The notes under the pieces were generated by a model. The model was not told the origin of the DNA and did not search any database. It saw nothing but the letters and a program-made list of their open reading frames with translations. A DNA stretch of 64,000 nt from Bradyrhizobium amphicarpaeae (GTDB taxonomy: Bacteria > Pseudomonadota > Alphaproteobacteria > Rhizobiales > Xanthobacteraceae). Shown here one piece after another: positions 1 to 64,000 of the stretch (the stretch's first letter is position 1; each line of letters starts with the position of its first letter). The stretch spans positions 2,200,001 to 2,264,000 of the forward strand of contig NZ_CP029426.2 of NCBI RefSeq assembly GCF_002266435.3. Reading direction: 5' to 3'. The position numbers were made by a program, and so were the translations under genes.

Positions 1-591
1 CTGATCGCGCCGATGATCGGCCTGACGCTCGGCGGCGCGCTCGGCCTTCTCGCCGGCTATTTCCGCGGCCGGTTCGAGACATTGGTGGTCGGCAGCATGG
101 ATGTGCTGCTTGCCTTTCCGCCGCTGATCTTCGCGCTCGCCGTGACCGCTTATCTCGGCCAGTCCGTCCCCAATCTCACCTTGATCCTCGGCGTGCTCGG
201 CATTCCCGCCTTCATGCGGGTGGCGCGCGCGGCGACGCTGACGCTGGCGCGACGCGAATTCGTGATCGCGGCCGAGGCGTTAGGCGCCAGCCATGCGCGC
301 ATCCTGTTGCGCGAGCTGTTGCCGAACGTGATCCTGCCGCTGCTGGCCTTCTTCCTGCTCGGCGTTGCCGTCACCATCGTGGTCGAGGGCGCGCTGTCCT
401 TCCTCGGTCTCGGCGTGCCGCCGCCGATGGCGAGCTGGGGCAGCATGATCGGGGAGGGGCGCGAGAGCCTCGACGTCGCGCCGCGGTTGGCCTTCCTTCC
501 CGCTGCGGCGTTGTTCCTGACCGTGCTGGCCTTCAATCTGGTCGGCGATACCTTGCGAGCGCTGACCGACCCGCGTCAGGGTGCGCTGTGA
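1..591 (+). CDS. Peptide-type ABC transporter permease (DppC/OppC family), 5' end missing
   Basis: This is an inner-membrane permease subunit of a peptide or nickel-type ABC importer. The reading frame is open from base 1, so the gene begins outside the window and 196 residues are visible. Hydrophobic membrane segments alternate with a cytoplasmic loop holding the EAA signature (EALGASHARILLRELLPN, roughly visible residues 92-110), which docks onto the ATPase subunits. The stop codon overlaps the GTG start of the next gene by four bases, so permease and ATPases are translationally coupled. The family assignment is secure; the substrate cannot be read from this fragment. The solute-binding protein and partner permease presumably lie upstream. 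Confidence 0.92.
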   Translation: MIAPMIGLTLGGALGLLAGYFRGRFETLVVGSMDVLLAFPPLIFALAVTAYLGQSVPNLTLILGVLGIPAFMRVARAATLTLARREFVIAAEALGASHARILLRELLPNVILPLLAFFLLGVAVTIVVEGALSFLGLGVPPPMASWGSMIGEGRESLDVAPRLAFLPAAALFLTVLAFNLVGDTLRALTDPRQGAL

Positions 592-1580
592 GCAACCCGC
601 TGCTGACCGTCGAGGACGTCGCGGTCGATCTGCCGACGCCGCGCGGCAATTTGCGTGCCGTCGACCATGTCGATCTGTCGCTCGATGCGGGGCGCACGCT
701 CGGCATCGTCGGCGAATCCGGCTGCGGCAAGACCATGCTGTCGCGCGCGGTGCTTCAGCTCTTGCCGAAGAAAGCAAAGCTCACCGGACGCGTGATGTTC
801 GAGGGACAGGACCTGGTGCGGCTTCCCCCGGAAAGCCTGCGTCGCTTGCGGGGGCGCGAACTTGCAGTCGTATTCCAGGACCCCATGACCTCGCTCAACC
901 CCGTGCTGACCATCGGCACGCAACTGATGGAAACGATCCAGGAGCATCTCGAGCTCGATGCCCCCACAGCACGGAAGCGCAGCATCGAGCTGCTCGCCGC
1001 CGTCGGCATCCCCGCACCTGAGCAACGGCTCGCGCAATATCCGCATCAATGTTCCGGCGGCATGCGCCAGCGCATCGCAATCGCGATCGCGCTGTCCTGC
1101 GAACCGAAGCTCTTGATCGCGGACGAGCCGACCACCGCGCTCGACGTCACCATCCAGGCCCAGATCCTCGATCTGCTCGCGCGCGAGCAGCGTCGTCGCC
1201 ACATGGCCATGATCATCATCACCCACGATCTCGGCGTCGTCGCCGGCCGCGCCGACGAGGTCGCGGTGATGTATGCGGGCAGGGTGGTGGAGCGCGCGCC
1301 GACGCGGGCGTTGTTCAAGCGGATGCACATGCCGTACACGGAGGCGCTGCTGGCGGCGATCCCGAAGCTGGAGACTGCGCCGCACACGCCGCTGCCCGCG
1401 ATCTCCGGCCGTCCGCCCGATCCGACACGGCCGCTGAAGGGCTGCTCCTTCGCGCCGCGTTGTCGCTACGCCGACAGCCGCTGTCATGAGGCCAAGCCCG
1501 GCCTGACGAGCGCCGAGATGCCCGGTCATCTCTATGCCTGCTTCCACCCGATCCAGATGGCGGAAGGAATCGGCGCATGA
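588..1580 (+). CDS. Peptide-type ABC transporter ATP-binding protein (DppD/OppD family)
   Basis: This is the first ATPase subunit of the importer, acting on the cytoplasmic face. The GTG start overlaps the permease stop (GTGA). Residues 42-49 are the Walker A motif GESGCGKT. The Q-loop lies in [12 protein letters not shown] near residue 95, the ABC signature in CSGGMRQR near 155, and Walker B in DEPTTALD near 178, followed by the ITHD switch histidine. The C-terminal oligopeptide-transporter extension has the Cys-containing segment [14 protein letters not shown]. At 330 residues it has the usual family length. It overlaps the following ATPase by ATGA. Confidence 0.94.
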
Positions 1581-2548
1581 TGCAGCTTGCCGTGCGTGCC
1601 GAGCCGCTCCTGAGCGTCGATAATCTCGTCGTCGAATATGGTCTCGGCAACAAGACGGTGCACGCGGTTTCCGGTGTCAGCCTTGCGGTCGCGCGCGGCG
1701 AGACGCTGGGCCTCGTCGGCGAATCCGGCTGCGGCAAGTCGACGCTGGGGCGCGCGGTGCTGCAACTGCGCCGCGCCAAATCCGGCCGCGTGCTGTTCGA
1801 CGGCGAGGATCTCACCGCGATGGAGGGCGAGGCGCTGCGCAAGATGCGCCGCCGCGTGCAGCTCATTTTCCAGGATCCGATTGCCTCGCTCAATCCGCGA
1901 CGTCGCATCGGCGACATCGTGGCCGAGCCGTTGATTATCGCCGGCGTCAAGGATGCCGCCGAGCGCCAGCGCAGGGTTCACGAGGTTCTCTCTGCGGTCG
2001 GGCTCGATCCTGATCTCGTGGCGGGCCGCCTGCCGCACGAATTCTCCGGCGGGCAGTGCCAGCGCATCTGCATCGCGCGGTCGCTGGTGCTCAACCCCGA
2101 GTTCATCGTCTGCGACGAACCGGTCTCGGCGCTGGACGTCTCCATCCGCGCGCAGATCCTCAATTTGCTAGAGGAGATGAAAGCGCGCTTCGGCCTGACG
2201 CTGCTGTTCATCGCGCATGATCTCGCGGTGGTCAAAGCGGTCAGCGACCGCGTCGCGGTGATGTATCTCGGCCGGCTCTGCGAGGTCGGTCCTTCGGAGC
2301 AATTGTTCGCAAATCCCGCACATCCATATACCGGGCTCTTGTTGCAGGCGATCCCGGTGCCCGATCCGGATGTGCGTCCCGCCGAGAGTGTGGCGGCCGG
2401 TGAGCCGCCATCCCCGATTGCGCCGCCGTCCGGCTGCCGCTTCCGTACCCGCTGCCCGCGCGCCGACCAGCGATGCAGCGCCGAGATACCGGAGTTGCGC
2501 GAAGTCGCACCCGGCCAGTTCGCGGCTTGCCATCATCCGCTGGCCTGA
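1577..2548 (+). CDS. Peptide-type ABC transporter ATP-binding protein (DppF/OppF family)
   Basis: This is the second ATPase of the importer and forms a heterodimer with the preceding subunit in this family. Walker A is GESGCGKS (residues 48-55), the signature is FSGGQCQR near 157, and Walker B is CDEPVSALDV. The C-terminal extension CRFRTRCPRADQRC matches the oligopeptide/dipeptide C-terminal domain. The start overlaps the previous gene by four bases; a second ATG follows directly and could also be used. The operon ends here, with 76 bases to the next gene, which has its own ribosome binding site and an unrelated function. Confidence 0.94.
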   Translation: MMQLAVRAEPLLSVDNLVVEYGLGNKTVHAVSGVSLAVARGETLGLVGESGCGKSTLGRAVLQLRRAKSGRVLFDGEDLTAMEGEALRKMRRRVQLIFQDPIASLNPRRRIGDIVAEPLIIAGVKDAAERQRRVHEVLSAVGLDPDLVAGRLPHEFSGGQCQRICIARSLVLNPEFIVCDEPVSALDVSIRAQILNLLEEMKARFGLTLLFIAHDLAVVKAVSDRVAVMYLGRLCEVGPSEQLFANPAHPYTGLLLQAIPVPDPDVRPAESVAAGEPPSPIAPPSGCRFRTRCPRADQRCSAEIPELREVAPGQFAACHHPLA

Positions 2549-2624
2549 ACTAAGACCGGTTTGTCTCGCCTTGCCCGCCATGGCATGGTGGCGCGGCGAC
2601 AAGAAGCATGCCGGGAGGACGCCG

Positions 2625-3692
2625 ATGAAGAGTTTCAAGGTTGCCGATTTCAAGGCGCCGTTGCAGGAGTTCGACGAGGCGACGCCGCAGCCGTCGGGCA
2701 CGCAGGTGCTGATCAAGGTCAAGGCCGCCGGCGTCTGCCACAGCGATCTCCACATCTGGGAAGGCGGCTATGATCTCGGCCACGGCCGCAAGCCGTTGTC
2801 GCTGAAGGACCGTGGCATCAATCTGCCGCTGACCATGGGGCACGAGACGGTCGGAGAAGTCCTGGCCTTTGGCCCCGACGTGAAATCGACGGACCAGGGT
2901 GATCTCAAGCTCGGCGATGTCGGCCTCGTCTATCCCTGGATCGGCTGCGGCAAATGTGCGACGTGCCTGGCCGGCGACGAGAACATGTGCCTGACACCGC
3001 GCTCGCTTGGCGTCTATTGCGACGGCGGCTATTCCGACCACATGCTGGTGCCGCATCCCCGCTATCTGCTCAACCTGAAGGGACTCGATCCCGCGACGAC
3101 CGCACCTTACGCCTGCTCCGGCGTCACCACCTACAGCGCGCTGAAGAAGGTCGAGCAGCATTTCGACACGCCGATCGTGATGTTCGGCGCCGGCGGCCTT
3201 GGCCTGATGGCGCTGTCGCTTCTCAAGGCGATGGGCGGCAAAGGCGCGATCATGCTCGACATCGACGCCAGGAAGCGTGAAGCGGCGGAGAAGGCCGGCG
3301 CGCTCGCCACCGTCGATCCCAAGGCGCCGGATGCGCTGGAGCAATTGGCCAGGAAAGCGGGCGGCCCGATCCGCGCCGTGATCGACCTCGTCGGCAATGC
3401 CGCCACGACCCAGCTTGGATTCGACTGCCTGACCAAAGGCGGCAAGCTCGTCATCGTCGGCCTGTTCGGCGGCGGCGCGACCTGGGCGCTGCCGCTGATT
3501 CCGATCAAGGCGGTGACGATCCAGGGCAGCTATGTCGGCAACCTGCGCGAGACGCAGGAGCTGCTCGATCTCGTCCGCACCAAGAAGGTGCCGCCGATCC
3601 CGGTAACGACGGCTCCGCTCGCCAAGGCCAACGAGGCGCTGGTGCAATTGCAGCAGGGCGCGGTGGTCGGGCGTACGGTGCTGACGCCGTAG
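2625..3692 (+). CDS. Zinc-dependent alcohol dehydrogenase (MDR superfamily)
   Basis: This is a medium-chain, NAD(P)-dependent, zinc alcohol dehydrogenase of 355 residues. Catalytic zinc ligands are expected at Cys38 (in GVCHSDLH) and His73 (in MGHE). The structural zinc lobe is complete with Cys108, Cys111, Cys114 and Cys122. The Rossmann glycine motif GAGGLG lies near residue 184. The frame is open further upstream, but the start at 2625 is chosen because it has GGGAGGAC at the right distance and gives the normal family N-terminus. The substrate is not evident. An inverted repeat follows the stop codon. Confidence 0.9.
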   Translation: MKSFKVADFKAPLQEFDEATPQPSGTQVLIKVKAAGVCHSDLHIWEGGYDLGHGRKPLSLKDRGINLPLTMGHETVGEVLAFGPDVKSTDQGDLKLGDVGLVYPWIGCGKCATCLAGDENMCLTPRSLGVYCDGGYSDHMLVPHPRYLLNLKGLDPATTAPYACSGVTTYSALKKVEQHFDTPIVMFGAGGLGLMALSLLKAMGGKGAIMLDIDARKREAAEKAGALATVDPKAPDALEQLARKAGGPIRAVIDLVGNAATTQLGFDCLTKGGKLVIVGLFGGGATWALPLIPIKAVTIQGSYVGNLRETQELLDLVRTKKVPPIPVTTAPLAKANEALVQLQQGAVVGRTVLTP

Positions 3693-3707
3693 AATAGTTC
3701 TCTCCTC

Positions 3708-3795
3708 CGTCATTGCGAGGAGCTCTTGCGACGAAGCAATCCAAGATGTCTTTGCAGATGCAGTTCTGGATTGCTTCGCTTCGCTCGCAATGACG
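3708..3795. repeat. Long palindromic intergenic repeat, family R1 (CGTCATTGCGAG ends)
   Basis: The outer arms CGTCATTGCGAG (3708-3719) and CTCGCAATGACG (3784-3795) are exact reverse complements. Inner parts also pair (AAGCAATCCA against TGGATTGCTT). A second member of the same family lies at 43401-43480. It fills the gap between two plus-strand genes and could act as a transcript 3' hairpin. Confidence 0.9.
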
Positions 3796-3826
3796 ACTTG
3801 GTCAATTCGTTTCCGAGGCCCCTCCC

Positions 3827-4906
3827 ATGTCCGCAAACAACGCCTTCCACATTGCCGTGCTCGCCGGTGACGGCATCGGTCCCGAAGTTATGGCGCCGGC
3901 CGTCGAGGTGCTGCGCAAGATCGAGCAGAAATCGGATCTGCGCTTCCGCTTCACCGAGGCGCCGGCCGGTGCCAACAATTATCTTGCCACCGGCAAATCG
4001 ATGCCTGACTCGACCATCAAGCTGTGCGAGGAGGCCGACGCCATCCTGCTCGGGGCCTGCGGCCTGCCGTCGGTGCGCTACCCCGACAACACCGAGATCG
4101 CGCCGCAGATCGAGCTGCGCTTCATCTTCGATCTCTATGCCGGCGTGCGACCCGCGCGGCTGATCCCCGGCGTGCCGAGCCCGATCGTCGGCGCCGACCA
4201 GCGCGGCATCGATCTCGTCGTGATCCGGGAATCGACCGAAGGCCTGTTCGCCTCGATGGGCAAGGGCATCGTCACCCACGAGGATGCGCGCGAGACCATG
4301 GTGATCACGCGGAAAACCTCCGAGCGTCTGTTCGAGTTCTCGTTTCGCCTCGCCGAACGGCGCAAGGCCCGCGGCAAGCCGGGGATGCTGACCTGCGTCG
4401 ACAAGGCCAACGTGTTCAAGGCTTTTGCGTTCTTCCGCGGCATCTTCGACGAGATCGAAAAGAAGCATCCTGAGGTGAAGACTGACCGGCTCTATGTCGA
4501 TGCCTGCTCGGCGATGCTGGTGAAGCGTCCCTGGGATTTCGACGTGATGGTGATGGAGAACATGTTCGGCGACATCGTCTCCGACATCACCGCGAGCCTG
4601 ATCGGCGGCCTCGGCATGGCGCCGTCGGCCGACATCGGCGACAAATACGCCGTGTTCCAGCCCTGCCACGGCACCGCCCCTGACATCATGGGGCAGGGCA
4701 AGGCCAATCCCACCGGCATGGTTCTGTCTGCCGCGATGATGCTGGACTGGCTCGCCGACAAGCACGGCGTCGAGAGCGCGGCGGAAGCCGGCGAGGCGAT
4801 CGAACGCGCGGTGGATCAGGTCTATGCCGGCGGCATCAAGCCGATGGAGTTCGGCGGCAGCAATGGGACTGCCGACATCACGAAGGCAGTGCTGGCGGGT
4901 CTCTGA
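3827..4906 (+). CDS. Isocitrate/isopropylmalate-family NAD-dependent dehydrogenase (tartrate/D-malate type or LeuB paralogue)
   Basis: This 359-residue beta-decarboxylating dehydrogenase oxidises a 2-hydroxy dicarboxylic acid using NAD and a divalent metal. Family features are GDGIGPEV near the N-terminus, the RESTEG segment, the Lys-containing motif CVDKANVF, the metal-binding aspartates around MVMENMFGDIVSD, and the NAD-binding stretch PCHGTAPDIMGQGKANPTG. The adjacent genes are not leucine biosynthetic (no leuCD), so a tartrate/D-malate-type catabolic role is as likely as isopropylmalate oxidation. The substrate is not decided by sequence reading alone. Confidence 0.85.
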   Translation: MSANNAFHIAVLAGDGIGPEVMAPAVEVLRKIEQKSDLRFRFTEAPAGANNYLATGKSMPDSTIKLCEEADAILLGACGLPSVRYPDNTEIAPQIELRFIFDLYAGVRPARLIPGVPSPIVGADQRGIDLVVIRESTEGLFASMGKGIVTHEDARETMVITRKTSERLFEFSFRLAERRKARGKPGMLTCVDKANVFKAFAFFRGIFDEIEKKHPEVKTDRLYVDACSAMLVKRPWDFDVMVMENMFGDIVSDITASLIGGLGMAPSADIGDKYAVFQPCHGTAPDIMGQGKANPTGMVLSAAMMLDWLADKHGVESAAEAGEAIERAVDQVYAGGIKPMEFGGSNGTADITKAVLAGL

Positions 4907-4949
4907 GAAGCAGTCGATCGGCGGCGCCAGTTCATCTCAAAAGAAAAAG

Positions 4950-4968
4950 GGGCCTCGCGGCCCCTTTG
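4950..4968. terminator. Bidirectional intrinsic terminator
   Basis: GGGGCC-TCGC-GGCCCC hairpin (4950-4965). A T-run follows on the plus strand, and a long A-rich stretch precedes it (T-run on the minus strand). It sits between convergent genes ending at 4906 (+) and 4973 (-). Confidence 0.85.
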
Positions 4969-4972
4969 TCGT

Positions 4973-5260
4973 TCACCAGCGGCGCCAATGGTGATGGCGG
5001 TGACCCCAGCCCCACGGACGCGGACCGTAGAAACGTCGCGGGCCGCCATAATAGCCGTAGGCGCCGTAATAGTTCGGCCGCCAGAAGCAGCGGCCCCAGG
5101 GGTTGCACACCCAGCGCACCTGATCGACGTTTGCGGCCGGACCGCTTGCGATCTTGTCCGCCTGCGGGATGCCGTTGGGCATTGCAGCGACCGCCTCGCC
5201 GGACGCTATCGCCATGCCGCCGATGGTCGCCAGAGCAAGAACGGAAAATTTCAGTGTCAT
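4973..5260 (-). CDS. Small secreted Gly/Tyr/His/Trp-rich protein
   Basis: This 95-residue protein has a typical Sec signal peptide (basic start MTLK, hydrophobic core, cleavage near AVAAM). The mature part has two cysteines in the segment WVCNPWGRCFW and then a low-complexity tail of Gly, Tyr, Pro, Arg, His and Trp. The two cysteines could form a disulfide in the periplasm. A GGGAG ribosome binding site precedes the ATG and a strong terminator follows the stop. No function is recognised. Similar short envelope proteins are common in rhizobial genomes; the His-rich end might bind metal, which is speculation. Confidence 0.8.
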   Translation of the reverse strand: MTLKFSVLALATIGGMAIASGEAVAAMPNGIPQADKIASGPAANVDQVRWVCNPWGRCFWRPNYYGAYGYYGGPRRFYGPRPWGWGHRHHHWRRW

Positions 5261-5363
5261 CGTGATCTCCCTCGTTGTGGCGGGAGAACTTTCGCCGGAT
5301 CAACTGGTTGCTGCTGTGCTGAGCTGCCCGAGGAATTTAATCTTCCTGAACGTCGGTTCAGCT

Positions 5364-6203
5364 TCAACGTCCCTGGAACTGCGGCTTGCGCTTTTCCATG
5401 AAGGCCTGCCGGCCCTCGCGGAAATCCCGGGAATCCATGCAGGCAGTGCCGATCGCCTTGATCGCGTCCATGTCGCGCTGGCTCTCATCCTTCAGCACCT
5501 GCGCGATGGTGATCTTGGCGGCCTTGATTGCGAGCGGGGCGTTCTGCGAGATCGTCTCGGCAATCGTCATGGTCTCGCCCCAGAGCTCGTCGACCGGGAA
5601 CACGCGCTCGACAAGGCCAATGCGCAGCGCTTCGGCGGAATCGATGCGCATGCCCGTGTACATCAGAAGCCGCGCCCAGGACGGGCCGACCAGCGACACC
5701 AGATGCCGCAGGCCGTCAAAGCCATAGGCGATGCCCAGCTTGGCCGCGGGAATGCCGAACTGGCTGCCGTGCGCGGCCATGCGCATGTCGGCGAGCATCG
5801 CGACCTGCATGCCGCCGCCGAGGCAAAAGCCCTCGATGCAGGCGATCGTCGGCTTGGGATAGTCGGCGAGCAGTGCGCGCTGGGCGGCGCTGCGCCTGGC
5901 ATATTCCTCGGAGGCCGCCGCGTTATGCCTGACCTTCTCGAACTGGCTGATGTCGGCGCCGGAGACGAAGGCCTTGCCGCCGGCCCCGCGCAGGATCACG
6001 ACGCGCACCGTCTGGTCGTCGCGCAGGCTCGTCAGGGCCTCGCCGAATCCCTGCCACATCTCCAGCGACATGGCGTTGCGCTTGTCGGGATTATTGAAGG
6101 TGATCACGCCGACGCCACCGGCCGTATGCTGGAGGATCTTGCCGTTGGCGTAGGGGATTTCGGTCGTGCTGAAAATGTCGGGCATCGCGCGCTCGCTGGT
6201 CAT
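5364..6203 (-). CDS. Enoyl-CoA hydratase/isomerase family protein
   Basis: This crotonase-fold protein has about 279 residues. The oxyanion-hole segment is GAGGKAFVSGADISQ, and the second backbone NH donor region is CIEGFCLGGGMQVAM. Hydration of an enoyl-CoA or a related acyl-CoA reaction is expected, but crotonase members vary widely in chemistry. The frame extends upstream to 6359, but that N-terminal part is low-complexity and unlike the family. Likely starts are the ATG codons at 6203 or 6185, neither with a strong ribosome binding site. It is not in an obvious beta-oxidation operon. Confidence 0.85.
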   Translation of the reverse strand: MTSERAMPDIFSTTEIPYANGKILQHTAGGVGVITFNNPDKRNAMSLEMWQGFGEALTSLRDDQTVRVVILRGAGGKAFVSGADISQFEKVRHNAAASEEYARRSAAQRALLADYPKPTIACIEGFCLGGGMQVAMLADMRMAAHGSQFGIPAAKLGIAYGFDGLRHLVSLVGPSWARLLMYTGMRIDSAEALRIGLVERVFPVDELWGETMTIAETISQNAPLAIKAAKITIAQVLKDESQRDMDAIKAIGTACMDSRDFREGRQAFMEKRKPQFQGR

Positions 6204-6452
6204 GTGCGAGGGGCAATGTGCTGCGGCAGCGCTTGCGGGGTCAACCGGGGCAGGGTGGGCGGGTCTGCATCCGCCTGTACCGGGATTGCATGGCGCGCCG
6301 TCCATGTCGTGCGCGCGCAGAAAAGGGCCGGTCCAGCCGCCCGGAAAGGCCGCGCGCAAGCGCGCGAGCCGGAATATGCTCGTTCAATCCGGCCGCGCCT
6401 CCGTGACGCGGCGGATTGAAGATCGGCCGTAAAGACCGGCCGTCGATCGACC

Positions 6453-6857
6453 TCAGGCTTCGTTCGCCGCGATCGATTCCATCAGCGAGACGAGCTGACG
6501 CTGCACAGTCTGGTCCTTGATCTTGCTGTAGGCGCGCAGCAGGCGGAGGCTGAACGCGCTATCAAGGAACAGCAGGCTCTCGACTTCGCGGGCCTTGTTG
6601 TCGCCGTCGTAGAAGAAGGTCACGGGCACGTCGAGGGCGGTGGCGATCTGCTGAAGCCGAGCCGCGCCGACGCGATTGACGCCCTTCTCGTATTTCTGGA
6701 CCTGCTGGAAGCTGACGCCGAGCTTCTCGCCGAGTTCGGCCTGCGAGATCTTCATCTCGACGCGCCGCAGACGGATCCGTTTGCCCAGCTCGATGTCCGG
6801 CTTGCCGGCACTGCGCTGCTTCATTCTTTTCGCCGCTGCTTTCATCTTCGTTTTCAC
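6453..6857 (-). CDS. XRE-family helix-turn-helix regulator
   Basis: This 134-residue protein has a Cro/C1-type DNA-binding domain at residues 24-80 (IRLRRVEMKISQAELGEKLG, then SFQQVQKYEKG). A short alpha-helical C-terminal part follows. The start is GTG, overlapping the stop codon of the upstream LysR gene by four bases (GTGA). An in-frame ATG lies four codons inside. The N-terminus is very basic (MKTKMKAAAKRMKQRS). The tight coupling to a LysR regulator suggests the two are made together. Target genes are unknown. Confidence 0.9.
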   Translation of the reverse strand: MKTKMKAAAKRMKQRSAGKPDIELGKRIRLRRVEMKISQAELGEKLGVSFQQVQKYEKGVNRVGAARLQQIATALDVPVTFFYDGDNKAREVESLLFLDSAFSLRLLRAYSKIKDQTVQRQLVSLMESIAANEA

Positions 6858-7903
6858 CTTTGTTCTTCGGTTGAAAATCCCCCGAAGAGCTGGGTCAGGG
6901 GTTCGCCCATATACGAGTCCTTGAATTCATGCGGGTGCACGAACTCTTCCTTAAACCACGGGAAGCGAGCCGGACTGAAAGCTTCGATCAGCCAATCAAT
7001 CATGTGCCGCACACGCGGAATACGGCCGCTACCGGGATGGTAGGACAACCAGATATCCAGCGGTCGGTTCAACTCGACCTCCAGTGGAATCAACTTCCCG
7101 CCAAGCGCAATGGCGTAGCTTGGGAAGACGCCGATGCCGGCGCCATTCGCGACCGCCCAGTAGTTGGCGCTCGAGACGTTGGTCTTCATGACCAGAAGGT
7201 CACGTTCCGGTACGCCGGGAAAGAAGCTCTCGAAGGTTTCCTTGGCGGCGAGCTGGTCGGCGAATTGCAGCACCAGGCGATGCTTGATCAATTCCGCCGC
7301 CGTGCGCGGCGCGCCATGCTTCTCGATGTATTTCTCCGAGGCCCAGAACATCAGATGCATGCGGCCGAGCCGCACCAGCTTGATGTCGAGCGCCGAGGGA
7401 CGCAACAGATGGATGGCGACGTCGGCCTCGTGGCGCGAGACGTCGGCCGAGCGCATCGCGCAATGCAGGTCGACCAGGATCTTCGGATAGGCCTGCTGGA
7501 ATTCAACCAGGCGCGGGGCGAGCCAGAACGTGCCGAGCCCTTCGGTGACGGCGACCCGCACCTCGCCCGACAGGGCGTTGGCCATCGAATCGCTGGCGCG
7601 CAGCACGTCGAAGGTAGCGGCCTCCATGCGCTCGACGGCGGAGACCACCAGCGCGCCTTCATCGGTCAAATGGGTGCCGTGGACGTCGCGGGTGAACAGT
7701 GTGGTGCCGGTCTGGCGCTCGAAATCGTCGATTCGCCGGCGCACGGCGTTGATCGACAGCGACAAGCGCTCGGCCGCCGACCGGAAACTTCCGCACCGGA
7801 CGACTTCGAGGAATATACGGGCCGCATCCCAATCCGAGAGGCCGCTGAGATTTGTCTTTGGGCGTTCCGCCAGAGGAACGCCCCTTTCCGCCAAGGAGTG
7901 CAT
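6854..7903 (-). CDS. LysR-family transcriptional regulator
   Basis: This 349-residue regulator has an N-terminal winged helix-turn-helix (DWDAARIFLEVVRCGSFRSA to about residue 85) and a periplasmic-binding-fold effector domain. It is longer than the usual 300 residues because of an N-terminal extension of about 24 residues and a C-terminal tail. AAGGGA lies six bases before the ATG. It is immediately upstream of, and overlaps, the XRE gene. No divergent metabolic gene adjoins it; the next gene downstream on the plus strand is about 490 bases away. The effector is unknown. Confidence 0.9.
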   Translation of the reverse strand: MHSLAERGVPLAERPKTNLSGLSDWDAARIFLEVVRCGSFRSAAERLSLSINAVRRRIDDFERQTGTTLFTRDVHGTHLTDEGALVVSAVERMEAATFDVLRASDSMANALSGEVRVAVTEGLGTFWLAPRLVEFQQAYPKILVDLHCAMRSADVSRHEADVAIHLLRPSALDIKLVRLGRMHLMFWASEKYIEKHGAPRTAAELIKHRLVLQFADQLAAKETFESFFPGVPERDLLVMKTNVSSANYWAVANGAGIGVFPSYAIALGGKLIPLEVELNRPLDIWLSYHPGSGRIPRVRHMIDWLIEAFSPARFPWFKEEFVHPHEFKDSYMGEPLTQLFGGFSTEEQR

Positions 7904-8388
7904 ACAAGTCCCTTCGGGTCGCTAAACTGGCAGAATCTGGCGCAAACCACAACCACTGCGGGTTGGGGGATGATGAGTTTTGAACCATCATCCTTACTAC
8001 CCGGTGGGTGGTATTTAGATGCTGCCACGGGCTGGGAATCGGGTGGATTATTCGCCCGCAAGAGGGGTTGTGGCGTGAGTTCCGTTGCGAGCCGTGAAAT
8101 GGCTGCGGGATTGCAGGCACTGTCCGCAATGAATGTCGTTGCGCGCAAGCCGGCATCGGGTCTCGCGATGGATCCATCACAATGCGCCGCGCGTTCGCTT
8201 GATTACGGCTTTGAAAACAGTCGACGGCGTGGCGCGGCCATGTGGGCCGAAACCGCGGTTCCACAGCAGAAACACGCTGTAATCAGGTTCGGAGGCGCAG
8301 TGGCCTCATGGTATCCTCTGGGCTCCATGGGGGCCGAAGAGATCGTCCCAATCACGTCTCGCAGGCCGAATTAACGGAAAGAACGCCG
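7904..8388. other. Intergenic stretch, no gene recognised
   Basis: About 485 bases between the start of the LysR gene (minus strand) and the small plus-strand gene at 8389. It should contain both promoters. No convincing coding potential, tRNA or repeat was seen. Confidence 0.6.
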
Positions 8389-8655
8389 GTGTCGCATTCA
8401 GACGAACAGTTGCAGTCGGTGCTGGAGACGCTTGAGGGGTGCCGCAGGGTTCTCAACGCGTGCAACAGCCGTGAGTCGGCCGAGCTGCTGTCCATTGTCA
8501 TCCTCGACGTCAGGATGAAGCTCAAAGGAATTGACAGCGCCGATCTCAAGGCACTGTGCGACGAAATGCTGCGGAGCGCCGCGAGCGAGCCGCCGTCCCC
8601 TTCCAAGCAGACGCAGGACCAGCCCCGGCGTCCGCTGCTCCGCGTGGTGAAGTAG
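8389..8655 (+). CDS. Small conserved-type hypothetical protein
   Basis: This 88-residue soluble protein starts with GTG at 8389, seven bases after GGAAAG. The frame is open further upstream, but that part is Arg/Gly-rich and noncoding in appearance. Two predicted helices are rich in Leu, Ser, Glu and Asp (QLQSVLETLEGCRRVLNAC; LSIVILDVRMKLKGIDSADL). A proline/glutamine-rich C-terminus follows. There is no signal peptide or recognisable domain. The size and helical pattern recall small regulatory or stress proteins; the function is unknown. Confidence 0.65.
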   Translation: MSHSDEQLQSVLETLEGCRRVLNACNSRESAELLSIVILDVRMKLKGIDSADLKALCDEMLRSAASEPPSPSKQTQDQPRRPLLRVVK

Positions 8656-8861
8656 CCGCGCCGCCGAATCTCGCTTTTTGGCGAGGTTTGTGCGCGTCCC
8701 GATGCCGCACCTGTGATCGCAGGCGGCATCGGGAGGAGCCCTGGTTTCGTGCGCCTCTGTTGCGCATTCTTCGGCATCGGTTACACCAGAGCCGGTTCGG
8801 CTCCGGGCCGCGCGCATTCCCGGTGCGCCGCTCCGGCGCCTGAGATGGCTCAGACGGCATC

Positions 8862-9593
8862 ATGCAAAATGTTTCGATCCCGGCGGCGCTGATTGCCGGC
8901 CTCGTCAGCTTCCTCTCTCCCTGCGTCCTGCCCCTGGTCCCGCCCTATCTGATCTATCTGACGGGCGCCACGATCGAGCACGTCGAAAGCGACGAGCCGG
9001 CCTCGGCCTCCAAGCGCGCGATCATGATGTCGGCGCTGCTGTTCGTGCTCGGCTTCTCCACGGTGTTCGTCGCGCTCGGCGCCAGCGCCTCGCTGGTCGG
9101 CGGGCTGATTCGTGCATGGTCGGCGGAGCTGTCGATCCTCGCCGGCATCGTCATCATCATCATGGGCCTGCACTTCCTGGGCCTGACGCGCATCGGCCTG
9201 TTGATGCGCGAGGGACGGCTGCCGATCCCGAAGCCGGTCGGTCTCTGGGGCGCGTATATCATGGGGCTCGCCTTCGCGTTCGGCTGGACGCCCTGCATCG
9301 GCCCGATCCTCGCCGCGATCCTGTCGATCGCCGCCGCCGAGACCACGGTGACGAAAGGCGCAGGTCTGCTCGCGGTCTATTCCGCCGGTCTCGGCATTCC
9401 CTTCCTGATCGCCGCTTTGATGATCGAGCAGTTCTCCGCGCTGTTCGCGCGCATGAAGGGCCATCTCGTCAATGTCGAGCGCGCCATGGGCGTCCTGATG
9501 GTGATCACCGGCATCGGCTTTCTCACCGGCGCGGTCTCGAATGTGAGCATCTGGTTGCTGGAGACGTTCCCGGCGCTGCAGACCATCGGGTAG
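8862..9593 (+). CDS. ccdA: CcdA-type cytochrome c biogenesis / thiol-disulfide transmembrane protein
   Basis: This 243-residue integral membrane protein of the CcdA/DsbD-beta family has six predicted helices. The two conserved cysteine motifs are present: FLSPCVLPLVPPY near residue 20 and GWTPCIGP near residue 144. Together they form the redox-active pair that passes electrons from cytoplasmic thioredoxin to periplasmic thiol proteins such as CcmG. No periplasmic thioredoxin-like partner or ccm gene lies next to it, so the electron acceptor is encoded elsewhere. Family assignment is firm. Confidence 0.92.
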   Translation: MQNVSIPAALIAGLVSFLSPCVLPLVPPYLIYLTGATIEHVESDEPASASKRAIMMSALLFVLGFSTVFVALGASASLVGGLIRAWSAELSILAGIVIIIMGLHFLGLTRIGLLMREGRLPIPKPVGLWGAYIMGLAFAFGWTPCIGPILAAILSIAAAETTVTKGAGLLAVYSAGLGIPFLIAALMIEQFSALFARMKGHLVNVERAMGVLMVITGIGFLTGAVSNVSIWLLETFPALQTIG

Positions 9594-9605
9594 GGCATCT
9601 TCCGT

Positions 9606-11141
9606 TCAACGCGCCTCGTCCAGCGCGCAGACCACGGTGCAGACCACGCCGCGCGGCAAAAAGTCGACGGTGGCCTCGCCACCGAGCTGGTCGCGCGCGC
9701 TGCGCTCGATCAGGCGTGAGCCGAAGCCCCGCTGCACCGGTGCCGTGACCGGCGGTCCGCCGGTCTCGGTCCAGATCAGGCGCAGCCGCGGTTTCGGCGC
9801 ATCGGCGATGATCTCCCAGTCCAGCGTCACCCGCCCGGTCTCGTTGGACAGCGCGCCATATTTCGCTGCGTTGGTGGCGATCTCGTGCACGATCATCGAC
9901 AGCACCACGGCGAGCCGCGGCGACAGCGGCACGGCGGGACCGGCCATGCGGATGCGGTCGGGACCGTTCATCAGGAACGGCCGCAGCGCGCGGGCGATCA
10001 CCTCCCGCAGCTCGGAGCCCGCCCATTTCTCCTGGCTCAGCAGATTATGCGCTTCGGCCAGTGCGCCGAGACGCCCCTCGAACTTCATCCGTTCGTCCCG
10101 GCTGGCGCTGCGGAAGGTCTGCACAGCGATCGCCTGCATCAAGGCCAGCGTATTCTTGACCCGGTGGTTGAGCTCGTCGATCAAGAGATTGTGCAGCATC
10201 TCGCCGCGCGCGATCGTGGTTGCCATCCTGACCGCGAAGGTGAGGCCGGTCAGCAGCAGGATGCCGCCGATCAGGCTCGTGACCGCGATGTTGCGCCAGA
10301 GCGGCGCGATCAGCGAGTTTTCGGCGACGCCGGCCACGACCCTCCATCCGGTCAGGCGCGAGGTAGTAAAGGCGGAGGACAGCGGCACCCCGTCGAGCGA
10401 GACGCTCGACAGGGTCGCCTCCGACGTGCGCGACATCGCTTCGGCGAGTGCACCGGACGCCTGCCTCCCGATCGTCGCACCTGGGTTCGGTACGCGCGCA
10501 AAGACGATGCCCTTGGTGTCGAGCAGGGATACGGTCCAGAGCTGGTCCGGCCTTTGCTTCTCGACAAGCTCCTGAAAGATTCTGATCGGCGGGCTGAAAC
10601 AGAGGTCGTAGACCACCTCGTTGTCGCGAAACACGGGAACTTCGACGGTGAGCACCTGCTTCCCGTTGATCGCACCGGTGAACAGGTCGGAATATTGCGG
10701 CGACCTGGTTGCGAATACCCTTTCGACCGTCTCGAGTTGGCCGCGCGCCGGCAGGCTTGCGGTGTCCTCCGTGGCGGAGGAAAACAGCAGCCGGCCCTTG
10801 CGGTCGGAGATCAGCACCAGGCCGTCCTTGCCGTATTGCTCGAGAAAACCAAGCGCGATGCGGCGGAAGTTCTGGAAGTCGCCGTTGCGCAGCGAATTGG
10901 TCAAGGCGAGCACCTGCAGGCCGCCGGTCATGCGCTGAACCTCGGAGTCCATGACGAGGCGCATGCTGCGCACGTTCTCCAGTACGCGACGCGTCGCATC
11001 GCTGCGGTCCTGCCTGTAATTGTAGACGGCAATGCCGACCGCGAAGACGATCAGCGGCAACATCGTTCCCGCGACCAGAAGAGCGAGGCGGACCGGCAGG
11101 GTGAGCTTTGACAAACGCGAACTTCCAGATCCCGGCGCCAC
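9606..11141 (-). CDS. HWE-family sensor histidine kinase
   Basis: This 511-residue membrane sensor has transmembrane helix 1 at about residues 18-40, an extracytoplasmic sensing region (about 41-280) with Cache-like character, and transmembrane helix 2 at about 284-306. The cytoplasmic kinase core follows. The phospho-acceptor is His326 in DELNHRVKNTLA. The ATPase domain has HEIATNAAKYGALS and the diagnostic WTE (LIWTETGG), which define the HWE subfamily. The start is GTG without a clear ribosome binding site. No response regulator is nearby, so it is an orphan; HWE kinases often act on the general stress response or single-domain regulators. Confidence 0.9.
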   Translation of the reverse strand: MAPGSGSSRLSKLTLPVRLALLVAGTMLPLIVFAVGIAVYNYRQDRSDATRRVLENVRSMRLVMDSEVQRMTGGLQVLALTNSLRNGDFQNFRRIALGFLEQYGKDGLVLISDRKGRLLFSSATEDTASLPARGQLETVERVFATRSPQYSDLFTGAINGKQVLTVEVPVFRDNEVVYDLCFSPPIRIFQELVEKQRPDQLWTVSLLDTKGIVFARVPNPGATIGRQASGALAEAMSRTSEATLSSVSLDGVPLSSAFTTSRLTGWRVVAGVAENSLIAPLWRNIAVTSLIGGILLLTGLTFAVRMATTIARGEMLHNLLIDELNHRVKNTLALMQAIAVQTFRSASRDERMKFEGRLGALAEAHNLLSQEKWAGSELREVIARALRPFLMNGPDRIRMAGPAVPLSPRLAVVLSMIVHEIATNAAKYGALSNETGRVTLDWEIIADAPKPRLRLIWTETGGPPVTAPVQRGFGSRLIERSARDQLGGEATVDFLPRGVVCTVVCALDEAR

Positions 11142-11398
11142 GGCGCCAGACTATGATTTTGGCAAGACCATAAGGGCGCGACTCGCCCGGCGCCACGATT
11201 TTCGCATGCGCCGCGGGCCGCGGGTTGCAGCGCAACAGGTCGCGCAGGGGAGGGCCCTGCGACGAAGGAGTGTCTCCGGCGCCGTCGAAATGACTTCCGT
11301 CCCGCCGAGGATTTTCATACGCTTGCCTCTCGCAAGCCGCACACCGGCTGCGCTCACGGCCCGGCGACAGGGCCGGAGCATCAAAGGGAGGGGAGACG

Positions 11399-12397
11399 AT
11401 GAAGCGAAGGTCATTTCTCGCTGGTTTCGGCGCGACCACCGCGGCGGCCGTGATCGGCATGCCGTCGATCCTCAGGGCACAGGCGCCGATCACGCTCAAC
11501 GGTGCCGTGCAGTTCAACGACGACCACGCCTTCAATCGGGCCCTGCTCCGGTTCGAGGAACTGGTGAAGAAGTATTACGGCAAGCCCGTCAACTTCACCC
11601 TGCACAGGAATTCGTCGCTCGGCCTCGAGAAGCAGTATTTCGAATACATGTCGCAGGGCAAGGCGGTCGATTACGGCATCGTCTCGCCGGCCCATATGTC
11701 GACCTTCGCAAAGGCGGCCCCATTCATCGATGCACCCTTCGTGTTCAAGGGCATCGAGCACATGAACAAGGTCGTCGAAGCCAATATCCTGGCGCCGATC
11801 GCCGATGAAGTTGCGGCGAAGGCCGAGGTCGTCCTGATCGGCTATTCCGGCGGCGGCATCCGCAACATCTTCGCCAACAAGCCGCTCAAGAATCTTGCCG
11901 ATCTCAAGGGTCTCAAGGTTCGCGTCCAAGGCGCGCCGATCTGGTCGAAGACATTTGCCGCGGTCGGCATGAGCCCGACGGTGATCGCCTATAACGAAAT
12001 CTACAACGCGATCCAGAACGGCGTGATATCGGCCGGCGAGAACGAGGCGGCCGGCGTCGAGGCGATGAAGTTCTACGAAGTCGCTCCGCATCTCAACCTG
12101 ACCCAGCACGCCGTGTCGATCCGGCCGATCTGCTTCTCGGTGAAGACGCTGAAGACCCTGCCGAAGGAGCTGCAGGACGCGATCATGAAGGCCGGCAAGG
12201 AGGCCGGCGACTACGGCCGTCAGCTCGAATCCAGCGAAGAGGTCGTCAAGCTCGACACGCTCGAAAAGGCCGGCAAGCTCAAGCGCGTCCCCTTCGAGGA
12301 GCGCGACGCCATGAAGAAGCTCGCCGACCCCGTGATGGCCACCTATGCCAAGGAAATCGGCGCGGAGGGCATTTTCGAGAAGATCAACGTCGTCTGA
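11399..12397 (+). CDS. TRAP transporter substrate-binding protein (DctP family), system 1
   Basis: This 332-residue periplasmic binding protein delivers an organic acid to the TRAP permease encoded next. The N-terminus MKRRSFLAGFGATTAAAVIG carries a twin-arginine-like leader with cleavage near LRAQA, consistent with Tat export. The family core includes GLKVRVQGAPIWSKTF (with the conserved Arg that clamps a carboxylate) and a C-terminal helical part. A strong site GGGAGGGGAGACG precedes the ATG. A 10-base-pair hairpin follows the gene (12423-12450), separating it from the permease genes. The ligand is unknown. Confidence 0.93.
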   Translation: MKRRSFLAGFGATTAAAVIGMPSILRAQAPITLNGAVQFNDDHAFNRALLRFEELVKKYYGKPVNFTLHRNSSLGLEKQYFEYMSQGKAVDYGIVSPAHMSTFAKAAPFIDAPFVFKGIEHMNKVVEANILAPIADEVAAKAEVVLIGYSGGGIRNIFANKPLKNLADLKGLKVRVQGAPIWSKTFAAVGMSPTVIAYNEIYNAIQNGVISAGENEAAGVEAMKFYEVAPHLNLTQHAVSIRPICFSVKTLKTLPKELQDAIMKAGKEAGDYGRQLESSEEVVKLDTLEKAGKLKRVPFEERDAMKKLADPVMATYAKEIGAEGIFEKINVV

Positions 12398-12422
12398 GGC
12401 CTTTGCGTCCGCCGATGGCAAC

Positions 12423-12450
12423 TCCGGGCAAGCCCCGCTTCTTGCCCGGA
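12423..12450 (+). other. Intercistronic hairpin between TRAP dctP and dctQ genes (system 1)
   Basis: TCCGGGCAAG (12423-12432) and CTTGCCCGGA (12441-12450) pair perfectly around CCCCGCTT. Outer bases TCCGCC and GGCGGA can extend the stem. There is no T-run, so it is more likely an mRNA 3' stabiliser or processing point than a full terminator. Confidence 0.75.
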
Positions 12451-12482
12451 CGTGGCGGATGTTCTGCCCGCACGGAGCTCCA

Positions 12483-12998
12483 ATGTCTGACATGCCCGTC
12501 CCGTCCACACCGTCGCTGTGGCGTCGCATATCGGCGGCCTATGCGAAGCTGCTGGAATTCCTGCTGGCCGCCTGCGTCGGCATCCTGGTCGTTCCGGTCA
12601 CGCTGCAAATCGTCTCACGCTACACGCCTCTTATTCCGTCCTACATCTGGACGGAGGAGATGGCACGGTTCCTGTTTATCTGGACGATCATGATCGGCGC
12701 CATGGTCGGCGTGCGGGAGGCGCAGCATTTCGAGGTCGACGTGTGGCCCGACCTGTCGCGGCGGTCGGAGGCGGCAGTGCGGATCCTAGCGCGGCTCGGC
12801 GTGCTGGCACTGGCGCTGGTGTTCGTGTCGGCCGGTATCGAGTTCACACGCTTTGCCTGGAACAGAACTTCGGAACTGGCCGATCTGCCTCTCTGGCTGA
12901 TTCACGTCGCCTGGCCCGTCGCCGGCGTGACATGGATCGTCTTCGCGGGCGAACAGATCGTCGATGAAATCCGCATTCTGGCTGGGGCAGAGCGATGA
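12483..12998 (+). CDS. TRAP transporter small permease (DctQ family), system 1
   Basis: This 171-residue membrane protein has four predicted helices, the small subunit of a tripartite ATP-independent transporter. The conserved segment IWTEEMARFLFIWTIMIGAM lies near residues 55-75. The start ATG at 12483 has GGAG just upstream; the longer open frame reaches back into the dctP gene and is not used. The stop overlaps the start of the large permease by ATGA, so both permease subunits are coupled. Confidence 0.9.
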   Translation: MSDMPVPSTPSLWRRISAAYAKLLEFLLAACVGILVVPVTLQIVSRYTPLIPSYIWTEEMARFLFIWTIMIGAMVGVREAQHFEVDVWPDLSRRSEAAVRILARLGVLALALVFVSAGIEFTRFAWNRTSELADLPLWLIHVAWPVAGVTWIVFAGEQIVDEIRILAGAER

Positions 12999-14314
12999 GC
13001 GGCAACGTACTCTCTGCCGGACAGGCCGCGATGGTGCTGTTCGGGGTCTTCGTCGGCCTGCTGATCGTGCGCGTGCCGGTCGCCTTCGCGCTCGGCCTTG
13101 CCTGTGTGCCCATCCTGCTGATCGAACCGCATCTGTCGTTGATGACGCTCGCCCAGGAGACCTTCAACGCGTACAATTCGTTCATCCTGCTGGCAGTGCC
13201 GTTCTTCCTGCTGACGGCGAACCTGATGAGCATCGGCGGTATCACCGATCGCCTGGTGGCGCTGTCGCGCTCGATGGTCGGGCACTGGCCCGGATCGCTG
13301 GCGCAAATCAACGTCGTGCTGTCGGTGTTCTTTGCAGGCATCTCCGGGTCCTCGACCGCCGATGCGGCGAGCCAGTCCAAGATCTTCATCGATGCGCAGA
13401 CCAAGGAGGGCTACGACCTGTCGTTCTCGATTGCGATCACCGCGGTGTCCGCGGTGCTTGCAGTCGTCATTCCCCCCTCGATTCTGATGATCGTGTGGGG
13501 CGGACTGATCTCGACCTCGATTGCGGCGATGTACCTGGCCGGCATCGTGCCGGGCCTGCTGATCGCGGGCGCGCAGATGGCGACGGTGCACATCTACGCG
13601 GTGCGCCGCGGCTACCCGACCTATCCGAAGGCAAGCTGGGTCGATATGCGATGCGCCATCTGGCGGTCGATCCCGGCGCTGATGACACCCTTCATCATCG
13701 TCGGCGGCATTCTGCTTGGCTGGTTTACCGCGACCGAGTCCGCCTGCGTCGCCGTGCTCTATTCCGTAGTGCTCTCGGCGTTCTTCTACCGCGAGACGGG
13801 GATACGCGAATTGTACAAGGCCCTGCTCGACACCGGGCGTCTCGCCGGCGTCGCGCTGTTCTGCGTCGGCACCGCCAGTGCGTTCGGCTGGCTGCTCGCC
13901 TACTACAAAATTCCGCAGGAGCTGCTGGCCAACGTGTCGACCTGGGGCATGGGCCCCATCGCTGCCGGCTTCTTCATCTCCTTGTGCTTTCTGGTGGTGG
14001 GCTGCTTCCTCGATGCCATCCCGGCCATCATCATCGTCGGCACCGTGCTGGAGCCGCTGGCCAAGTCGGTCGACCTTCATCCGGTCCAGTTCGCGATCAT
14101 TTCCATCGTATCGCTGGCCTTTGGACTGGTGACGCCGCCCTACGGTCTATGTCTGATGATCGCCTGTTCGATCGCGGGCGTGCGGCTGCGCTATGCGCTG
14201 AAGGACACGGTCATCATGCTGATTCCGATGTTGCTCGTGCTGGCGGCGGTCATCGTCTGGCCAAGCGTGTCGCTGTTCTTGCCGCGTTTGATCGTGCCGG
14301 AAATGCTCAAATGA
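12995..14314 (+). CDS. TRAP transporter large permease (DctM family), system 1
   Basis: This 439-residue membrane protein has about twelve helices and forms the transport path driven by the sodium or proton gradient. Family hallmarks are AVPFFLLTANLM, FAGISGSSTADAASQSKI, IPPSILMIVWGG and FGLVTPPYGLCL. It overlaps the small permease by four bases. A short hairpin (14334-14349, CGCGGC-GTTG-GCCGCG) lies in the 51-base gap before the convergent hydrolase gene. With the binding protein and DctQ it makes one complete TRAP system. Confidence 0.93.
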   Translation: MSGNVLSAGQAAMVLFGVFVGLLIVRVPVAFALGLACVPILLIEPHLSLMTLAQETFNAYNSFILLAVPFFLLTANLMSIGGITDRLVALSRSMVGHWPGSLAQINVVLSVFFAGISGSSTADAASQSKIFIDAQTKEGYDLSFSIAITAVSAVLAVVIPPSILMIVWGGLISTSIAAMYLAGIVPGLLIAGAQMATVHIYAVRRGYPTYPKASWVDMRCAIWRSIPALMTPFIIVGGILLGWFTATESACVAVLYSVVLSAFFYRETGIRELYKALLDTGRLAGVALFCVGTASAFGWLLAYYKIPQELLANVSTWGMGPIAAGFFISLCFLVVGCFLDAIPAIIIVGTVLEPLAKSVDLHPVQFAIISIVSLAFGLVTPPYGLCLMIACSIAGVRLRYALKDTVIMLIPMLLVLAAVIVWPSVSLFLPRLIVPEMLK

Positions 14315-14365
14315 GCATCCGGCAATGCGATCCCGCGGCGTTGGCCGCGAGATCTGGTCAATTGG

Positions 14366-15640
14366 TTACAGATTGCTCTCGGTAATCGCCGCGTAGACCA
14401 TGCTGCGCAGCTCGCGCCGGATCGGGTAGGCGCTCGAGGGCAGTACCTGCGTCATGAAGATCGCGATCAGCTCTTCGGCCGGATCGATCCAGAACGAGGT
14501 CGTGGCCGCGCCGCCCCAATTATATTCGCCGGGGCTGCCGGCGATCAGCGTCTCCGCGGGGCGCATGGTGACGGCGAAGCCGAGACCGAAGCCGATGCCG
14601 TTATAGGCGGCTTCAGAGAACAGCGAGCGCGAGACTTCCGGCAGCGCGCGGCCGCCCGGAATGTGGTTGCTCGTCATCAGCGCCAGCGTCTTCGGCCCGA
14701 TCAGCCTGACGCCGCCGAGCTCGCCGCCGTTGAGCAGCGCGCGGCAGAAGGTGAGATAGTCGGCGACCGTCGAGCACAGGCCGCCGCCGCCGGAGATGAA
14801 CGAGGGCGGGGTGAGGAACGAGCTCGTCGCCGGATCGTCCTGGAGTGTCAGGCCTTCGCGGCGCTGTCCGGCATGGAAGGTCATGCCGCCGCCGGGATCG
14901 GCGGAATAGCAGGCGGCGAAGCGGTGCGCCTTGGAGGCCGGCACGTGGAAATCGGTGTCCGTCATGCCGAGCGGGTCGAGGATGCGTGATTTAAGGAACT
15001 GCTCGAACGGCATGCCTGAGATCTTGCCGACGAGATAGCCGAGCACGTCGGTCGCGACCGAGTAGTTCCAGGCGTCGCCCGGCGAGAATTCCAGCGGGAT
15101 CTTGGCCAGCGCCTCGATCATGGTCTGGAGCGTGCCGGCCTTCTCCACCTCGCCGATCTTTTCGGTGCGGTAGGCGGCATCGACATTGGAGCGCTGCTGG
15201 AAGCCGTATGTCAGGCCGGCGGTGTGGCGCAGGAGGTCGACGATCAGCATCGGCCGGGACGGCGGCCGGGTCAGGAAGGCTGGCGAGTTGCCGGCGACGA
15301 AGACGCCGAGATCCTTCCATTCTGGAATATACTTCGCGACAGGCTCGTCGATCGCGACCAGGCCTTGTTCGACCAGCATCATGAAGGCGACGCTGGTGAG
15401 CGGCTTGGTCATCGAATAGATGCGGTAGATGGTGTCGTCCTTGACCGGCAGTTTGCGCTCGACGTCGGCAAAGCCCTGAACCGAGCTGTGGGCGACCTTG
15501 CCGCGGCGATAGACCAGAAGATGCGTGCCCGGGAAGCGGCCGGCATCGATGTACCGGCTCTTCAGATGCGCATCGACGCGGTCGAGCGCGGCCTTGGACA
15601 TGCCGACGGATTCCGGCGAGGCGGGGGTGGGCGCGAGCAT
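14366..15640 (-). CDS. Serine hydrolase of the beta-lactamase/esterase family (class C type)
   Basis: This 424-residue protein has a penicillin-binding-protein-like fold. The nucleophile motif SxxK is SMTK (in RIYSMTKPLTSVAF, near residue 75). The second motif is Tyr in WNYSVATD. No signal peptide is evident, so it is probably a cytoplasmic esterase or amidase rather than a resistance beta-lactamase. The start at 15640 is chosen for its strong GGAGGAA site; the frame extends 21 codons further upstream without family similarity. The gene is convergent with the TRAP operon and divergent from the dioxygenase gene. Confidence 0.88.
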   Translation of the reverse strand: MLAPTPASPESVGMSKAALDRVDAHLKSRYIDAGRFPGTHLLVYRRGKVAHSSVQGFADVERKLPVKDDTIYRIYSMTKPLTSVAFMMLVEQGLVAIDEPVAKYIPEWKDLGVFVAGNSPAFLTRPPSRPMLIVDLLRHTAGLTYGFQQRSNVDAAYRTEKIGEVEKAGTLQTMIEALAKIPLEFSPGDAWNYSVATDVLGYLVGKISGMPFEQFLKSRILDPLGMTDTDFHVPASKAHRFAACYSADPGGGMTFHAGQRREGLTLQDDPATSSFLTPPSFISGGGGLCSTVADYLTFCRALLNGGELGGVRLIGPKTLALMTSNHIPGGRALPEVSRSLFSEAAYNGIGFGLGFAVTMRPAETLIAGSPGEYNWGGAATTSFWIDPAEELIAIFMTQVLPSSAYPIRRELRSMVYAAITESNL

Positions 15641-15812
15641 CAGTTCCTCCGGGCAGTTTTGTCGGTCCGTTGATAACCAAATGACGGCCCCATTCCAAGC
15701 CACTCGCGCTTAACGCGGGCGGGGCGACGGGTGTAGACTGCCCCCTGGAACGCCTCCAAATAGCCCCCAAGGGCCCCAGGGCCAACGAAAAAAACCGTAA
15801 GGCAAACCCATC

Positions 15813-16730
15813 ATGACCCAGTTCAACGAGACTGATCTCACTGAAGCCGTCGTCAAGAGCTTCGACGGCACGCCCAATCCGCGCGCGAAATTCCTGCTCC
15901 AGGAATTGGTGAAGTCGCTGCACGATTACGTGAGCAAGACCGGCCTGACCTTCGAGGAGTGGGACTACGCGATCGATTTCCTGACCCGCACCGGACAGAA
16001 GTGCACCGATACCCGCCAGGAGTTCATCCTGCTGTCCGACGTGCTCGGCGTCTCGATGCTGGTCGACGCGGTCAACCATCGCGACCGCGAAGGCGCCACC
16101 CAGACCACCGTGCTCGGCCCGTTCTATGTCGGCGAGCACAAGGTGACCGCGCACGGCACCGACATCTCGCCAAACAATCAAACCGGCGAGCGGATGTTCG
16201 TGCAGAGCCGTGTCACCGACCTCAAGGGCAAGCCGCTGGCCAATGTTCCCGTAGACGTCTGGCATGCCGACGACGATGGCTTCTACGACTCCCAGAAGCC
16301 GAACTATGACGAGGTCGGCGCCTCGGCGCGTGCGCGCTTCATCACCGACAGCGAGGGCCGCTTCTTCTTCCGCACCATTTTGCCGTGCAGTTATCCGATT
16401 CCGACCGATGGCCCGGTCGGCGAGATGATCGTGCAGACCAAGCGCCATCCGATGCGCCCGGCGCATGTGCACTTCCTGGTCAACGCGAAGGGATACGAGC
16501 CGCTGATCACCCACGTCTTCATGGACGGCGACAAATATCTGGATTCCGACGTCGTGTTCGGCGTGAAGGACGATCTCGTCGCCAAAGTCGAGCCGCGCAC
16601 CGATCCCGCGATGCCCGACGGCACCAAGGCGAACGGTCAGTGGCATTTGATGACCTACGAATTCCACCTCAAGCCCGGCGGCGGCATGGCGCCGAAGCCG
16701 CTGGGGACGAAGACGGCAGAGCCGGCGTGA
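15813..16730 (+). CDS. Intradiol ring-cleavage dioxygenase (catechol/hydroxyquinol 1,2-dioxygenase type)
   Basis: This 305-residue non-heme Fe(III) dioxygenase cleaves a catechol-type ring between the two hydroxyls. The N-terminal helical dimerisation domain (to about residue 100) precedes the beta-sandwich. Iron ligands are visible: Tyr in DDGFYDSQ, Tyr in PCSYPIP, and the two histidines of RPAHVHF. The motif VDVWHADDDGFY is typical of the group, and the overall form resembles hydroxyquinol 1,2-dioxygenases. No maleylacetate reductase or other ring-pathway gene is adjacent. The ring substrate is inferred by family only. Confidence 0.9.
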   Translation: MTQFNETDLTEAVVKSFDGTPNPRAKFLLQELVKSLHDYVSKTGLTFEEWDYAIDFLTRTGQKCTDTRQEFILLSDVLGVSMLVDAVNHRDREGATQTTVLGPFYVGEHKVTAHGTDISPNNQTGERMFVQSRVTDLKGKPLANVPVDVWHADDDGFYDSQKPNYDEVGASARARFITDSEGRFFFRTILPCSYPIPTDGPVGEMIVQTKRHPMRPAHVHFLVNAKGYEPLITHVFMDGDKYLDSDVVFGVKDDLVAKVEPRTDPAMPDGTKANGQWHLMTYEFHLKPGGGMAPKPLGTKTAEPA

Positions 16731-16740
16731 GGGCTCCGAT

Positions 16741-17634
16741 TCATCCCCCGATATAGGCTGCCAATTCGTCGGGCGTTCCCTTCGGAAAGGCTTCCTTCAG
16801 ATAATCAAGGAAGGCGGAGACTCGCGCACTGAGCAATCGCCGCGAGGGATAGAGCGTCCATAGGGCGATGTCGGGTCCCTCGACGTCGCCCCAGCGTACC
16901 AGTGTGCCAGCAGTCAGATCACGACTGACGAGCGACAGAGGCAGCCGCCCAGCGCCGACGCCGGCTCGAATTGCGTCACGCACCATCATCAGCGATGACA
17001 GGCGAAGCACGGGATCGACGGCGATACGCGATATGCCGCTCGGTCGCCTGATGTCCCAGGCCGCAGCCGCATCGTCCGTTCCGCGCATGACGACCGGAAC
17101 GGCGAGATCGCCCTTCGGTCGTTTCAGTGCGGGGCTGGCCACGACCACCAGTCGGTCACGCAGGAAGATGCGGCCGACAAGGCTTTCGTCCGGATCGGGA
17201 TTGACCCGGATCACGAGGTCAAAGCCCTCCTCGATCATATCAACGTTGCGATCATCCGTCGTCACCTCGAGCCGAACCTGCGGATGCAGCAGCGCGAAGC
17301 CGGCCGCGAGCCGGCCCATGGCAGTTTGCGAAAAGAGCAGGGGCGCACTGACGCGCAACCTGCCCCTTGGCTTGTCCCCGCCCGAGGCGATCGCCGCCGC
17401 CGTCTCGTCGAGCTCGGTAAGTAGTGCTCCCGTCCGCTCATAGAGCGCTCGTCCTTCCTGAGTGAGCTTGAGAGTGCGTCCTCCGCGCTCGAAGAGACGC
17501 AGATCGAGGCTGCTTTCGAGTTCGGACACGCGGCGAGACAAGGTCGCTTTCGGGCGTCCCGCTGCACGCGCGGCCTTTCCGAACCCTCCGTGGCGGGCGA
17601 CGAGATTGAAATCGGCAAGGGCAAGCAAATCCAT
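16741..17634 (-). CDS. LysR-family transcriptional regulator
   Basis: This 297-residue regulator has the winged helix-turn-helix at residues 1-60 (GKAARAAGRPKATLSRRVSE) and an effector-binding domain. The start is placed at the ATG at 17634 with GGTGGAACGG just before it; TTG or GTG codons four and three codons upstream are alternatives. It is divergent from the NmrA-like gene at 17737, the usual arrangement for a LysR regulator and its target. The palindrome AGACGATCCGTCT (17649-17661) sits between them. It ends 10 bases from the convergent dioxygenase gene. Confidence 0.9.
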   Translation of the reverse strand: MDLLALADFNLVARHGGFGKAARAAGRPKATLSRRVSELESSLDLRLFERGGRTLKLTQEGRALYERTGALLTELDETAAAIASGGDKPRGRLRVSAPLLFSQTAMGRLAAGFALLHPQVRLEVTTDDRNVDMIEEGFDLVIRVNPDPDESLVGRIFLRDRLVVVASPALKRPKGDLAVPVVMRGTDDAAAAWDIRRPSGISRIAVDPVLRLSSLMMVRDAIRAGVGAGRLPLSLVSRDLTAGTLVRWGDVEGPDIALWTLYPSRRLLSARVSAFLDYLKEAFPKGTPDELAAYIGG

Positions 17635-17648
17635 CCGTTCCACCAATG

Positions 17649-17661
17649 AGACGATCCGTCT
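17649..17661. promoter_or_regulatory. Palindrome, candidate operator of the LysR/NmrA-like divergent pair
   Basis: AGACG-ATC-CGTCT is a perfect 5-base dyad 15 bases upstream of the LysR start and about 76 bases upstream of the NmrA-like gene. The position suits autoregulation plus divergent control. Confidence 0.45.
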
Positions 17662-17736
17662 AAATATAGCGGCTATCGGACCGCATGTGGATCATTAATT
17701 TCCGAGGTGTCTTCTGAGCCAAACCGGAGTGATCCC

Positions 17737-18606
17737 ATGACCATCCTCGTTACCGGCGCAACCGGCACCATCGGCCGCCAAGTCGTCGAGCAACTCGTCA
17801 AGCGTGGCGCCGATGTCCGCGTGCTCGTCCGAGATCCCGCCAAGGCCAACGTCCCCGCAGGTGTCGCCGTCGCCCAGGGCGACCTGCTGGACATCGATTC
17901 CCTGCGCGGTGCGTTCTCGGGCGTCTCAACCCTGTTTCTGCTCAACGCCGTGGTGCCGGACGAATTCACCCAGGCGCTGACTGCGCTCAACCTGGCACGG
18001 GAGGCCGGCATCGAGCGGTTCGTCTATCTGTCGGTGATCCACAGCGACCGCTACGTCAACGTGCCGCATTTCGCCGGCAAGTTCGGCGTCGAGCGCATGA
18101 TCGAGCAGATGGGCTTCAAGGCCACCATCCTGCGCCCCGCGTACTTCATGAACAACGAGGTTATGATCAAGGATGCCGTGACCGGATACGGAGTCTATCC
18201 GATGCCGATCGGCAGCAAGGGATTGGCGATGATCGACGCGCGCGATATCGGCGAGATCGCGGCGATCGAATTGATCCGCCGCGAGACATCCGCCACGCCG
18301 CTTCCGCTCGATCGCATCAATCTCGTTGGTCCCGATACACTGACTGGCGCGGGGGTTGCGGCAATCTGGTCGGACGTGCTCGGGCGCGCGATCGCCTATG
18401 GCGGCGACGACACCGCGGGATTCGAGGAGAACCTCAGGCAGTTCATGCCCGGCTGGATGGCTTTCGACATGCGCGTGATGAGCGAGCGCTTCCTCACGGA
18501 AGGAATGATCCCGGAGGCCGGCGACGTCAAGCGTCTGACCGATATCCTCGGCCGTCCCTTGCGCTCTTATCGCGACTTCGTCGCGGAGATCACGGCCTCT
18601 GCCTGA
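17737..18606 (+). CDS. NmrA-like NAD(P)-binding protein (atypical short-chain dehydrogenase)
   Basis: This 289-residue Rossmann-fold protein has the dinucleotide motif GATGTIGRQ at residues 7-15. The body resembles NmrA/quinone-oxidoreductase-2-type proteins (segments VRVLVRDPAKA, FVYLSVIHSDRY, ATILRPAYFMNN). Such proteins either reduce quinones or sense the NADP redox state. The start at 17737 is preferred over an upstream in-frame start because GGAGTGATCCC precedes it. It is divergent from a LysR gene that probably controls it. A stem-loop (18631-18657) follows. Confidence 0.88.
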   Translation: MTILVTGATGTIGRQVVEQLVKRGADVRVLVRDPAKANVPAGVAVAQGDLLDIDSLRGAFSGVSTLFLLNAVVPDEFTQALTALNLAREAGIERFVYLSVIHSDRYVNVPHFAGKFGVERMIEQMGFKATILRPAYFMNNEVMIKDAVTGYGVYPMPIGSKGLAMIDARDIGEIAAIELIRRETSATPLPLDRINLVGPDTLTGAGVAAIWSDVLGRAIAYGGDDTAGFEENLRQFMPGWMAFDMRVMSERFLTEGMIPEAGDVKRLTDILGRPLRSYRDFVAEITASA

Positions 18607-18630
18607 GGCCCTGCCAGCGCCTGCCTGCAA

Positions 18631-18657
18631 CGCTCGCCACAACTCATGTGGCGAGCG
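18631..18657. terminator. Hairpin between convergent genes
   Basis: CGCTCGCCAC-AACTCAT-GTGGCGAGCG, a perfect 10-base-pair stem between genes ending at 18606 (+) and 18669 (-). There is no strong T-run, so termination is likely but not certain. Confidence 0.6.
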
Positions 18658-18668
18658 GGCAGTCTTGA

Positions 18669-20405
18669 TCAGCGCGCGTTCAGCAGCGCCAGCAACACGA
18701 CCACTGCGCAGGCGAGCGCCGCTGTCGTCAACTTCCAGAACATCAGCGGGCTGCGTTCGAGCAGTGGCGTGATCCGGGTGTCGAGATAGGCTGGGTTGGG
18801 GTTGCGTAGCTCGAAGATGAACTCCGAGAGATCCTCGTGCCGCTTGGTGGGATCGGGATGGAGCGCGCGGCGGAGTGCGCCGTCGATCCAGGCCGGCACA
18901 TTGCGGTCATCATCGGCTGGACGGTATTTGAGCTTGCGCACATCCGCCTTGCGCCGGATCCTGGCGATCTGGGCCCCGTAGGGAAGCTTTCCTGTCAGCA
19001 TCTGGTAGCAGATCACCGCCAGCGAATACATGTCGGAGCGCGGCGAGCCGCCTAGCCCGAGAAAATACTCCGGCGCCGTGTACTGCACCGTTCCCAGGAT
19101 TTCGTCAGCCTCGTTCGGGGGCGCCGCTTCCGCGACGCCGGCCACCCTGACCGATCCGAAGTCGATGATCTTCGCGGTGCCGGTCTTGTCGATCAGGATG
19201 TTGTCGGGCCTGAGGTCCTGATGCAGCATCTCCATGCGGTGGAAGGCGCGCAGGCCCGCGGCGATCTGCTCAATGATGCCGCGCACGGTTTCGAGATCGG
19301 GTCGCGGATTGTCGGTCATCCACTGCCTCAGGGTCTGCCCCTCGACGAATTCGGTCGCGACATAGAGATAGCTGCGTCGCCTGGACTGTGACAGCGGTTT
19401 CAGCACGTGCGGGCTGTCGATCCGGCGTGCGATCCACTCCTCCATCAGGAAACGCTTGAGATAGGCGGCATTGTCGCGCAAATCGACCGACGGCAGCTTG
19501 AGCGCGACCGGCCGCTCGGTCTCGACGTCGACGGCGAGATAGATGTGGCTGCGGCTGCTGCCGTGGATCTCGCGGACGATGCGGTAGCCGTCGAAGATCG
19601 CGCGCGGCTCCGGCAGCGGAGGCAGTGGCAGTTGCGAGGTCTGATTGAAGATGCCGGCCGGCTCGCGCCGCGGCAGCGCGTCGATGCGGATGATCTGGAC
19701 GGTGATGTTGTCGTCGCTGCCGCGCCGATAGGCTTCCTCGACGATCGCCTTTGCCGCTCCGTCGAGCTCGCCGGCGTGCTCGTTCAGCGCGCTCGTGATG
19801 AAGCGCGCGTCGACGAATTCGTAGGCGCCGTCGGTCGCCAGCAGAAAGATGTCGCCGGCCTCGACCTCGAACGCCTGGTAGTCGATCTCGAGCTGCGGAT
19901 TGATGCCGAGCGCGCGGCCGAGATAGGTCTGTTCGGACGAGACGATGATGCGGTGATCGTCGGTCAGCTGCTCCAGCGCCTTGCCGGCGACGCGGTAGAT
20001 GCGGCAGTCGCCGACATGGAAGATGTGCGCGGTGGTCGCCTTGATGACCATGGCGCTGAGCGTGCAGACGTAGCCCTTGTCGCGGTCATAGGCGTATTGG
20101 CTCTTGCGCGTCTGCGCGTGCAGCCAGGAATTGGTCGCGTCCAGCACGCGGCGGGCGGACGTCTTCACCGTCCAGGATTCCGACGTGCAGTAATAGTCCA
20201 TCAGGAAGCTCTTGACCGCCGACTCGCTGGCGATCTGGCTCACCGTGCTGCTGGAAATGCCGTCGGCGAGGACCGCTGCGATGCCCTTCAGGCCGAGCAG
20301 CGGCTCCTCCGGAATCAGAACGCCGTGAAAATCCTGGTTGACGGGCTTGCGACCCCTATCGGAATGCTGGCCGACCGAAATCAGGAGTCCGCGGGTCATC
20401 GTCAT
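18669..20405 (-). CDS. Fused PP2C-type protein phosphatase and Ser/Thr protein kinase, C-terminal membrane anchor
   Basis: This 578-residue bifunctional protein has an N-terminal PP2C phosphatase (about residues 5-245) with the metal-binding motifs VNQDF, LADGISSS, HVGDCRIYR, ATDGAYEF and DDNITV. A Hanks-type kinase follows (about 270-530): Lys in PVALKLP, catalytic loop LHQDLRPDNILI (HQD in place of HRD), DFGSV, and APEYFLG. One transmembrane helix near the C-terminus (LTTAALACAVVVLLALL) anchors it with both domains in the cytoplasm. The frame extends 41 codons upstream into the channel gene; the ATGs at 20405 or 20399 fit the domain start. It lies 61 bases after the formate/nitrite channel on the same strand, suggesting one transcript. 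Confidence 0.9.
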   Translation of the reverse strand: MTMTRGLLISVGQHSDRGRKPVNQDFHGVLIPEEPLLGLKGIAAVLADGISSSTVSQIASESAVKSFLMDYYCTSESWTVKTSARRVLDATNSWLHAQTRKSQYAYDRDKGYVCTLSAMVIKATTAHIFHVGDCRIYRVAGKALEQLTDDHRIIVSSEQTYLGRALGINPQLEIDYQAFEVEAGDIFLLATDGAYEFVDARFITSALNEHAGELDGAAKAIVEEAYRRGSDDNITVQIIRIDALPRREPAGIFNQTSQLPLPPLPEPRAIFDGYRIVREIHGSSRSHIYLAVDVETERPVALKLPSVDLRDNAAYLKRFLMEEWIARRIDSPHVLKPLSQSRRRSYLYVATEFVEGQTLRQWMTDNPRPDLETVRGIIEQIAAGLRAFHRMEMLHQDLRPDNILIDKTGTAKIIDFGSVRVAGVAEAAPPNEADEILGTVQYTAPEYFLGLGGSPRSDMYSLAVICYQMLTGKLPYGAQIARIRRKADVRKLKYRPADDDRNVPAWIDGALRRALHPDPTKRHEDLSEFIFELRNPNPAYLDTRITPLLERSPLMFWKLTTAALACAVVVLLALLNAR

Positions 20406-20466
20406 CACCGGAAGGGGGGAAGCCTCACCCTGCTCGGGCGGGGCTTCCCTGTCGAGACGTATTCGA

Positions 20467-21306
20467 TCAGGCCACGACGCGAGGCTTGGCCGCCTTGTCG
20501 AACTGGCGCTTCGGCTTGGTGAGGACATGCGTGGTGTAGAGGGTCATGCCGGTGAAGGCGAGGCCTCCCACGAGGTTGCCGAGCACGGTCGGGATCTCAT
20601 TCCAGATCAGATAGTCCATGATCGAGAATTTCGCATGAAGCATCAGGCCCGACGGGAACAGGAACATGTTCACGACGGAATGTTCGAACACCATGTAGAA
20701 GAACACCAGGATCGGCATCCACATCGCGATGACCTTGCCGGGGACCGAGGTCGAGATCATGGCGCCGACGACGCCGGTCGAGACCATCCAGTTGCAGAGC
20801 ATGCCGCGCATGAACAGGGTCGCCATGCCGGCTGCGCCGTGTGCGGCATAGCCGAGCGTCCGGCCTTCGCCGATGTTGCCGATCGCCGCGCCGACCTTGT
20901 CGGGCTCCTGCGTGAAGCCGAACGTCGTGACGAAGGCCATCATGAAAGCCACGGTGAAGGCGCCGGCGAAATTGCCGACGAACACCAGACCCCAATTGCG
21001 CAGTACGCCGCCGATCGTGACGCCCGGGCGCTTGTCGATCAGGGCGAGCGGCGACAGCACGAACACGCCGGTGAGGAGATCGAAGCCCAGCAGATAGAGC
21101 ATGACGAAGCCGACCGGAAACAGTAGCGCGCCGACCAGCGGCTGCCCCGTGTTCACGTTGATCGTGACGGCGAACCAGGCCGCCAGAGCCAGGATGGCGC
21201 CGGCCATGTAGGCGCGGATGATGGTGTCCCGGGTGGACATGAAGATCTTGGACTCGCCCGCATCCACCATCTTGGTGACGAATTCCGAAGGCGCGAGATA
21301 CGACAT
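20467..21306 (-). CDS. Formate/nitrite transporter family channel
   Basis: This 279-residue inner-membrane channel of the FocA/NirC family is expected to carry nitrite or formate. Six helices are predicted, with family segments such as NFAGAFTVAFMMAF, GMLCNWMV and FEHSVVNMFLFPSGL (containing the conserved selectivity histidine). The start at 21306 has AAAGGAA upstream; a longer frame reaches 21342. Its location opposite the nitrate uptake and reduction genes makes nitrite the likely substrate. A sigma-54-type promoter (21547-21564, minus strand) and a hexaloop hairpin lie in its upstream region. Confidence 0.9.
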   Translation of the reverse strand: MSYLAPSEFVTKMVDAGESKIFMSTRDTIIRAYMAGAILALAAWFAVTINVNTGQPLVGALLFPVGFVMLYLLGFDLLTGVFVLSPLALIDKRPGVTIGGVLRNWGLVFVGNFAGAFTVAFMMAFVTTFGFTQEPDKVGAAIGNIGEGRTLGYAAHGAAGMATLFMRGMLCNWMVSTGVVGAMISTSVPGKVIAMWMPILVFFYMVFEHSVVNMFLFPSGLMLHAKFSIMDYLIWNEIPTVLGNLVGGLAFTGMTLYTTHVLTKPKRQFDKAAKPRVVA

Positions 21307-21523
21307 CAATGGTTCCTTTTGCTTCGTAAGTGAGATCGGCACGCTCGCTGGAGCAAGCGCGGCTGAACATCATCGGGGCCATGCGGACGGCTCTGCCGCG
21401 CACGAGGGCTATGGAAGTTTGGAAGCCTTGGGATCGCGTCGCGACGACTGCCGGGGAGGGCCGCGAAGCCGTTGAGCTTCCGGGGTGCGGCCGTCAGAGG
21501 CTGCACCATTGCGGACAAGCCGC

Positions 21524-21537
21524 CGTCTTCGTTGACG
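21524..21537 (-). promoter_or_regulatory. Leader stem-loop with AnnGnn hexaloop (nitrite channel leader)
   Basis: On the minus strand CGTC-AACGAA-GACG forms a 4-base-pair stem with a six-base loop having A at position 1 and G at position 4. It starts at the base predicted as +1 from the sigma-54 element. A second small hairpin (GCGG-CTTGT-CCGC) follows directly. The loop pattern is that bound by ANTAR antiterminator proteins. Confidence 0.45.
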
Positions 21538-21546
21538 CACCATGAA

Positions 21547-21564
21547 ATGCAAGTCGCGTGCCGA
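21547..21564 (-). promoter_or_regulatory. Sigma-54-type promoter of the nitrite channel / phosphatase-kinase unit
   Basis: Minus-strand TCGGCACGCGACTTGCAT has GG and GC separated by ten bases, matching the -24/-12 consensus (TGGCACG-N4-TTGC) except one base. The predicted +1 is about 21537, with a leader of about 230 bases before the ATG at 21306. Confidence 0.6.
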
Positions 21565-21783
21565 GCTGGCGTCATAAAAAAGATAAGTAAAGTCAATTGG
21601 ATGGCGCGCGTCTTGATCTGATTTTTGCGAGGTCGGCGGCTTCTCGCTTAGGCGACTGCATAAGATTTGTGCGCTGCACGCGTAGTGAGCAGATAGCAAA
21701 TTTCGCAAGCGGAACTGGTCTGCGTCAGTCTGGCGCGGTGTGCCTAACGCGTTGAATATTAGATGCTTTTCGATCGGTGATGC

Positions 21784-21800
21784 TTGGCATGAAGCTTGAA
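21784..21800 (+). promoter_or_regulatory. nrtA: Sigma-54-type promoter of nrtABC
   Basis: TTGGCATGAAGCTTGAA has GG and GA ten bases apart, close to the consensus and similar to the narK element. The predicted +1 is about 21811, giving a leader of about 174 bases. Confidence 0.5.
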
Positions 21801-21812
21801 TGGTTCCAAGTC

Positions 21813-21830
21813 GACGCCATTGAAGCCGTC
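21813..21830 (+). promoter_or_regulatory. Leader stem-loop at predicted +3 of nrtA transcript
   Basis: GACGCC-ATTGAA-GCCGTC: four base pairs, one C-C mismatch, and a closing C-G pair around a hexaloop with A1 and G4. It aligns with the narK leader element over 21 bases with four differences. Confidence 0.45.
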
Positions 21831-21856
21831 CCGCGAGACTTCTCATCCGAATTTGC

Positions 21857-21916
21857 TGACGCCACCAGACGGGGGTCTCCCGCGTCACGCGTTCGCATGC
21901 GCCTTTTCTGGCGTCA
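21857..21916 (+). other. Long-range inverted repeat in the nrtA leader
   Basis: TGACGCCA (21857-21864) and TGGCGTCA (21909-21916) are exact reverse complements. They could bracket a folded domain of the nrtA leader that contains further GC-rich stems. Confidence 0.4.
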
Positions 21917-21957
21917 CGGACGGACCGGGCTGCTCGTGCGTACTGACACCATCATTC

Positions 21958-21968
21958 GCAACGACGCA
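21958..21968 (+). promoter_or_regulatory. GCAACGACGCA leader motif before nrtA
   Basis: An 11-base motif also present in the narK leader (25360-25370), here ending 17 bases before the nrtA ATG. AACGAC forms a potential hexaloop closed by GC pairs. Confidence 0.4.
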
Positions 21969-21984
21969 AAGGACGACACCGCCT

Positions 21985-23301
21985 ATGACAAAGCGCATTC
22001 GCCGGCCTTCGAATACTGGCCTCAGCCGCCGTCAAGTGTTGAAGGCCGCCGGCAGTACCGCGGCTCTTCTCGCCGCCGCCAAACTCAATTTCCCCGCCGG
22101 AGCGTTCGCGCAGGATTCAGGCCCCGAGGTCAAGGGCGCCAAGCTCGGCTTCATCGCGCTCACCGACGCGACCCCACTGTTCGTTGCCAAGGAGAAGGGC
22201 ATCTTCACCAAATACGGCATGCCCGACGTCGAGGTGCAGAAGCAGGCCTCCTGGGGCACCACGCGCGACAATCTCGTGCTCGGCTCGGAAGGCAACGGCA
22301 TCGACGGCGCGCACATCCTGACCCCGATGCCGTATCTGATCTCGGCCGGTAAGGTGACGCAGAACAACCAGCCGACGCCGATGTATATCCTGGCGCGCCT
22401 GAACCTGAACGGACAGTGCATCTCGGTCGCCAAGGAATATGCCGACCTCAAGATCGGCGTCGATACCGCACCTTTCAAACCGGCGTTGGAGAAGAAGAAG
22501 GCTGGTGGCAAGGGCGTGAAGGCGGCGATGACCTTCCCGGGCGGAACGCACGATCTCTGGATCCGCTACTGGCTCGCTGCCGGTGGCATCGATCCGGACA
22601 AGGATATCGAGACCATCGTGGTCCCGCCGGCGCAAATGGTGGCCAACATGAAGGTTGGCACCATGGACTGCTTCTGCGTCTGCGAGCCCTGGAATCTCCA
22701 GCTGATCCACCAGAACATCGGTTACACCGCGATCACCACCGGCGAACTCTGGGACAAGCACCCCGAAAAATCGTTCGGCATGCGCGCGGCCTGGGTCGAC
22801 AAATATCCGAAGGCCGCGAAAGCGCTGCTGATGGCCGTGATGGAAGCCCAGCAATGGTCCGAGAAGATGGAGAACCGCGAAGAGGCGGCGGCGATCTGCG
22901 CCAAGCGGCAGTGGATCAATTGCCCGGTTGAGGACGTCACCGACCGCATGAAGGGCAAGTTCGACTACGGGACTGGCCGCGTGGTCGAGAACTCGCCGCA
23001 GCAGATGCGCTTCTGGAAAGATCAGGCTTCCTATCCGTTCCAGAGCCACGATCTCTGGTTCCTCACGGAGGATATTCGCTGGGGCAAGTACGAGGCGAAT
23101 TTCGATACCAAGGCGCTAATTGCCAAGGTCAACCGCGAAGACCTCTGGAAGGACGCGGCCAAGGCGCTGGGCGTCGCTGCCGCCGAAATTCCAACCTCCA
23201 CCTCGCGCGGCAAGGAGACCTTCTTCGACGGCAAGGTGTTCGATCCCGAAAATCCGGCGGCCTATCTGAAGTCGCTCGCGATCAAGCGCGTCGAAGTCTG
23301 A
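21985..23301 (+). CDS. nrtA: Nitrate ABC transporter substrate-binding protein
   Basis: This 438-residue nitrate-binding protein of the NrtA family has a twin-arginine leader (LSRRQVLKAAG, hydrophobic stretch, cleavage near GAFAQ), so the folded protein is exported by Tat. The body has the CmpA/NrtA-type features GFIALTDATPLFVAKEKG, FPGGTHDLWIRYWL and a long C-terminal part. It captures nitrate in the periplasm and hands it to NrtB. The start at 21985 is chosen because AAAGGAC precedes it and the Tat leader begins there; the frame is open back to 21796. A hairpin with T-run follows the stop codon. Confidence 0.93.
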   Translation: MTKRIRRPSNTGLSRRQVLKAAGSTAALLAAAKLNFPAGAFAQDSGPEVKGAKLGFIALTDATPLFVAKEKGIFTKYGMPDVEVQKQASWGTTRDNLVLGSEGNGIDGAHILTPMPYLISAGKVTQNNQPTPMYILARLNLNGQCISVAKEYADLKIGVDTAPFKPALEKKKAGGKGVKAAMTFPGGTHDLWIRYWLAAGGIDPDKDIETIVVPPAQMVANMKVGTMDCFCVCEPWNLQLIHQNIGYTAITTGELWDKHPEKSFGMRAAWVDKYPKAAKALLMAVMEAQQWSEKMENREEAAAICAKRQWINCPVEDVTDRMKGKFDYGTGRVVENSPQQMRFWKDQASYPFQSHDLWFLTEDIRWGKYEANFDTKALIAKVNREDLWKDAAKALGVAAAEIPTSTSRGKETFFDGKVFDPENPAAYLKSLAIKRVEV

Positions 23302-23309
23302 TGGAGCCA

Positions 23310-23341
23310 GCGGCCGCCCCAGGGCGGCCGCATCGTCTTTT
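23310..23341 (+). terminator. Hairpin with short T-run between nrtA and nrtB
   Basis: GCGGCCGCCC-CA-GGGCGGCCGC (23310-23331) is followed within six bases by TTTT. It looks like a leaky terminator or 3' stabiliser that would favour nrtA over nrtB and nrtC. Confidence 0.7.
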
Positions 23342-23361
23342 GAAGCCGGAGAGATATTGCG

Positions 23362-24258
23362 ATGAACATGCCTGCCACGAAGTTGGATGTTGAGACCGCG
23401 AGGCCCGTTGGCGCGGCCGCAGCGGTCGTTGCGATGACACCGAAGCGCGCCGCGCGTAGCGAAGCTTATGCGCGGATGGCGCGGGAGACCGCGGTTCGCG
23501 TGATCCCGCCGATCGTCGTGATCGCGCTGTTGATGCTGGTGTGGGAGCTCGTCTGCCGCCGCGCCGGGTCGGCGCTGCCGCCGCCATCGAAAGTGTTCCA
23601 GGACACCAAGGAGTTGATCTTCGATCCGTTCTTCGACCGTGGCGGCATCGATAAAGGCCTGTTCTGGCATCTCTCAGCCAGTCTCCAGCGCGTCGCGCTA
23701 GGTTACTCGCTTTCCGCCATCGCGGGTATCGCGCTCGGCGTGCTCGTCGGGCAATCCGTCTGGGCCATGCGCGGGCTCGATCCGCTGTTCCAGGTGCTGC
23801 GCACGATTCCGCCGCTGGCTTGGCTGCCGCTCTCGCTTGCGGCCTTCCGCGACGGCCAGCCCTCGGCGATCTTCGTCATCTTCATCACATCGATCTGGCC
23901 GATCATCATCAACACCGCGGTCGGCATCCGCAACATCCCGCAGGACTATCGCAACGTCGCAGCTGTGGTGCAGCTCAATCCGCTGGAGTTCTTTGGCAAG
24001 ATCATGATCCCTGCCGCGGCGCCCTATATCTTCACGGGCCTGCGCATCGGCATCGGCCTGTCGTGGCTTGCCATCATCGCTGCGGAAATGCTGATCGGTG
24101 GCGTCGGCATCGGCTTCTTCATCTGGGACGCCTGGAATTCCTCGCATATCAGCGAAATCATTCTGGCGTTGTTCTATGTCGGCATCATCGGGTTCGTGCT
24201 CGATCGCATGATCGCGGGCCTCGGCAAGATCGTCACTCGTGGCACGGCTCAGGGCTGA
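23362..24258 (+). CDS. nrtB: Nitrate ABC transporter permease
   Basis: This 298-residue inner-membrane permease of the NrtB/TauC family has a cytoplasmic N-terminal stretch of about 45 residues and then six to seven helices. The EAA-type loop is AAVVQLNPLEFFGKIMIPAAAPYIF (seen around residues 196-220). ITSIWPIIINTAVGIRNIPQ and AAEMLIGGVGIGFFIWDAW are typical of nitrate permeases. It is six bases from the ATPase gene and forms the membrane channel of NrtABC. Confidence 0.93.
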   Translation: MNMPATKLDVETARPVGAAAAVVAMTPKRAARSEAYARMARETAVRVIPPIVVIALLMLVWELVCRRAGSALPPPSKVFQDTKELIFDPFFDRGGIDKGLFWHLSASLQRVALGYSLSAIAGIALGVLVGQSVWAMRGLDPLFQVLRTIPPLAWLPLSLAAFRDGQPSAIFVIFITSIWPIIINTAVGIRNIPQDYRNVAAVVQLNPLEFFGKIMIPAAAPYIFTGLRIGIGLSWLAIIAAEMLIGGVGIGFFIWDAWNSSHISEIILALFYVGIIGFVLDRMIAGLGKIVTRGTAQG

Positions 24259-24264
24259 GGGAGA

Positions 24265-25065
24265 ATGCATATGACCGCCTATCTGAAGCTCGACCACATC
24301 GACAAGGTCTTTACCCGCGGCGCCGCCACCACCGAGGTGCTGAAGGAGATCAATCTCACGATCGAGAAGGGCGAATACGTCTCGATCATCGGCCACTCAG
24401 GCTGCGGCAAGTCGACCCTGCTCAACATCATTGCTGGGTTGACCAACGCCACCACCGGCGGCGTGCTGCTGGAGAATCGGGAGGTCAATTCGCCCGGGCC
24501 CGACCGCGCCGTGGTGTTCCAGAACCACAGCCTGCTGCCGTGGCTCACCGTCTACGAGAACGTCCGGCTCGGCGTCGACAAGGTGTTCGCCAGGACCAAG
24601 ACCCGCGCCGAGCGCGACGCCTGGGTGATGCACAATCTCAATCTGGTGCAAATGGCCCATGCCAGGGACAAGCGTCCCTCAGAAATCTCCGGCGGCATGA
24701 AGCAGCGCGTCGGCATCGCGCGGGCGCTGGCGATGGAACCGAAGGTGCTGCTGCTGGACGAGCCCTTCGGCGCGCTCGACGCGCTGACCCGCGCTCACCT
24801 GCAGGACTCGGTGATGGCGCTGCATCAGAAGCTCGGCAACACAATCTTGATGATCACTCACGACGTCGACGAGGCCGTGCTGCTGTCCGACCGCATCGTG
24901 ATGATGACCAATGGGCCGAGTGCGCGCATCGGCGAGGTGCTGGAGGTGCCGCTGGTACGCCCGCGCAAACGGCTCGAACTCGCCACCAACACCACTTACT
25001 TGAAGTGCCGTCAGCGTGTGCTCGAATTCCTCTACGAGCGTCACCGCTTCGTCGAGGCCGCGTAA
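24265..25065 (+). CDS. nrtC: Nitrate ABC transporter ATP-binding protein
   Basis: This 266-residue ATPase carries Walker A GHSGCGKST (about residues 42-50), Q-loop VVFQNHSLLPWLTVYENV, signature SGGMKQRVGIARAL, Walker B LLLDEPFGALDALTR and the ITHDVDEA switch. It lacks the extra binding-protein-like domain of cyanobacterial NrtC and so corresponds in form to NrtD; the name nrtC follows usage in Bradyrhizobium. The start is ATGCATATG, with either ATG possible. A 14-base-pair inverted repeat follows at 25106-25144. Confidence 0.93.
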   Translation: MHMTAYLKLDHIDKVFTRGAATTEVLKEINLTIEKGEYVSIIGHSGCGKSTLLNIIAGLTNATTGGVLLENREVNSPGPDRAVVFQNHSLLPWLTVYENVRLGVDKVFARTKTRAERDAWVMHNLNLVQMAHARDKRPSEISGGMKQRVGIARALAMEPKVLLLDEPFGALDALTRAHLQDSVMALHQKLGNTILMITHDVDEAVLLSDRIVMMTNGPSARIGEVLEVPLVRPRKRLELATNTTYLKCRQRVLEFLYERHRFVEAA

Positions 25066-25105
25066 CGAAAAGTTAGCGCGAAGGCTGCGCTCAAATAATC
25101 GATAC

Positions 25106-25144
25106 TTCGCTCAATCCTTATGCGCCGCACAAGGATTGAGCGAA
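25106..25144. repeat. Perfect 14-base inverted repeat upstream of narK
   Basis: TTCGCTCAATCCTT (25106-25119) and AAGGATTGAGCGAA (25131-25144) flank an 11-base loop containing the palindrome TGCG-C-CGCA. It may terminate nrtABC (no T-run) or bind an activator: its centre is about 110 bases upstream of the -24 element of narK. Confidence 0.85.
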
Positions 25145-25234
25145 TCGCAAATTCAGCGTGCGGAACGGCCTTGCGAAAATTTCTGGCAATTCGAACAACC
25201 CGCTGAAATCCCTGCATTTCCGGCATGTGCGCAA

Positions 25235-25251
25235 TTGGCACGGAAATTGAA
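25235..25251 (+). promoter_or_regulatory. narK: Sigma-54-type promoter of narK-bjgb-flp-nasC
   Basis: TTGGCACGGAAATTGAA has the full -24 box TTGGCACG and GA ten bases after GG. The predicted +1 is about 25262, with a leader of about 134 bases. Confidence 0.65.
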
Positions 25252-25263
25252 ACGTCCTTGCGC

Positions 25264-25281
25264 GACGCCAACGACGACGTC
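25264..25281 (+). promoter_or_regulatory. Leader stem-loop at predicted +3 of narK transcript
   Basis: GACGCC-AACGAC-GACGTC: four base pairs, a C-A mismatch and a closing C-G pair around hexaloop AACGAC (A1, G4). It matches the nrtA leader element and shares the core CGYCAACGAMGACG with the nitrite channel leader. Confidence 0.45.
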
Positions 25282-25337
25282 CCTCAACATCATCAATCAG
25301 CATCGTGAACTCGCCACCGGGTGAAGCCTCGGAGCGC

Positions 25338-25371
25338 GCCTCCATGTGAGGCAGAGCCTGCAACGACGCAG
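25338..25371 (+). promoter_or_regulatory. Tandem hairpins in the distal narK leader
   Basis: GCCTC-CATGT-GAGGC (25338-25352) is followed after five bases by CTGC-AACGAC-GCAG (25358-25371), again with an AnnGnn hexaloop. The pair precedes the narK ATG by 25 bases. Confidence 0.45.
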
Positions 25372-25395
25372 CGGTGAGCCTGGAAGGGATACTCA

Positions 25396-26775
25396 ATGAC
25401 GAAGAGTCCAACTTGGATTTCCGACTGGCGCCCGGAAGATGAGGCGTTCTGGAATGCCACCGGCAAGACGATCGCCCGGCGCAACCTGATCTGGTCGATC
25501 GTCGCCGAGCATATCGGCTTCTCGGTCTGGCTGATCTGGAGCATCGTCGCCACCAAGCTGCCGCAGGCTGGCTTCCACTACAGCACCGATCAGCTGTTCC
25601 AGCTCGTTGCGGTGCCGGGCCTGATCGGCGCCTTGATGCGCTTTCCCTATACTTTCGCGGTGACCACGTTCGGCGGCCGCAACTGGACCATCTTCTCCGC
25701 GGCGATCCTGTTCATCCCGACCTTGTCGCTCGCCTATTTCGTCAGCCAGCCCGACACCCCGTTCTGGCTGATGCTGCTGATCGCCTCGACCGCCGGTCTC
25801 GGCGGCGGCAATTTCGCCTCCAGCATGACCAACATCTCCTTCTTCTTCCCCGACCGGATGAAGGGATGGGCGCTCGGCCTGAACGCGGCCGGCGGCAATA
25901 TCGGCGTCTCCAGCGTGCAGCTTTTGACCCCGATCCTGATGACGCTCGCCGTCTTCAACCTGTACCAGGCGACCCCGGTCGACGGCGTCTTCCTGCAGAA
26001 TGCCGGCCTGATGTGGGTGCTGCCGATCGCGATCGCGGTGTTCGGGGCCGTGTTCTTCATGAACAACCTGACCACGGCGAAGTCATCGGTGAAGAACCAG
26101 CTTGCGATCATCAAGCGCAAGCACACCTGGATCATGGCGTATCTCTATATCGGCACGTTCGGGTCCTTCATCGGCTATTCGGCCGCGTTTCCGCTGCTGA
26201 TCAAGACCCAGTTCCCGCAAACCACGATCGCGATCGCGTTCCTGGGGCCGCTGGTCGGCTCGCTGTCGCGGCCGCTCGGCGGCTGGCTCGCCGACAGGGT
26301 CGGCGGCTCGATCATCACGTTCTGGAATTTCATCGTGATGGCGGGCGCCACGGTCGGCGTGCTCTATTTCGTCGGGCACAAGGACTTCACCGGCTTCCTG
26401 TCGATGTTCCTGATCCTGTTCGTGACGACGGGCATCGGCAACGGCTCGACCTACCGCATGATCCCCTCAATCTTCCGCGAGCAGAACCTGTTCAAGGTGC
26501 GTGGCAAGGGCGAGGCGGCGCGCGCGCTCGCGCTGAAGACAGCGAGCATCGAGAGCGGTGCAGCGGTCGGTTTCATCGGCGCGGTCGGCGCCGTCGGCGG
26601 CTACCTGATCCCGACCGGTTTTGGCAAGTCGATCGCCCTGACCGGCGGCCCGCAGCTCGCGCTCGCGATCTATCTCGCCTTCTACGCCTCCTGTCTCGGC
26701 CTGACCTGGTGGTTCTACCTGCGTCGCAGCCCGCAGCGTGAAGGCGCGCCGAGCCTTGCCGAAGCGCGAGTCTGA
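25396..26775 (+). CDS. narK: NarK/NasA-type nitrate/nitrite major facilitator transporter
   Basis: This 459-residue inner-membrane protein of the nitrate/nitrite porter family has twelve predicted helices. The nitrate-porter signature is seen in GLGGGNFASSMTNISFFF and continues in GWALGLNAAGGNIGVS; a second glycine motif lies in TTGIGNGSTYRM. In the Bradyrhizobium nitrate-assimilation locus this protein is linked to nitrite handling. It is the first gene of a four-gene unit (narK, bjgb, flp, nasC) with its own sigma-54-type promoter. A strong hairpin (26794-26817) follows the gene. Confidence 0.93.
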   Translation: MTKSPTWISDWRPEDEAFWNATGKTIARRNLIWSIVAEHIGFSVWLIWSIVATKLPQAGFHYSTDQLFQLVAVPGLIGALMRFPYTFAVTTFGGRNWTIFSAAILFIPTLSLAYFVSQPDTPFWLMLLIASTAGLGGGNFASSMTNISFFFPDRMKGWALGLNAAGGNIGVSSVQLLTPILMTLAVFNLYQATPVDGVFLQNAGLMWVLPIAIAVFGAVFFMNNLTTAKSSVKNQLAIIKRKHTWIMAYLYIGTFGSFIGYSAAFPLLIKTQFPQTTIAIAFLGPLVGSLSRPLGGWLADRVGGSIITFWNFIVMAGATVGVLYFVGHKDFTGFLSMFLILFVTTGIGNGSTYRMIPSIFREQNLFKVRGKGEAARALALKTASIESGAAVGFIGAVGAVGGYLIPTGFGKSIALTGGPQLALAIYLAFYASCLGLTWWFYLRRSPQREGAPSLAEARV

Positions 26776-26793
26776 AACTTGGTACGAATCTCG

Positions 26794-26817
26794 CTTCTCC
26801 CCGCACGCGGGGAGAAG
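26794..26817 (+). other. Intercistronic hairpin between narK and bjgb
   Basis: CTTCTCCCCGC-AC-GCGGGGAGAAG is a perfect 11-base-pair stem with no T-run, a probable mRNA processing or stabilising element in the operon. The sequence resembles the shorter arms of the repeat at 54262-54379. Confidence 0.7.
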
Positions 26818-26897
26818 TCTCTCTGATGACGTTTGACCCATGAACCTTGTTCGCAATGGCGCGCACCAAGGCAAACCGAAACAGACAGGAGAACATC

Positions 26898-27326
26898 ATG
26901 ACGCCCGAACAGATCACCCTCGTCCAGCAGAGCTTTTCCAAGGTCGCTCCGATCTCGGAGCAGGCCGCGGTGCTGTTCTACGATCGCCTGTTCGAGGTGG
27001 CGCCGTCCGTGCGCGCGATGTTTCCGCAAGACATGACCGAGCAGCGCAAGAAGCTGATGGGCATGCTCGCTGCCGTCGTCGGCGGCCTGTCGAACCTCGA
27101 GACGATCCTTCCCGCGGCCTCCGCGCTCGCCAAGCGTCATGTCGCCTACGGCGCCAAGGCCGAGCACTATCCCGTGGTCGGTGCGACGCTGCTGTGGACC
27201 CTGGAGAAGGGTCTTGGCGAGGCCTGGACGCCCGAATTGGCAAAGGCCTGGACCGACGCTTACGGCGTGCTGTCCGGCTACATGATTTCCGAGGCCTACG
27301 GCGCGCAGCCGCAGGCCGCTGAATAG
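26898..27326 (+). CDS. bjgb: Single-domain bacterial hemoglobin
   Basis: This 142-residue globin corresponds in position and size to Bjgb, the single-domain hemoglobin of the Bradyrhizobium nitrate locus, which protects against nitric oxide arising from nitrate/nitrite reduction. The globin fold is readable from MTPEQITLVQQSFSKV through LFYDRLFEVAPSVRAMF (helices A-C) to KRHVAYGAKAEHYPVV, where the proximal heme histidine is expected. There is no flavin reductase domain, unlike flavohemoglobin. The start at 26898 has AGGAGA upstream; an upstream in-frame ATG gives a basic tail unlike the family. The reductase is probably Flp, encoded next. Confidence 0.92.
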   Translation: MTPEQITLVQQSFSKVAPISEQAAVLFYDRLFEVAPSVRAMFPQDMTEQRKKLMGMLAAVVGGLSNLETILPAASALAKRHVAYGAKAEHYPVVGATLLWTLEKGLGEAWTPELAKAWTDAYGVLSGYMISEAYGAQPQAAE

Positions 27327-27335
27327 GAGACGCTC

Positions 27336-28553
27336 GTGAGTGAACCGCTGGTCATTGTCGGCAATGGTATGGCGGCCGCGCGTCTGGTCGACGAGCTCGC
27401 CAAGACCTCGCTCGGCCGCTATGCGGTCGCGGTGATCGGCGAAGAGCCGCGGCTCGCTTATAATCGCGTGCTGCTCTCCTCCGTGCTGGCCGGCGAGACC
27501 GGCTCGCACGAGATCGAGCTCCGGCCGGCCGATTGGTGGCGCCATCGCGGCGTCACCGTCCGCTATGGCTACCGCGTCACCGAGATCGACACCGGCCGCC
27601 GCGAGCTCAAGATCGAGGGCGAAGAGAGCATGCAATATTCCAAGCTCGTGCTCGCCACCGGATCGACGCCGCTGCGGCTCAATCTGCCGGGTGCCGATCT
27701 CGCCGGCGTGCACACCTTTCGCGATACGCGCGATGTCGACCTTTTGCTGACGCTGGCGGCCGCGAAGAAGCGCGTCGTGGTGGTTGGCGGCGGCCTGCTC
27801 GGACTTGAGGCAGCCTACGGCCTCGCCAAGGCCGGCGCGCCGGTGACGCTGCTACATCTGTTGGACCGGCTGATGGAGCGTCAGCTCGATGGGCCGTCCG
27901 CCGGCCTGCTCAAGACGCTGGTCGAGCGTAAGGGCATCCGCATCCTGCTCAACGCCTCGACCGCCCGCATCCATGGCGATGGCCACGTCGAAGCCGTCGA
28001 GCTTGCGGATGGCAGCCGTATCGAGGCCGACGCCGTGATCTTCGCGGCCGGCATCAAGCCGAACGTGGCGCTTGCTAAAGATGCCGGCATCGCGGTCAAC
28101 CGCGGCGTCGTCGTCAACGATTTGATGCAGACTTCCTCGCCCGACATCTTCGCGCTCGGCGAATGCGCCGAGCATCGCGGCACCTCCTATGGGCTGGTCG
28201 AGCCCGCCTATGAGCAGGCGCGCGTGCTGGCGCGGCATCTGGCCGGGAAGCCCGCTGCCTATCGGGGCAGCGTGGTCTCGACCAATCTCAAGGTCTCCGG
28301 CGTCAGCGTGTTCTCCGCTGGCGACTTCATGGGCGGCGAGGGTAGCGAGAGCCTGGTGCTGACTGACCGCAGGCGCGGTACCTACAAGAAGCTCGTGATG
28401 GCCGATGGCCGGCTCACCGGCGCGGTGCTGATCGGCGATACCGTCGATGCGCTCTGGTATCTCGAGCTGATCCGCAATCGCGACAAGGTGGCGGCGATCC
28501 GCTCCGACATGGTTTTCGGTCGCGCACTCGCGCTTCCGTCGAAGGCAGCTTGA
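27336..28553 (+). CDS. flp: FAD-dependent NAD(P)H oxidoreductase of the nitrate reductase / hemoglobin system
   Basis: This 405-residue pyridine-nucleotide-disulfide-type flavoprotein has an FAD-binding GNGMAAARLVDEL at the N-terminus, YNRVLLSSVLAG, an NAD(P)H-binding GGGLLGLEAAYGLAKAG near residue 150, and the second FAD motif DIFALGECAEH. It resembles the electron-transfer subunit NasB and the N-terminal part of NirB, without their Fe-S domains. It starts with GTG ten bases after bjgb. It should pass electrons from NAD(P)H to NasC and may also reduce Bjgb. It ends one base before the nasC ATG. Confidence 0.92.
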   Translation: MSEPLVIVGNGMAAARLVDELAKTSLGRYAVAVIGEEPRLAYNRVLLSSVLAGETGSHEIELRPADWWRHRGVTVRYGYRVTEIDTGRRELKIEGEESMQYSKLVLATGSTPLRLNLPGADLAGVHTFRDTRDVDLLLTLAAAKKRVVVVGGGLLGLEAAYGLAKAGAPVTLLHLLDRLMERQLDGPSAGLLKTLVERKGIRILLNASTARIHGDGHVEAVELADGSRIEADAVIFAAGIKPNVALAKDAGIAVNRGVVVNDLMQTSSPDIFALGECAEHRGTSYGLVEPAYEQARVLARHLAGKPAAYRGSVVSTNLKVSGVSVFSAGDFMGGEGSESLVLTDRRRGTYKKLVMADGRLTGAVLIGDTVDALWYLELIRNRDKVAAIRSDMVFGRALALPSKAA

Positions 28554-28554
28554 T

Positions 28555-31251
28555 ATGACGGCGATCGATCCCACGCTCCGCGCCACCAGGACGACCTGTC
28601 CGTATTGCGGCGTCGGCTGCGGCGTGCTGGCAACGCCCGACGGCAAGGGCGGCGCGGCGATCGCCGGCGATCCCGATCATCCCGCCAATTTCGGCCGGCT
28701 GTGCTCGAAGGGCTCGGCCCTTGGCGAGACCGTCGGCCTCGAAAGCCGGCTGCTCTATCCCATGATCCGCTGCAAGGGCGTGCTGGAGCGCGTCGCCTGG
28801 AGCGACGCGCTCGATCACGTCGCCCATCGCATGCAGCACATCATGGCTCGTGACGGCGCCGATGCGGTCGCGTTCTATCTCTCCGGCCAGCTCCTCACCG
28901 AGGATTACTACGTCGCCAACAAGCTGATGAAGGGCTTTGTCGGCACCGCCAATGTCGACACCAACTCGCGGCTCTGCATGTCGTCCTCGGTCGCCGGCCA
29001 CCGCCGCGCCTTCGGCGCCGACACCGTCCCCGGCTGCTATGAGGACCTCGACCAGGCCGATCTGCTCGTCTTCGTCGGCTCGAACGCGGCCTGGTGCCAT
29101 CCCGTGCTGTTCCAGCGCATGCTGAAGAACCGTGGGGAGCGCGGCGCGCGCATGATCGTGATCGACCCGCGCCGCACCGACACTGCCGGCGACGTCGACC
29201 TGTTCCTCGGCCTCAAGCCCGGCACCGACACCGCGCTGTTCTCCGGCCTGTTCGTCCATCTCGCCGACAACGGCGCGCTGGACCAGGACTACATCGCGCA
29301 GAACACGAGCGGCTTCGACGTTGCGCTGGCCCGTGCGCGCAATATCGCCGGCAGCATCACCGCGACCGCGCTTGCGACCGGTCTGTCCGAACAGGACGTC
29401 GCGACTTTCTTCAAGATGTTCCGCGCCACCGAGAAGGTCGTCACGCTGTATTCGCAAGGCGTCAACCAGTCGGCGCAGGGCACCGACAAGGTCAACGCGA
29501 TCCTGAACTGCCATCTCGCCACCGGGCGCATCGGCAAGCCCGGCGCCTCGCCGTTCTCGCTCACCGGCCAGCCGAATGCGATGGGCGGCCGCGAGGTCGG
29601 CGGCCTCGCCAACCAGCTCGCCGCGCACATGAACTTCACGCCGCCCGACATCGATCGTGTCAGGCGGTTCTGGAAGGCGCCGCGCATCGCGACCCACGAG
29701 GGCCTGAAAGCGGTACAGCTGTTCGAGGCGATCAACCGCGGCGAGGTCAAGGCGCTGTGGGTGATGGGCACCAATCCCGCGGTGTCGCTGCCGGATGCCG
29801 ACTTCGTGCGCGAGGCGCTGAAGAAGCTCGAGCTGTTCGTGGTGTCCGAGAACGTGCTCTCCAACGACACGGTCGAGGCCGGCCCGCACGTGCTGCTGCC
29901 GGCGCTGGCCTGGGGCGAGAAGTCGGGCACGGTGACCAACTCGGAACGCCGCATCTCGCGCCAGCGCTCGTTCCTGCCGGCGCCGGGCGAGGCGCGCCCC
30001 GATTGGTGGATCCTCAGCGAAACCGCAAAGCGCCTCGGCTTCGGCGACAGCTTCAACTACAAATCCGCTGCGGATATTTTCCGCGAGCATGCCGCGCTCT
30101 CCGCGTTCGAGAACGACGGCAGTCGCGATTTCGACATCGGCGCGCTGACCTCGCTGTCCGACGAAGCCTTTGACGCCATGAAGCCGGTGCAATGGCCCGT
30201 GCGTGAAGGCGGGGCGCCCGGCGAACGTTTCTTTGCGAGCGGCGGCTTCTTCACCAATGACGGCAAGGGCCGCTTCGTCGCTCCAGAGGTGCCGTTGCTG
30301 CGTGGCGAGACCGGGCCGTCACGTCCGCTGCGGCTCAACACCGGACGAATCCGCGACCAGTGGCACACCATGACGCGCACGGGCCTCAGCCAGCGCCTGG
30401 GCGCGCATCTGCCGGAGCCCTTCGTCGAGATCCATCCCGATGATGCCGGCAAATATGGCATTGTTCACGACGGCTATGCCCGCATCACCACCGATTACGG
30501 TCAGTGCATCCTGAAGGTCGTCGTCAGTGACCGCGCTCAGCGTGGCACGCTGTTCGCGCCGATCCATTGGAGCGCGATGAATGCCTCGCATGGCCGCGTC
30601 GGCGCGCTGGTGCAGTCCTTCACCGATCCGTTCTCGGGACAGCCGGAATCCAAGGCGACGCCGGCCGCGATCACGCCTTACGAGTTCGTCTTCCGCGGCT
30701 TTGCGCTGTCGCGGAGACAGCTCGATCTGCCGCCGAACCTGTTGTGGACCCGCGTCACGGTCACCGGCGGCTTCGGCTATCTCTTTGCCGACAACGGGGA
30801 CTTGTCGCGTTGGCCGGCCTGGCTCGAGAGCGTCGCCGGCGAGGATGTCGCCGACTATCGCGACTTCGGCGGCGGTGTCTATCGCGCCGCCTCGTTCGCA
30901 GGCGACCGCATCGAGACCTGCCTGTTCGTCGGTCCCGCGCATGACGCCGGCGACTGGGAGGTGGTGAAGGGCCTGTTCGTCGCCGATCGCGTCACCGACG
31001 ACCAGCGCCGCATGCTGCTGTCGGGCAAATCCTGCGAAGGCGCGGCCTCGACTGGCCCGGTCGTCTGCGCCTGCTTCGGCGTCGGCCGCGGCACCATCTG
31101 CGACACCATCGCGGCGGGTGCGCGCACGGCTGCGGAAATCGGTGCCAAGCTCAAGGCCGGCACCAATTGCGGCTCCTGCATCCCCGAGCTGAAGCGCCTG
31201 ATCGCGACGACGGAGGTTGTGCCGGTGGAGCAGGCGAAGGTCGCGGGGTAG
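28555..31251 (+). CDS. nasC: Assimilatory nitrate reductase catalytic subunit
   Basis: This 898-residue cytoplasmic molybdoenzyme reduces nitrate to nitrite. Residues 10-55 bind a [4Fe-4S] cluster (CPYCGVGCGV, then LCSKGSALG). The Mo-bis-MGD core follows, including the segments NSRLCMSSSVAGHRRAFG with the probable Mo-ligand Cys, and VMGTNPAVSLPDADFV. A C-terminal BFD-like [2Fe-2S] domain is visible (VVCACFGVGRGTICDTI ... GTNCGSCIPELKRL), as in NasA-type enzymes that take electrons from a separate flavoprotein. Flp is that partner here. Nitrite reductase (NirA/NirBD) is not in the window. Confidence 0.95.
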   Translation: MTAIDPTLRATRTTCPYCGVGCGVLATPDGKGGAAIAGDPDHPANFGRLCSKGSALGETVGLESRLLYPMIRCKGVLERVAWSDALDHVAHRMQHIMARDGADAVAFYLSGQLLTEDYYVANKLMKGFVGTANVDTNSRLCMSSSVAGHRRAFGADTVPGCYEDLDQADLLVFVGSNAAWCHPVLFQRMLKNRGERGARMIVIDPRRTDTAGDVDLFLGLKPGTDTALFSGLFVHLADNGALDQDYIAQNTSGFDVALARARNIAGSITATALATGLSEQDVATFFKMFRATEKVVTLYSQGVNQSAQGTDKVNAILNCHLATGRIGKPGASPFSLTGQPNAMGGREVGGLANQLAAHMNFTPPDIDRVRRFWKAPRIATHEGLKAVQLFEAINRGEVKALWVMGTNPAVSLPDADFVREALKKLELFVVSENVLSNDTVEAGPHVLLPALAWGEKSGTVTNSERRISRQRSFLPAPGEARPDWWILSETAKRLGFGDSFNYKSAADIFREHAALSAFENDGSRDFDIGALTSLSDEAFDAMKPVQWPVREGGAPGERFFASGGFFTNDGKGRFVAPEVPLLRGETGPSRPLRLNTGRIRDQWHTMTRTGLSQRLGAHLPEPFVEIHPDDAGKYGIVHDGYARITTDYGQCILKVVVSDRAQRGTLFAPIHWSAMNASHGRVGALVQSFTDPFSGQPESKATPAAITPYEFVFRGFALSRRQLDLPPNLLWTRVTVTGGFGYLFADNGDLSRWPAWLESVAGEDVADYRDFGGGVYRAASFAGDRIETCLFVGPAHDAGDWEVVKGLFVADRVTDDQRRMLLSGKSCEGAASTGPVVCACFGVGRGTICDTIAAGARTAAEIGAKLKAGTNCGSCIPELKRLIATTEVVPVEQAKVAG

Positions 31252-31257
31252 GCCTCT

Positions 31258-31347
31258 TAGGGTGGGTTAGCGCAGCGTAACGTAACCCACAGCTCTGCCG
31301 TCGCCGAGATGAAAGAGGTGGGTTACGCTTTCGGCTAACCCACCCTA
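31258..31347. repeat. Palindromic repeat, family R4 (TAGGGTGGG ends), after nasC
   Basis: TAGGGTGGGTTAGC (31258-31271) and GCTAACCCACCCTA (31334-31347) are exact reverse complements. Inner GTAACCCAC and GTGGGTTAC pair too. A related element lies at 35462-35550. As a transcribed hairpin it may end the nas operon. Confidence 0.88.
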
Positions 31348-31437
31348 CCAGCATTCGCGCCGCTTTCCGCCAATCGACGCGCCGTCGATTGTGCCCTATG
31401 CTGCCGCGCATTCCGCCAGCCAACAACCACAACAACA

Positions 31438-32337
31438 ATGATGTACCTGGAAACGCCACCGCGTCTGATCGAATCCAAGCTCTTCTCCGCCATGCCCGAC
31501 AAATTTCGCCGCAAGGGCGTGCGGACCGATTGGGCTGACGCTAACCGGCCGAATGTGCCGACTGACAGTTTCATCGAGGGGCCATCTTTCGATAAGGACG
31601 GCAATCTCTACATCGTCGACATTCCCTTCGGCCGCATCTTCCGCATTGCGCCTGATGGCGAATGGTCGCTGGTCGTCGAATACGAGGGCTGGCCGAACGG
31701 GTTGAAGATCGCATCCGACGGCCGGATCCTGGTGGCCGACTACAGGCACGGCATCATGGAGCTCGACGCCAAGGCCGGCCGCATCAAGCCGATCCTGACC
31801 GCGCGCAATTCGGAATCCTTCCGCGGCTGCAACGATCTGCATCTCGCTTCCAACGGCGACATCTATTTCACCGATCAGGGCCAGACCGGCCTGCACGACC
31901 CCAGCGGTCGCGTCTATCGTCTCGCGGCGAATGGCCGGCTCGATTGCCTGATCGACACCGGCATCAGCCCGAACGGCCTGGTGCTCGATCCCAGCGAAAC
32001 CGTGTTGTTCGTTGCGATGACGCGCGACAATTCGGTGTGGCGGTTGCCGTTCATGAAGGACGGCAGCGTGTCCAAGGTCGGGCGCTTCTGCTCGCTGTTC
32101 GGCACCAGCGGCCCCGATGGGCTCACCATGGATGCCAGGGGCCGCCTGTTCGTCGGCCATGCCTCGCTCGGCCACGTCTTCGTGTTCGCGCCGAACGGCG
32201 AACTGATCGCGCGGATCAAGTCGTGCGCGGGGCCGAATTGCACCAATGTCGCGATCGGTGGCGAACGCGGGGATCGTCTCTATATCACGGAGTCCTCGAC
32301 CGGCAGCGTGCTGATGGCGGATATCAGCGAAGTGTGA
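31438..32337 (+). CDS. SMP-30/gluconolactonase-family protein
   Basis: This 299-residue six-bladed beta-propeller lactonase-type protein has SMP-30 features: FIEGPSFDKDGNLYIVDIPFGRI at the N-terminus (metal-binding Glu), GWPNGLKIASDGRILVADY, NDLHLASNGDIYFTD and SPNGLVLDPSE, plus TSGPDGLTMDARG. Members hydrolyse sugar-acid lactones with a divalent metal. There is no signal peptide. Two ATGs are adjacent at the start. It is followed eight bases later by an aldo/keto reductase, suggesting a two-gene sugar or lactone-oxidising unit. Confidence 0.88.
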   Translation: MMYLETPPRLIESKLFSAMPDKFRRKGVRTDWADANRPNVPTDSFIEGPSFDKDGNLYIVDIPFGRIFRIAPDGEWSLVVEYEGWPNGLKIASDGRILVADYRHGIMELDAKAGRIKPILTARNSESFRGCNDLHLASNGDIYFTDQGQTGLHDPSGRVYRLAANGRLDCLIDTGISPNGLVLDPSETVLFVAMTRDNSVWRLPFMKDGSVSKVGRFCSLFGTSGPDGLTMDARGRLFVGHASLGHVFVFAPNGELIARIKSCAGPNCTNVAIGGERGDRLYITESSTGSVLMADISEV

Positions 32338-32345
32338 GCTCCAAC

Positions 32346-33185
32346 ATGAACACAAAACTCTTCGGCAAGACCGACGCCAGCGTTTCTGTCATCGGGCAGG
32401 GCACCTGGTATCTCGACCACGGCGACCGCAAGCGCGCGATTGCCGCGCTTCAGCGCGGGCTCGATCTCGGCATGACTCACATCGACACCGCCGAGATGTA
32501 TGGCGACGCGGAGCTCGTCATTGCCGACGCGATTGCGGGGCGGCGCGACGAGGTGTTCCTCGTCTCGAAAGTGCTGCCGAGCAACGCCTCGCGCCGCGGT
32601 ACCATCACCGCCTGCGAGCGCTCCCTGAAGCGGCTGAAGACCGATCGGCTCGATTGCTATCTGCTGCACTGGCGCGGTTCGTATCCGCTGGAAGACACCG
32701 TCGCTGCGTTCGAGGAACTCGTCGAGGCAGGCAAGATCAAATCCTGGGGCGTCTCCAATTTCGATGCCGATGATCTCGACGAAATTCTCGAGGTCTCCGG
32801 CGAAGGCCGCATCTCTTGCAATCAGGTGCTCTATCATCTGAAGGAACGCGCGATCGAGCATGCGGTGATCCCTTGGTGCGAGCGGCATGAAGTCGCTGTC
32901 GTGGCTTATTCACCGTTCGGCCATGACGATTTTCCCGCAAGCAGCAGCAAGGGCGGAGCCGCGCTGGCGCGCATTGCCGAGGCGCGGCGCGCGACACCGC
33001 GTCAGGTCGCGCTGAGCTTCCTCACCCGTGCGACTACGGTGTTCGCGATTCCGAAAGCCTCGTCTGCCGAACATGCCGGGGAGAATGCGGCGGCCGGTGA
33101 TCTCGTGTTGACGAAAGACGAGATTTCGGCGCTCGATGCGGCGTTTCCGCGCGGCCCGAAGCCGCGCAGCCTGCCCATGCTGTAG
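32346..33185 (+). CDS. Aldo/keto reductase
   Basis: This 279-residue NADPH-dependent (alpha/beta)8-barrel oxidoreductase has the catalytic tetrad: Asp and Tyr in HIDTAEMYGDAE, Lys in VSKVLPSNAS, and His in YLLHWRG. The cofactor segment AIPKASSAEHAGENA lies near the C-terminus. The frame is open far upstream, overlapping the lactonase gene, but the ATG at 32346 gives the standard family start (MNTKLFGKTDASVSVIGQGT). It is probably co-transcribed with the lactonase gene. The substrate is unknown. Confidence 0.9.
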   Translation: MNTKLFGKTDASVSVIGQGTWYLDHGDRKRAIAALQRGLDLGMTHIDTAEMYGDAELVIADAIAGRRDEVFLVSKVLPSNASRRGTITACERSLKRLKTDRLDCYLLHWRGSYPLEDTVAAFEELVEAGKIKSWGVSNFDADDLDEILEVSGEGRISCNQVLYHLKERAIEHAVIPWCERHEVAVVAYSPFGHDDFPASSSKGGAALARIAEARRATPRQVALSFLTRATTVFAIPKASSAEHAGENAAAGDLVLTKDEISALDAAFPRGPKPRSLPML

Positions 33186-33373
33186 TGCACAAACGCTCAA
33201 TATTAACGGAGCATTGACGCGCGCGGACGTCAGTGCATATCGGCATCCTGTTTTCGGAAGTTGTGAACGCGACGCATTTGTCGTTTTTTACAACCGTTCT
33301 CGATTCGCATTTTCCCCGGGTTCCAGCCGTGACACCGCCGCCCGCCGCAGCCGCCAGGCTCGACAGTATTCCC

Positions 33374-34315
33374 ATGCCCGTGCCGGAGAAGAAGCAGAAG
33401 GCTCGCCGCGCGCCCGCGCGCGTCGATCATCCCTTCAAGGGCATCGCGCTGGTGCTGCTGTCGACGATCTTCCTCGGCTGCTCCGACACCACCGCGAAAT
33501 ATCTCTCGACGAGCCTGCCGTCGATCGAGATCACCTGGATCCGCTTCGTCACCTTCGCGCTGATGTTCACGCCGGTGATGCTGCCGGGCTCGCCGCTCCA
33601 TGCGATGCGCACCGAACGGCTCGGCCTGCAGCTGATGCGTGGCGCTGCGCTGCTCGGCTCCTCGCTGTTCTTCATCACCGGCCTGAGTTTCCTGCCCATT
33701 GCGGAAGCTTCCGCCACCGGCTTTGTCTCGCCGCTGTTCGTCACTGCGCTGTCGATCGTCTTCCTGAGCGAGAAGGTCGGCATGCGGCGCTGGATCGCGA
33801 CCGGCATCGGCCTGACGGGCGTGCTGATCATCCTGCGGCCGGGCACCAGCGCGTTCCACGCCGCCGCGTTCTTCCCGATCGTCTCGGCGTTCTGCTGGGC
33901 TGCCGCGCTGATCCTGACGCGCATGATGAGCGGCCGCGAGGCCGTGCTCACCACCATGGCGTATTCCGCGCTGACGGGCGTTGCGATCCTGTCCGTGATG
34001 GTGCCGTTCGTCTGGGTCACGCCGACCTGGACTGCGATCGGGCTCGGCATCGTCATCGGCGTCGCCTCGACCGTGGGCCAGTGGATCATCGTGTTGGCCT
34101 ATCGCTACGGCGATGCCTCGGTGCTGGCGCCGTTCTCCTACACCCAGCTGCTGTGGGTCAGCATTCTCGGCTTCTTCATCTTCGGCGAGGTCCCTGATAT
34201 CTGGACGGTCGTCGGCGCGGCCTTCATCGTCGCCAGCGGTCTCTACATCGCCCATCGCGAGCGTATCCGCCGCGCCCAGCTGCTGGTGCTGGAAGAGCGT
34301 TCCCCGAACCCCTGA
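33374..34315 (+). CDS. DMT-superfamily (EamA-type) inner-membrane transporter
   Basis: This is a ten-helix drug/metabolite transporter of about 313 residues with two EamA repeats. The first begins at FKGIALVLLSTIFLGCSDT, the second around HAAAFFPIVSAFCWAAALI. The cytoplasmic N-terminus is basic. The frame is open back to a GTG at 33233, but the upstream stretch is AT-richer and reads like a promoter region (CATTTGTCGTTTTTTACAA), so the ATG at 33374 or the GTG at 33329 is more likely. No ribosome binding site settles it. The substrate is unknown. Confidence 0.85.
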   Translation: MPVPEKKQKARRAPARVDHPFKGIALVLLSTIFLGCSDTTAKYLSTSLPSIEITWIRFVTFALMFTPVMLPGSPLHAMRTERLGLQLMRGAALLGSSLFFITGLSFLPIAEASATGFVSPLFVTALSIVFLSEKVGMRRWIATGIGLTGVLIILRPGTSAFHAAAFFPIVSAFCWAAALILTRMMSGREAVLTTMAYSALTGVAILSVMVPFVWVTPTWTAIGLGIVIGVASTVGQWIIVLAYRYGDASVLAPFSYTQLLWVSILGFFIFGEVPDIWTVVGAAFIVASGLYIAHRERIRRAQLLVLEERSPNP

Positions 34316-34375
34316 CGCAAGTTCGCGCGCCCTGTCACGTGCTATCAACGGCTCCAACGATACGGGAGGAGCCGG

Positions 34376-35455
34376 ATGCGCGCTGCGATTTTCAGGAACG
34401 GTGAGATTGTCGTCGACCGGATGGCCGAGCCGAAGCCGGGCCCCGGCCAGGTTCTGGTGAGGACGCTCGCCTGCGGCATCTGCGGCTCCGACCTGCATGC
34501 GCGCCAGCATGCGCCGCGGATGGTGGAGATGGCCAGGAAGACCGGCCGCACGCCGATGGATCTGTCGCGTGACGTCGTGTTCGGTCACGAATTCTGCTGC
34601 GAGATCGTCGATTACGGCCCCGGCACGGAACGCAAGTTCAGCCCGGGGACGCGTGTCTGCTCGCTGCCCGCGCTGGTGACGCCGGAGGGCATCAAGGGGA
34701 TCGGCTATTCCAACGACTTCGTCGGCGGCTATGCCGAGCAGATGGTCTTGAGCGAGCCGCTCCTGCTCGAAGTGCCCAACGGTCTTGCGCCGGAACACGC
34801 GGCGTTGACCGAGCCACTCGCCGTCGGCGTTCACGCGGTCGCCAAGGCCAACATCCGCGGCGGCGAGGTGCCGCTCGTGATCGGCTGCGGCCCGGTCGGG
34901 CTCGCAGTGATCGCGGCATTGAAGCTCAGGGGACTCCATCCGATCGTCGCTGCCGATTATTCGCCGGCCCGGCGCGCGCTTGCCGCAAAGCTCGGCGCCG
35001 ATATCGTCGTCGATCCCAGGGTGTCGCAGCCCTATGCGACCTGGGCCGAGCACGCGCAGATGTCGGATGTGGAGAAGGCGGCGCGGCCGCCGTTCCAGGC
35101 CATGCTGCCGGCGCTGAAGCCTGCGATCATCTTCGAATGCGTCGGCGTGCCCGGACTGCTGCAGCAGGTGTTCGAAGGCGCGCCGCGCGATGCGAGGATC
35201 GTCGTGGTCGGCGTCTGCATGGAGAGCGACCGAAGCGAGCCGATGCTCGGCATCATGAAGGAGCTCAACGTCCAATATGTGCTCGGCTACACGCCGGAGG
35301 AATTCGCCGCGTCGCTCCGCCTGATCGCGGAAGGCCAGGTGGATGCGGCCGCGATGGTCACGGCCGAGGTCGGCATCGACGGCGTCGCCAAGGCCTTCGC
35401 CGATCTCGCCAATCCCGAGGCGCACACCAAGATCATCGTGCAGCCCTGGCGATGA
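34376..35455 (+). CDS. Zinc-type alcohol dehydrogenase-like protein (MDR superfamily)
   Basis: This 359-residue medium-chain dehydrogenase has GICGSDLHARQH near residue 35 (catalytic zinc Cys) and FGHEFCCEIVDYG with the second ligand region. The Rossmann motif is GCGPVGLAVI near residue 165. Unlike most relatives, the structural-zinc segment with four cysteines is absent; an extended loop (SPGTRVCSLPALVTPEGIKG) takes its place. A strong GGGAGGAGCCGG ribosome binding site precedes the ATG. It is 60 bases downstream of the EamA gene. The substrate is unknown. Confidence 0.87.
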   Translation: MRAAIFRNGEIVVDRMAEPKPGPGQVLVRTLACGICGSDLHARQHAPRMVEMARKTGRTPMDLSRDVVFGHEFCCEIVDYGPGTERKFSPGTRVCSLPALVTPEGIKGIGYSNDFVGGYAEQMVLSEPLLLEVPNGLAPEHAALTEPLAVGVHAVAKANIRGGEVPLVIGCGPVGLAVIAALKLRGLHPIVAADYSPARRALAAKLGADIVVDPRVSQPYATWAEHAQMSDVEKAARPPFQAMLPALKPAIIFECVGVPGLLQQVFEGAPRDARIVVVGVCMESDRSEPMLGIMKELNVQYVLGYTPEEFAASLRLIAEGQVDAAAMVTAEVGIDGVAKAFADLANPEAHTKIIVQPWR

Positions 35456-35461
35456 TGGTCT

Positions 35462-35550
35462 CGTAGGGTGGGCAAAGGCGCGCAGCGCCGTGCCCATCAT
35501 CCAACGCAGCGCTTGTGATGGTGGGCACGCTACGCTTTGCCCACCCTACG
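35462..35550. repeat. Palindromic repeat, family R4 (TAGGGTGGG ends)
   Basis: CGTAGGGTGGGCAAAG (35462-35477) and CTTTGCCCACCCTACG (35535-35550) are exact reverse complements. It shares TAGGGTGGG and CCCACCCTA ends with the element at 31258-31347. It lies between two convergent genes. Confidence 0.88.
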
Positions 35551-35577
35551 AGACTACGAGACTACGAGACTACGAGA
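35547..35577. repeat. Tandem 8-base repeat TACGAGAC
   Basis: Nearly four head-to-tail copies of TACGAGAC begin inside the last bases of the R4 palindrome and stop seven bases before the stop codon of the PPK2 gene. It looks like slippage growth at the repeat end. Confidence 0.85.
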
Positions 35578-35583
35578 TCGCCC

Positions 35584-36504
35584 TCAGTACTTCGCGGGCA
35601 CGTACATCTCCGGCGGGATCGGTCCGCGGTGATAGTCGGGATTGCGAACGCGCGGCGGTAGCACAACGGGCGCCCGTGCGACCTCCTGGTACGGCAGTTG
35701 GCTCAAGAGATGTGAAATGCAGTTGAGCCGCGCCCGCTTCTTGTCGACGGCATCGACGATCCACCATGGCGAATCCGGCAGATGGGTGTGCTCCATCATT
35801 GTTTCCTTGGCCTTGGTGTATTGTTCCCAGCGGCTTCGCGCCTCGACATCCATCGGGCTCAACTTCCACTGCTTCAGCGGATCCTTGATGCGCATGGTGA
35901 AACGAAACTGCTGCTCGTCGTCCGTAATGGAAAACCAGTATTTGATCAGGCTGGTGCCGGAGCGGATCAGCATCCGCTCGAATTCCGGCACCGACTGGAA
36001 GAATTCCTGGTACTCGGCATCGGTGCAGAAGCCCATCACGCGCTCGACGCCGGCGCGGTTGTACCAGCTGCGGTCGAACAGCACGATCTCGCCGCCGGCC
36101 GGCAGGTGCGACACGTAGCGCTGGAAGTACCATTGCGTTCGCTCGCGCTCGCTCGGTGCCGGCAGCGCGGCGACGCGGCAGATGCGCGGATTGAGGCGCT
36201 GGGTGATGCGCTTGATCACGCCGCCCTTGCCGGCGGAGTCGCGGCCCTCGAACAGCACCACGACCTTCTTCTTCTCGCTCTGCACCCAGTCCTGGAGTTT
36301 GACCAGCTCGCCCTGGAGCCGGAGCAACTCGCGGAAATAGAGTTTTCGGTCGACCGTCGGGTTGAGCGTATCGGTTTCGTCGAGCAACTCGTCGAGACGG
36401 GCGTCGTCCAGCTCCATCTCCAGCTCTTCGTCGAGATCGTCGGTCATCTCGCGGATGATGCGCTCGCGCTTGGCCATTTCAAAGGTGCGATCGGATGTGG
36501 TCAT
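35584..36504 (-). CDS. ppk2: Polyphosphate kinase 2 (PPK2, single domain)
   Basis: This 306-residue PPK2-family kinase transfers phosphate between polyphosphate and a nucleotide, usually to make GTP or ATP. Walker A is LFEGRDSAGKGG (about residue 100). The Walker B region is VLFDRSWYNRAGVERVMGF, and the lid arginines lie near NPRICRVAALPAPSERER. The acidic N-terminus (DDLDEELEMELDD) is typical. One PPK2 domain is present, matching the class I type. The start at 36504 has GAGAGA upstream; the frame runs on into the neighbouring gene without similarity. It follows the Lrp gene on the same strand with a 107-base gap. Confidence 0.92.
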   Translation of the reverse strand: MTTSDRTFEMAKRERIIREMTDDLDEELEMELDDARLDELLDETDTLNPTVDRKLYFRELLRLQGELVKLQDWVQSEKKKVVVLFEGRDSAGKGGVIKRITQRLNPRICRVAALPAPSERERTQWYFQRYVSHLPAGGEIVLFDRSWYNRAGVERVMGFCTDAEYQEFFQSVPEFERMLIRSGTSLIKYWFSITDDEQQFRFTMRIKDPLKQWKLSPMDVEARSRWEQYTKAKETMMEHTHLPDSPWWIVDAVDKKRARLNCISHLLSQLPYQEVARAPVVLPPRVRNPDYHRGPIPPEMYVPAKY

Positions 36505-36611
36505 GGGTCTCTCTCGGCTCGGTGCCTTCTCGTCCCATGACCATTGACGGGGTTTATTGCGCCCTTGTGACACCGGCGGCCGGCGCGGTTCCGCAATGAC
36601 CCGGCGGACCG

Positions 36612-37073
36612 TCACACCGGTAGCGCGATCGAGTATTTCACCTGGCTCAGCGCGAAGCTCGATTCGATCGAGGCGATGCCGTCGAGCCGGGTCAGCTTGG
36701 TCTTCAGGAACGTCTCGTAGGAAGCGAGGTCGGCGGCGACCACGCGCAGCAGATAGTCGCGGTTGCCTGTCATCAGATAGCACTCCAACACCTCGTCCCA
36801 TTTCGAGATCGCGCGGGCGAAGCGATTGAGATCCTCCTCCTTCTGCCGCGCCAGCTTGATCGAGATGAACACGCTGACATGCAGGCCGAGCGCCTTCTGG
36901 TCCACGGTCGCGATATAGCGCGAGATCACGCCGCGTTCCTCCAGCAGCTTGACCCGGCGGTGGCAGGGCGAGACCGAAAGCCCGACCTTGTCGGCGAGTT
37001 CCTGCATGGTCATCCGGCTGTCGTTCTGGAGGTGGCTGAGGATCTTGCGGTCAATGGCGTCGAGCTCGGGCAT
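36612..37073 (-). CDS. Lrp/AsnC-family transcriptional regulator
   Basis: This 153-residue feast/famine regulator has a helix-turn-helix at residues 5-60 (LDAIDRKILSHLQNDSRMTM ... VSPCHRRVKLLEERG) and a C-terminal RAM amino-acid-binding domain. It is divergent from the large E1 dehydrogenase gene at 37209 with 135 bases between. Lrp-type regulators commonly control such a divergent catabolic gene in response to an amino acid. The pair recalls MdeR/MdeB of methionine catabolism in Pseudomonas, although no methionine gamma-lyase gene is next to it. The frame extends upstream without family similarity. Confidence 0.92.
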   Translation of the reverse strand: MPELDAIDRKILSHLQNDSRMTMQELADKVGLSVSPCHRRVKLLEERGVISRYIATVDQKALGLHVSVFISIKLARQKEEDLNRFARAISKWDEVLECYLMTGNRDYLLRVVAADLASYETFLKTKLTRLDGIASIESSFALSQVKYSIALPV

Positions 37074-37208
37074 TGGGATGAAACCTGCTATTTTGGCGAT
37101 CTGTTGGTAAAGTATCCCAATATCTAAGCGTATGGCGCGAAAAATTGAGAAGATTGGGCCCCCTCGCGGGCGTATCATCGGTGGCACCTGTTTGCCGGGA
37201 GCATTGCC

Positions 37209-39572
37209 ATGCCCGTTGATCCTGCTCATCTCGATACGCTGACCGCGCTCAGCCGCAAGGCGCTGTGGCTGTCGTCCTGGACCATCCACCACGCCAACCA
37301 CATCCGTCCCAATGCCGACGGCCTGAAGGTCGGCGGACACCAGGCCTCGTCCGCCTCGCTGGCCACCATCATGTCGGCGCTGTACTTCCACGTGCTGCGC
37401 CCCGAGGACCGCGTCGCGGTGAAGCCGCATGCGAGCCCGGTGTTCCACGCCATCCAATATCTGTTCGGAAGGCAGAGCCGCGAGAAGCTGGAGAATTTCC
37501 GCGGCTTCAAGGGCGCGCAATCCTATCCTTCGCGCACCAAGGACGTCGACGACGTCGATTTTTCCACCGGTTCCGTCGGCCTCGGCGTCGCGCAGACGCT
37601 GTTCGCCTCGCTGGTGCAGGATTACGTCAAGGCGCATGGCTGGATGAAGGACCGCCGCGAAGGGCGGATGATCGCGCTGGTCGGCGATGCCGAGATGGAC
37701 GAGGGCAACATCTGGGAGGCGCTGGCCGAAGGCTGGAAGCACGGCCTGCGCAATACCTGGTGGGTGGTCGACTATAACCGCCAGTCGCTCGACGCCGTCG
37801 TGCGCGAAGGGCTCTGGGAAAAGTTCGAGACCATGTTCCGCAATTTCGGCTGGGACGTCGTCATCGTGAAATACGGCCGCCTGATGCGGGAAGCGTTCGC
37901 CGAGCCCGGCGGCGAGGCGCTGAAGCGCTGGATCGACAATTGCCCGAACGCGCTCTACGCCGCGCTGTGCTTCCAGGGCGGCGCAGCCTTCCGCAAGCAT
38001 CTGCACGACGAGATCGGCGACCAGGGACCGATCACAAAGCTGATCGATCGCCGCAGCGACGAGGAATTGCTGGCGCTGATGTCGAATCTCGGCGGCCACG
38101 ACATGGCGAGCATGGTCGACGCGTTCGAATCCATCGACCACGACCGTCCGGTCTGCTTCATCGCCTACACCATCAAGGGCGTCGGCCTGCCGTTCCAGGG
38201 CCACAAGGACAATCACGCCGGCCTCATGACGGTCGCGCAGATGGAGAAATATCGCGACAGCCAGAACATCCGGCCCGGCCACGAATGGGACAAGTACGAA
38301 GGTCTCGCGCAGTCGGCCGCCGAGCTCGATGCCTTCCTCGCGCGCGTGCCGTTCAACCGGGACGGCCGCCGCCTGACCGCGCCCGTCGTCGAGGTGCCCC
38401 AGCAGCTCGCCTTCAAGCCGGCGCCGCAGATGTCGACCCAGCAGGGCTTTGGCCTGGTGCTGAACGAGATCGCGCGCGGCGACAGCGAACTCGCCCAGCG
38501 CATCGTCACCACTTCGCCCGACGTCACCGTCTCGACCAATCTCGGACCCTGGGTGAACCGGCGCGGCCTGTTCGCGCGCGCCGAGAAGGCGGACTTATTC
38601 CGCAGCGAGAAAATTCCCTCCACCTTCAACTGGGACTTCTCGCCCAAGGGCCAGCATCTCGAGCTCGGGATCGCCGAGATGAACCTGTTCATCATGCTCT
38701 CGGCGCTCGGCCTGTCGCACCAGATCAACGGCGAGCGGCTGCTGCCGGTCGGCACGCTCTACGATCCCTTCATCGAGCGCGGGCTCGATGCGCTGAATTA
38801 CGCCTGCTACCAGGATGCGCGCTTCATGGTGGCGGCGACGCCATCAGGCATCACGCTTGCGCCCGAGGGTGGCGCGCATCAGTCGATCGCGACGCCGCTG
38901 ATCGGCATGGCGCAGGACGGGCTCGCCTCGTTCGAGCCGGCCTTCGTCGACGAGCTCGCCGTGATCATGGCTTTCGGATTCGACCACATGCAGCGCGATC
39001 CGGGCGAGGGCGGTTCGGTCTATTTGCGGCTCTCGACGCGCAGCATCGATCAAGCGCAGCGGATCATGACGCCGGAGCTGGCGCAGGGCATCACCGACGG
39101 CGCCTACTGGCTGCGCAAGCCGGGCCCGAATGCCGAACTCGTGATTGCCTATACCGGCGCGGTCGCGCCGGAAGCAATCGAGGCGACCGGCTTCATCGGC
39201 GAGAGCCGACGCGACATCGGCCTGCTCGCGATCACCTCGGCCGACCGCCTCCATGCAGGCTGGACCGCTGCACGGAAATTGCGGCGCGACCGCCGCGGCG
39301 TGCAGCATCTCAGCCATATCGAAAAACTGCTGACGCCGCTGCCGCGCGACTGTGGCATCGTGACCGTGATCGACGGCCATCCCTCCGCGCTCGGCTGGCT
39401 AGGCAGCGTCCGCGGCCATCGCGTCGAGGCGCTCGGCGTCGAGCAGTTCGGCCAGACCGGCACCATCGCCGACCTTTATCGCCACTACGGCATCGACGCC
39501 AACGCCATCATCGATGCGGCGGAAAGCCTCACCACCGGCGCGCCGGTGCTGCATCGGAAGATGGCGGTGTAG
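37209..39572 (+). CDS. Homodimeric-type 2-oxoacid dehydrogenase E1 / transketolase-like protein (AceE/MdeB-like)
   Basis: This 787-residue thiamine-diphosphate enzyme has the layout of AceE-type pyruvate dehydrogenase E1. The N-terminal domain carries GHQASSASLATIM and the ThDP/Mg motif GDAEMDEGNIWEALAEGW. The middle pyrimidine domain includes HLELGIAEMNLFIMLSALG with the activating Glu, and the C-terminal transketolase domain follows. It is about 100 residues shorter than typical AceE. No E2 or E3 gene lies nearby, so it may feed a shared E2 or act alone. Divergence from an Lrp regulator suggests oxidative decarboxylation of an amino-acid-derived 2-oxoacid such as 2-oxobutyrate. Confidence 0.88.
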   Translation: MPVDPAHLDTLTALSRKALWLSSWTIHHANHIRPNADGLKVGGHQASSASLATIMSALYFHVLRPEDRVAVKPHASPVFHAIQYLFGRQSREKLENFRGFKGAQSYPSRTKDVDDVDFSTGSVGLGVAQTLFASLVQDYVKAHGWMKDRREGRMIALVGDAEMDEGNIWEALAEGWKHGLRNTWWVVDYNRQSLDAVVREGLWEKFETMFRNFGWDVVIVKYGRLMREAFAEPGGEALKRWIDNCPNALYAALCFQGGAAFRKHLHDEIGDQGPITKLIDRRSDEELLALMSNLGGHDMASMVDAFESIDHDRPVCFIAYTIKGVGLPFQGHKDNHAGLMTVAQMEKYRDSQNIRPGHEWDKYEGLAQSAAELDAFLARVPFNRDGRRLTAPVVEVPQQLAFKPAPQMSTQQGFGLVLNEIARGDSELAQRIVTTSPDVTVSTNLGPWVNRRGLFARAEKADLFRSEKIPSTFNWDFSPKGQHLELGIAEMNLFIMLSALGLSHQINGERLLPVGTLYDPFIERGLDALNYACYQDARFMVAATPSGITLAPEGGAHQSIATPLIGMAQDGLASFEPAFVDELAVIMAFGFDHMQRDPGEGGSVYLRLSTRSIDQAQRIMTPELAQGITDGAYWLRKPGPNAELVIAYTGAVAPEAIEATGFIGESRRDIGLLAITSADRLHAGWTAARKLRRDRRGVQHLSHIEKLLTPLPRDCGIVTVIDGHPSALGWLGSVRGHRVEALGVEQFGQTGTIADLYRHYGIDANAIIDAAESLTTGAPVLHRKMAV

Positions 39573-39589
39573 TCGGGGTAACCGGGCGC

Positions 39590-39727
39590 ATGGGCCCCGG
39601 CTCGGCAGCGCATCACTGAAGAAGTGCTGCGCTGCGTCCGGGGCACGAGAGTTCTTGGACTCGTTTTAAATCCCGTGTCCCGGACGCGGCGCGGCATGAA
39701 ATGTCGCGACGCAGAGCCGGGACCCAT
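39590..39727. repeat. Palindromic repeat, family R2 (ATGGGCCCCGGCTC ends)
   Basis: ATGGGCCCCGGCTC (39590-39603) pairs with GAGCCGGGACCCAT (39714-39727) with one mismatch. Inner GTCCGGGGCACGAG and GTGTCCCGGAC are also complementary. Related elements lie at 62094-62233 and 63045-63176. It occupies much of the 303-base gap before the aldehyde dehydrogenase gene, in which nothing else was recognised. Confidence 0.88.
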
Positions 39728-39875
39728 CGTGCGCTTGCCACGTTCCCGCCATCGGCTCATATAACCCCCGTCCGCCGCAACGCTGGCCCCGCATATGGCG
39801 GGTTCAATTGCCGGCGCTTTCGTGCAAGGATGCCTGCCGAAACGCCCCCACCATGCCCCCAAAAAGAGGTTAACG

Positions 39876-41306
39876 ATGGTCAATCGCATGCAATTCTACA
39901 TCGACGGCGCCTGGGTCGATCCCGCCGTCAAGAAGTCAACTCCGGTCGTCAACCCCGCGACGGAAGAGGCGATGTACGAGGTTGCGCTGGGCTCCAAGGC
40001 CGACGTCGACAAGGCGGTCGCCGCCGCCAAGCGCGCCTTCGCGACCTTCTCCCAGACCAGCCGTGACGAGCGCGTCGCGCTGCTCACCAAAGTGATCGAG
40101 GTCTACAAGGGCCGCCTCAAGGAGATCGGCGCCGCCGTCTCCGACGAGATGGGCGCACCGCTGCCGATGGCGGAGAAGCTGCAGGCCGGCGCCGGCCTCG
40201 GCCATCTCATGACCACGCTCGACGTGCTCAAGAACTATCATTTCGAGGAGCCGGTCGGCACCGCCATGGTGCTGCGCGAGCCGATCGGCGTGGTCGGCAT
40301 GATCACGCCCTGGAACTGGCCGCTCAACCAGATCGCCTGCAAGGTCGCCCCCGCGCTCGCTGCCGGCTGCACCATGATCCTGAAGCCCAGCGAGTTCACC
40401 CCGACCTCGGCGTTGATCTTCGCGGAAATCCTCCATGAAGCCGGCGTGCCGAAGGGCGTGTTCAACCTCGTCAACGGCCTCGGCCCCGAGGTCGGCGCGG
40501 CCATGAGCGAGCACCCCGACATCGACATGATCTCCTTCACCGGCTCGACCCGTGCCGGCATCGATGTTGCGAAGCGCGCGGCGCCGACCGTGAAGCGCGT
40601 CAGCCAGGAGCTGGGCGGAAAGTCGCCGAACGTCATCCTCGAAGGCGCCGACCTGCAGAAGGCGGTGACCGGCGGCGTGATGCACATGTTCAACAACTCC
40701 GGCCAATCCTGCAACGCGCCCTCGCGCATGATCGTGCCGCTGTCCAAGATGAAGGACGTCGCCGCGATCGCGAAGGCGGTCGCCGACAAGACCAAGGCCG
40801 GTGATCCCCGCGCCGAAGGCACCACCATCGGCCCCGTCGTCAACCGCGGCCAGTGGGACAAGATCCAGGGCCTGATCAAGAAGGGCATCGACGAGGGCGC
40901 AACGCTCGTCGCCGGCGGCCCGGGCCTGCCCGAAGGCGTCAACAAGGGCTTCTATGTCCGTCCGACCATCTTCGCCGACGTCACGCCCGACATGACGATC
41001 GCCCGCGAAGAGATCTTCGGGCCGGTGCTGACCATCATCGGCGCCAAGGACGAAGCGGAAGCCGTGCACATCGCCAACGACACGCCGTACGGCCTCGCCG
41101 GCTACGTCACGGGCGCTTCGGTCGAGGACGCCAAGCGCGTCGGCCGCCAGATCCGCGCCGGCAACGTCAACCTGCAGGGCGTGCCCAACGACCGCACCGC
41201 GCCGTTCGGCGGCTACAAGCAGTCGGGCAACGGCCGCGAGTGGGGCAAGTACGGCCTCGAGGACTTCCTCGAAGTGAAGGCGGTTGCGGGCTTCAACGCG
41301 GCGTAA
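39876..41306 (+). CDS. NAD(P)-dependent aldehyde dehydrogenase
   Basis: This 476-residue aldehyde dehydrogenase oxidises an aldehyde to its acid. Features are the cofactor segment GMITPWNWPLNQIACKVAPA, the general base Glu in SQELGGKSPNVIL, the nucleophile Cys in FNNSGQSCNAPSRM, and the C-terminal REEIFGPVLTIIG and PFGGYKQSGNGRE motifs. The start at 39876 has AGAGG upstream; the frame continues upstream to 39795 without family similarity. An intrinsic terminator follows at 41331-41362. The substrate is not evident; the uronate-type genes downstream are possible pathway partners. Confidence 0.93.
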   Translation: MVNRMQFYIDGAWVDPAVKKSTPVVNPATEEAMYEVALGSKADVDKAVAAAKRAFATFSQTSRDERVALLTKVIEVYKGRLKEIGAAVSDEMGAPLPMAEKLQAGAGLGHLMTTLDVLKNYHFEEPVGTAMVLREPIGVVGMITPWNWPLNQIACKVAPALAAGCTMILKPSEFTPTSALIFAEILHEAGVPKGVFNLVNGLGPEVGAAMSEHPDIDMISFTGSTRAGIDVAKRAAPTVKRVSQELGGKSPNVILEGADLQKAVTGGVMHMFNNSGQSCNAPSRMIVPLSKMKDVAAIAKAVADKTKAGDPRAEGTTIGPVVNRGQWDKIQGLIKKGIDEGATLVAGGPGLPEGVNKGFYVRPTIFADVTPDMTIAREEIFGPVLTIIGAKDEAEAVHIANDTPYGLAGYVTGASVEDAKRVGRQIRAGNVNLQGVPNDRTAPFGGYKQSGNGREWGKYGLEDFLEVKAVAGFNAA

Positions 41307-41330
41307 GCTTTCGCGCCTCAACAATCATGA

Positions 41331-41362
41331 CGCCGGAGCGGGAAATTGCTCCGGCGTTTTTT
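41331..41362 (+). terminator. Intrinsic terminator after the aldehyde dehydrogenase gene
   Basis: CGCCGGAGC (41331-41339) and GCTCCGGCG (41348-41356) form a perfect 9-base-pair stem followed by TTTTTT (41357-41362). Confidence 0.95.
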
Positions 41363-41367
41363 CTTTC

Positions 41368-41476
41368 CGTCATTCCGGGGCGTCGCGAGAGCGATGAGCC
41401 CGGAATCCATTTGTCACCGAGCTCTGTTGCACGATGGATTCCGGGCTCGCGCCAAGTGGCGCGCCCCGGAATGACG
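41368..41476. repeat. Palindromic repeat, family R3 (CGTCATTCCGGGGCG ends)
   Basis: CGTCATTCCGGGGCG (41368-41382) and CGCCCCGGAATGACG (41462-41476) are exact reverse complements; inner GAGCCCGGAATCCAT pairs with ATGGATTCCGGGCTC. It sits directly after the terminator, between convergent genes. Confidence 0.92.
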
Positions 41477-41493
41477 AGGAGGGTGCGGCGAGT

Positions 41494-42471
41494 CTATCCC
41501 CCCACCGCGCCCTGCGTGTTCACATACAGCGCGTAGATCGACTGGCTCGCCGCCATGAACAGGCGATTGCGTTTGACGCCGCCGAAGCAGAGATTGGCGC
41601 AGCGTTCCGGCAGCGCGATGCGGCCGATCATGACGCCGTCGGGCGCGAACACCACGACGCCGTCGAGCTCGGGATCGCCCATGCCCCAGCCGCACCAGAG
41701 ATTGCCGTCGATATCGCAGCGCATGCCGTCGGGCGTGCCCGGGCCGGCATCGATGTGCACGCGCTTGTTGGAAATCGTGGTGCCGTCGGCCGAGACGTCA
41801 TAGGCGAGGATCTTGCGGTTCGGCACCCCGCGCGATTCCACGACGTAGAGAATCTTCTCGTCCGGCGAGAAGCACAGCCCGTTCGGACCGAGCACGCCCT
41901 CGGCGACGATGGTCGCCTTGCCGGTCGCGGGATCGAGGCGATAGACATTCGGCTCGATCTCGGGCTCGGCCAGGTAGCCCTCGTAATTGCCGAGCAGGCC
42001 GAAGGTCGGATCGCTGAACCAGATCGAGCCGTCCGATTTGACGACGATATCGTTCGGCGAGTTCAACCGCTTGCCGTTGAACTGATCCATCAGAACGGTG
42101 ATGCTGCCGTCATATTCGGTCCGCGTCACGCGCCGCCCGCCGTGCTCGCAGCTGACGAGCCGGCCCTGGCGGTCGCGCGTGTTGCCATTGGCGAAATTGG
42201 AGGGTTTGCGGAACACGGAGACTGCGCCGGTCTCTTCCTCCCATTTGAGGATGCGCTGGTTCGGGATGTCGCTGCACAGCAGATAGCGCCCGTCGCCGAA
42301 CCACACCGGTCCCTCGGCCCAGCGCAGGCCGGTGGCCAGCCGCTCCACCGCCGACAATTTCAGCCAGTATTTTTCGAAGCGGGGATCGAGCGCACGAATG
42401 GCCGGGTCGGGATAATACGTCGCCGGCCGCCAGCCTGGCCGCTCCTGGGTGTGGGACGATGCCTCATTCAT
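41494..42471 (-). CDS. SMP-30/gluconolactonase-family lactonase
   Basis: This 325-residue six-bladed propeller protein shows the lactonase hallmarks RWAEGPVWFGDGRYLLCSD (metal-binding Glu), NSPNDIVVKSDGSIWFSDP, LGPNGLCFSPDEKILYV and GTPDGMRCDIDGNLW. It probably hydrolyses an aldonic or aldaric lactone. The start at 42471 has GAGAGAA upstream; the frame is open 25 codons further. It is divergent from a uronate-dehydrogenase-like gene only 89 bases away. The product of uronate dehydrogenase is a lactone, so the pair fits consecutive steps. Confidence 0.9.
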   Translation of the reverse strand: MNEASSHTQERPGWRPATYYPDPAIRALDPRFEKYWLKLSAVERLATGLRWAEGPVWFGDGRYLLCSDIPNQRILKWEEETGAVSVFRKPSNFANGNTRDRQGRLVSCEHGGRRVTRTEYDGSITVLMDQFNGKRLNSPNDIVVKSDGSIWFSDPTFGLLGNYEGYLAEPEIEPNVYRLDPATGKATIVAEGVLGPNGLCFSPDEKILYVVESRGVPNRKILAYDVSADGTTISNKRVHIDAGPGTPDGMRCDIDGNLWCGWGMGDPELDGVVVFAPDGVMIGRIALPERCANLCFGGVKRNRLFMAASQSIYALYVNTQGAVGG

Positions 42472-42560
42472 GTCGGTTCTCTCGTTTCGTTCCCTCTGGA
42501 CAATCCAGCTATCATTAGAGACACGTGACCGCAAATCGATCACCAACGGCGAGGGACGAC

Positions 42561-43385
42561 ATGGCGCGCATCTTGATGACGGGAGCTTCGGGCGGGATCG
42601 GAACGCGCCTGCGCGAATTGTTGCCGCCGATCTATCCGGACCTGCTGCTCTCCGACATCCGTCCGCCCGCCGATCTCGGCGCGAACGAGCAATTCAAGGC
42701 AGCGGATCTCGCCGATCTTGCGCAGTGCGAAGCGATCTGCGAGGGCGTCGACGGCATCATCCATTTCGGCGGCTATTCGGTCGAAGGCAGCTGGGATCAG
42801 ATCCTGCAGGCCAACATCATCGGCGGCTACAATCTGTTCGAGGCGGCCTACCGCAAGGGCGTCAAGCGCGTGGTGTTCGCCTCGTCGAACCACGCCGTCG
42901 GCTTCTATCCGCGCCACCACAGGATCGGCACCGACGTGACCCCGCGCCCCGACAGCCGCTACGGCGTCAGCAAAGTGTTCGGCGAGGCGGTCGGCGCGCT
43001 CTATGCCGACAAGCATGGGATGAAGGTCACATGCCTGCGCATCGGTAATTTCGGCGACATGCCGCTCGACCAGCGCCGGCTCTCGATCTGGCTCAAGCCC
43101 GAAGACCTGGTGCAGCTCTGCCGCATCGGGCTCGAGCATCCCGACATCCATTTCGAAGTCTTCTACGGCGCCTCCTTCAACGAGCGCGCCTGGTGGGACA
43201 ACCACCGCGCCTACGAATTCGGCTATCGCCCCACCGGCCGCGCCGAAGATTTCCGCGAGCACGCCATGGCCGAGCAGGCCAAGCTGAAGCCGGATCCGGT
43301 CGGCGACCACTTCCAGGGCGGCACGTTCTGCAGCATGGAGTTCGATGCCGATCCGAACCGGGTGATCGACTGGACGAAGCGGTAG
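42561..43385 (+). CDS. NAD-dependent epimerase/dehydratase-family protein, uronate dehydrogenase-like
   Basis: This 274-residue extended short-chain dehydrogenase has the NAD motif TGASGGIGTRL at residues 7-17. VFASSNHAVGFYPR and the catalytic YGVSK (Tyr-x-x-x-Lys) lie near residues 110-140. The layout and motifs such as DGIIHFGGYSVE, ILQANIIGGYNLFEAA and GASFNERAWWDN match bacterial uronate dehydrogenase (Udh), which oxidises galacturonate or glucuronate to the aldarolactone. GAGGGAC precedes the start at 42561. The divergent lactonase gene supports this role. An R1 repeat follows the stop. Confidence 0.85.
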   Translation: MARILMTGASGGIGTRLRELLPPIYPDLLLSDIRPPADLGANEQFKAADLADLAQCEAICEGVDGIIHFGGYSVEGSWDQILQANIIGGYNLFEAAYRKGVKRVVFASSNHAVGFYPRHHRIGTDVTPRPDSRYGVSKVFGEAVGALYADKHGMKVTCLRIGNFGDMPLDQRRLSIWLKPEDLVQLCRIGLEHPDIHFEVFYGASFNERAWWDNHRAYEFGYRPTGRAEDFREHAMAEQAKLKPDPVGDHFQGGTFCSMEFDADPNRVIDWTKR

Positions 43386-43400
43386 CCCAACTGCTCCCGC

Positions 43401-43480
43401 CGTCATTGCGAGCGCAGCGAAGCAATCCAGAATCCCACCGCAGAAAGACGTTGGATTGCTTCGCTGCGTTCGCAATGACG
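43401..43480. repeat. Palindromic repeat, family R1 (CGTCATTGCGA ends)
   Basis: CGTCATTGCGA (43401-43411) and TCGCAATGACG (43470-43480) are exact reverse complements; AGCGAAGCAATCCA pairs with TGGATTGCTTCGCT inside. It is the same family as 3708-3795 and lies between convergent genes. Confidence 0.9.
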
Positions 43481-43524
43481 AGTTGATAACGCGGATCGCT
43501 ACCCGCTCACCGTTGTCGCAACCG

Positions 43525-44223
43525 CTACTTCCGCTGCCTCCAGCCGTCGCTCTCAAATCCCACGAACGTCGTCGCTTCATCCACCGATTTGCGCTCTGAC
43601 ACGACGGCGTTGGCGGGAAAGCTGTGATCCGGCCAGCCCAGCGCGATGCTCTTCATGATCACCTGATCATCGGCGATCCCGGCGTGTTCGCGCACGACAG
43701 GGGATTGCATGATGCCCTGGCTGTTGATCACGGCACCGAGCCCCCGCGACCAGGCTGCGTTGACGAGCGCGGTCGCGACGGCACCACAGTCGAAGGCCGT
43801 ATCGTCACTCGATGCCAACTGGCGATCGTAAGTGATGATCACGCACACAGGTGCGTCGAACTGGCGAAAGCCGCGCAGGACCCAGTCTTGCCGCTGCTGC
43901 TTGTCGTCTCGCGCTATCCCCATCGCGCTGAACAACTGCTTGGCAACACCGATCTGACGCTCGCGATGCACGCCTTCGAACGGCTGGCCGATTCTGAATT
44001 CGCGCGAGTGCGGGACGCCCGCAAGATTGCGCTCGGTATTGCCCTGGCGGATGCGGTCCAGCGGCTCTCCGGTGATGACGTAGAAATTCCATGGCTGGGT
44101 ATTCATCGACGATGGCGCGCGTATGGCCAGCGCCAGGATTTCCTTGATCAATTCCTGCGGGACGGGATCGGGCTTGTAGCCGCGAATGCTTCGCCGGCCG
44201 AGAATGACGTCATCAAATTCCAT
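43525..44223 (-). CDS. Nitroreductase-family FMN oxidoreductase
   Basis: This 232-residue flavoprotein has the FMN-binding N-terminus RRSIRGYKPDPVPQELI and APSSMNTQPWNFYV, and the C-terminal GLGAVINSQGIM and LGWPD segments. Members reduce nitroaromatics, quinones or other acceptors with NAD(P)H. It is a single gene between a convergent epimerase gene and an outer-membrane gene with a 116-base gap. The substrate is unknown. Confidence 0.9.
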   Translation of the reverse strand: MEFDDVILGRRSIRGYKPDPVPQELIKEILALAIRAPSSMNTQPWNFYVITGEPLDRIRQGNTERNLAGVPHSREFRIGQPFEGVHRERQIGVAKQLFSAMGIARDDKQQRQDWVLRGFRQFDAPVCVIITYDRQLASSDDTAFDCGAVATALVNAAWSRGLGAVINSQGIMQSPVVREHAGIADDQVIMKSIALGWPDHSFPANAVVSERKSVDEATTFVGFESDGWRQRK

Positions 44224-44339
44224 TGTGCACCGTCCTGAAATTGGCAGGGTGCGGCGTTCTCTCGCACAGTTTCGCGCATGTCCATCCCTTTCGCGCGCGG
44301 CCTTTCCGGATGCCGGTAGCGAGATTGCGCGCCCGATGA

Positions 44340-45308
44340 TCAGAAATGCAGGTTGAGCCGCAACAGCGCCTGGTGGCGCTCGAACTGATCGAGGTTGAGG
44401 CTGCGGTGGTCGCCGATCGCGCGGCCTGCGACCTGCATCTGCCAGGTCCCGGAGATGCCGATCTCCTTTGAGATGGCGTAGGAGAAGGTGGGGCCCGCGA
44501 ACACCGCATCACCCGCGAAGCGGTCGAGGCCCCCGCCGTCATAGGCCCGCGCGTAGCGAGCGCCGAGGCCGAGCACGAGCTCGGGCCGGACCGCGTAGGA
44601 CATCGCCGCCTGGAGCTGCATCTCGGAATCGTGGCGCCACAGATTAGTCGCGATCTCGCGCGTTGCGCCGGTCGCGTACCAGACGTTGAAAGCTGCAAAC
44701 ACCCTGTCCTTGACCAGTTCGCGATCGAACAGCGCGGCAAACTCTCCGCCATATTGCTCGATAGGCATGCCGCTGCCGTCGTCGATCCGGCCCCAGCCCG
44801 GCTGCGCATGGAGCGTCAGCCCAAAGGGCGCGACGGCGCGATCGACCAGCTTGTAACGCAGTTCGAGCGCAGCACCGCTGAAGGCGACGTCCCGATGATC
44901 GGCCATACCCGGAATGCCATTGATGTGCTGTCCGCTCAGCGCGAAGCCTGGTGCGATCCGGAAATTGTCCGACAGCGTGAACTTGGCCTGGTTGAGACCG
45001 GCCCAGGCTGCGTATGTGCCGGAGCGCTTGCCGAACGCGCCGACGTTCTCGAACTCCACCTCGATTTCGCCCGGCTTGCCGATATCGGAGCCCATGCTGA
45101 AGCCGAAGATATGCTCGGTGTCGATCTCCGTGTGAGCTGAGGGCAGACCATGCGCCGGCTTGGAGATGCCGTCGCTCGGCGAGCCGCGGGGCTGAGTATA
45201 TGGCCGGCTCGACGTGTCGCCGGCGAAGGCCGAGATGCAGCTCGCCGATAGACCGGCCAAGATCATTGCCGCCGCTGCGGGGCGGGCGCAGGTCCATTTT
45301 CCAAGCAC
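44340..45308 (-). CDS. Predicted outer-membrane beta-barrel protein
   Basis: This 322-residue exported protein starts with GTG at 45308, ten bases after GGAGGCG. A Sec signal peptide (MLGKWTCARPAAAAMILAGL, cleavage near ISAFAG) is followed by alternating polar/hydrophobic strands with Gly and aromatic residues (for example GFALSGQHINGI, ELVLGLGARYARAY). It ends in a C-terminal Phe (RLNLHF), the recognition signal for outer-membrane barrel assembly. No specific family was recognised; transport or adhesion are possible. The upstream region carries two TGCATT/TGCATG-like hexamers on the coding strand. Confidence 0.75.
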   Translation of the reverse strand: MLGKWTCARPAAAAMILAGLSASCISAFAGDTSSRPYTQPRGSPSDGISKPAHGLPSAHTEIDTEHIFGFSMGSDIGKPGEIEVEFENVGAFGKRSGTYAAWAGLNQAKFTLSDNFRIAPGFALSGQHINGIPGMADHRDVAFSGAALELRYKLVDRAVAPFGLTLHAQPGWGRIDDGSGMPIEQYGGEFAALFDRELVKDRVFAAFNVWYATGATREIATNLWRHDSEMQLQAAMSYAVRPELVLGLGARYARAYDGGGLDRFAGDAVFAGPTFSYAISKEIGISGTWQMQVAGRAIGDHRSLNLDQFERHQALLRLNLHF

Positions 45309-45756
45309 GAACGAACATCGCCTCCATGCAAATGCAAGTCACTCGCAGGAAGATTTCATAGAATGCATGGGAGCACAATTGTTGCGAATAGTTCTTAGTT
45401 GCGTTCAAGTGACGCAGCGGCTCAGCGGGGGGCGTGCAGTTGGGTGTGGCAGAGAGGGCATGTCGCTCATAGGCGCTAACTTTAGCGCTCGCCTGCCGGC
45501 CGGGCTGGCACCCGTCACCCCTGATGTTTAGTAGATCGGCAACGCTTCCCGAAACCGGCCATTCGGGGACTGCGCAGCAGTCTCGTTTCTTGATCTCCAA
45601 CAGGCCGTTTCGGGAAAATTCAATCGGGAACAGGTTTCGGGAAGGCGGGCATCCTACTACGTCGATGCGGCGGCCTCGCATCTGCTGTCCAATGCAAGGT
45701 TCGTTTGCGGGTTGGCAAGCACAGCTTGAGCCTCAACGGTCAAGCTGCCGCGCTAA
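45309..45756. other. Intergenic stretch, no gene recognised
   Basis: About 450 bases upstream of the outer-membrane gene and downstream of a LysR gene. Base composition is less GC-rich than the neighbouring genes. Short open frames exist but show no protein-like features. Coding-strand TTGCATTTGCATG (plus coordinates 45325-45337) is the only motif noted. Confidence 0.5.
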
Positions 45757-46674
45757 TCAGCTTCTGGCCGATGCCTTCCGTGCGTCGGACGTTCGGAGCG
45801 CGTCCAGCACGACCGCAAACGCGGGAGAAGCGTGCCGCCGGCTAGGGTAGTAGAGGTGATAGCCCGGGAACGGCGCGCACCAGTCCTCCAGCACCCTAAT
45901 GAGGCGCCCGGAAGCGACATGATCGACGATCTGGTCTTCGGGCACATAAGCCATGCCGAGGCCGTCTAGGACGGAGGCGAGCCGTACCGCTCCGTGGTTG
46001 ACCACCACTTGCCCTTCGACCCGCACGCGAAGTTCGCGACCGTCACGTTCGAACTCCCATGCGAACAATCCCCCATAGGTGGGCAGACGGATGTTGATGC
46101 AATTGTGGGTGGTGAGGTCCTGCGGCGTCTCGGGGCGCGGGCGCGTCGCAAAATAGGCAGGCGAGCCAACGACGGCCATCCGCATTTCGGGGCCGATCCG
46201 AACCGCGATCATGTCCTTGGCGACCTGCTCGCCCAGTCGCACGCCGGCGTCGAACCCTTGCGCCACGATGTCGGTCAGCCCGTAGTCGACGACGATCTCG
46301 ACATGGATGTCCGGGTGGTCGGGCAGGATGCGCTGGAGCGCAGGCTGCAGGATCGACACCGCCGGGTGCTCGCCAGCCGTGATCCTGACTGTGCCTGCCG
46401 GCTTGTCGCGCAGTGCGCTCAGCGCACCCAGCTCCTGCTCAATCTCCTCGAAGCGCGGTGCCAAGGTGCGCAGCAGCCGCTCGCCCGCCTCGGTTGCCGA
46501 CACGCTCCGAGTGCTACGTGTCAGCAGCCGCACGCCAAGTCGCGCTTCCAGGGCCTTGATCGTCTGGCTGAGCGCCGATTGCGAAACACCCTGCTTCGCG
46601 GCAGCGCGCGTAAAGCTGCGCTCCTTTGCGACCGCCACGAAGGCAGCGAGATCGTTGAAGTTCTCCGCGCTCAT
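45757..46674 (-). CDS. LysR-family transcriptional regulator
   Basis: This 305-residue regulator has the helix-turn-helix at residues 1-65 (FTRAAAKQGVSQSALSQTIK) and an effector domain of the CrgA/AaeR-like group. It is divergent from the aldo/keto reductase gene at 46805 with 130 bases between, so it probably controls the four-gene oxidoreductase cluster. The short dyad AGGT-A-ACCT (about 46681-46689) lies a few bases upstream of its start and could be an autoregulatory site. Confidence 0.9.
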   Translation of the reverse strand: MSAENFNDLAAFVAVAKERSFTRAAAKQGVSQSALSQTIKALEARLGVRLLTRSTRSVSATEAGERLLRTLAPRFEEIEQELGALSALRDKPAGTVRITAGEHPAVSILQPALQRILPDHPDIHVEIVVDYGLTDIVAQGFDAGVRLGEQVAKDMIAVRIGPEMRMAVVGSPAYFATRPRPETPQDLTTHNCINIRLPTYGGLFAWEFERDGRELRVRVEGQVVVNHGAVRLASVLDGLGMAYVPEDQIVDHVASGRLIRVLEDWCAPFPGYHLYYPSRRHASPAFAVVLDALRTSDARKASARS

Positions 46675-46717
46675 TGATTAGGTAACCTTATCACGGCTTC
46701 CCGATTGCACTCTCTAA

Positions 46718-48672
<1,955 letters not shown>

Positions 48673-48718
48673 GTTGCCGATCGCCGTTCACACCAACCAG
48701 ACTGAGGATACGAGCGTG

Positions 48719-49860
<1,142 letters not shown>

Positions 49861-49864
<4 letters not shown>

Positions 49865-50445
49865 GCGAGCCGGACGGTCTGTCACGCCGCACCCTGCTCG
49901 CCGCCCCGGCGATCCTTGCCTTCGCGAGCGCATCGGCCTGTGCCCAGGATAGAGGATCGACACCAATGACTGGTGCCAAAACGCTCGTCGCGTACCTGAC
50001 GCGATCGGGCAACACGCGGGTGATCGCCGAGACGCTGCACCGCCAGCTCGGCGCCGACCTGTTCGAGATCAGGCCGGCGCGCCCGTATCCGGCGGACTAC
50101 GAGCAGCATGTCGCGCAGGCGACACGCGAGCGCGACAGCGGTTATGCGCCGCCGCTCGCCGCCCAGGCCGACATCGCCAGGTACGACGAGATCTTCCTCG
50201 GCTTTCCTATCTGGGGCGAGACCACCCCGCCGCCGATCCGCTCGTTCCTCAAAGCGCACGAGCTGGGCGACAAGACGCTCCGACCGTTCATCACCCACGG
50301 CGGCTACGGCGTGGGTGAGGCCCCGTCCGTTCTTGCCAGCCATGCGCCGGCTGCGCGCATTGAAAAGGCTTTCGTACTGGAGGCCGATCAGGAGCGTCGG
50401 ACCTTAAACCAGGTGCGTGACTGGCTTGCGCATCTTCAGACATAG
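49861..50445 (+). CDS. Flavodoxin-family protein with twin-arginine export signal
   Basis: This 194-residue protein has a Tat leader (LSRRTLLAAPAILAFASASA, cleavage or lipid attachment near SACAQ) followed by a flavodoxin fold. The FMN phosphate loop is YLTRSGNTRVIAETL, and FLGFPIWGETTPPPIRSF is the ring-binding loop. FMN would be inserted before export. The GTG start overlaps the exported AKR stop codon, so the two are made together and may exchange electrons in the periplasm. The acceptor is unknown. A Cys close to the cleavage region could make it a lipoprotein. Confidence 0.88.
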
Positions 50446-50617
50446 AGTAGGCCGTGGCGTTTACCACGCGCCATCAACCGTAGCCGACGCCTTGGCTTTC
50501 CCGTTTTTCGATCGTTTTCCCAACCGGATCGTCGACCGGCGATATAGCTCAGCCAGTCGGTTGCCCCTTTGAGGCGCTTCAACAGCGCCTATGGGGCATG
50601 TCGCTGCTTCGGGCGGA

Positions 50618-51310
50618 CTAGCGAGGGGCCTCGGCCTCATCCCCCGCAATTCGCGCCAAATAGTCCGACTTGCTGAACTGCATGTGATCGACGCAAAGTT
50701 GCGCCAGCGCCCAGCTGTCGCGACCTCTCAGCAGCTCGATCATCAACTCGTGCTGGCGCCGCGACTGCGCCAATCCTTCGCGGTCGGCGAGGTTTTTTGC
50801 GCGCATCGGCAGCGTCAGGTTCATGTAGTCCTGGAGCGAGCCGACCAGGTAGGGATTGCCGCACGCCGAGAATAGCGCGAGGTGGAAGGCGTCGTTGGCC
50901 TCGTGGATGCCGCGCAGATCCTGCGCATCGGCTCTCGCGCAATATTGTCGCTGCAGGACGCTCAGCGCGTCGATCAGGCTTTGCGGTGCGGGCAGGGGGA
51001 TCATCAGCGCGGCCTGCCGGGTCAGCATCTCCCTGACCTCGTAGATCTGCCCGACCTCCTCGGCCGAGTAGAACCGCACGGTGGCGCCGACGTTTTTCTC
51101 GCGGCGGACGATGCCGCGCCGCTCTGCGTCCACCAGCGCCTGACGCACGAAGTGGCGGGAGGTGCCGTAGCGCGACATCAGCGCGTCCTCGGTGAGGCGA
51201 GCGCCGGGCGGCAGGCGGCCAAAGATGATGTCCTCCTCGAGCCGCGCAACGACGTCGTCCGGGTCGTCGCGCCTGATAGCCATGCTGTCTGCGGTGCGAG
51301 TGTCGGACAT
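50618..51310 (-). CDS. GntR-family regulator (FadR/FCD subfamily)
   Basis: This 230-residue repressor-type regulator has a winged helix at residues 10-75 (ARLEEDIIFGRLPPGARLTE and TSRHFVRQALVDAERRG) and an all-helical FCD effector domain with metal/ligand histidines (in HEANDAFHLALF, and later in HELMIELL and VDHMQF). It is divergent from the dehydratase gene at 51480. Two ATTGWCAAT operators lie between them (51363-51371, 51429-51437). It probably senses a sugar acid and controls the dehydratase-TRAP unit. Confidence 0.92.
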   Translation of the reverse strand: MSDTRTADSMAIRRDDPDDVVARLEEDIIFGRLPPGARLTEDALMSRYGTSRHFVRQALVDAERRGIVRREKNVGATVRFYSAEEVGQIYEVREMLTRQAALMIPLPAPQSLIDALSVLQRQYCARADAQDLRGIHEANDAFHLALFSACGNPYLVGSLQDYMNLTLPMRAKNLADREGLAQSRRQHELMIELLRGRDSWALAQLCVDHMQFSKSDYLARIAGDEAEAPR

Positions 51311-51361
51311 GCCTCAGCCTCCGGCTTCGGCCGGTCCGCCCTGTGGAGCAGGGAAGGCGAG

Positions 51362-51438
51362 GATTGTCAATAATATCCGTCGCGGCCGGCACCATAGGCT
51401 GGCAACCGCGACAAAATGGACCATTTTTATTGACAATC
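51362..51438. promoter_or_regulatory. Paired operator for the GntR regulator
   Basis: GATTGTCAATAA (51362-51373) and its exact reverse complement TTATTGACAATC (51427-51438) are 53 bases apart. Each contains the near-palindrome ATTGWCAAT. The right half overlaps a possible -35 box TTGACA (51430-51435) for the dehydratase gene, and the left half mirrors this for the regulator gene. Confidence 0.65.
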
Positions 51439-51479
51439 GAGAGGCAGGCTGTACCACATTAGCGAGGTTATGGAGTGGC

Positions 51480-53198
51480 ATGATGACGAGTGGGTTGCGC
51501 AAGGGTCTGACGAGCTACGGTGATGCCGGCTTCTCGCTGTTCCTGCGCAAGGCGTTCATCAAGGCCATGGGCTATTCCGACGACGCGCTGGAGCGCCCGA
51601 TCGTCGGCATCACCAACACCTACAGCGACTACAATCCCTGCCACGGCAACGTTCCGCAGATCATCGAAGCCGCCAAGCGCGGCGTGATGCTCTCCGGCGC
51701 CATGCCGTTCGTGTTTCCGACCATCTCGATCGCCGAGAGCTTCGCGCATCCGACCTCGATGTATCTGCGCAATTTGATGGCGATGGACACCGAGGAGATG
51801 ATCCGGGCACAGCCGATGGATTCGGTGATCGTGATCGGCGGCTGCGACAAGACCTTGCCGGCGCAGGTGATGGCGGCGATCAGCGCCGATTTGCCGACCG
51901 TCGTCATTCCCGTCGGTCCCATGGTGGTCGGCCATCACAAGGGCGAAGTGCTGGGCGCCTGCACCGATTGCCGCCGTCTCTGGGGCAAGTATCGCGCCGG
52001 CGAAATCGACGATGTCGAGATCGAAGCAGTGAACGGCCGCCTCGCGCCGTCGGTCGGCACCTGCATGGTGATGGGCACCGCCTCCACCATGGCCTGCATG
52101 ATCGAGGCGATGGGCCTGTCGCTGCCGATGAGCGCGACGATCCCGGCGCCGCATGCCGAGCGCTTCCGTCTGGCCGAGGCGAGCGGCAGGGTTGCCGCCG
52201 AAATGGCAAAGGCCAAGGGGCCGAAGCCGAGCGAGATTTTGACGCCTGCGTCGTTCAAGAACGCTCAGGTCGTGCTCCAGGCGATCGGCGGCTCCACCAA
52301 CGGCCTGATCCATCTGACTGCGATGGCGCATCGCTCGCCGCACCGGCTCGATCTCGAAGTGTTCGACCAGATCGGCCGCGAGGTGCCGGTACTGGTCGAT
52401 CTCAAGCCGTCGGGCGAACATTACATGGAGCACTTCCATCACGCCGGCGGCGTGCCGAAGCTGCTGGCGCAACTCGGCGACCTCGTCGATCTCGACGCCA
52501 GGACCATCTCGGGCCAGACGCTGCGCGACGTCGTTGCCAATGCGGAAGATGTGCCGGGCCAGGACGCGATCCGTCCGCGCGACAATCCGATCAAGACGGA
52601 AGGCGGCCTCGCCGTCCTGCACGGCAATCTCGCGCCGCGCGGCGCGGTCATCAAGCAATCGGCCGCGAGCCCCAAGCTGCTGAAGCATACCGGGAGGGCC
52701 GTCGTGTTCGAATCCGTCGAGGACATGACCTTGCGGGTCGACGATCCCGAACTCGACGTGAACTCCGACGACGTGCTGGTACTGCGCAATGCCGGCCCCA
52801 AGGGCGCGCCGGGCATGCCGGAGGCGGGCTACCTGCCGATCCCGAAGAAGCTCGCGCGCGGCGGCACCAAGGACATGGTGCGCATTTCGGACGCACGCAT
52901 GAGCGGCACCGCGTTCGGCACCATCGTGTTGCACATCACGCCGGAATCCGCGGTTGGCGGGCCGCTGGCGCTGGTGCAGAACGGCGACATGATCAGCCTG
53001 GATGTGGCCAGGCGCAGCATCGAGCTGCTGGTCGATCCGGCCGAGCTGGAGCGCCGGCGTGCCGCCTTGAAGCCGGCGGCTAAGCCCGATGAAGCGCGGC
53101 GCGGCTATGCCTGGCTGTTCAACGAAACCATCATGCAGGCCGACGAGGGCTGCGACTTCGACTTCATGCAGAGGACTGGGAAGACCGAGACAAGCTGA
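51480..53198 (+). CDS. IlvD/Edd-family sugar-acid dehydratase (arabonate/xylonate dehydratase type)
   Basis: This 572-residue Fe-S dehydratase removes water from a sugar acid to give a 2-keto-3-deoxy acid. Cluster-related cysteines are in IGGCDKTLPAQ, ACTDCRRLWGKY and SVGTCMVMGTASTM. The segment ISDARMSGTAFGTIVLHITP is typical of the family. The CRRLWGKYRAGE and YNPCHGN features resemble arabonate/xylonate dehydratases more than valine-pathway IlvD. The start ATGATG at 51480 follows TGGAG; the open frame upstream runs through the operator region. It is next to a TRAP system and regulated by the divergent GntR. Confidence 0.88.
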   Translation: MMTSGLRKGLTSYGDAGFSLFLRKAFIKAMGYSDDALERPIVGITNTYSDYNPCHGNVPQIIEAAKRGVMLSGAMPFVFPTISIAESFAHPTSMYLRNLMAMDTEEMIRAQPMDSVIVIGGCDKTLPAQVMAAISADLPTVVIPVGPMVVGHHKGEVLGACTDCRRLWGKYRAGEIDDVEIEAVNGRLAPSVGTCMVMGTASTMACMIEAMGLSLPMSATIPAPHAERFRLAEASGRVAAEMAKAKGPKPSEILTPASFKNAQVVLQAIGGSTNGLIHLTAMAHRSPHRLDLEVFDQIGREVPVLVDLKPSGEHYMEHFHHAGGVPKLLAQLGDLVDLDARTISGQTLRDVVANAEDVPGQDAIRPRDNPIKTEGGLAVLHGNLAPRGAVIKQSAASPKLLKHTGRAVVFESVEDMTLRVDDPELDVNSDDVLVLRNAGPKGAPGMPEAGYLPIPKKLARGGTKDMVRISDARMSGTAFGTIVLHITPESAVGGPLALVQNGDMISLDVARRSIELLVDPAELERRRAALKPAAKPDEARRGYAWLFNETIMQADEGCDFDFMQRTGKTETS

Positions 53199-53254
53199 CC
53201 GAACGACGAACGCCCAGACCGCACAAGCGGCAGGCGACAAAACAGGGGGAAACG

Positions 53255-54250
53255 ATGATTGCACGATCCATACGTGGGTTGACGGCTGCGGCCGCCATGC
53301 TTTTCGTCACCGGAGCCGGGGCACAGGAGGTGAAGCATTATCGCTTCGCCTACGACCAGCCGCGCAACACCGGCTATTCCATCGCGGGTGACATCTTTGC
53401 CGAGAAGCTCAAGGAATTGAGCAAGGGCACCATGATCATCGATCAATATCCCGGCGCGCAACTCGGGCAGGAGCCGCAGGTGCTCCAGCTCGTGAAGGCC
53501 GGCGACGTCGAATTCTCGATCATCTCCTCCGCCAACACCGCGACGATCTCGCCGCAGGCCGGAGTGATGTCGTTGCATTATCTGTTCCGCGACGAGAACC
53601 ATGTGGTCAAGGGATTGGCCGACCCCCGCGTGTTCGAGGCACTCAAGGCCATGATCGACGAGACCACGCAGGGCTTGCACGTGATCGCGACGGGATCGCA
53701 AGGCGTGCGCCACATGTACTCCAAGAAGGAAATCCACAATGTGGCCGATATCAAGGGCCTGAAGGTCCGTGTGCAGGCGACCGCAACCGAGGACACCATG
53801 TTCCCGGCCTATGGCGCCCAGACCGTGCACATGCCGTTCGGCAGCGTCTACACCAGCTTGCAAACCGGCGTCGTCGACGTCGCCGAGAACAGCATCAATG
53901 TCTATCTCGTCAACAAGCATTACGAGGTCGCGCCGGTCCTCAACATCACCGAGCACGAGGCCAACAACGCGCTGGTGTTCATCTCCGACAAGCTCTGGCA
54001 GAGCCTCTCGGCCGAGCAGAAGGGTTGGGTGCAGACGGCGGCCAACGAGATCAGCACCAAGGAGCCCGCGAAGGCGTTCGAGCTCGAGCGCACCGCGGCC
54101 GACAAGTTGAAGAAGATGGGTGTGAAGATCGTCGACAACGTCGACAAGAAGAGCTTTGCGGCGGTCGCCGATCCCTATCTCGACAAGCTCGCCAAGGAAC
54201 TCGGCCCGCACGCCGAGAAGGTCAAGGATCTGATCCGGTCGATCAACTAG
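53255..54250 (+). CDS. TRAP transporter substrate-binding protein (DctP family), system 2
   Basis: This 331-residue periplasmic binding protein has a Sec signal peptide (cleavage near GAGAQ). The TRAP features YPGAQLGQEPQVLQLVKAG, GLKVRVQATATEDTMFPAYG with the carboxylate-clamp Arg, and SVYTSLQTGVVDVAENS are present. GGGGGAAACG precedes the ATG, 56 bases after the dehydratase gene. A sugar acid is the likely ligand from context. A long inverted repeat separates it from the permease genes. Confidence 0.93.
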   Translation: MIARSIRGLTAAAAMLFVTGAGAQEVKHYRFAYDQPRNTGYSIAGDIFAEKLKELSKGTMIIDQYPGAQLGQEPQVLQLVKAGDVEFSIISSANTATISPQAGVMSLHYLFRDENHVVKGLADPRVFEALKAMIDETTQGLHVIATGSQGVRHMYSKKEIHNVADIKGLKVRVQATATEDTMFPAYGAQTVHMPFGSVYTSLQTGVVDVAENSINVYLVNKHYEVAPVLNITEHEANNALVFISDKLWQSLSAEQKGWVQTAANEISTKEPAKAFELERTAADKLKKMGVKIVDNVDKKSFAAVADPYLDKLAKELGPHAEKVKDLIRSIN

Positions 54251-54261
54251 GTCGGTGCGCT

Positions 54262-54379
54262 CCCTCTCCCGCTTGCGGGAGAGGGTTGGGGAGAGGGTGT
54301 CTCCACGCAGGGACAATCCCCAGAGGACAAAGCCCTCACCCGGCGCTCCGCGCCGACCTCTCCCGCAAGCGGGAGAGGT
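54262..54379. repeat. Inverted repeat pair, family R5, between dctP and dctQ (system 2)
   Basis: Two hairpins, CCCTCTCCCGC-TT-GCGGGAGAGGG (54262-54285) and CCTCTCCCGC-AA-GCGGGAGAGG (54357-54378), are also complementary to each other. CCCTCACCCGGCG sits between them. This is a repeat type common in bacterial intergenic DNA, here inside an operon. Confidence 0.9.
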
Positions 54380-54448
54380 TCAACCCATCAGCCGCCACGC
54401 TTTACTTGAGATCATCCCGCCTTAGGCGGTGACGACGAGGACATCTGA

Positions 54449-55027
54449 ATGCCCATCGCCGACAAACTGCTCGTGCAGCGCCAGCGCCACCTGAAATGGC
54501 GCCGGCTCGATTGGCTCGAGCTCGCGCTGATGATCCTTTGCGGCGTGCTGTGCTTCGGCTTCTCGCTGTCGGTCACCGCCGACATCGTCACTCGCACCAT
54601 CGGTCATCCCTGGCTGTGGCTCCAGGAGGTGACATCGACGCTGTTCATCTACGCGATCTTCATCGGCACGGCCGCTGCGACGCGCCGCAACGATCACCTC
54701 TATCTCACCGCGATCTCCGAGGCCTTGCACGGCACCCCGCGCCTGATCGTCGAGCTGATCATCCGCCTCGTCGTGCTCGGCGTTGCCTTCTGTCTGATCT
54801 GGTACGGCTACCAGAACTATCTGCGCGGCTTCGGCAGCTTTCGGCTGCCGTCGGGTACGCCGATCGCCTCGCTCTATGCGATCATCCCGCTGTCGGGCGT
54901 GCTGATCGGCCTGTTCACCATCGAGCAACTGGTCAACGGCCTGCGCAACGGCTTCGATCATGTCGAGCCGCCCGAGGAGGATGGAACGCCCGTCGTCACC
55001 GACGCGCAGGCGAGGGCGCAGCTATGA
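54449..55027 (+). CDS. TRAP transporter small permease (DctQ family), system 2
   Basis: This 192-residue membrane protein has four predicted helices. The family segment WLWLQEVTSTLFIYAIFIGT lies near residues 50-70, followed by TRRNDHLYLTAISE. It overlaps the large permease gene by ATGA. The C-terminal tail is acidic and cytoplasmic. It works with the DctM subunit and the binding protein at 53255. Confidence 0.9.
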   Translation: MPIADKLLVQRQRHLKWRRLDWLELALMILCGVLCFGFSLSVTADIVTRTIGHPWLWLQEVTSTLFIYAIFIGTAAATRRNDHLYLTAISEALHGTPRLIVELIIRLVVLGVAFCLIWYGYQNYLRGFGSFRLPSGTPIASLYAIIPLSGVLIGLFTIEQLVNGLRNGFDHVEPPEEDGTPVVTDAQARAQL

Positions 55028-56364
55028 GCGCACCCGTCGTCCTGGCGTTGATGACGGTTTGTTTCCTGTCGTTCGGCTATCTCGGCGTGCCCGTGCCGTT
55101 CTCGCTGATGGCCGGCGTGTTCATCGGTGCGCTGCTGTCCGACGTTTCGCTCGCCGCCATCATCCAGAAGATCTTCGACGGCGTCGATTCCGAGGCGCTG
55201 CTGGCTATTCCGTTCTTCCTGCTGGTCGGCGAGCTCATGAGCTCGGCCAACGTGGTGGTGCGAATAGCCAACCTCTCGGTGTCGTTGGTCGGGCATATCA
55301 GGGGCGGGCTGTCTCAGGTCGTCGTCGTCTTCAGCATGTTCTTCTCGGAAATGTCGGGCTCAACCACGGCCGACGTCGCGGTGATGAGCCGCGCGCTCGG
55401 CGGGCCGATGAAGCGCGAGGGCTACGAGCCCGCCTTCATCGCCGCGATCATCGCGTCGGCCTCGACCATCGCGGCGCTTGTGCCGCCGAGCATCACCGCG
55501 GTGGTCTACGGCGCGGTCGGCAACGTTTCGATCGCCGGCCTGTTCATGGCAGGCGTGGTGCCGGGCCTGATGATCGGCTTCGGCCTGATGATCTATTGCT
55601 ACTTCTTCGGCCCGTCCGGCCTGCGCAAGCCGCGCGCACCGCTGCGGCAGGTGGTGTTCGCGGCCGGTGATGCGGCTCTGCCGCTGATGATCCCGGTCAT
55701 TTTGCTCGGCGGTATCCTGACCGGCTGGTTCACGCCAACCGAAGCCGGCGTGGTTGCCGTGGTCTGGATCGTCCTCGTCGTGATCCCCGCGCTCAACCGC
55801 GGCCACATCAAGAATATTCCTTACGACTTCTGTCTCGCCGGACTGATCTTCTCGCTGCCGCTGATCACCATCGGCGCGGCCAACGCCTTCGGCTGGATGC
55901 TCGCTTACTTGCGGGGCGCGAGCTACATCGCCGATGTCATCACCTCGATGGCGGGCAACGATCCGCATCTGATCATGTTGCTGATGGTGCTGCTGTTCAC
56001 CGTGGTCGGCGACTTCATCGAGCCGGTACCGACCATCATCATCTTCATGCCGCTGGTCAACACGCTGACGGAGGCGGGTGACATCAATAGCGTCCATATG
56101 GGCGTGGTGCTGATCGCCACGCTCGCCTTCGGCCTGATCACGCCGCCTTACGGGCTGGTGCTGCTGATGGCCTCGAAATTCGTCGGAGTCAGTTTCGCGA
56201 AAGCGCTACGCGCTGCGTTGCCGATCTATCTGGTGTTCCTTGGGACGATCGCATTCGCGATCTACTTCCCGAGCGTGGTGCTGTGGCTGCCGCAGAAGGT
56301 GCTGCCGGAATCGGTCGGCTGTTTCAAGTCGCCGGCGGGGACGGGCTATATCTGTCCTAAGTAG
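55024..56364 (+). CDS. TRAP transporter large permease (DctM family), system 2
   Basis: This 446-residue transporter subunit has about twelve helices. Hallmarks are AIPFFLLVGELMSSANVVVR, FFSEMSGSTTADVAVMSRAL, VPPSITAVVYGAVG, GWFTPTEAGVVAV and FGLITPPYGLVLL. The start at 55024 overlaps the small permease stop; the frame is open upstream inside dctQ but not used. The last eight bases overlap the convergent phosphatase gene. It completes TRAP system 2, co-oriented with the sugar-acid dehydratase gene. Confidence 0.93.
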   Translation: MSAPVVLALMTVCFLSFGYLGVPVPFSLMAGVFIGALLSDVSLAAIIQKIFDGVDSEALLAIPFFLLVGELMSSANVVVRIANLSVSLVGHIRGGLSQVVVVFSMFFSEMSGSTTADVAVMSRALGGPMKREGYEPAFIAAIIASASTIAALVPPSITAVVYGAVGNVSIAGLFMAGVVPGLMIGFGLMIYCYFFGPSGLRKPRAPLRQVVFAAGDAALPLMIPVILLGGILTGWFTPTEAGVVAVVWIVLVVIPALNRGHIKNIPYDFCLAGLIFSLPLITIGAANAFGWMLAYLRGASYIADVITSMAGNDPHLIMLLMVLLFTVVGDFIEPVPTIIIFMPLVNTLTEAGDINSVHMGVVLIATLAFGLITPPYGLVLLMASKFVGVSFAKALRAALPIYLVFLGTIAFAIYFPSVVLWLPQKVLPESVGCFKSPAGTGYICPK

Positions 56365-56929
56365 CGACCCGCTCGATGCGCCATTGCGCCTGCTCGCGCA
56401 CGTAACGGAACGGCGTGCCGTGGCTATTCCTGAAGTAGCTGCCGGACAGCGCATTGGCCATCCCCTGCATCACCGCGTCATGGCAGACGAACAGGAGATC
56501 GTCGCCGGGATGACGGTCGAGCCACGCCGAGACGCAAGCCAGCGACCGTTGCGTCATGGCGTCCCAGCTCTCGCCGTCCGACGGCAGGATCGAGACGAGG
56601 CCCGTCGCCGAATTGACGCCGTGCCTGATCATGAGGTCGCGAACGGGCAGGCCCTCGAAGCTGCCGAAGTCGAACTCGATGATGCCGTCGTCGATCGCCA
56701 GCGGCACCGAGATCGCGGCCGCGATGATCTCGGCCGTTCGCGCCGCGCGGGCCAACGGGCTTGCGACGATGCGGCTGATGCCGGCGCCGCGCAGCACGTC
56801 CACGGCCTCGTGCGCCTGCCGGAGGCCGTCCTCGTTCAGCGGATTGTCGGTCCGCCCCTGGAAGCGTCCCTCGCGATTCCAGTCGGTCGCGCCGTGACGA
56901 AGGCCGTAGAAGGTGCGCGTGGGCGTCAC
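56357..56929 (-). CDS. Histidine phosphatase family protein (phosphoglycerate mutase-like)
   Basis: This 190-residue phosphatase has the catalytic motif LRHGATDWN (RHG, residues 10-12), the conserved Arg in SPLARAARTAE, the acid Glu in IEFDFGSFEG, and the second His in FVCHDAVMQG. Members dephosphorylate sugar phosphates or other small molecules. The start is GTG, overlapping the stop of the enoyl-CoA hydratase gene by four bases. The 3' end overlaps the convergent TRAP permease gene by eight bases. The substrate is unknown. Confidence 0.9.
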   Translation of the reverse strand: MTPTRTFYGLRHGATDWNREGRFQGRTDNPLNEDGLRQAHEAVDVLRGAGISRIVASPLARAARTAEIIAAAISVPLAIDDGIIEFDFGSFEGLPVRDLMIRHGVNSATGLVSILPSDGESWDAMTQRSLACVSAWLDRHPGDDLLFVCHDAVMQGMANALSGSYFRNSHGTPFRYVREQAQWRIERVAT

Positions 56930-57720
56930 TTCGATTTGCTCGTGAACTTCTTCACGGCGGAACGGAATTCCTCCGTGTTCATCGCCATGATGATCTTGTG
57001 CTCCTCGGCATCGAGCTGCTGCTTCACCGGCGTGGTGGCGGCCTGATAGACCAGCGATTTGGTGCCGGCGATGGCAGCCGGCGGGTTCTGCGCCAGCCGC
57101 TCGGCGAGTTGTCGCGTCGCCGCCTTCAGCTCAGTGGCCGGAACGGTCTTGGCGACGAGGCCCCACTCATGGGCCTGCTGCGCGGTAAAGCTGTCCTCGG
57201 CGAGGAAGATCTGCAGCGCCCGGCGGGAGCCGACCGTGCCGACCATGCCGACCGTCGAGCCGCCATCCGGCGACACCCCGATCTTGGCATAGGCAGGCGT
57301 GAACTTGGCGTCGTCGGCGGCGATGCAGAGATCGGTCACGAAGGCGAGGCCCATGCCGGCGCCGGCAGCCGAGCCGTGCACGCTGGACAACGAGATTTTC
57401 GGCATGCGCCGGATGATCTCGATGAAGGCGTGGTAGTGCTTCAGGAGCTCGCCCACCACCGGTGTCACCGTGCCCGCTTCGGCGGCCGCTCCGATCGTCT
57501 GCAGATCGCCGCCGGCCGAGAAGGCGCGGCCTTCGCCTTCGAGCACGACGACCCTGATGGCGTCATTGCCCTCGATCCACGCCGCGAGCTGTTCGAGTTT
57601 CTGCGCGATGGCGAGGTTGATGGAATTGTAGGCCGTGGGGCGGTTGAGCGTGATGGTCGCAATCGGGCCGTCGATCCGCAGCAAGGCGGGATCATCGGGC
57701 TGGGAGACGGGAGCGGTCAT
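56926..57720 (-). CDS. Enoyl-CoA hydratase/isomerase family protein
   Basis: This 264-residue crotonase-fold protein has the oxyanion region GEGRAFSAGGDLQTIG and SVHGSAAGAGMGLAF. The typical catalytic Glu near residue 145 is replaced: the segment reads KIGVSPDGGSTV with Asp, as in isomerase-like or 1,4-dihydroxynaphthoyl-type crotonases. The reaction therefore may not be simple hydration. It is coupled by GTGA overlap to the histidine phosphatase gene. It is the first gene of the pair, with a 226-base gap to the divergent FAD reductase gene. Confidence 0.88.
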   Translation of the reverse strand: MTAPVSQPDDPALLRIDGPIATITLNRPTAYNSINLAIAQKLEQLAAWIEGNDAIRVVVLEGEGRAFSAGGDLQTIGAAAEAGTVTPVVGELLKHYHAFIEIIRRMPKISLSSVHGSAAGAGMGLAFVTDLCIAADDAKFTPAYAKIGVSPDGGSTVGMVGTVGSRRALQIFLAEDSFTAQQAHEWGLVAKTVPATELKAATRQLAERLAQNPPAAIAGTKSLVYQAATTPVKQQLDAEEHKIIMAMNTEEFRSAVKKFTSKSK

Positions 57721-57946
57721 TTGGAATTCCCCGGCAGGAGGTCATTGCTGCAACTAAATCGCAGAAGGGCAGGAGTGACAATCCCCGACCGCCGCTCTTG
57801 CGCGGGGCGAAGCGATAGGCTCAAATGGGCGTGCCTTTTCCAAGGGACGGACACGAGCGCCGGCTCCTCGTAAGGTCAGCAATCAAAATCAGCGAGAGGG
57901 GAGACGGCATGGGTTACGCTCGTGTCTTCCGGAAATGGGCTGTTCG

Positions 57947-59167
57947 ATGAGCAATGGACCGGTCGTCATCGTCGGTGCCGGCCATGGCGGCTATCAGGTC
58001 GCGGCATCGCTGCGCCAGGCGGGCTTTTCCGAGCGCATCTGCCTGATCAACGACGAGGCGCATCTGCCCTATCAGCGGCCGCCGTTGTCCAAGGCCTATA
58101 TCAAGGGCTCGGCCGGCCCTGAGAGCCTGATGTTCCGCCCAGAGAAATTCTACCAGGACCAGAACATCGAGCTGATCGCGGGGCGCGCAGTGTCGATCGA
58201 CCGCGCCGGCCACAAGGTGCTGCTCGCTTCGGGCGAGACGCTGGGCTACGGCCATCTCGTGCTGGCCACCGGCGCGCGCAACCGGCTGCTTGATCTGCCC
58301 AATGCCAATCTGCCCGACGTGAAATATCTGCGCATCCTCGACGAGAGCGAGGCGCTCCGCGCGATCATGCCGTCGAAGACACGGGTCGTGGTGATCGGCG
58401 CCGGTTTCATCGGCCTGGAATTCGCCGCCACCGCACGGATCAAGGGCCTCGAAGTCGACGTGCTCGAGCTCGCCCCGCGCGTGATGGCGCGCGCGGTGAC
58501 GGCGGAGGTCTCGGAGTATGTTCAGGCGCGCCATCGCGAGGCCGGAATCCGCATTCACCTCGGTGTGCAGGCGACTTCGATCGAGGCCGAAGGCGGCAAG
58601 GTCACCGGCGTTTCCTTGAGCGACGGCCGGCATCTGCCCGCCGACCTCGTCGTGGTCGGCGTCGGCGTGCTGCCGAACATCGAGCTTGCAGCGGAAGCCG
58701 GGCTGACGGTCGCCGCCGGCATCATCGTCGACGAATATCTCGCGACGGCTGATCCTGACATCTCCGCGATCGGCGACTGCGCGCTGTTCGCAAGCCCGCG
58801 CTTCGGCGGATCGCTGCGGCTGGAATCGGTGCAGAACGCGACCGACCACGCCCGCTGCCTCGCAGGCCGCCTGACCGGCGACAAGAAGCCCTATGACGGC
58901 CATCCCTGGTTCTGGAGCGACCAAGGCGACGACAAGCTCCAGATCTCGGGCCTCACCACCGGCTACGACCGCGTCGTGCTGCGCGGCGATCCCGCCAAGA
59001 AGGCGTTTTCCGCGTTCTGCTACAGGGGTGAGACGCTGCTCGGCATCGAATCCATCAACCGCGCCGGTGACCACATGTTCGGCCGCCGCTTGCAGGGCAT
59101 GAACCGCTCGATCACGCCGGCGCAGGCCGCGGATGAAAGCTTCGATCTGAAGAGCGCGCTGGCTTAG
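57947..59167 (+). CDS. FAD-dependent ferredoxin/rubredoxin reductase-type oxidoreductase
   Basis: This flavoprotein of about 406 residues resembles reductase components of ring-hydroxylating or P450 systems. The first FAD motif is VIVGAGHGGYQVAASLRQAG, NAD-binding is VVIGAGFIGLEFAATARIKG near residue 150, and the second FAD motif is DISAIGDCALF. The C-terminal domain (PWFWSDQGDDKLQISG) is typical of ferredoxin reductases. The ATGs at 57935 and 57947 are both possible; the latter gives the usual N-terminus. No ferredoxin or oxygenase gene is adjacent. Confidence 0.9.
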   Translation: MSNGPVVIVGAGHGGYQVAASLRQAGFSERICLINDEAHLPYQRPPLSKAYIKGSAGPESLMFRPEKFYQDQNIELIAGRAVSIDRAGHKVLLASGETLGYGHLVLATGARNRLLDLPNANLPDVKYLRILDESEALRAIMPSKTRVVVIGAGFIGLEFAATARIKGLEVDVLELAPRVMARAVTAEVSEYVQARHREAGIRIHLGVQATSIEAEGGKVTGVSLSDGRHLPADLVVVGVGVLPNIELAAEAGLTVAAGIIVDEYLATADPDISAIGDCALFASPRFGGSLRLESVQNATDHARCLAGRLTGDKKPYDGHPWFWSDQGDDKLQISGLTTGYDRVVLRGDPAKKAFSAFCYRGETLLGIESINRAGDHMFGRRLQGMNRSITPAQAADESFDLKSALA

Positions 59168-59172
59168 GCCGC

Positions 59173-60081
59173 CTATAACACCGCCGCCACTTCCGCGGCC
59201 GTCGGCATCGACGGCCCCGCACCCATGCGCTGCACGCTGATCGAGGCGGCGGCGTTGGCGAAGGCGAGGGCGGCGCGCAGGGGCACACCGTCTGCGAGTT
59301 GCGCGGCGAGCGCGCCGACGAAGCAATCGCCGGCGCCTGTCGTGTCGACCGCCTTCACGGCACGCCCGGGCACCGCGACCTCTTCGCGCCCCGCCAGCGC
59401 AAGCACGCCGCGTCTGCCGAGCGTCACGCAGATGCTCTGGTCCGCGTGCGCCTGAAGTTTTCGCGCGACATCGATGATCCCAGCGGCCTCGTCGCTGTCC
59501 GTGAGCTCGACGCCTGCGAGGAATCCCAGCTCGGTCTCGTTCAGCACGAGAATGTCGACCAGCGCGAGCAGCTCGCGCGACATCTTTTGCGCCGGCGCCG
59601 GGTTGAGCACGGTGACGACGCCGGCCTCGCGCGCGCGTCGAAAGAACGCGGTGATCGTCGGCAGCGGGATCTCGAACTGGCAGACCGCGACATCGCCCTT
59701 GGCCAGCGGCACGTCCGCGACGTCATCCGCCCCCACTAGCGCATTGCTGCCGGGAATGACGACGATGGTGTTGTCGGCCGCCGCCACGGTGATGATCGCC
59801 GTGCCGGTATGCGTGTTGGCCTCGCGCACCGAGCCGAGGTCGATACCTTGCGCGCCGAGAAATGTCTTCAGCTCGGCGCCGAACGAATCCTTGCCGAGCC
59901 GGCCGATCAGCGTGGTCTTCGCGCCAAGCCGCGACGCCGCCACCGCCTGGTTCGCGCCCTTTCCGCCTGGAAAATACAGCACCTTGCGGCCGGCGACGGT
60001 CTCGCCGACGCGCGGATGGCGATCGGCGGTCGCCACCACATCCATGTTGATGCTGCCGGCGACGAAGACGCGCCCCATCAC
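59173..60081 (-). CDS. rbsK: Ribokinase (PfkB family)
   Basis: This 302-residue PfkB-family sugar kinase phosphorylates ribose or a similar pentose. The N-terminal signature VAGSINMDVVATADRHPRVG and FPGGKGANQAVAASRLG are ribokinase-like. NPAPAQ and the catalytic DTTGAGDCFVGALA are present, as is a cation-site-like C-terminus (RMGAGPSMPT). The start codon is GTG at 60081 or ATG at 60078. It is 15 bases downstream of a second PfkB kinase on the same strand. It is convergent with the FAD reductase gene (five-base gap). Confidence 0.92.
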   Translation of the reverse strand: MMGRVFVAGSINMDVVATADRHPRVGETVAGRKVLYFPGGKGANQAVAASRLGAKTTLIGRLGKDSFGAELKTFLGAQGIDLGSVREANTHTGTAIITVAAADNTIVVIPGSNALVGADDVADVPLAKGDVAVCQFEIPLPTITAFFRRAREAGVVTVLNPAPAQKMSRELLALVDILVLNETELGFLAGVELTDSDEAAGIIDVARKLQAHADQSICVTLGRRGVLALAGREEVAVPGRAVKAVDTTGAGDCFVGALAAQLADGVPLRAALAFANAAASISVQRMGAGPSMPTAAEVAAVL

Positions 60082-60096
60082 GAACCCCAGCGAACG

Positions 60097-60990
60097 CTAA
60101 GCCCTGACCTCGAAATCGTGCCTGACCTTGGCGATGTCGACCAGCGTCGGCAGGCCGGCCTCGTTGCCGAGCCGCTGGATCTTGAAGGTCGAGGCGGCCC
60201 GGGCAAAATCGAAATGCTCGCGCCAGCTTTTGCCGGGATGGGCCAGATAGGAATAGACATAGGCGCCGTGGAACACGTCGCCGGCGCCGTTGGTGTCGAT
60301 CACGCGCTCGCGCGGGATCGGCATCGCCGGCATCACCTGCACCGTGCCGGTCTCGTCGTACCAGAGCAGGCCCTTCTCGCCCATGGTGATGCCGCCGATC
60401 TTGCAGCCGCGGCTCTTGAGATAGTCGAGCATCTTCTCCGGCGTCAGGTCCATCTGCTCGCACAGGCGCTCAGCGACGATGGCGACGTCGATATATTCCA
60501 GCAGCTCATGCGTGTTGGTGCGCAGGCCCCCGCCGTCGAGCGAGGTCAGAATACCGGCCTCGCGGCAGACCTTGGCGTAATGGAGTGCGGCATCCGGCTG
60601 GTGGCCGTCCACATGCAGCACGCGGCAGCCGCCGAGATTGAGCATCGGAAAGGGATGGATGTGCTCGTCGTCGCGGCAGCGAACGATGGCGCGCTTGCCG
60701 TCCTTGGGCATGATGAAGGAGAGCGAGGACTGGTTGACCTTCCGCCCGTGCAGCGAGATCGCGTATTTCGCGCACATGTCCTGGAACATGCGTCCCAGCC
60801 AGTCATTGGCGGCGGTGGCGATCAGATCCGGCACGATGCCGAGCTTGGCGCAGCAGAACGCCGCCGTCACGGCGTTGCCGCCGAAGGAGACGGCGTAGTC
60901 CGAAGCCACGTGCTTCTCGTCCCCGGTCGGCATGTGGTCGGTGATGAAGACGACGTCGATATAGGTCTGTCCGATGAAGAGAGCCTGCAT
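60097..60990 (-). CDS. PfkB-family carbohydrate kinase
   Basis: This 297-residue kinase is distinct from the ribokinase after it. Features are GQTYIDVVFITDHMPTGDEK, SFGGNAVTAAFCCAKLG, NTHELLEYIDVAIVAE and the catalytic DTNGAGDVFHGAYVY. It has several additional cysteines and histidines (REDHH-like segment CRDDEHIHPFPM). Related proteins include ketohexokinase- and sulfofructose-kinase-like members, so a hexulose or modified sugar substrate is possible. Two PfkB kinases in tandem suggest a shared sugar pathway or consecutive substrates. Confidence 0.88.
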   Translation of the reverse strand: MQALFIGQTYIDVVFITDHMPTGDEKHVASDYAVSFGGNAVTAAFCCAKLGIVPDLIATAANDWLGRMFQDMCAKYAISLHGRKVNQSSLSFIMPKDGKRAIVRCRDDEHIHPFPMLNLGGCRVLHVDGHQPDAALHYAKVCREAGILTSLDGGGLRTNTHELLEYIDVAIVAERLCEQMDLTPEKMLDYLKSRGCKIGGITMGEKGLLWYDETGTVQVMPAMPIPRERVIDTNGAGDVFHGAYVYSYLAHPGKSWREHFDFARAASTFKIQRLGNEAGLPTLVDIAKVRHDFEVRA

Positions 60991-61227
60991 TGCTTGTCCG
61001 TCATGCGCTTTGTGGTCCCAGGCCGGCGCGCGTACTGTAGCACCGGTTCCGCTCGGGGATCGCTGAAATTATTCGCAAATCTGCCGCCCCAAGCGCTTGA
61101 GGTCAGCATGGGGCCGGAATACGACCATCACCGGGCAATGCCAAGCCCGGACAAACGCCGTGTTTCGGCGCATCGGTTCCAGGTCAATATTCCAAGTCCA
61201 TAAAAGGGTCGACCAAATGGGGGAGAT

Positions 61228-62076
61228 ATGATCACCGGCCTCGATCACGTCGTCGCTCTGGTCAGGGATATCGGTGCAGCCAAGGCGGCCTACCAGACGC
61301 TGCTCGCCCGCGCCCCGGCCTGGCAGAACTCCGGCGAGGGCGCCGACCGCGTGCTGTTCACCCTCGAGAACATGACGATCGAGTTGATGGCGCCAAGCGG
61401 TTTCAGCGTGACCGCCGATCGCATGCGCGCGCTGCTCGACGACCAGGAAGGCGTGCTCGCCAGCCTGTGCTTTCGTGTCGCGGACATGAGCAAAATGCAC
61501 CGGCGGCTGGGGCGGGTGGCCTTGAGTCCGGATCCGGTCACCGAGGTCGAAAGCAGCGATTCGGAAACGGGCAATGTCCTGCACTGGAAGCGCACGCGTG
61601 CCGCCACGGAACTCACGCGCGGCGTGCGCATGTTCTTCCTCGAACTGGCCGACGAGCGCCCGCTCTCCCCGGCGACCGACATCGCGCCGATCGACGCGCT
61701 CGACCACGTCGTGATCACCACTGAGGATTCCGACCGCGCCGCCGCGCTCTACGGCGCGCGGCTCGGCCTCGATCTGGCGCTGGACCGCTCGCACCAGGAT
61801 TGGGGCCAGCTGATGTTCTTCCGCTGCGGCGATCTCATCGTCGAGGTGGTGCGCAGGCCGGTTGCCGGCGGTGACCTCGCGCATGACCGTCTGTGGGGCC
61901 TGAGTTGGCGGGTCGCCGACATCGACGCCACGCGCGCCCGCCTGATCGCCGCCGGCGTCGACGTCACCGAGGTCCGCAACGGCCGCAAGCCTGGCACGCG
62001 GATCATGACGGTGCGGAATGGGACCTGCGGGATTCAGACGGTGCTGCTGGAGCGCTCGCCCAAGCCGGTGGATTGA
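61228..62076 (+). CDS. VOC/glyoxalase-family protein with two VOC domains
   Basis: This 282-residue protein has two betaalphabetabetabeta modules. The first starts at ITGLDHVVALVRDIGAAKAA, the second at DALDHVVITTEDSDRAAALY (about residue 153). Metal-binding His and Glu positions are visible in both (LDHVV; IELMAP; IVEVVRRP). Members include glyoxalases, extradiol dioxygenases and metal-binding stress proteins, so activity cannot be fixed. GGGGGAG precedes the ATG. It is divergent from the PfkB operon with a 237-base gap. Confidence 0.88.
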   Translation: MITGLDHVVALVRDIGAAKAAYQTLLARAPAWQNSGEGADRVLFTLENMTIELMAPSGFSVTADRMRALLDDQEGVLASLCFRVADMSKMHRRLGRVALSPDPVTEVESSDSETGNVLHWKRTRAATELTRGVRMFFLELADERPLSPATDIAPIDALDHVVITTEDSDRAAALYGARLGLDLALDRSHQDWGQLMFFRCGDLIVEVVRRPVAGGDLAHDRLWGLSWRVADIDATRARLIAAGVDVTEVRNGRKPGTRIMTVRNGTCGIQTVLLERSPKPVD

Positions 62077-62093
62077 ACGGAGCGTACGGTAGC

Positions 62094-62233
62094 GTGTCCC
62101 GGACGCGCTGCAACGCCCTTGCGTTGCTGCGCCGAGCCGGGACCCAGAAGGCTGCGACCTCTCACTTGGAGACATGGGCCCCGGCTTTGCAGCGCACCGC
62201 TGAAGAAGCGCTGCGCTGCGTCCGGGGCACGAG
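62094..62233. repeat. Palindromic repeat, family R2
   Basis: GTGTCCCGGACGC at the left and GCGTCCGGGGCAC at the right (about 62221-62230) are complementary with one mismatch, and GAGCCGGGACCCAG with ATGGGCCCCGGCT in between. It is related to 39590-39727 and 63045-63176, upstream of the TetR gene. Confidence 0.85.
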
Positions 62234-62296
62234 ATCGTTCTCAAATGCGGGCTCCCATGTTACACGCATATTCCGACACCCCAGCGGGCACCCGGT

Positions 62297-63007
62297 TTGG
62301 CGACTAAGGCAAAGCGAACTCTGAAATGGCAGCGCGACCCTGAAGGGATGCGGCTGCGCATTCTCGAAGCCGCCAAGCAGGAGTTTTCCGCCCATGGCCT
62401 CGCCGGCGCGCGCGTCGATCGCATTGCGGTCAAGGCCGGCGCCAACAAGCGCATGCTGTACTATCACGTCGGCAACAAGGACGAGCTCTATCTCGCCGTG
62501 CTCGAAGGCGCCTATGACAAGATCCGCAGCGAGGAGCGGGGGCTCGATCTCGAGCATCTCGATCCCCCCGAGGCGATCAGGCGCCTGATCGAGTTCACCT
62601 GGAATTACTTCCTGCGCAATCCCGAATTCCTCTCGCTGCTGCAGACCGAGAACCTCGCGCGCGCAAAACACCTGAAGAGATCGACCAAGGTCAAGTCGAT
62701 GCACTCGCCCTTCGTCGAGATGATCCGCACCGTGGTGCGCCGCGGCGTCGACAGCGGCGACTTCCAGGTCGCGGTCGATCCGGTGCAGCTCTACATCTCG
62801 ATCGCGGGGCTCTGCTTCTTCTATCTCTCGAATTCGGCGACGCTCAGCGTGATCTTCGGCCGCGACCTCCTGGACAAGAAGGCCAAGGACGAGCGGCTGG
62901 CGCATATGGTCGGCCTCGTGCTGGCTGCGCTGACGGGCCAGTCCGTGGCCCTGTTCGAGATTGCAAAGGCGCCAAAGGCGCGCGCCGCGGTGGCGCAGAC
63001 GGTTTAG
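62297..63007 (+). CDS. TetR-family transcriptional regulator
   Basis: This 236-residue regulator appears to start at TTG 62297 (MATKAKRTLKWQRDPEG); an ATG 17 codons later would remove part of the basic N-terminus. The DNA-binding domain runs to about residue 70 (RILEAAKQEFSAHGLAGARV and KRMLYYHVGNKDELYLAVLE). The C-terminal ligand domain (FTWNYFLRNPEFLSLLQTEN) recalls the RutR/YcdC group. It precedes an ABC permease gene with its own ribosome binding site, probably a target or neighbour in the same pathway. It is flanked by R2 repeats on both sides. Confidence 0.85.
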   Translation: MATKAKRTLKWQRDPEGMRLRILEAAKQEFSAHGLAGARVDRIAVKAGANKRMLYYHVGNKDELYLAVLEGAYDKIRSEERGLDLEHLDPPEAIRRLIEFTWNYFLRNPEFLSLLQTENLARAKHLKRSTKVKSMHSPFVEMIRTVVRRGVDSGDFQVAVDPVQLYISIAGLCFFYLSNSATLSVIFGRDLLDKKAKDERLAHMVGLVLAALTGQSVALFEIAKAPKARAAVAQTV

Positions 63008-63014
63008 CGCGTAA

Positions 63015-63037
63015 GTGCAGCGCGGATCGCGCTGCAC
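63015..63037 (+). terminator. Hairpin after the TetR gene
   Basis: GTGCAGCGC-GGATC-GCGCTGCAC is a perfect 9-base-pair stem eight bases after the stop codon. No T-run follows, so it is only a possible terminator. Confidence 0.5.
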
Positions 63038-63044
63038 TGGCGCT

Positions 63045-63176
63045 CTCGTGCCCCGGACGCAGCGCAGCACGTAAGTGATGCGCTGCAGAGCCGGGGCCCA
63101 TGTGACCCACAACACGAAACTTCTGGGCCCCGGCTCTGCGCCGCAGCGTTGCACGCTGCAGCGCGTCCGGGGCACG
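63045..63176. repeat. Palindromic repeat, family R2
   Basis: CGTGCCCCGGACGC (63047-63060) and GCGTCCGGGGCACG (63163-63176) are exact reverse complements; GAGCCGGGGCCCA and TGGGCCCCGGCTC pair inside. It is the second R2 copy within 1.1 kb. Confidence 0.92.
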
Positions 63177-63283
63177 GGCAGATGGCCCGGATCCGCCACA
63201 AAACGTCACATGAAAAGCTCTGGACAGTATTTATCCAACGGGTTAATTTTTCCCCCGAAAAACAAGAATGCCGGGAGTGAGAC

Positions 63284-64000
63284 GTGGCTGAACTGAAGCC
63301 GCAGGGTGCGGTGTCCAAGATGCTGAACGCGGCCTGGATCCGGCCGTTCTTGTTCCTGGTCTTCATCGTGGTGGCCTGGGATCTAGCGATCCGGCTGTTC
63401 AAAATCCCCGCCTATCAGATCCCGTCGCCTCTCGATGTCGTCGCCGTGCTGCGCACCGACTGGCCGGAACTGCTGCGCCAGTCCTGGCCGACCACCTATG
63501 CGACCGTCTGTGGTTTTGCTCTGTCCGCGCTGTTCGGCATTCCCGTGGCCATGCTGATCGCGGGCTCGAAGACGGTTGAGAGCTACGTCTATCCACTGCT
63601 GGTGTTCTCGCAATCCGTGCCAAAGATCGCGATCGCGCCGCTGTTCGTGGTCTGGTTCGGCTTCGGCATCATTCCGAAAGTGATCTCGGCGTTCCTGCTC
63701 GGCTTCTTTCCCGTGGTGGTCTCGGCCGTGCAGGGCTTCAAATCTGTCGATCCTGACATGGTCGATCTCGCCCGCGCCATGCAGGGCAACAGGTTCCAGG
63801 TGTTTTGCGCGGTGAATCTGCCGCATGCGCTGCCCGCGATCTTCTCGGGTCTCAAAGTGTCGGTGACGCTTGCCGTGGTCGGCGCCGTCGTCGGCGAGTT
63901 CGTCGGGTCCAATTCCGGCATCGGCTACGTGATGCAGCGCTCGATCGGGACCTTCGACCTGCCGACGATGTTCGCAGCCCTGGTGATCCTCGCGCTGCTC
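63284..64000 (+). CDS. NitT/TauT-type ABC transporter permease, 3' end missing
   Basis: This frame starts with GTG at 63284 after GGGAGTGAG and stays open to the window end (239 codons), so the gene is cut by the edge. The first residues read MAELKPQGAVSKMLNAAWIR, then a membrane helix (FLFLVFIVVAWDLAIRLF). The segments LLVFSQSVPKIAIAPLFVVW and AMQGNRFQVFCAVNLPHALP (EAA-type loop) are characteristic of permeases for taurine, nitrate, sulfonate or pyrimidine-precursor-type importers. The TetR gene upstream may regulate it. The substrate is not determinable here. Confidence 0.9.
   Translation, partial: MAELKPQGAVSKMLNAAWIRPFLFLVFIVVAWDLAIRLFKIPAYQIPSPLDVVAVLRTDWPELLRQSWPTTYATVCGFALSALFGIPVAMLIAGSKTVESYVYPLLVFSQSVPKIAIAPLFVVWFGFGIIPKVISAFLLGFFPVVVSAVQGFKSVDPDMVDLARAMQGNRFQVFCAVNLPHALPAIFSGLKVSVTLAVVGAVVGEFVGSNSGIGYVMQRSIGTFDLPTMFAALVILALL

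What the first reader, a model, noticed from the sequence alone, without database searches (positions are those of the whole stretch)
21524..25281. Related AnnGnn-hexaloop stem-loop at the first transcribed bases of three nitrogen operons
Taking +1 as 12 bases after the -12 element, stem-loops start at +1 (channel, 21537 minus), +3 (nrtA, 21813) and +3 (narK, 25264). narK and nrtA elements agree at 17 of 21 positions; channel and narK share CGYCAACGAMGACG. Each loop has A1 and G4, the pattern bound by ANTAR proteins (known for NasR and NasT). Canonical ANTAR targets have two adjacent hairpins; here only one per site is clear and two stems have a mismatch. A shared NasT-type control of uptake, reduction, nitrite channel and kinase would be a coherent nitrate-responsive circuit.
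Basis: partly seen in the sequence, partly recalled or inferred. Interest (0 to 1): 0.78.

Follow-up and report, generated by a model that had tools for sequence, protein, structure and literature searches.

The report
Nitrate-switch RNA hairpins in Bradyrhizobium leaders
The first RNA made from three neighbouring nitrate-use operons folds into a small hairpin of the kind read by the nitrate-sensing protein NasT; it is strictly conserved, but in the transporter operon it stands without the second hairpin and terminator that such switches normally carry and that relatives in sister genera still have.

Summary
Three sigma54-type promoters are each followed within 1-3 bases by a hairpin with hexaloop A1-N-N-G4. 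Among 81 nrtA loci (window included) 62 keep the nrtA hairpin, A1 and G4 invariant while four other loop bases vary; 27 of 27 distinct narK leaders and 25 of 25 channel leaders keep theirs. In a scan of four leader families, five of six conserved hexaloop hairpins with fixed loop bases 1 and 4 are A/G. The nrtA stem covaries between genera. Of the 19 other nrtA leaders, 16 have a second hairpin of this type, and in 15 its 3' arm pairs with the arm before a T-rich tail: classical ANTAR anatomy. The genome encodes NasS-NasT. So these are ANTAR-type, most probably NasT, elements. NasT control of narK is published; I found nothing in print on the nrtA or channel leaders. New is the derived form in Bradyrhizobium: a lone hexaloop (nrtA), two 76 nt apart (narK), a strong and a weak one (channel), without a convincing intrinsic terminator. 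How binding changes expression there is open, and NasT binding was not tested.

The parts
21548..21562 (-). sigma54-type -24/-12 promoter of the channel gene (GGCAC-N5-TTGCA)
   Evidence: sequence; a match in 25 of 25 loci with the channel
21524..21537 (-). channel P1 hairpin CGTC[AACGAA]GACG at +1
   Evidence: GTC[AACGA(A/T/C)]GAC in 25 of 25
21501..21514 (-). channel weak second hexaloop CCGC[AATGGT]GCAG (CxA mismatch), 9 nt after P1
   Evidence: A1 and G4 25 of 25 while loop positions 2, 3, 5 vary; did not pass the stem criterion of the scan; forcing it together with P1 costs 11.9 kcal/mol on average
21785..21800 (+). sigma54-type promoter of nrtABC (TGGCAT-N5-TTGAA)
   Evidence: sequence; relatives; a separate promoter for nrtABC is reported in PMC4724949
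21813..21830 (+). nrtA P1 hairpin GACGCC[ATTGAA]GCCGTC at +3
   Evidence: 62 of 81 nrtA loci, A1 and G4 62 of 62; an 18-mer of this form in 54 of 60 Bradyrhizobium genomes
21888..21908 (+). only terminator-like site found in the nrtA leader (CGCGTTCGCATGCG-CCTTTTC), at chance level
   Evidence: 1 found, 0.7 expected from shuffles
25236..25251 (+). sigma54-type promoter of narK (TGGCAC-N5-TTGAA)
   Evidence: sequence; relatives
25264..25281 (+). narK P1 hairpin GACGCC[AACGAC]GACGTC at +3
   Evidence: 27 of 27 distinct leaders; the 18-mer in 19 of 60 genomes
25282..25357 (+). narK spacer of 76 nt; its first ~34 nt are nearly invariant and can pair with the P2-to-SD stretch
25358..25371 (+). narK P2 hairpin CTGC[AACGAC]GCAG near the start codon
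   Evidence: 27 of 27 distinct leaders
18669..20405 (-). PP2C phosphatase + Ser/Thr kinase fusion, same strand downstream of the channel
   Evidence: Pfam PP2C_2, Pkinase
20467..21306 (-). formate/nitrite transporter (channel)
   Evidence: Pfam PF01226
21985..25065 (+). nrtA, nrtB, nrtC nitrate ABC transporter genes
   Evidence: ORFs; nrtA Pfam NMT1_2; names follow PMC4724949
25396..26775 (+). narK MFS nitrate/nitrite transporter, first gene of narK-bjgb-flp-nasC
   Evidence: Pfam MFS_1; operon known in B. japonicum

Best explanation
The three hairpins are ANTAR-protein recognition elements, most likely bound by the genome's NasT once nitrate or nitrite frees it from NasS, at the 5' ends of sigma54-made transcripts for nitrate uptake (nrtABC), transport/reduction/NO detoxification (narK operon) and the formate/nitrite channel with its neighbouring kinase. 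They share ancestry with classical dual-hexaloop antiterminator leaders, still seen on nrtA in Afipia, Rhodopseudomonas, Methylobacterium and related lineages. In Bradyrhizobium the hexaloop is kept but the rest has been rebuilt: nrtA has one conserved hexaloop and no convincing intrinsic terminator, narK has two hexaloops 76 nt apart, the channel has a strong and a weak one 9 nt apart. Shown here: the element, its conservation, covariation, orthologous classical leaders, presence of NasT. Inferred: that NasT is the binder, that binding raises expression with nitrate, the direction of evolution, and the output step (Rho or weak-terminator read-through, or for narK exposure of the ribosome-binding site).
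For: A1/G4 constancy: nrtA loop A1 and G4 62/62 with positions 2, 3, 5, 6 varying; channel second loop A1 and G4 25/25 with positions 2, 3, 5 varying. Scan of hexaloop hairpins conserved in at least 90% of rows of four leader families: 12 found, 6 with fixed loop bases 1 and 4, A/G in 5 of these 6. nrtA P1 covariation on 15 distinct rows: 22 double-change cells against 8.1 +/- 2.5, 0/500 shuffles; score 0.595 against at most 0.232 when slid. Second hexaloop with A or G at 1 and G at 4 in 16 of 19 other nrtA leaders; in 15 of the 16 its 3' arm is complementary (5 nt or more) to the arm before a T-rich tail, e.g. L074 GGCCGCTG with CAGCGGCC-TTTTTT. NasT in 60 of 60 genus genomes, the nrtA P1 pattern in 54 of 60, 3 hits for the reversed pattern. 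NasT Arg145, Lys152, Tyr167 align with EutV Arg142, Lys149, Tyr164 (numbering counted by me). Published NasT dependence of narK.
Against: No binding or transcription data for nrtA or the channel. The dual-hairpin rule is not met in nrtA, and in narK the spacing far exceeds the 5-12 nt linkers of eut RNAs, where 14 nt or +20 nt impaired the response. The second channel hexaloop is unfavourable: forcing it with P1 costs 11.9 kcal/mol on average. In PMC6759348 narK-bjgb-flp rose in the nasT mutant under denitrifying conditions, its survey found a clear hairpin for only two down-regulated genes (coxS, nirA), and nrtA/blr2803 is not mentioned in its main text. Deletion of nrtABC had no growth effect in B. 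japonicum. NasT is in all 60 genomes, so loss of hairpins without NasT could not be tested. The stem of narK P1 varies only at one mismatch base, so it carries no covariation.
Confidence: 0.78

Rival explanations
1. Ordinary ANTAR antitermination throughout: each leader has a second hairpin and an attenuator that my scans miss (poor U-tract or Rho-dependent), and NasT simply promotes read-through as reported for nosR.
For: Sister-genus nrtA leaders have this anatomy; the weak second channel hexaloop has canonical spacing and excludes GC hairpins on both sides; 26 of 62 Bradyrhizobium-type nrtA leaders, 12 of 28 nirA and 6 of 25 channel leaders have some hairpin with a T-rich tail by a crude test; NasT antitermination on nosR is described in PMC6759348 and PMC6712156.
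Against: Only one conserved A/G hexaloop in the nrtA leader; the only terminator-like site in 21300-22000 is at chance level and none was listed on the minus (channel) strand; none on the + strand of the narK leader; 1 of 27 narK leaders passed the crude test.
Confidence: 0.35
2. Translational switch: NasT-stabilised hairpins release the ribosome-binding site, which otherwise pairs with leader sequence.
For: narK: conserved spacer complementary to the P2-to-SD stretch; forcing P1 and P2 raises the chance that the SD is unpaired from 0.24 to 0.51 on average, in 26 of 27 leaders, above shuffled spacers in two of three tested (2/100 and 1/100 shuffles reach it; 14/100 in the third). nirA: AGCTTCGT(T) at the SD is complementary to the hexaloop and 3' arm AACGAAGCT. 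RBS-overlapping ANTAR RNAs repress translation in actinobacteria (PMC8164766, passages); a translational level of nas control is proposed in Paracoccus (PMC5424462, passages).
Against: The same folding test shows no effect for nrtA (raised in 26 of 57, mean 0.50 to 0.49), channel (8 of 25) and nirA (2 of 28). The narK pairing shows no covariation. The published narK-lacZ data are from fusions called transcriptional.
Confidence: 0.25
3. The 5'-terminal hairpin mainly shields the mRNA 5' end from decay, independently of NasT.
For: It begins at +1 to +3 in all three operons of the window, with freely varying sequence between -12 and the hairpin in relatives.
Against: Does not explain A1/G4 constancy, loop sequences shared between genera or the classical leaders in sister genera.
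Confidence: 0.06
4. The binder is the other ANTAR protein of the genome (L002, AmiR-like by its neighbours), not NasT.
For: Two ANTAR genes were found in the genome.
Against: Published genetics assign narK and nirA to NasT; NasS-NasT lies directly upstream of the nirA-like gene, whose leader carries the same AACGAA hexaloop.
Confidence: 0.04

Closest known systems
NasR-nasF / EutV-eut dual-hexaloop ANTAR leaders (PMC3369931, PMC8934654; passages)
   Same: Hexaloops with A1 and G4 in mRNA leaders; the sister-genus nrtA leaders match, with terminator overlap in 15 of 16.
   Different: Bradyrhizobium nrtA has a single conserved hexaloop; narK hexaloops are 76 nt apart; no convincing U-run terminator.
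NasT-nosR, NasT-nirA and predicted narK/bjgb/coxS hairpins of B. diazoefficiens (PMC6759348)
   Same: Same regulator and genus; narK belongs to the published set.
   Different: nrtA (blr2803) is not in its main text, and I met no mention of the channel gene in the parts read (1-3 of 5). Conservation across species, the second narK hexaloop and the loss of classical anatomy are not in what I read. Its supplementary Fig. S1 could not be read.
Paracoccus denitrificans nasA leader, hairpins HI and HII (PMC5424462, PMC3795266; passages)
   Same: NasS-NasT nitrate control; one hairpin (HI) is needed, mutation of the other (HII) had little effect with nitrate.
   Different: There the leader is assigned to transcription termination; I did not compare its sequence.
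Actinobacterial RBS-overlapping ANTAR RNAs (PMC8164766; passages)
   Same: ANTAR hairpins at the ribosome-binding site; in some relatives' haemoglobin leaders the SD lies in a second A/G hexaloop.
   Different: Seen in relatives, not in the window; function untested.

Membership tests
ANTAR-target RNA, dual-hairpin definition (PMC3369931) | hexaloop with A1 and G4 on a stem of at least 3 bp | tested here: met
   All three P1 hairpins; nrtA and narK stems have one internal mismatch after the first pair
ANTAR-target RNA, dual-hairpin definition (PMC3369931) | second such hairpin nearby (eut linkers 5-12 nt) | tested here: not met
   nrtA: none conserved. narK: present but 76 nt away. Channel: only a weak one, 9 nt away. 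In the 19 other nrtA leaders: P2 in 16, with an A1/G4 P1 seen in 9 of them
ANTAR-target RNA, single-hexaloop definition (PMC8934654) | one hexaloop as minimal binding site | tested here: met
   by sequence and conservation only
ANTAR antitermination leader | intrinsic terminator mutually exclusive with the hairpin | tested here: inconclusive
   Chance-level site in the nrtA leader, none listed for narK or channel strands; present in 15 of 16 sister-type leaders
NasT regulon | NasS-NasT encoded in the genome, RNA-contact residues kept | tested here: met
   three residues checked
NasT regulon | direct NasT binding and nitrate/nasT-dependent expression | not testable with these tools
   Published for narK expression only, with the opposite sign under denitrification
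sigma54-dependent leader | -24/-12 element at the right distance | tested here: met
   by sequence; start sites not mapped
Rfam-described RNA family | match at gathering score | tested here: not met
   no match in the window

The most novel reading that the evidence does not exclude
Bradyrhizobium has turned a classical dual-hexaloop, terminator-based NasT switch into single- or widely-spaced-hexaloop switches that do not work by intrinsic-terminator antitermination. They would be natural single-hexaloop ANTAR sites of the kind the EutV structure paper allows for, with NasT acting at the very 5' end of the transcript through Rho, mRNA stability or ribosome access.
Probability: 0.35. Interest if true: 0.7.

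Novelty: new variant of a known kind. Interest (0 to 1): 0.52.

Why it matters
It extends the probable NasT circuit of soil and symbiotic bradyrhizobia to a nitrate transporter and to a channel-kinase gene pair, and it offers orthologous pairs (Bradyrhizobium against Afipia, Rhodopseudomonas, Methylobacterium) in which the same gene has a one-hexaloop and a two-hexaloop leader. That makes it directly testable whether ANTAR proteins can control genes from a single hexaloop and without an intrinsic terminator.

Tried and rejected
A common ribosome-site switch for all leaders was rejected: forcing the hairpins changed SD accessibility clearly only in narK, and one of three shuffle controls there was weak. 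The hairpin as a stand-alone genome motif was uninformative (80 hits). A second nrtA hexaloop near the start codon (AACGAC at 21960) was dropped because it is missing in many relatives. More distant narK leaders were sought, but of 150 genomes of the order only four, all of the genus, had a close narK (91% identity or more); the other 26 hits at E <= 1e-60 are 48-54% identical. Loss of hairpins without NasT could not be tested, since NasT is in 60 of 60 genomes. The matches were not checked one by one for lying before nrtA or narK. The upstream palindrome test was uninformative: 62 of 66 nrtA and 26 of 28 narK upstream regions matched, but so did 69 of 80 control windows in nrtB. The terminator test is crude and also counts hairpins outside the attenuator (18 of 19 other nrtA leaders pass, some at other places). 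RNAalifold on whole leaders gave structures with little covariation and was used only as a lead. Rows left out: narK L047 as a duplicate; nirA L114 and L125, where my extraction failed; 5 of 62 nrtA leaders without an AAAGG motif, L041, L042, L051, L077 and L081 (no clear or no adjacent P1), L068, L071 and L072 (no P2; L072 has only 82 nt upstream), and L052, L076 and L079 (same or very like rows). The non-core rows were picked because they fold, which favours the structure; two of them have loop base 1 other than A (L027 C, L029 G). One search picked a wrong upstream P2 for L074; searches show the right one.
Full report
What is there. The window lies in a 7.03 Mb genome, Bradyrhizobium-type by its relatives. 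Around the finding are, on the minus strand, a PP2C-kinase fusion and a formate/nitrite transporter, and on the plus strand nrtABC, narK, a haemoglobin gene, a flavoprotein gene and an assimilatory nitrate reductase gene (gene names follow PMC4724949, passages; haemoglobin and flavoprotein were not run against Pfam). The start sites are inferred from the promoter elements; PMC4724949 reports that nrtABC and the narK operon have different promoters. Rfam has no match in the window.

Conservation. The best 80 of 530 loci encoding NrtA relatives were kept; with the window that makes 81. Channel genes were found in 25 of these 81 and narK in 28, giving 27 distinct narK leaders; some loci are short, so absence means little. 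The sequence between the -12 element and the hairpin varies freely, while the hairpin does not. nrtA P1 is GACGCC[ANNGNN]GCCGTC in 62 of 81 loci, nearly all Bradyrhizobium or Tardiphaga records: loop positions 1 and 4 are A and G in 62 of 62, position 2 is T 61 / A 1, position 3 is T 54 / C 8, position 5 is A 56 / T 6, position 6 is A 44 / T 14 / C 4. The CxC mismatch is itself conserved. narK P1 is invariant apart from one mismatch-side base (A 25, C 2), and narK has a second, nearly invariant hexaloop CTGC[AACG(A/G)(C/A)]GCAG near the start codon (27 of 27). Channel P1 is GTC[AACGA(A/T/C)]GAC in 25 of 25. Its second, weak hexaloop keeps A1 and G4 in 25 of 25 while positions 2, 3 and 5 vary; A1 and T6 there are also needed by two competing GC hairpins, so G4 is the telling base, and forcing both channel hairpins costs 11.9 kcal/mol on average.

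Is A1/G4 special? I listed the hexaloop hairpins found in at least 90% of the distinct rows of four leader families (narK 27, nrtA 62, channel 25, nirA 28), whatever their loop bases. Twelve were found; six have fixed bases (90% or more) at loop positions 1 and 4; five of these are A/G (narK twice, nrtA, channel, nirA) and one is G/T. The leaders of three families had been cut at P1, but the scan covered the leaders down to the start codon region.

Sister genera. The 19 nrtA loci that lack the Bradyrhizobium-type P1 were read one by one: 16 of 19 have CAGC[(A/G)NNGNN]GCTG or a near form, and in 15 of these 16 the 3' half of that hairpin is complementary over 5-8 nt to the arm that precedes a T-rich tail (L080 is the exception by this criterion). 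Nine of the 16 also show an A1/G4 first hairpin, in six of them 2-3 nt before the second: for example GGGCC[ATTGAT]GGCCC in L049 and GGTCC[AACGAC]GGGCC in L080; in the three Methylobacterium loci (CCGTC[AACGGC]GACGG) the gap is longer. This is the classical ANTAR anatomy of PMC3369931 (passages). In L027 and L029 the first hairpin has C or G at loop position 1; in L041, L042, L051 and L081 no clear first hairpin was found; in L077 it lies farther off and has G at position 1; L068 and L071 have no second hairpin and L072 has only 82 nt of upstream sequence.

Covariation. On 15 distinct nrtA P1 rows, 84.4% of cells pair (shuffled 58.9 +/- 3.8), 22 cells have changes on both sides (8.1 +/- 2.5), the covariation score is 0.595 (0.183 +/- 0.048), none of 500 shuffles reaches these three, and slid versions score at most 0.232; the number of pairs with a change on both sides (5) is reached by 30 of 500 shuffles. 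The rows from other genera were chosen because they fold, so this leans towards the structure; the Bradyrhizobium rows themselves do not vary in the stem.

The regulator. Two ANTAR genes were found in the genome. One is NasT (196 aa, receiver plus ANTAR) followed by NasS and a nirA-like gene (nirA named by its place and the published nasTS-nirA order). By alignment with EutV (chain 6wsh_A), NasT Arg145, Lys152 and Tyr167 match EutV Arg142, Lys149 and Tyr164, which PMC8934654 names at the hexaloop G4 (passage; the residue match is my count). The nirA leader carries the hexaloop AACGA(A/G) in 28 of the 28 leaders extracted from 30 loci. NasT is found in 60 of 60 genus genomes, an 18-mer of the nrtA P1 form in 54 of 60 (reversed pattern: 3 hits) and of the narK P1 form in 19 of 60 (reversed: 1 hit); these matches were not checked one by one for place.

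How it may work. In the published scheme NasT freed from NasS by nitrate binds leader RNA and allows read-through (PMC6759348, parts 1-3 of 5 and a term search; PMC3795266, passages; PMC6712156, passages). For nrtA and narK here I find no convincing intrinsic terminator, one hexaloop or two far apart, and PMC8934654 reports that a 20-nt longer linker abolishes EutV antitermination while a single hexaloop is the minimal binding site. So either the attenuator is of another kind (Rho, weak U-tract), or binding acts on the ribosome site or on stability. For narK, folding favours a masked SD that opens when both hairpins form (26 of 27 leaders; shuffle controls 2, 1 and 14 of 100), but this fails as a general rule for the other leaders.

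What is known. narK under NasT is published, with opposite signs in aerobic cultures and denitrifying cultures, and a narK leader hairpin was predicted in PMC6759348. I found no report of nrtA or channel leaders as NasT targets in full-text searches, which cover only open-licence papers; supplementary files could not be read. B. japonicum nrtABC was dispensable for growth on nitrate. The finding is therefore a set of members of a known kind, with an architecture that departs from the textbook form.

Noticed in passing
26850-26865 and haemoglobin leaders in L015, L016, L020, L025, L065: The haemoglobin gene leader has a hexaloop AATGGC hairpin (weak stem in the window). In these five relatives, where the gene directly follows nrtC, the stem is long (8 bp in four, one mismatch in L020) and a second hairpin CGTGC[ANGGAG]GCAC puts the SD inside the hexaloop, which would suit NasT as a translational repressor.
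   Followed up: partly
L095-L125, nirA leaders: The sequence beside the nirA SD, AGCTTCGT(T), is complementary to the hexaloop and 3' arm AACGAAGCT of the upstream NasT-type hairpin; folding did not show an effect on SD access.
   Followed up: partly
L002 (G000:C1 near 2809418): A second ANTAR protein (221 aa) sits between two genes that look like AmiC-type binding proteins (resemblance by eye).
   Followed up: no
18669-20405 (-): A PP2C phosphatase fused to a Ser/Thr kinase lies right after the nitrite channel gene and is found beside it in 25 of 25 loci with the channel; its role in nitrate use is unknown to me.
   Followed up: no
21669-21679 (+) and relatives: A palindrome of the form GTGCNNNGCAC lies upstream of the nrtA promoter and recurs in relatives; it may be an activator site, but my loose control matched about as often.
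   Followed up: partly
L029 (NZ_JTIY01000019.1): A contig labelled Streptomyces sp. AcH 505 carries an nrtABC locus like those of Afipia and Rhodopseudomonas with a sigma54-ANTAR leader, so it is probably a contaminant or mislabelled.
   Followed up: no
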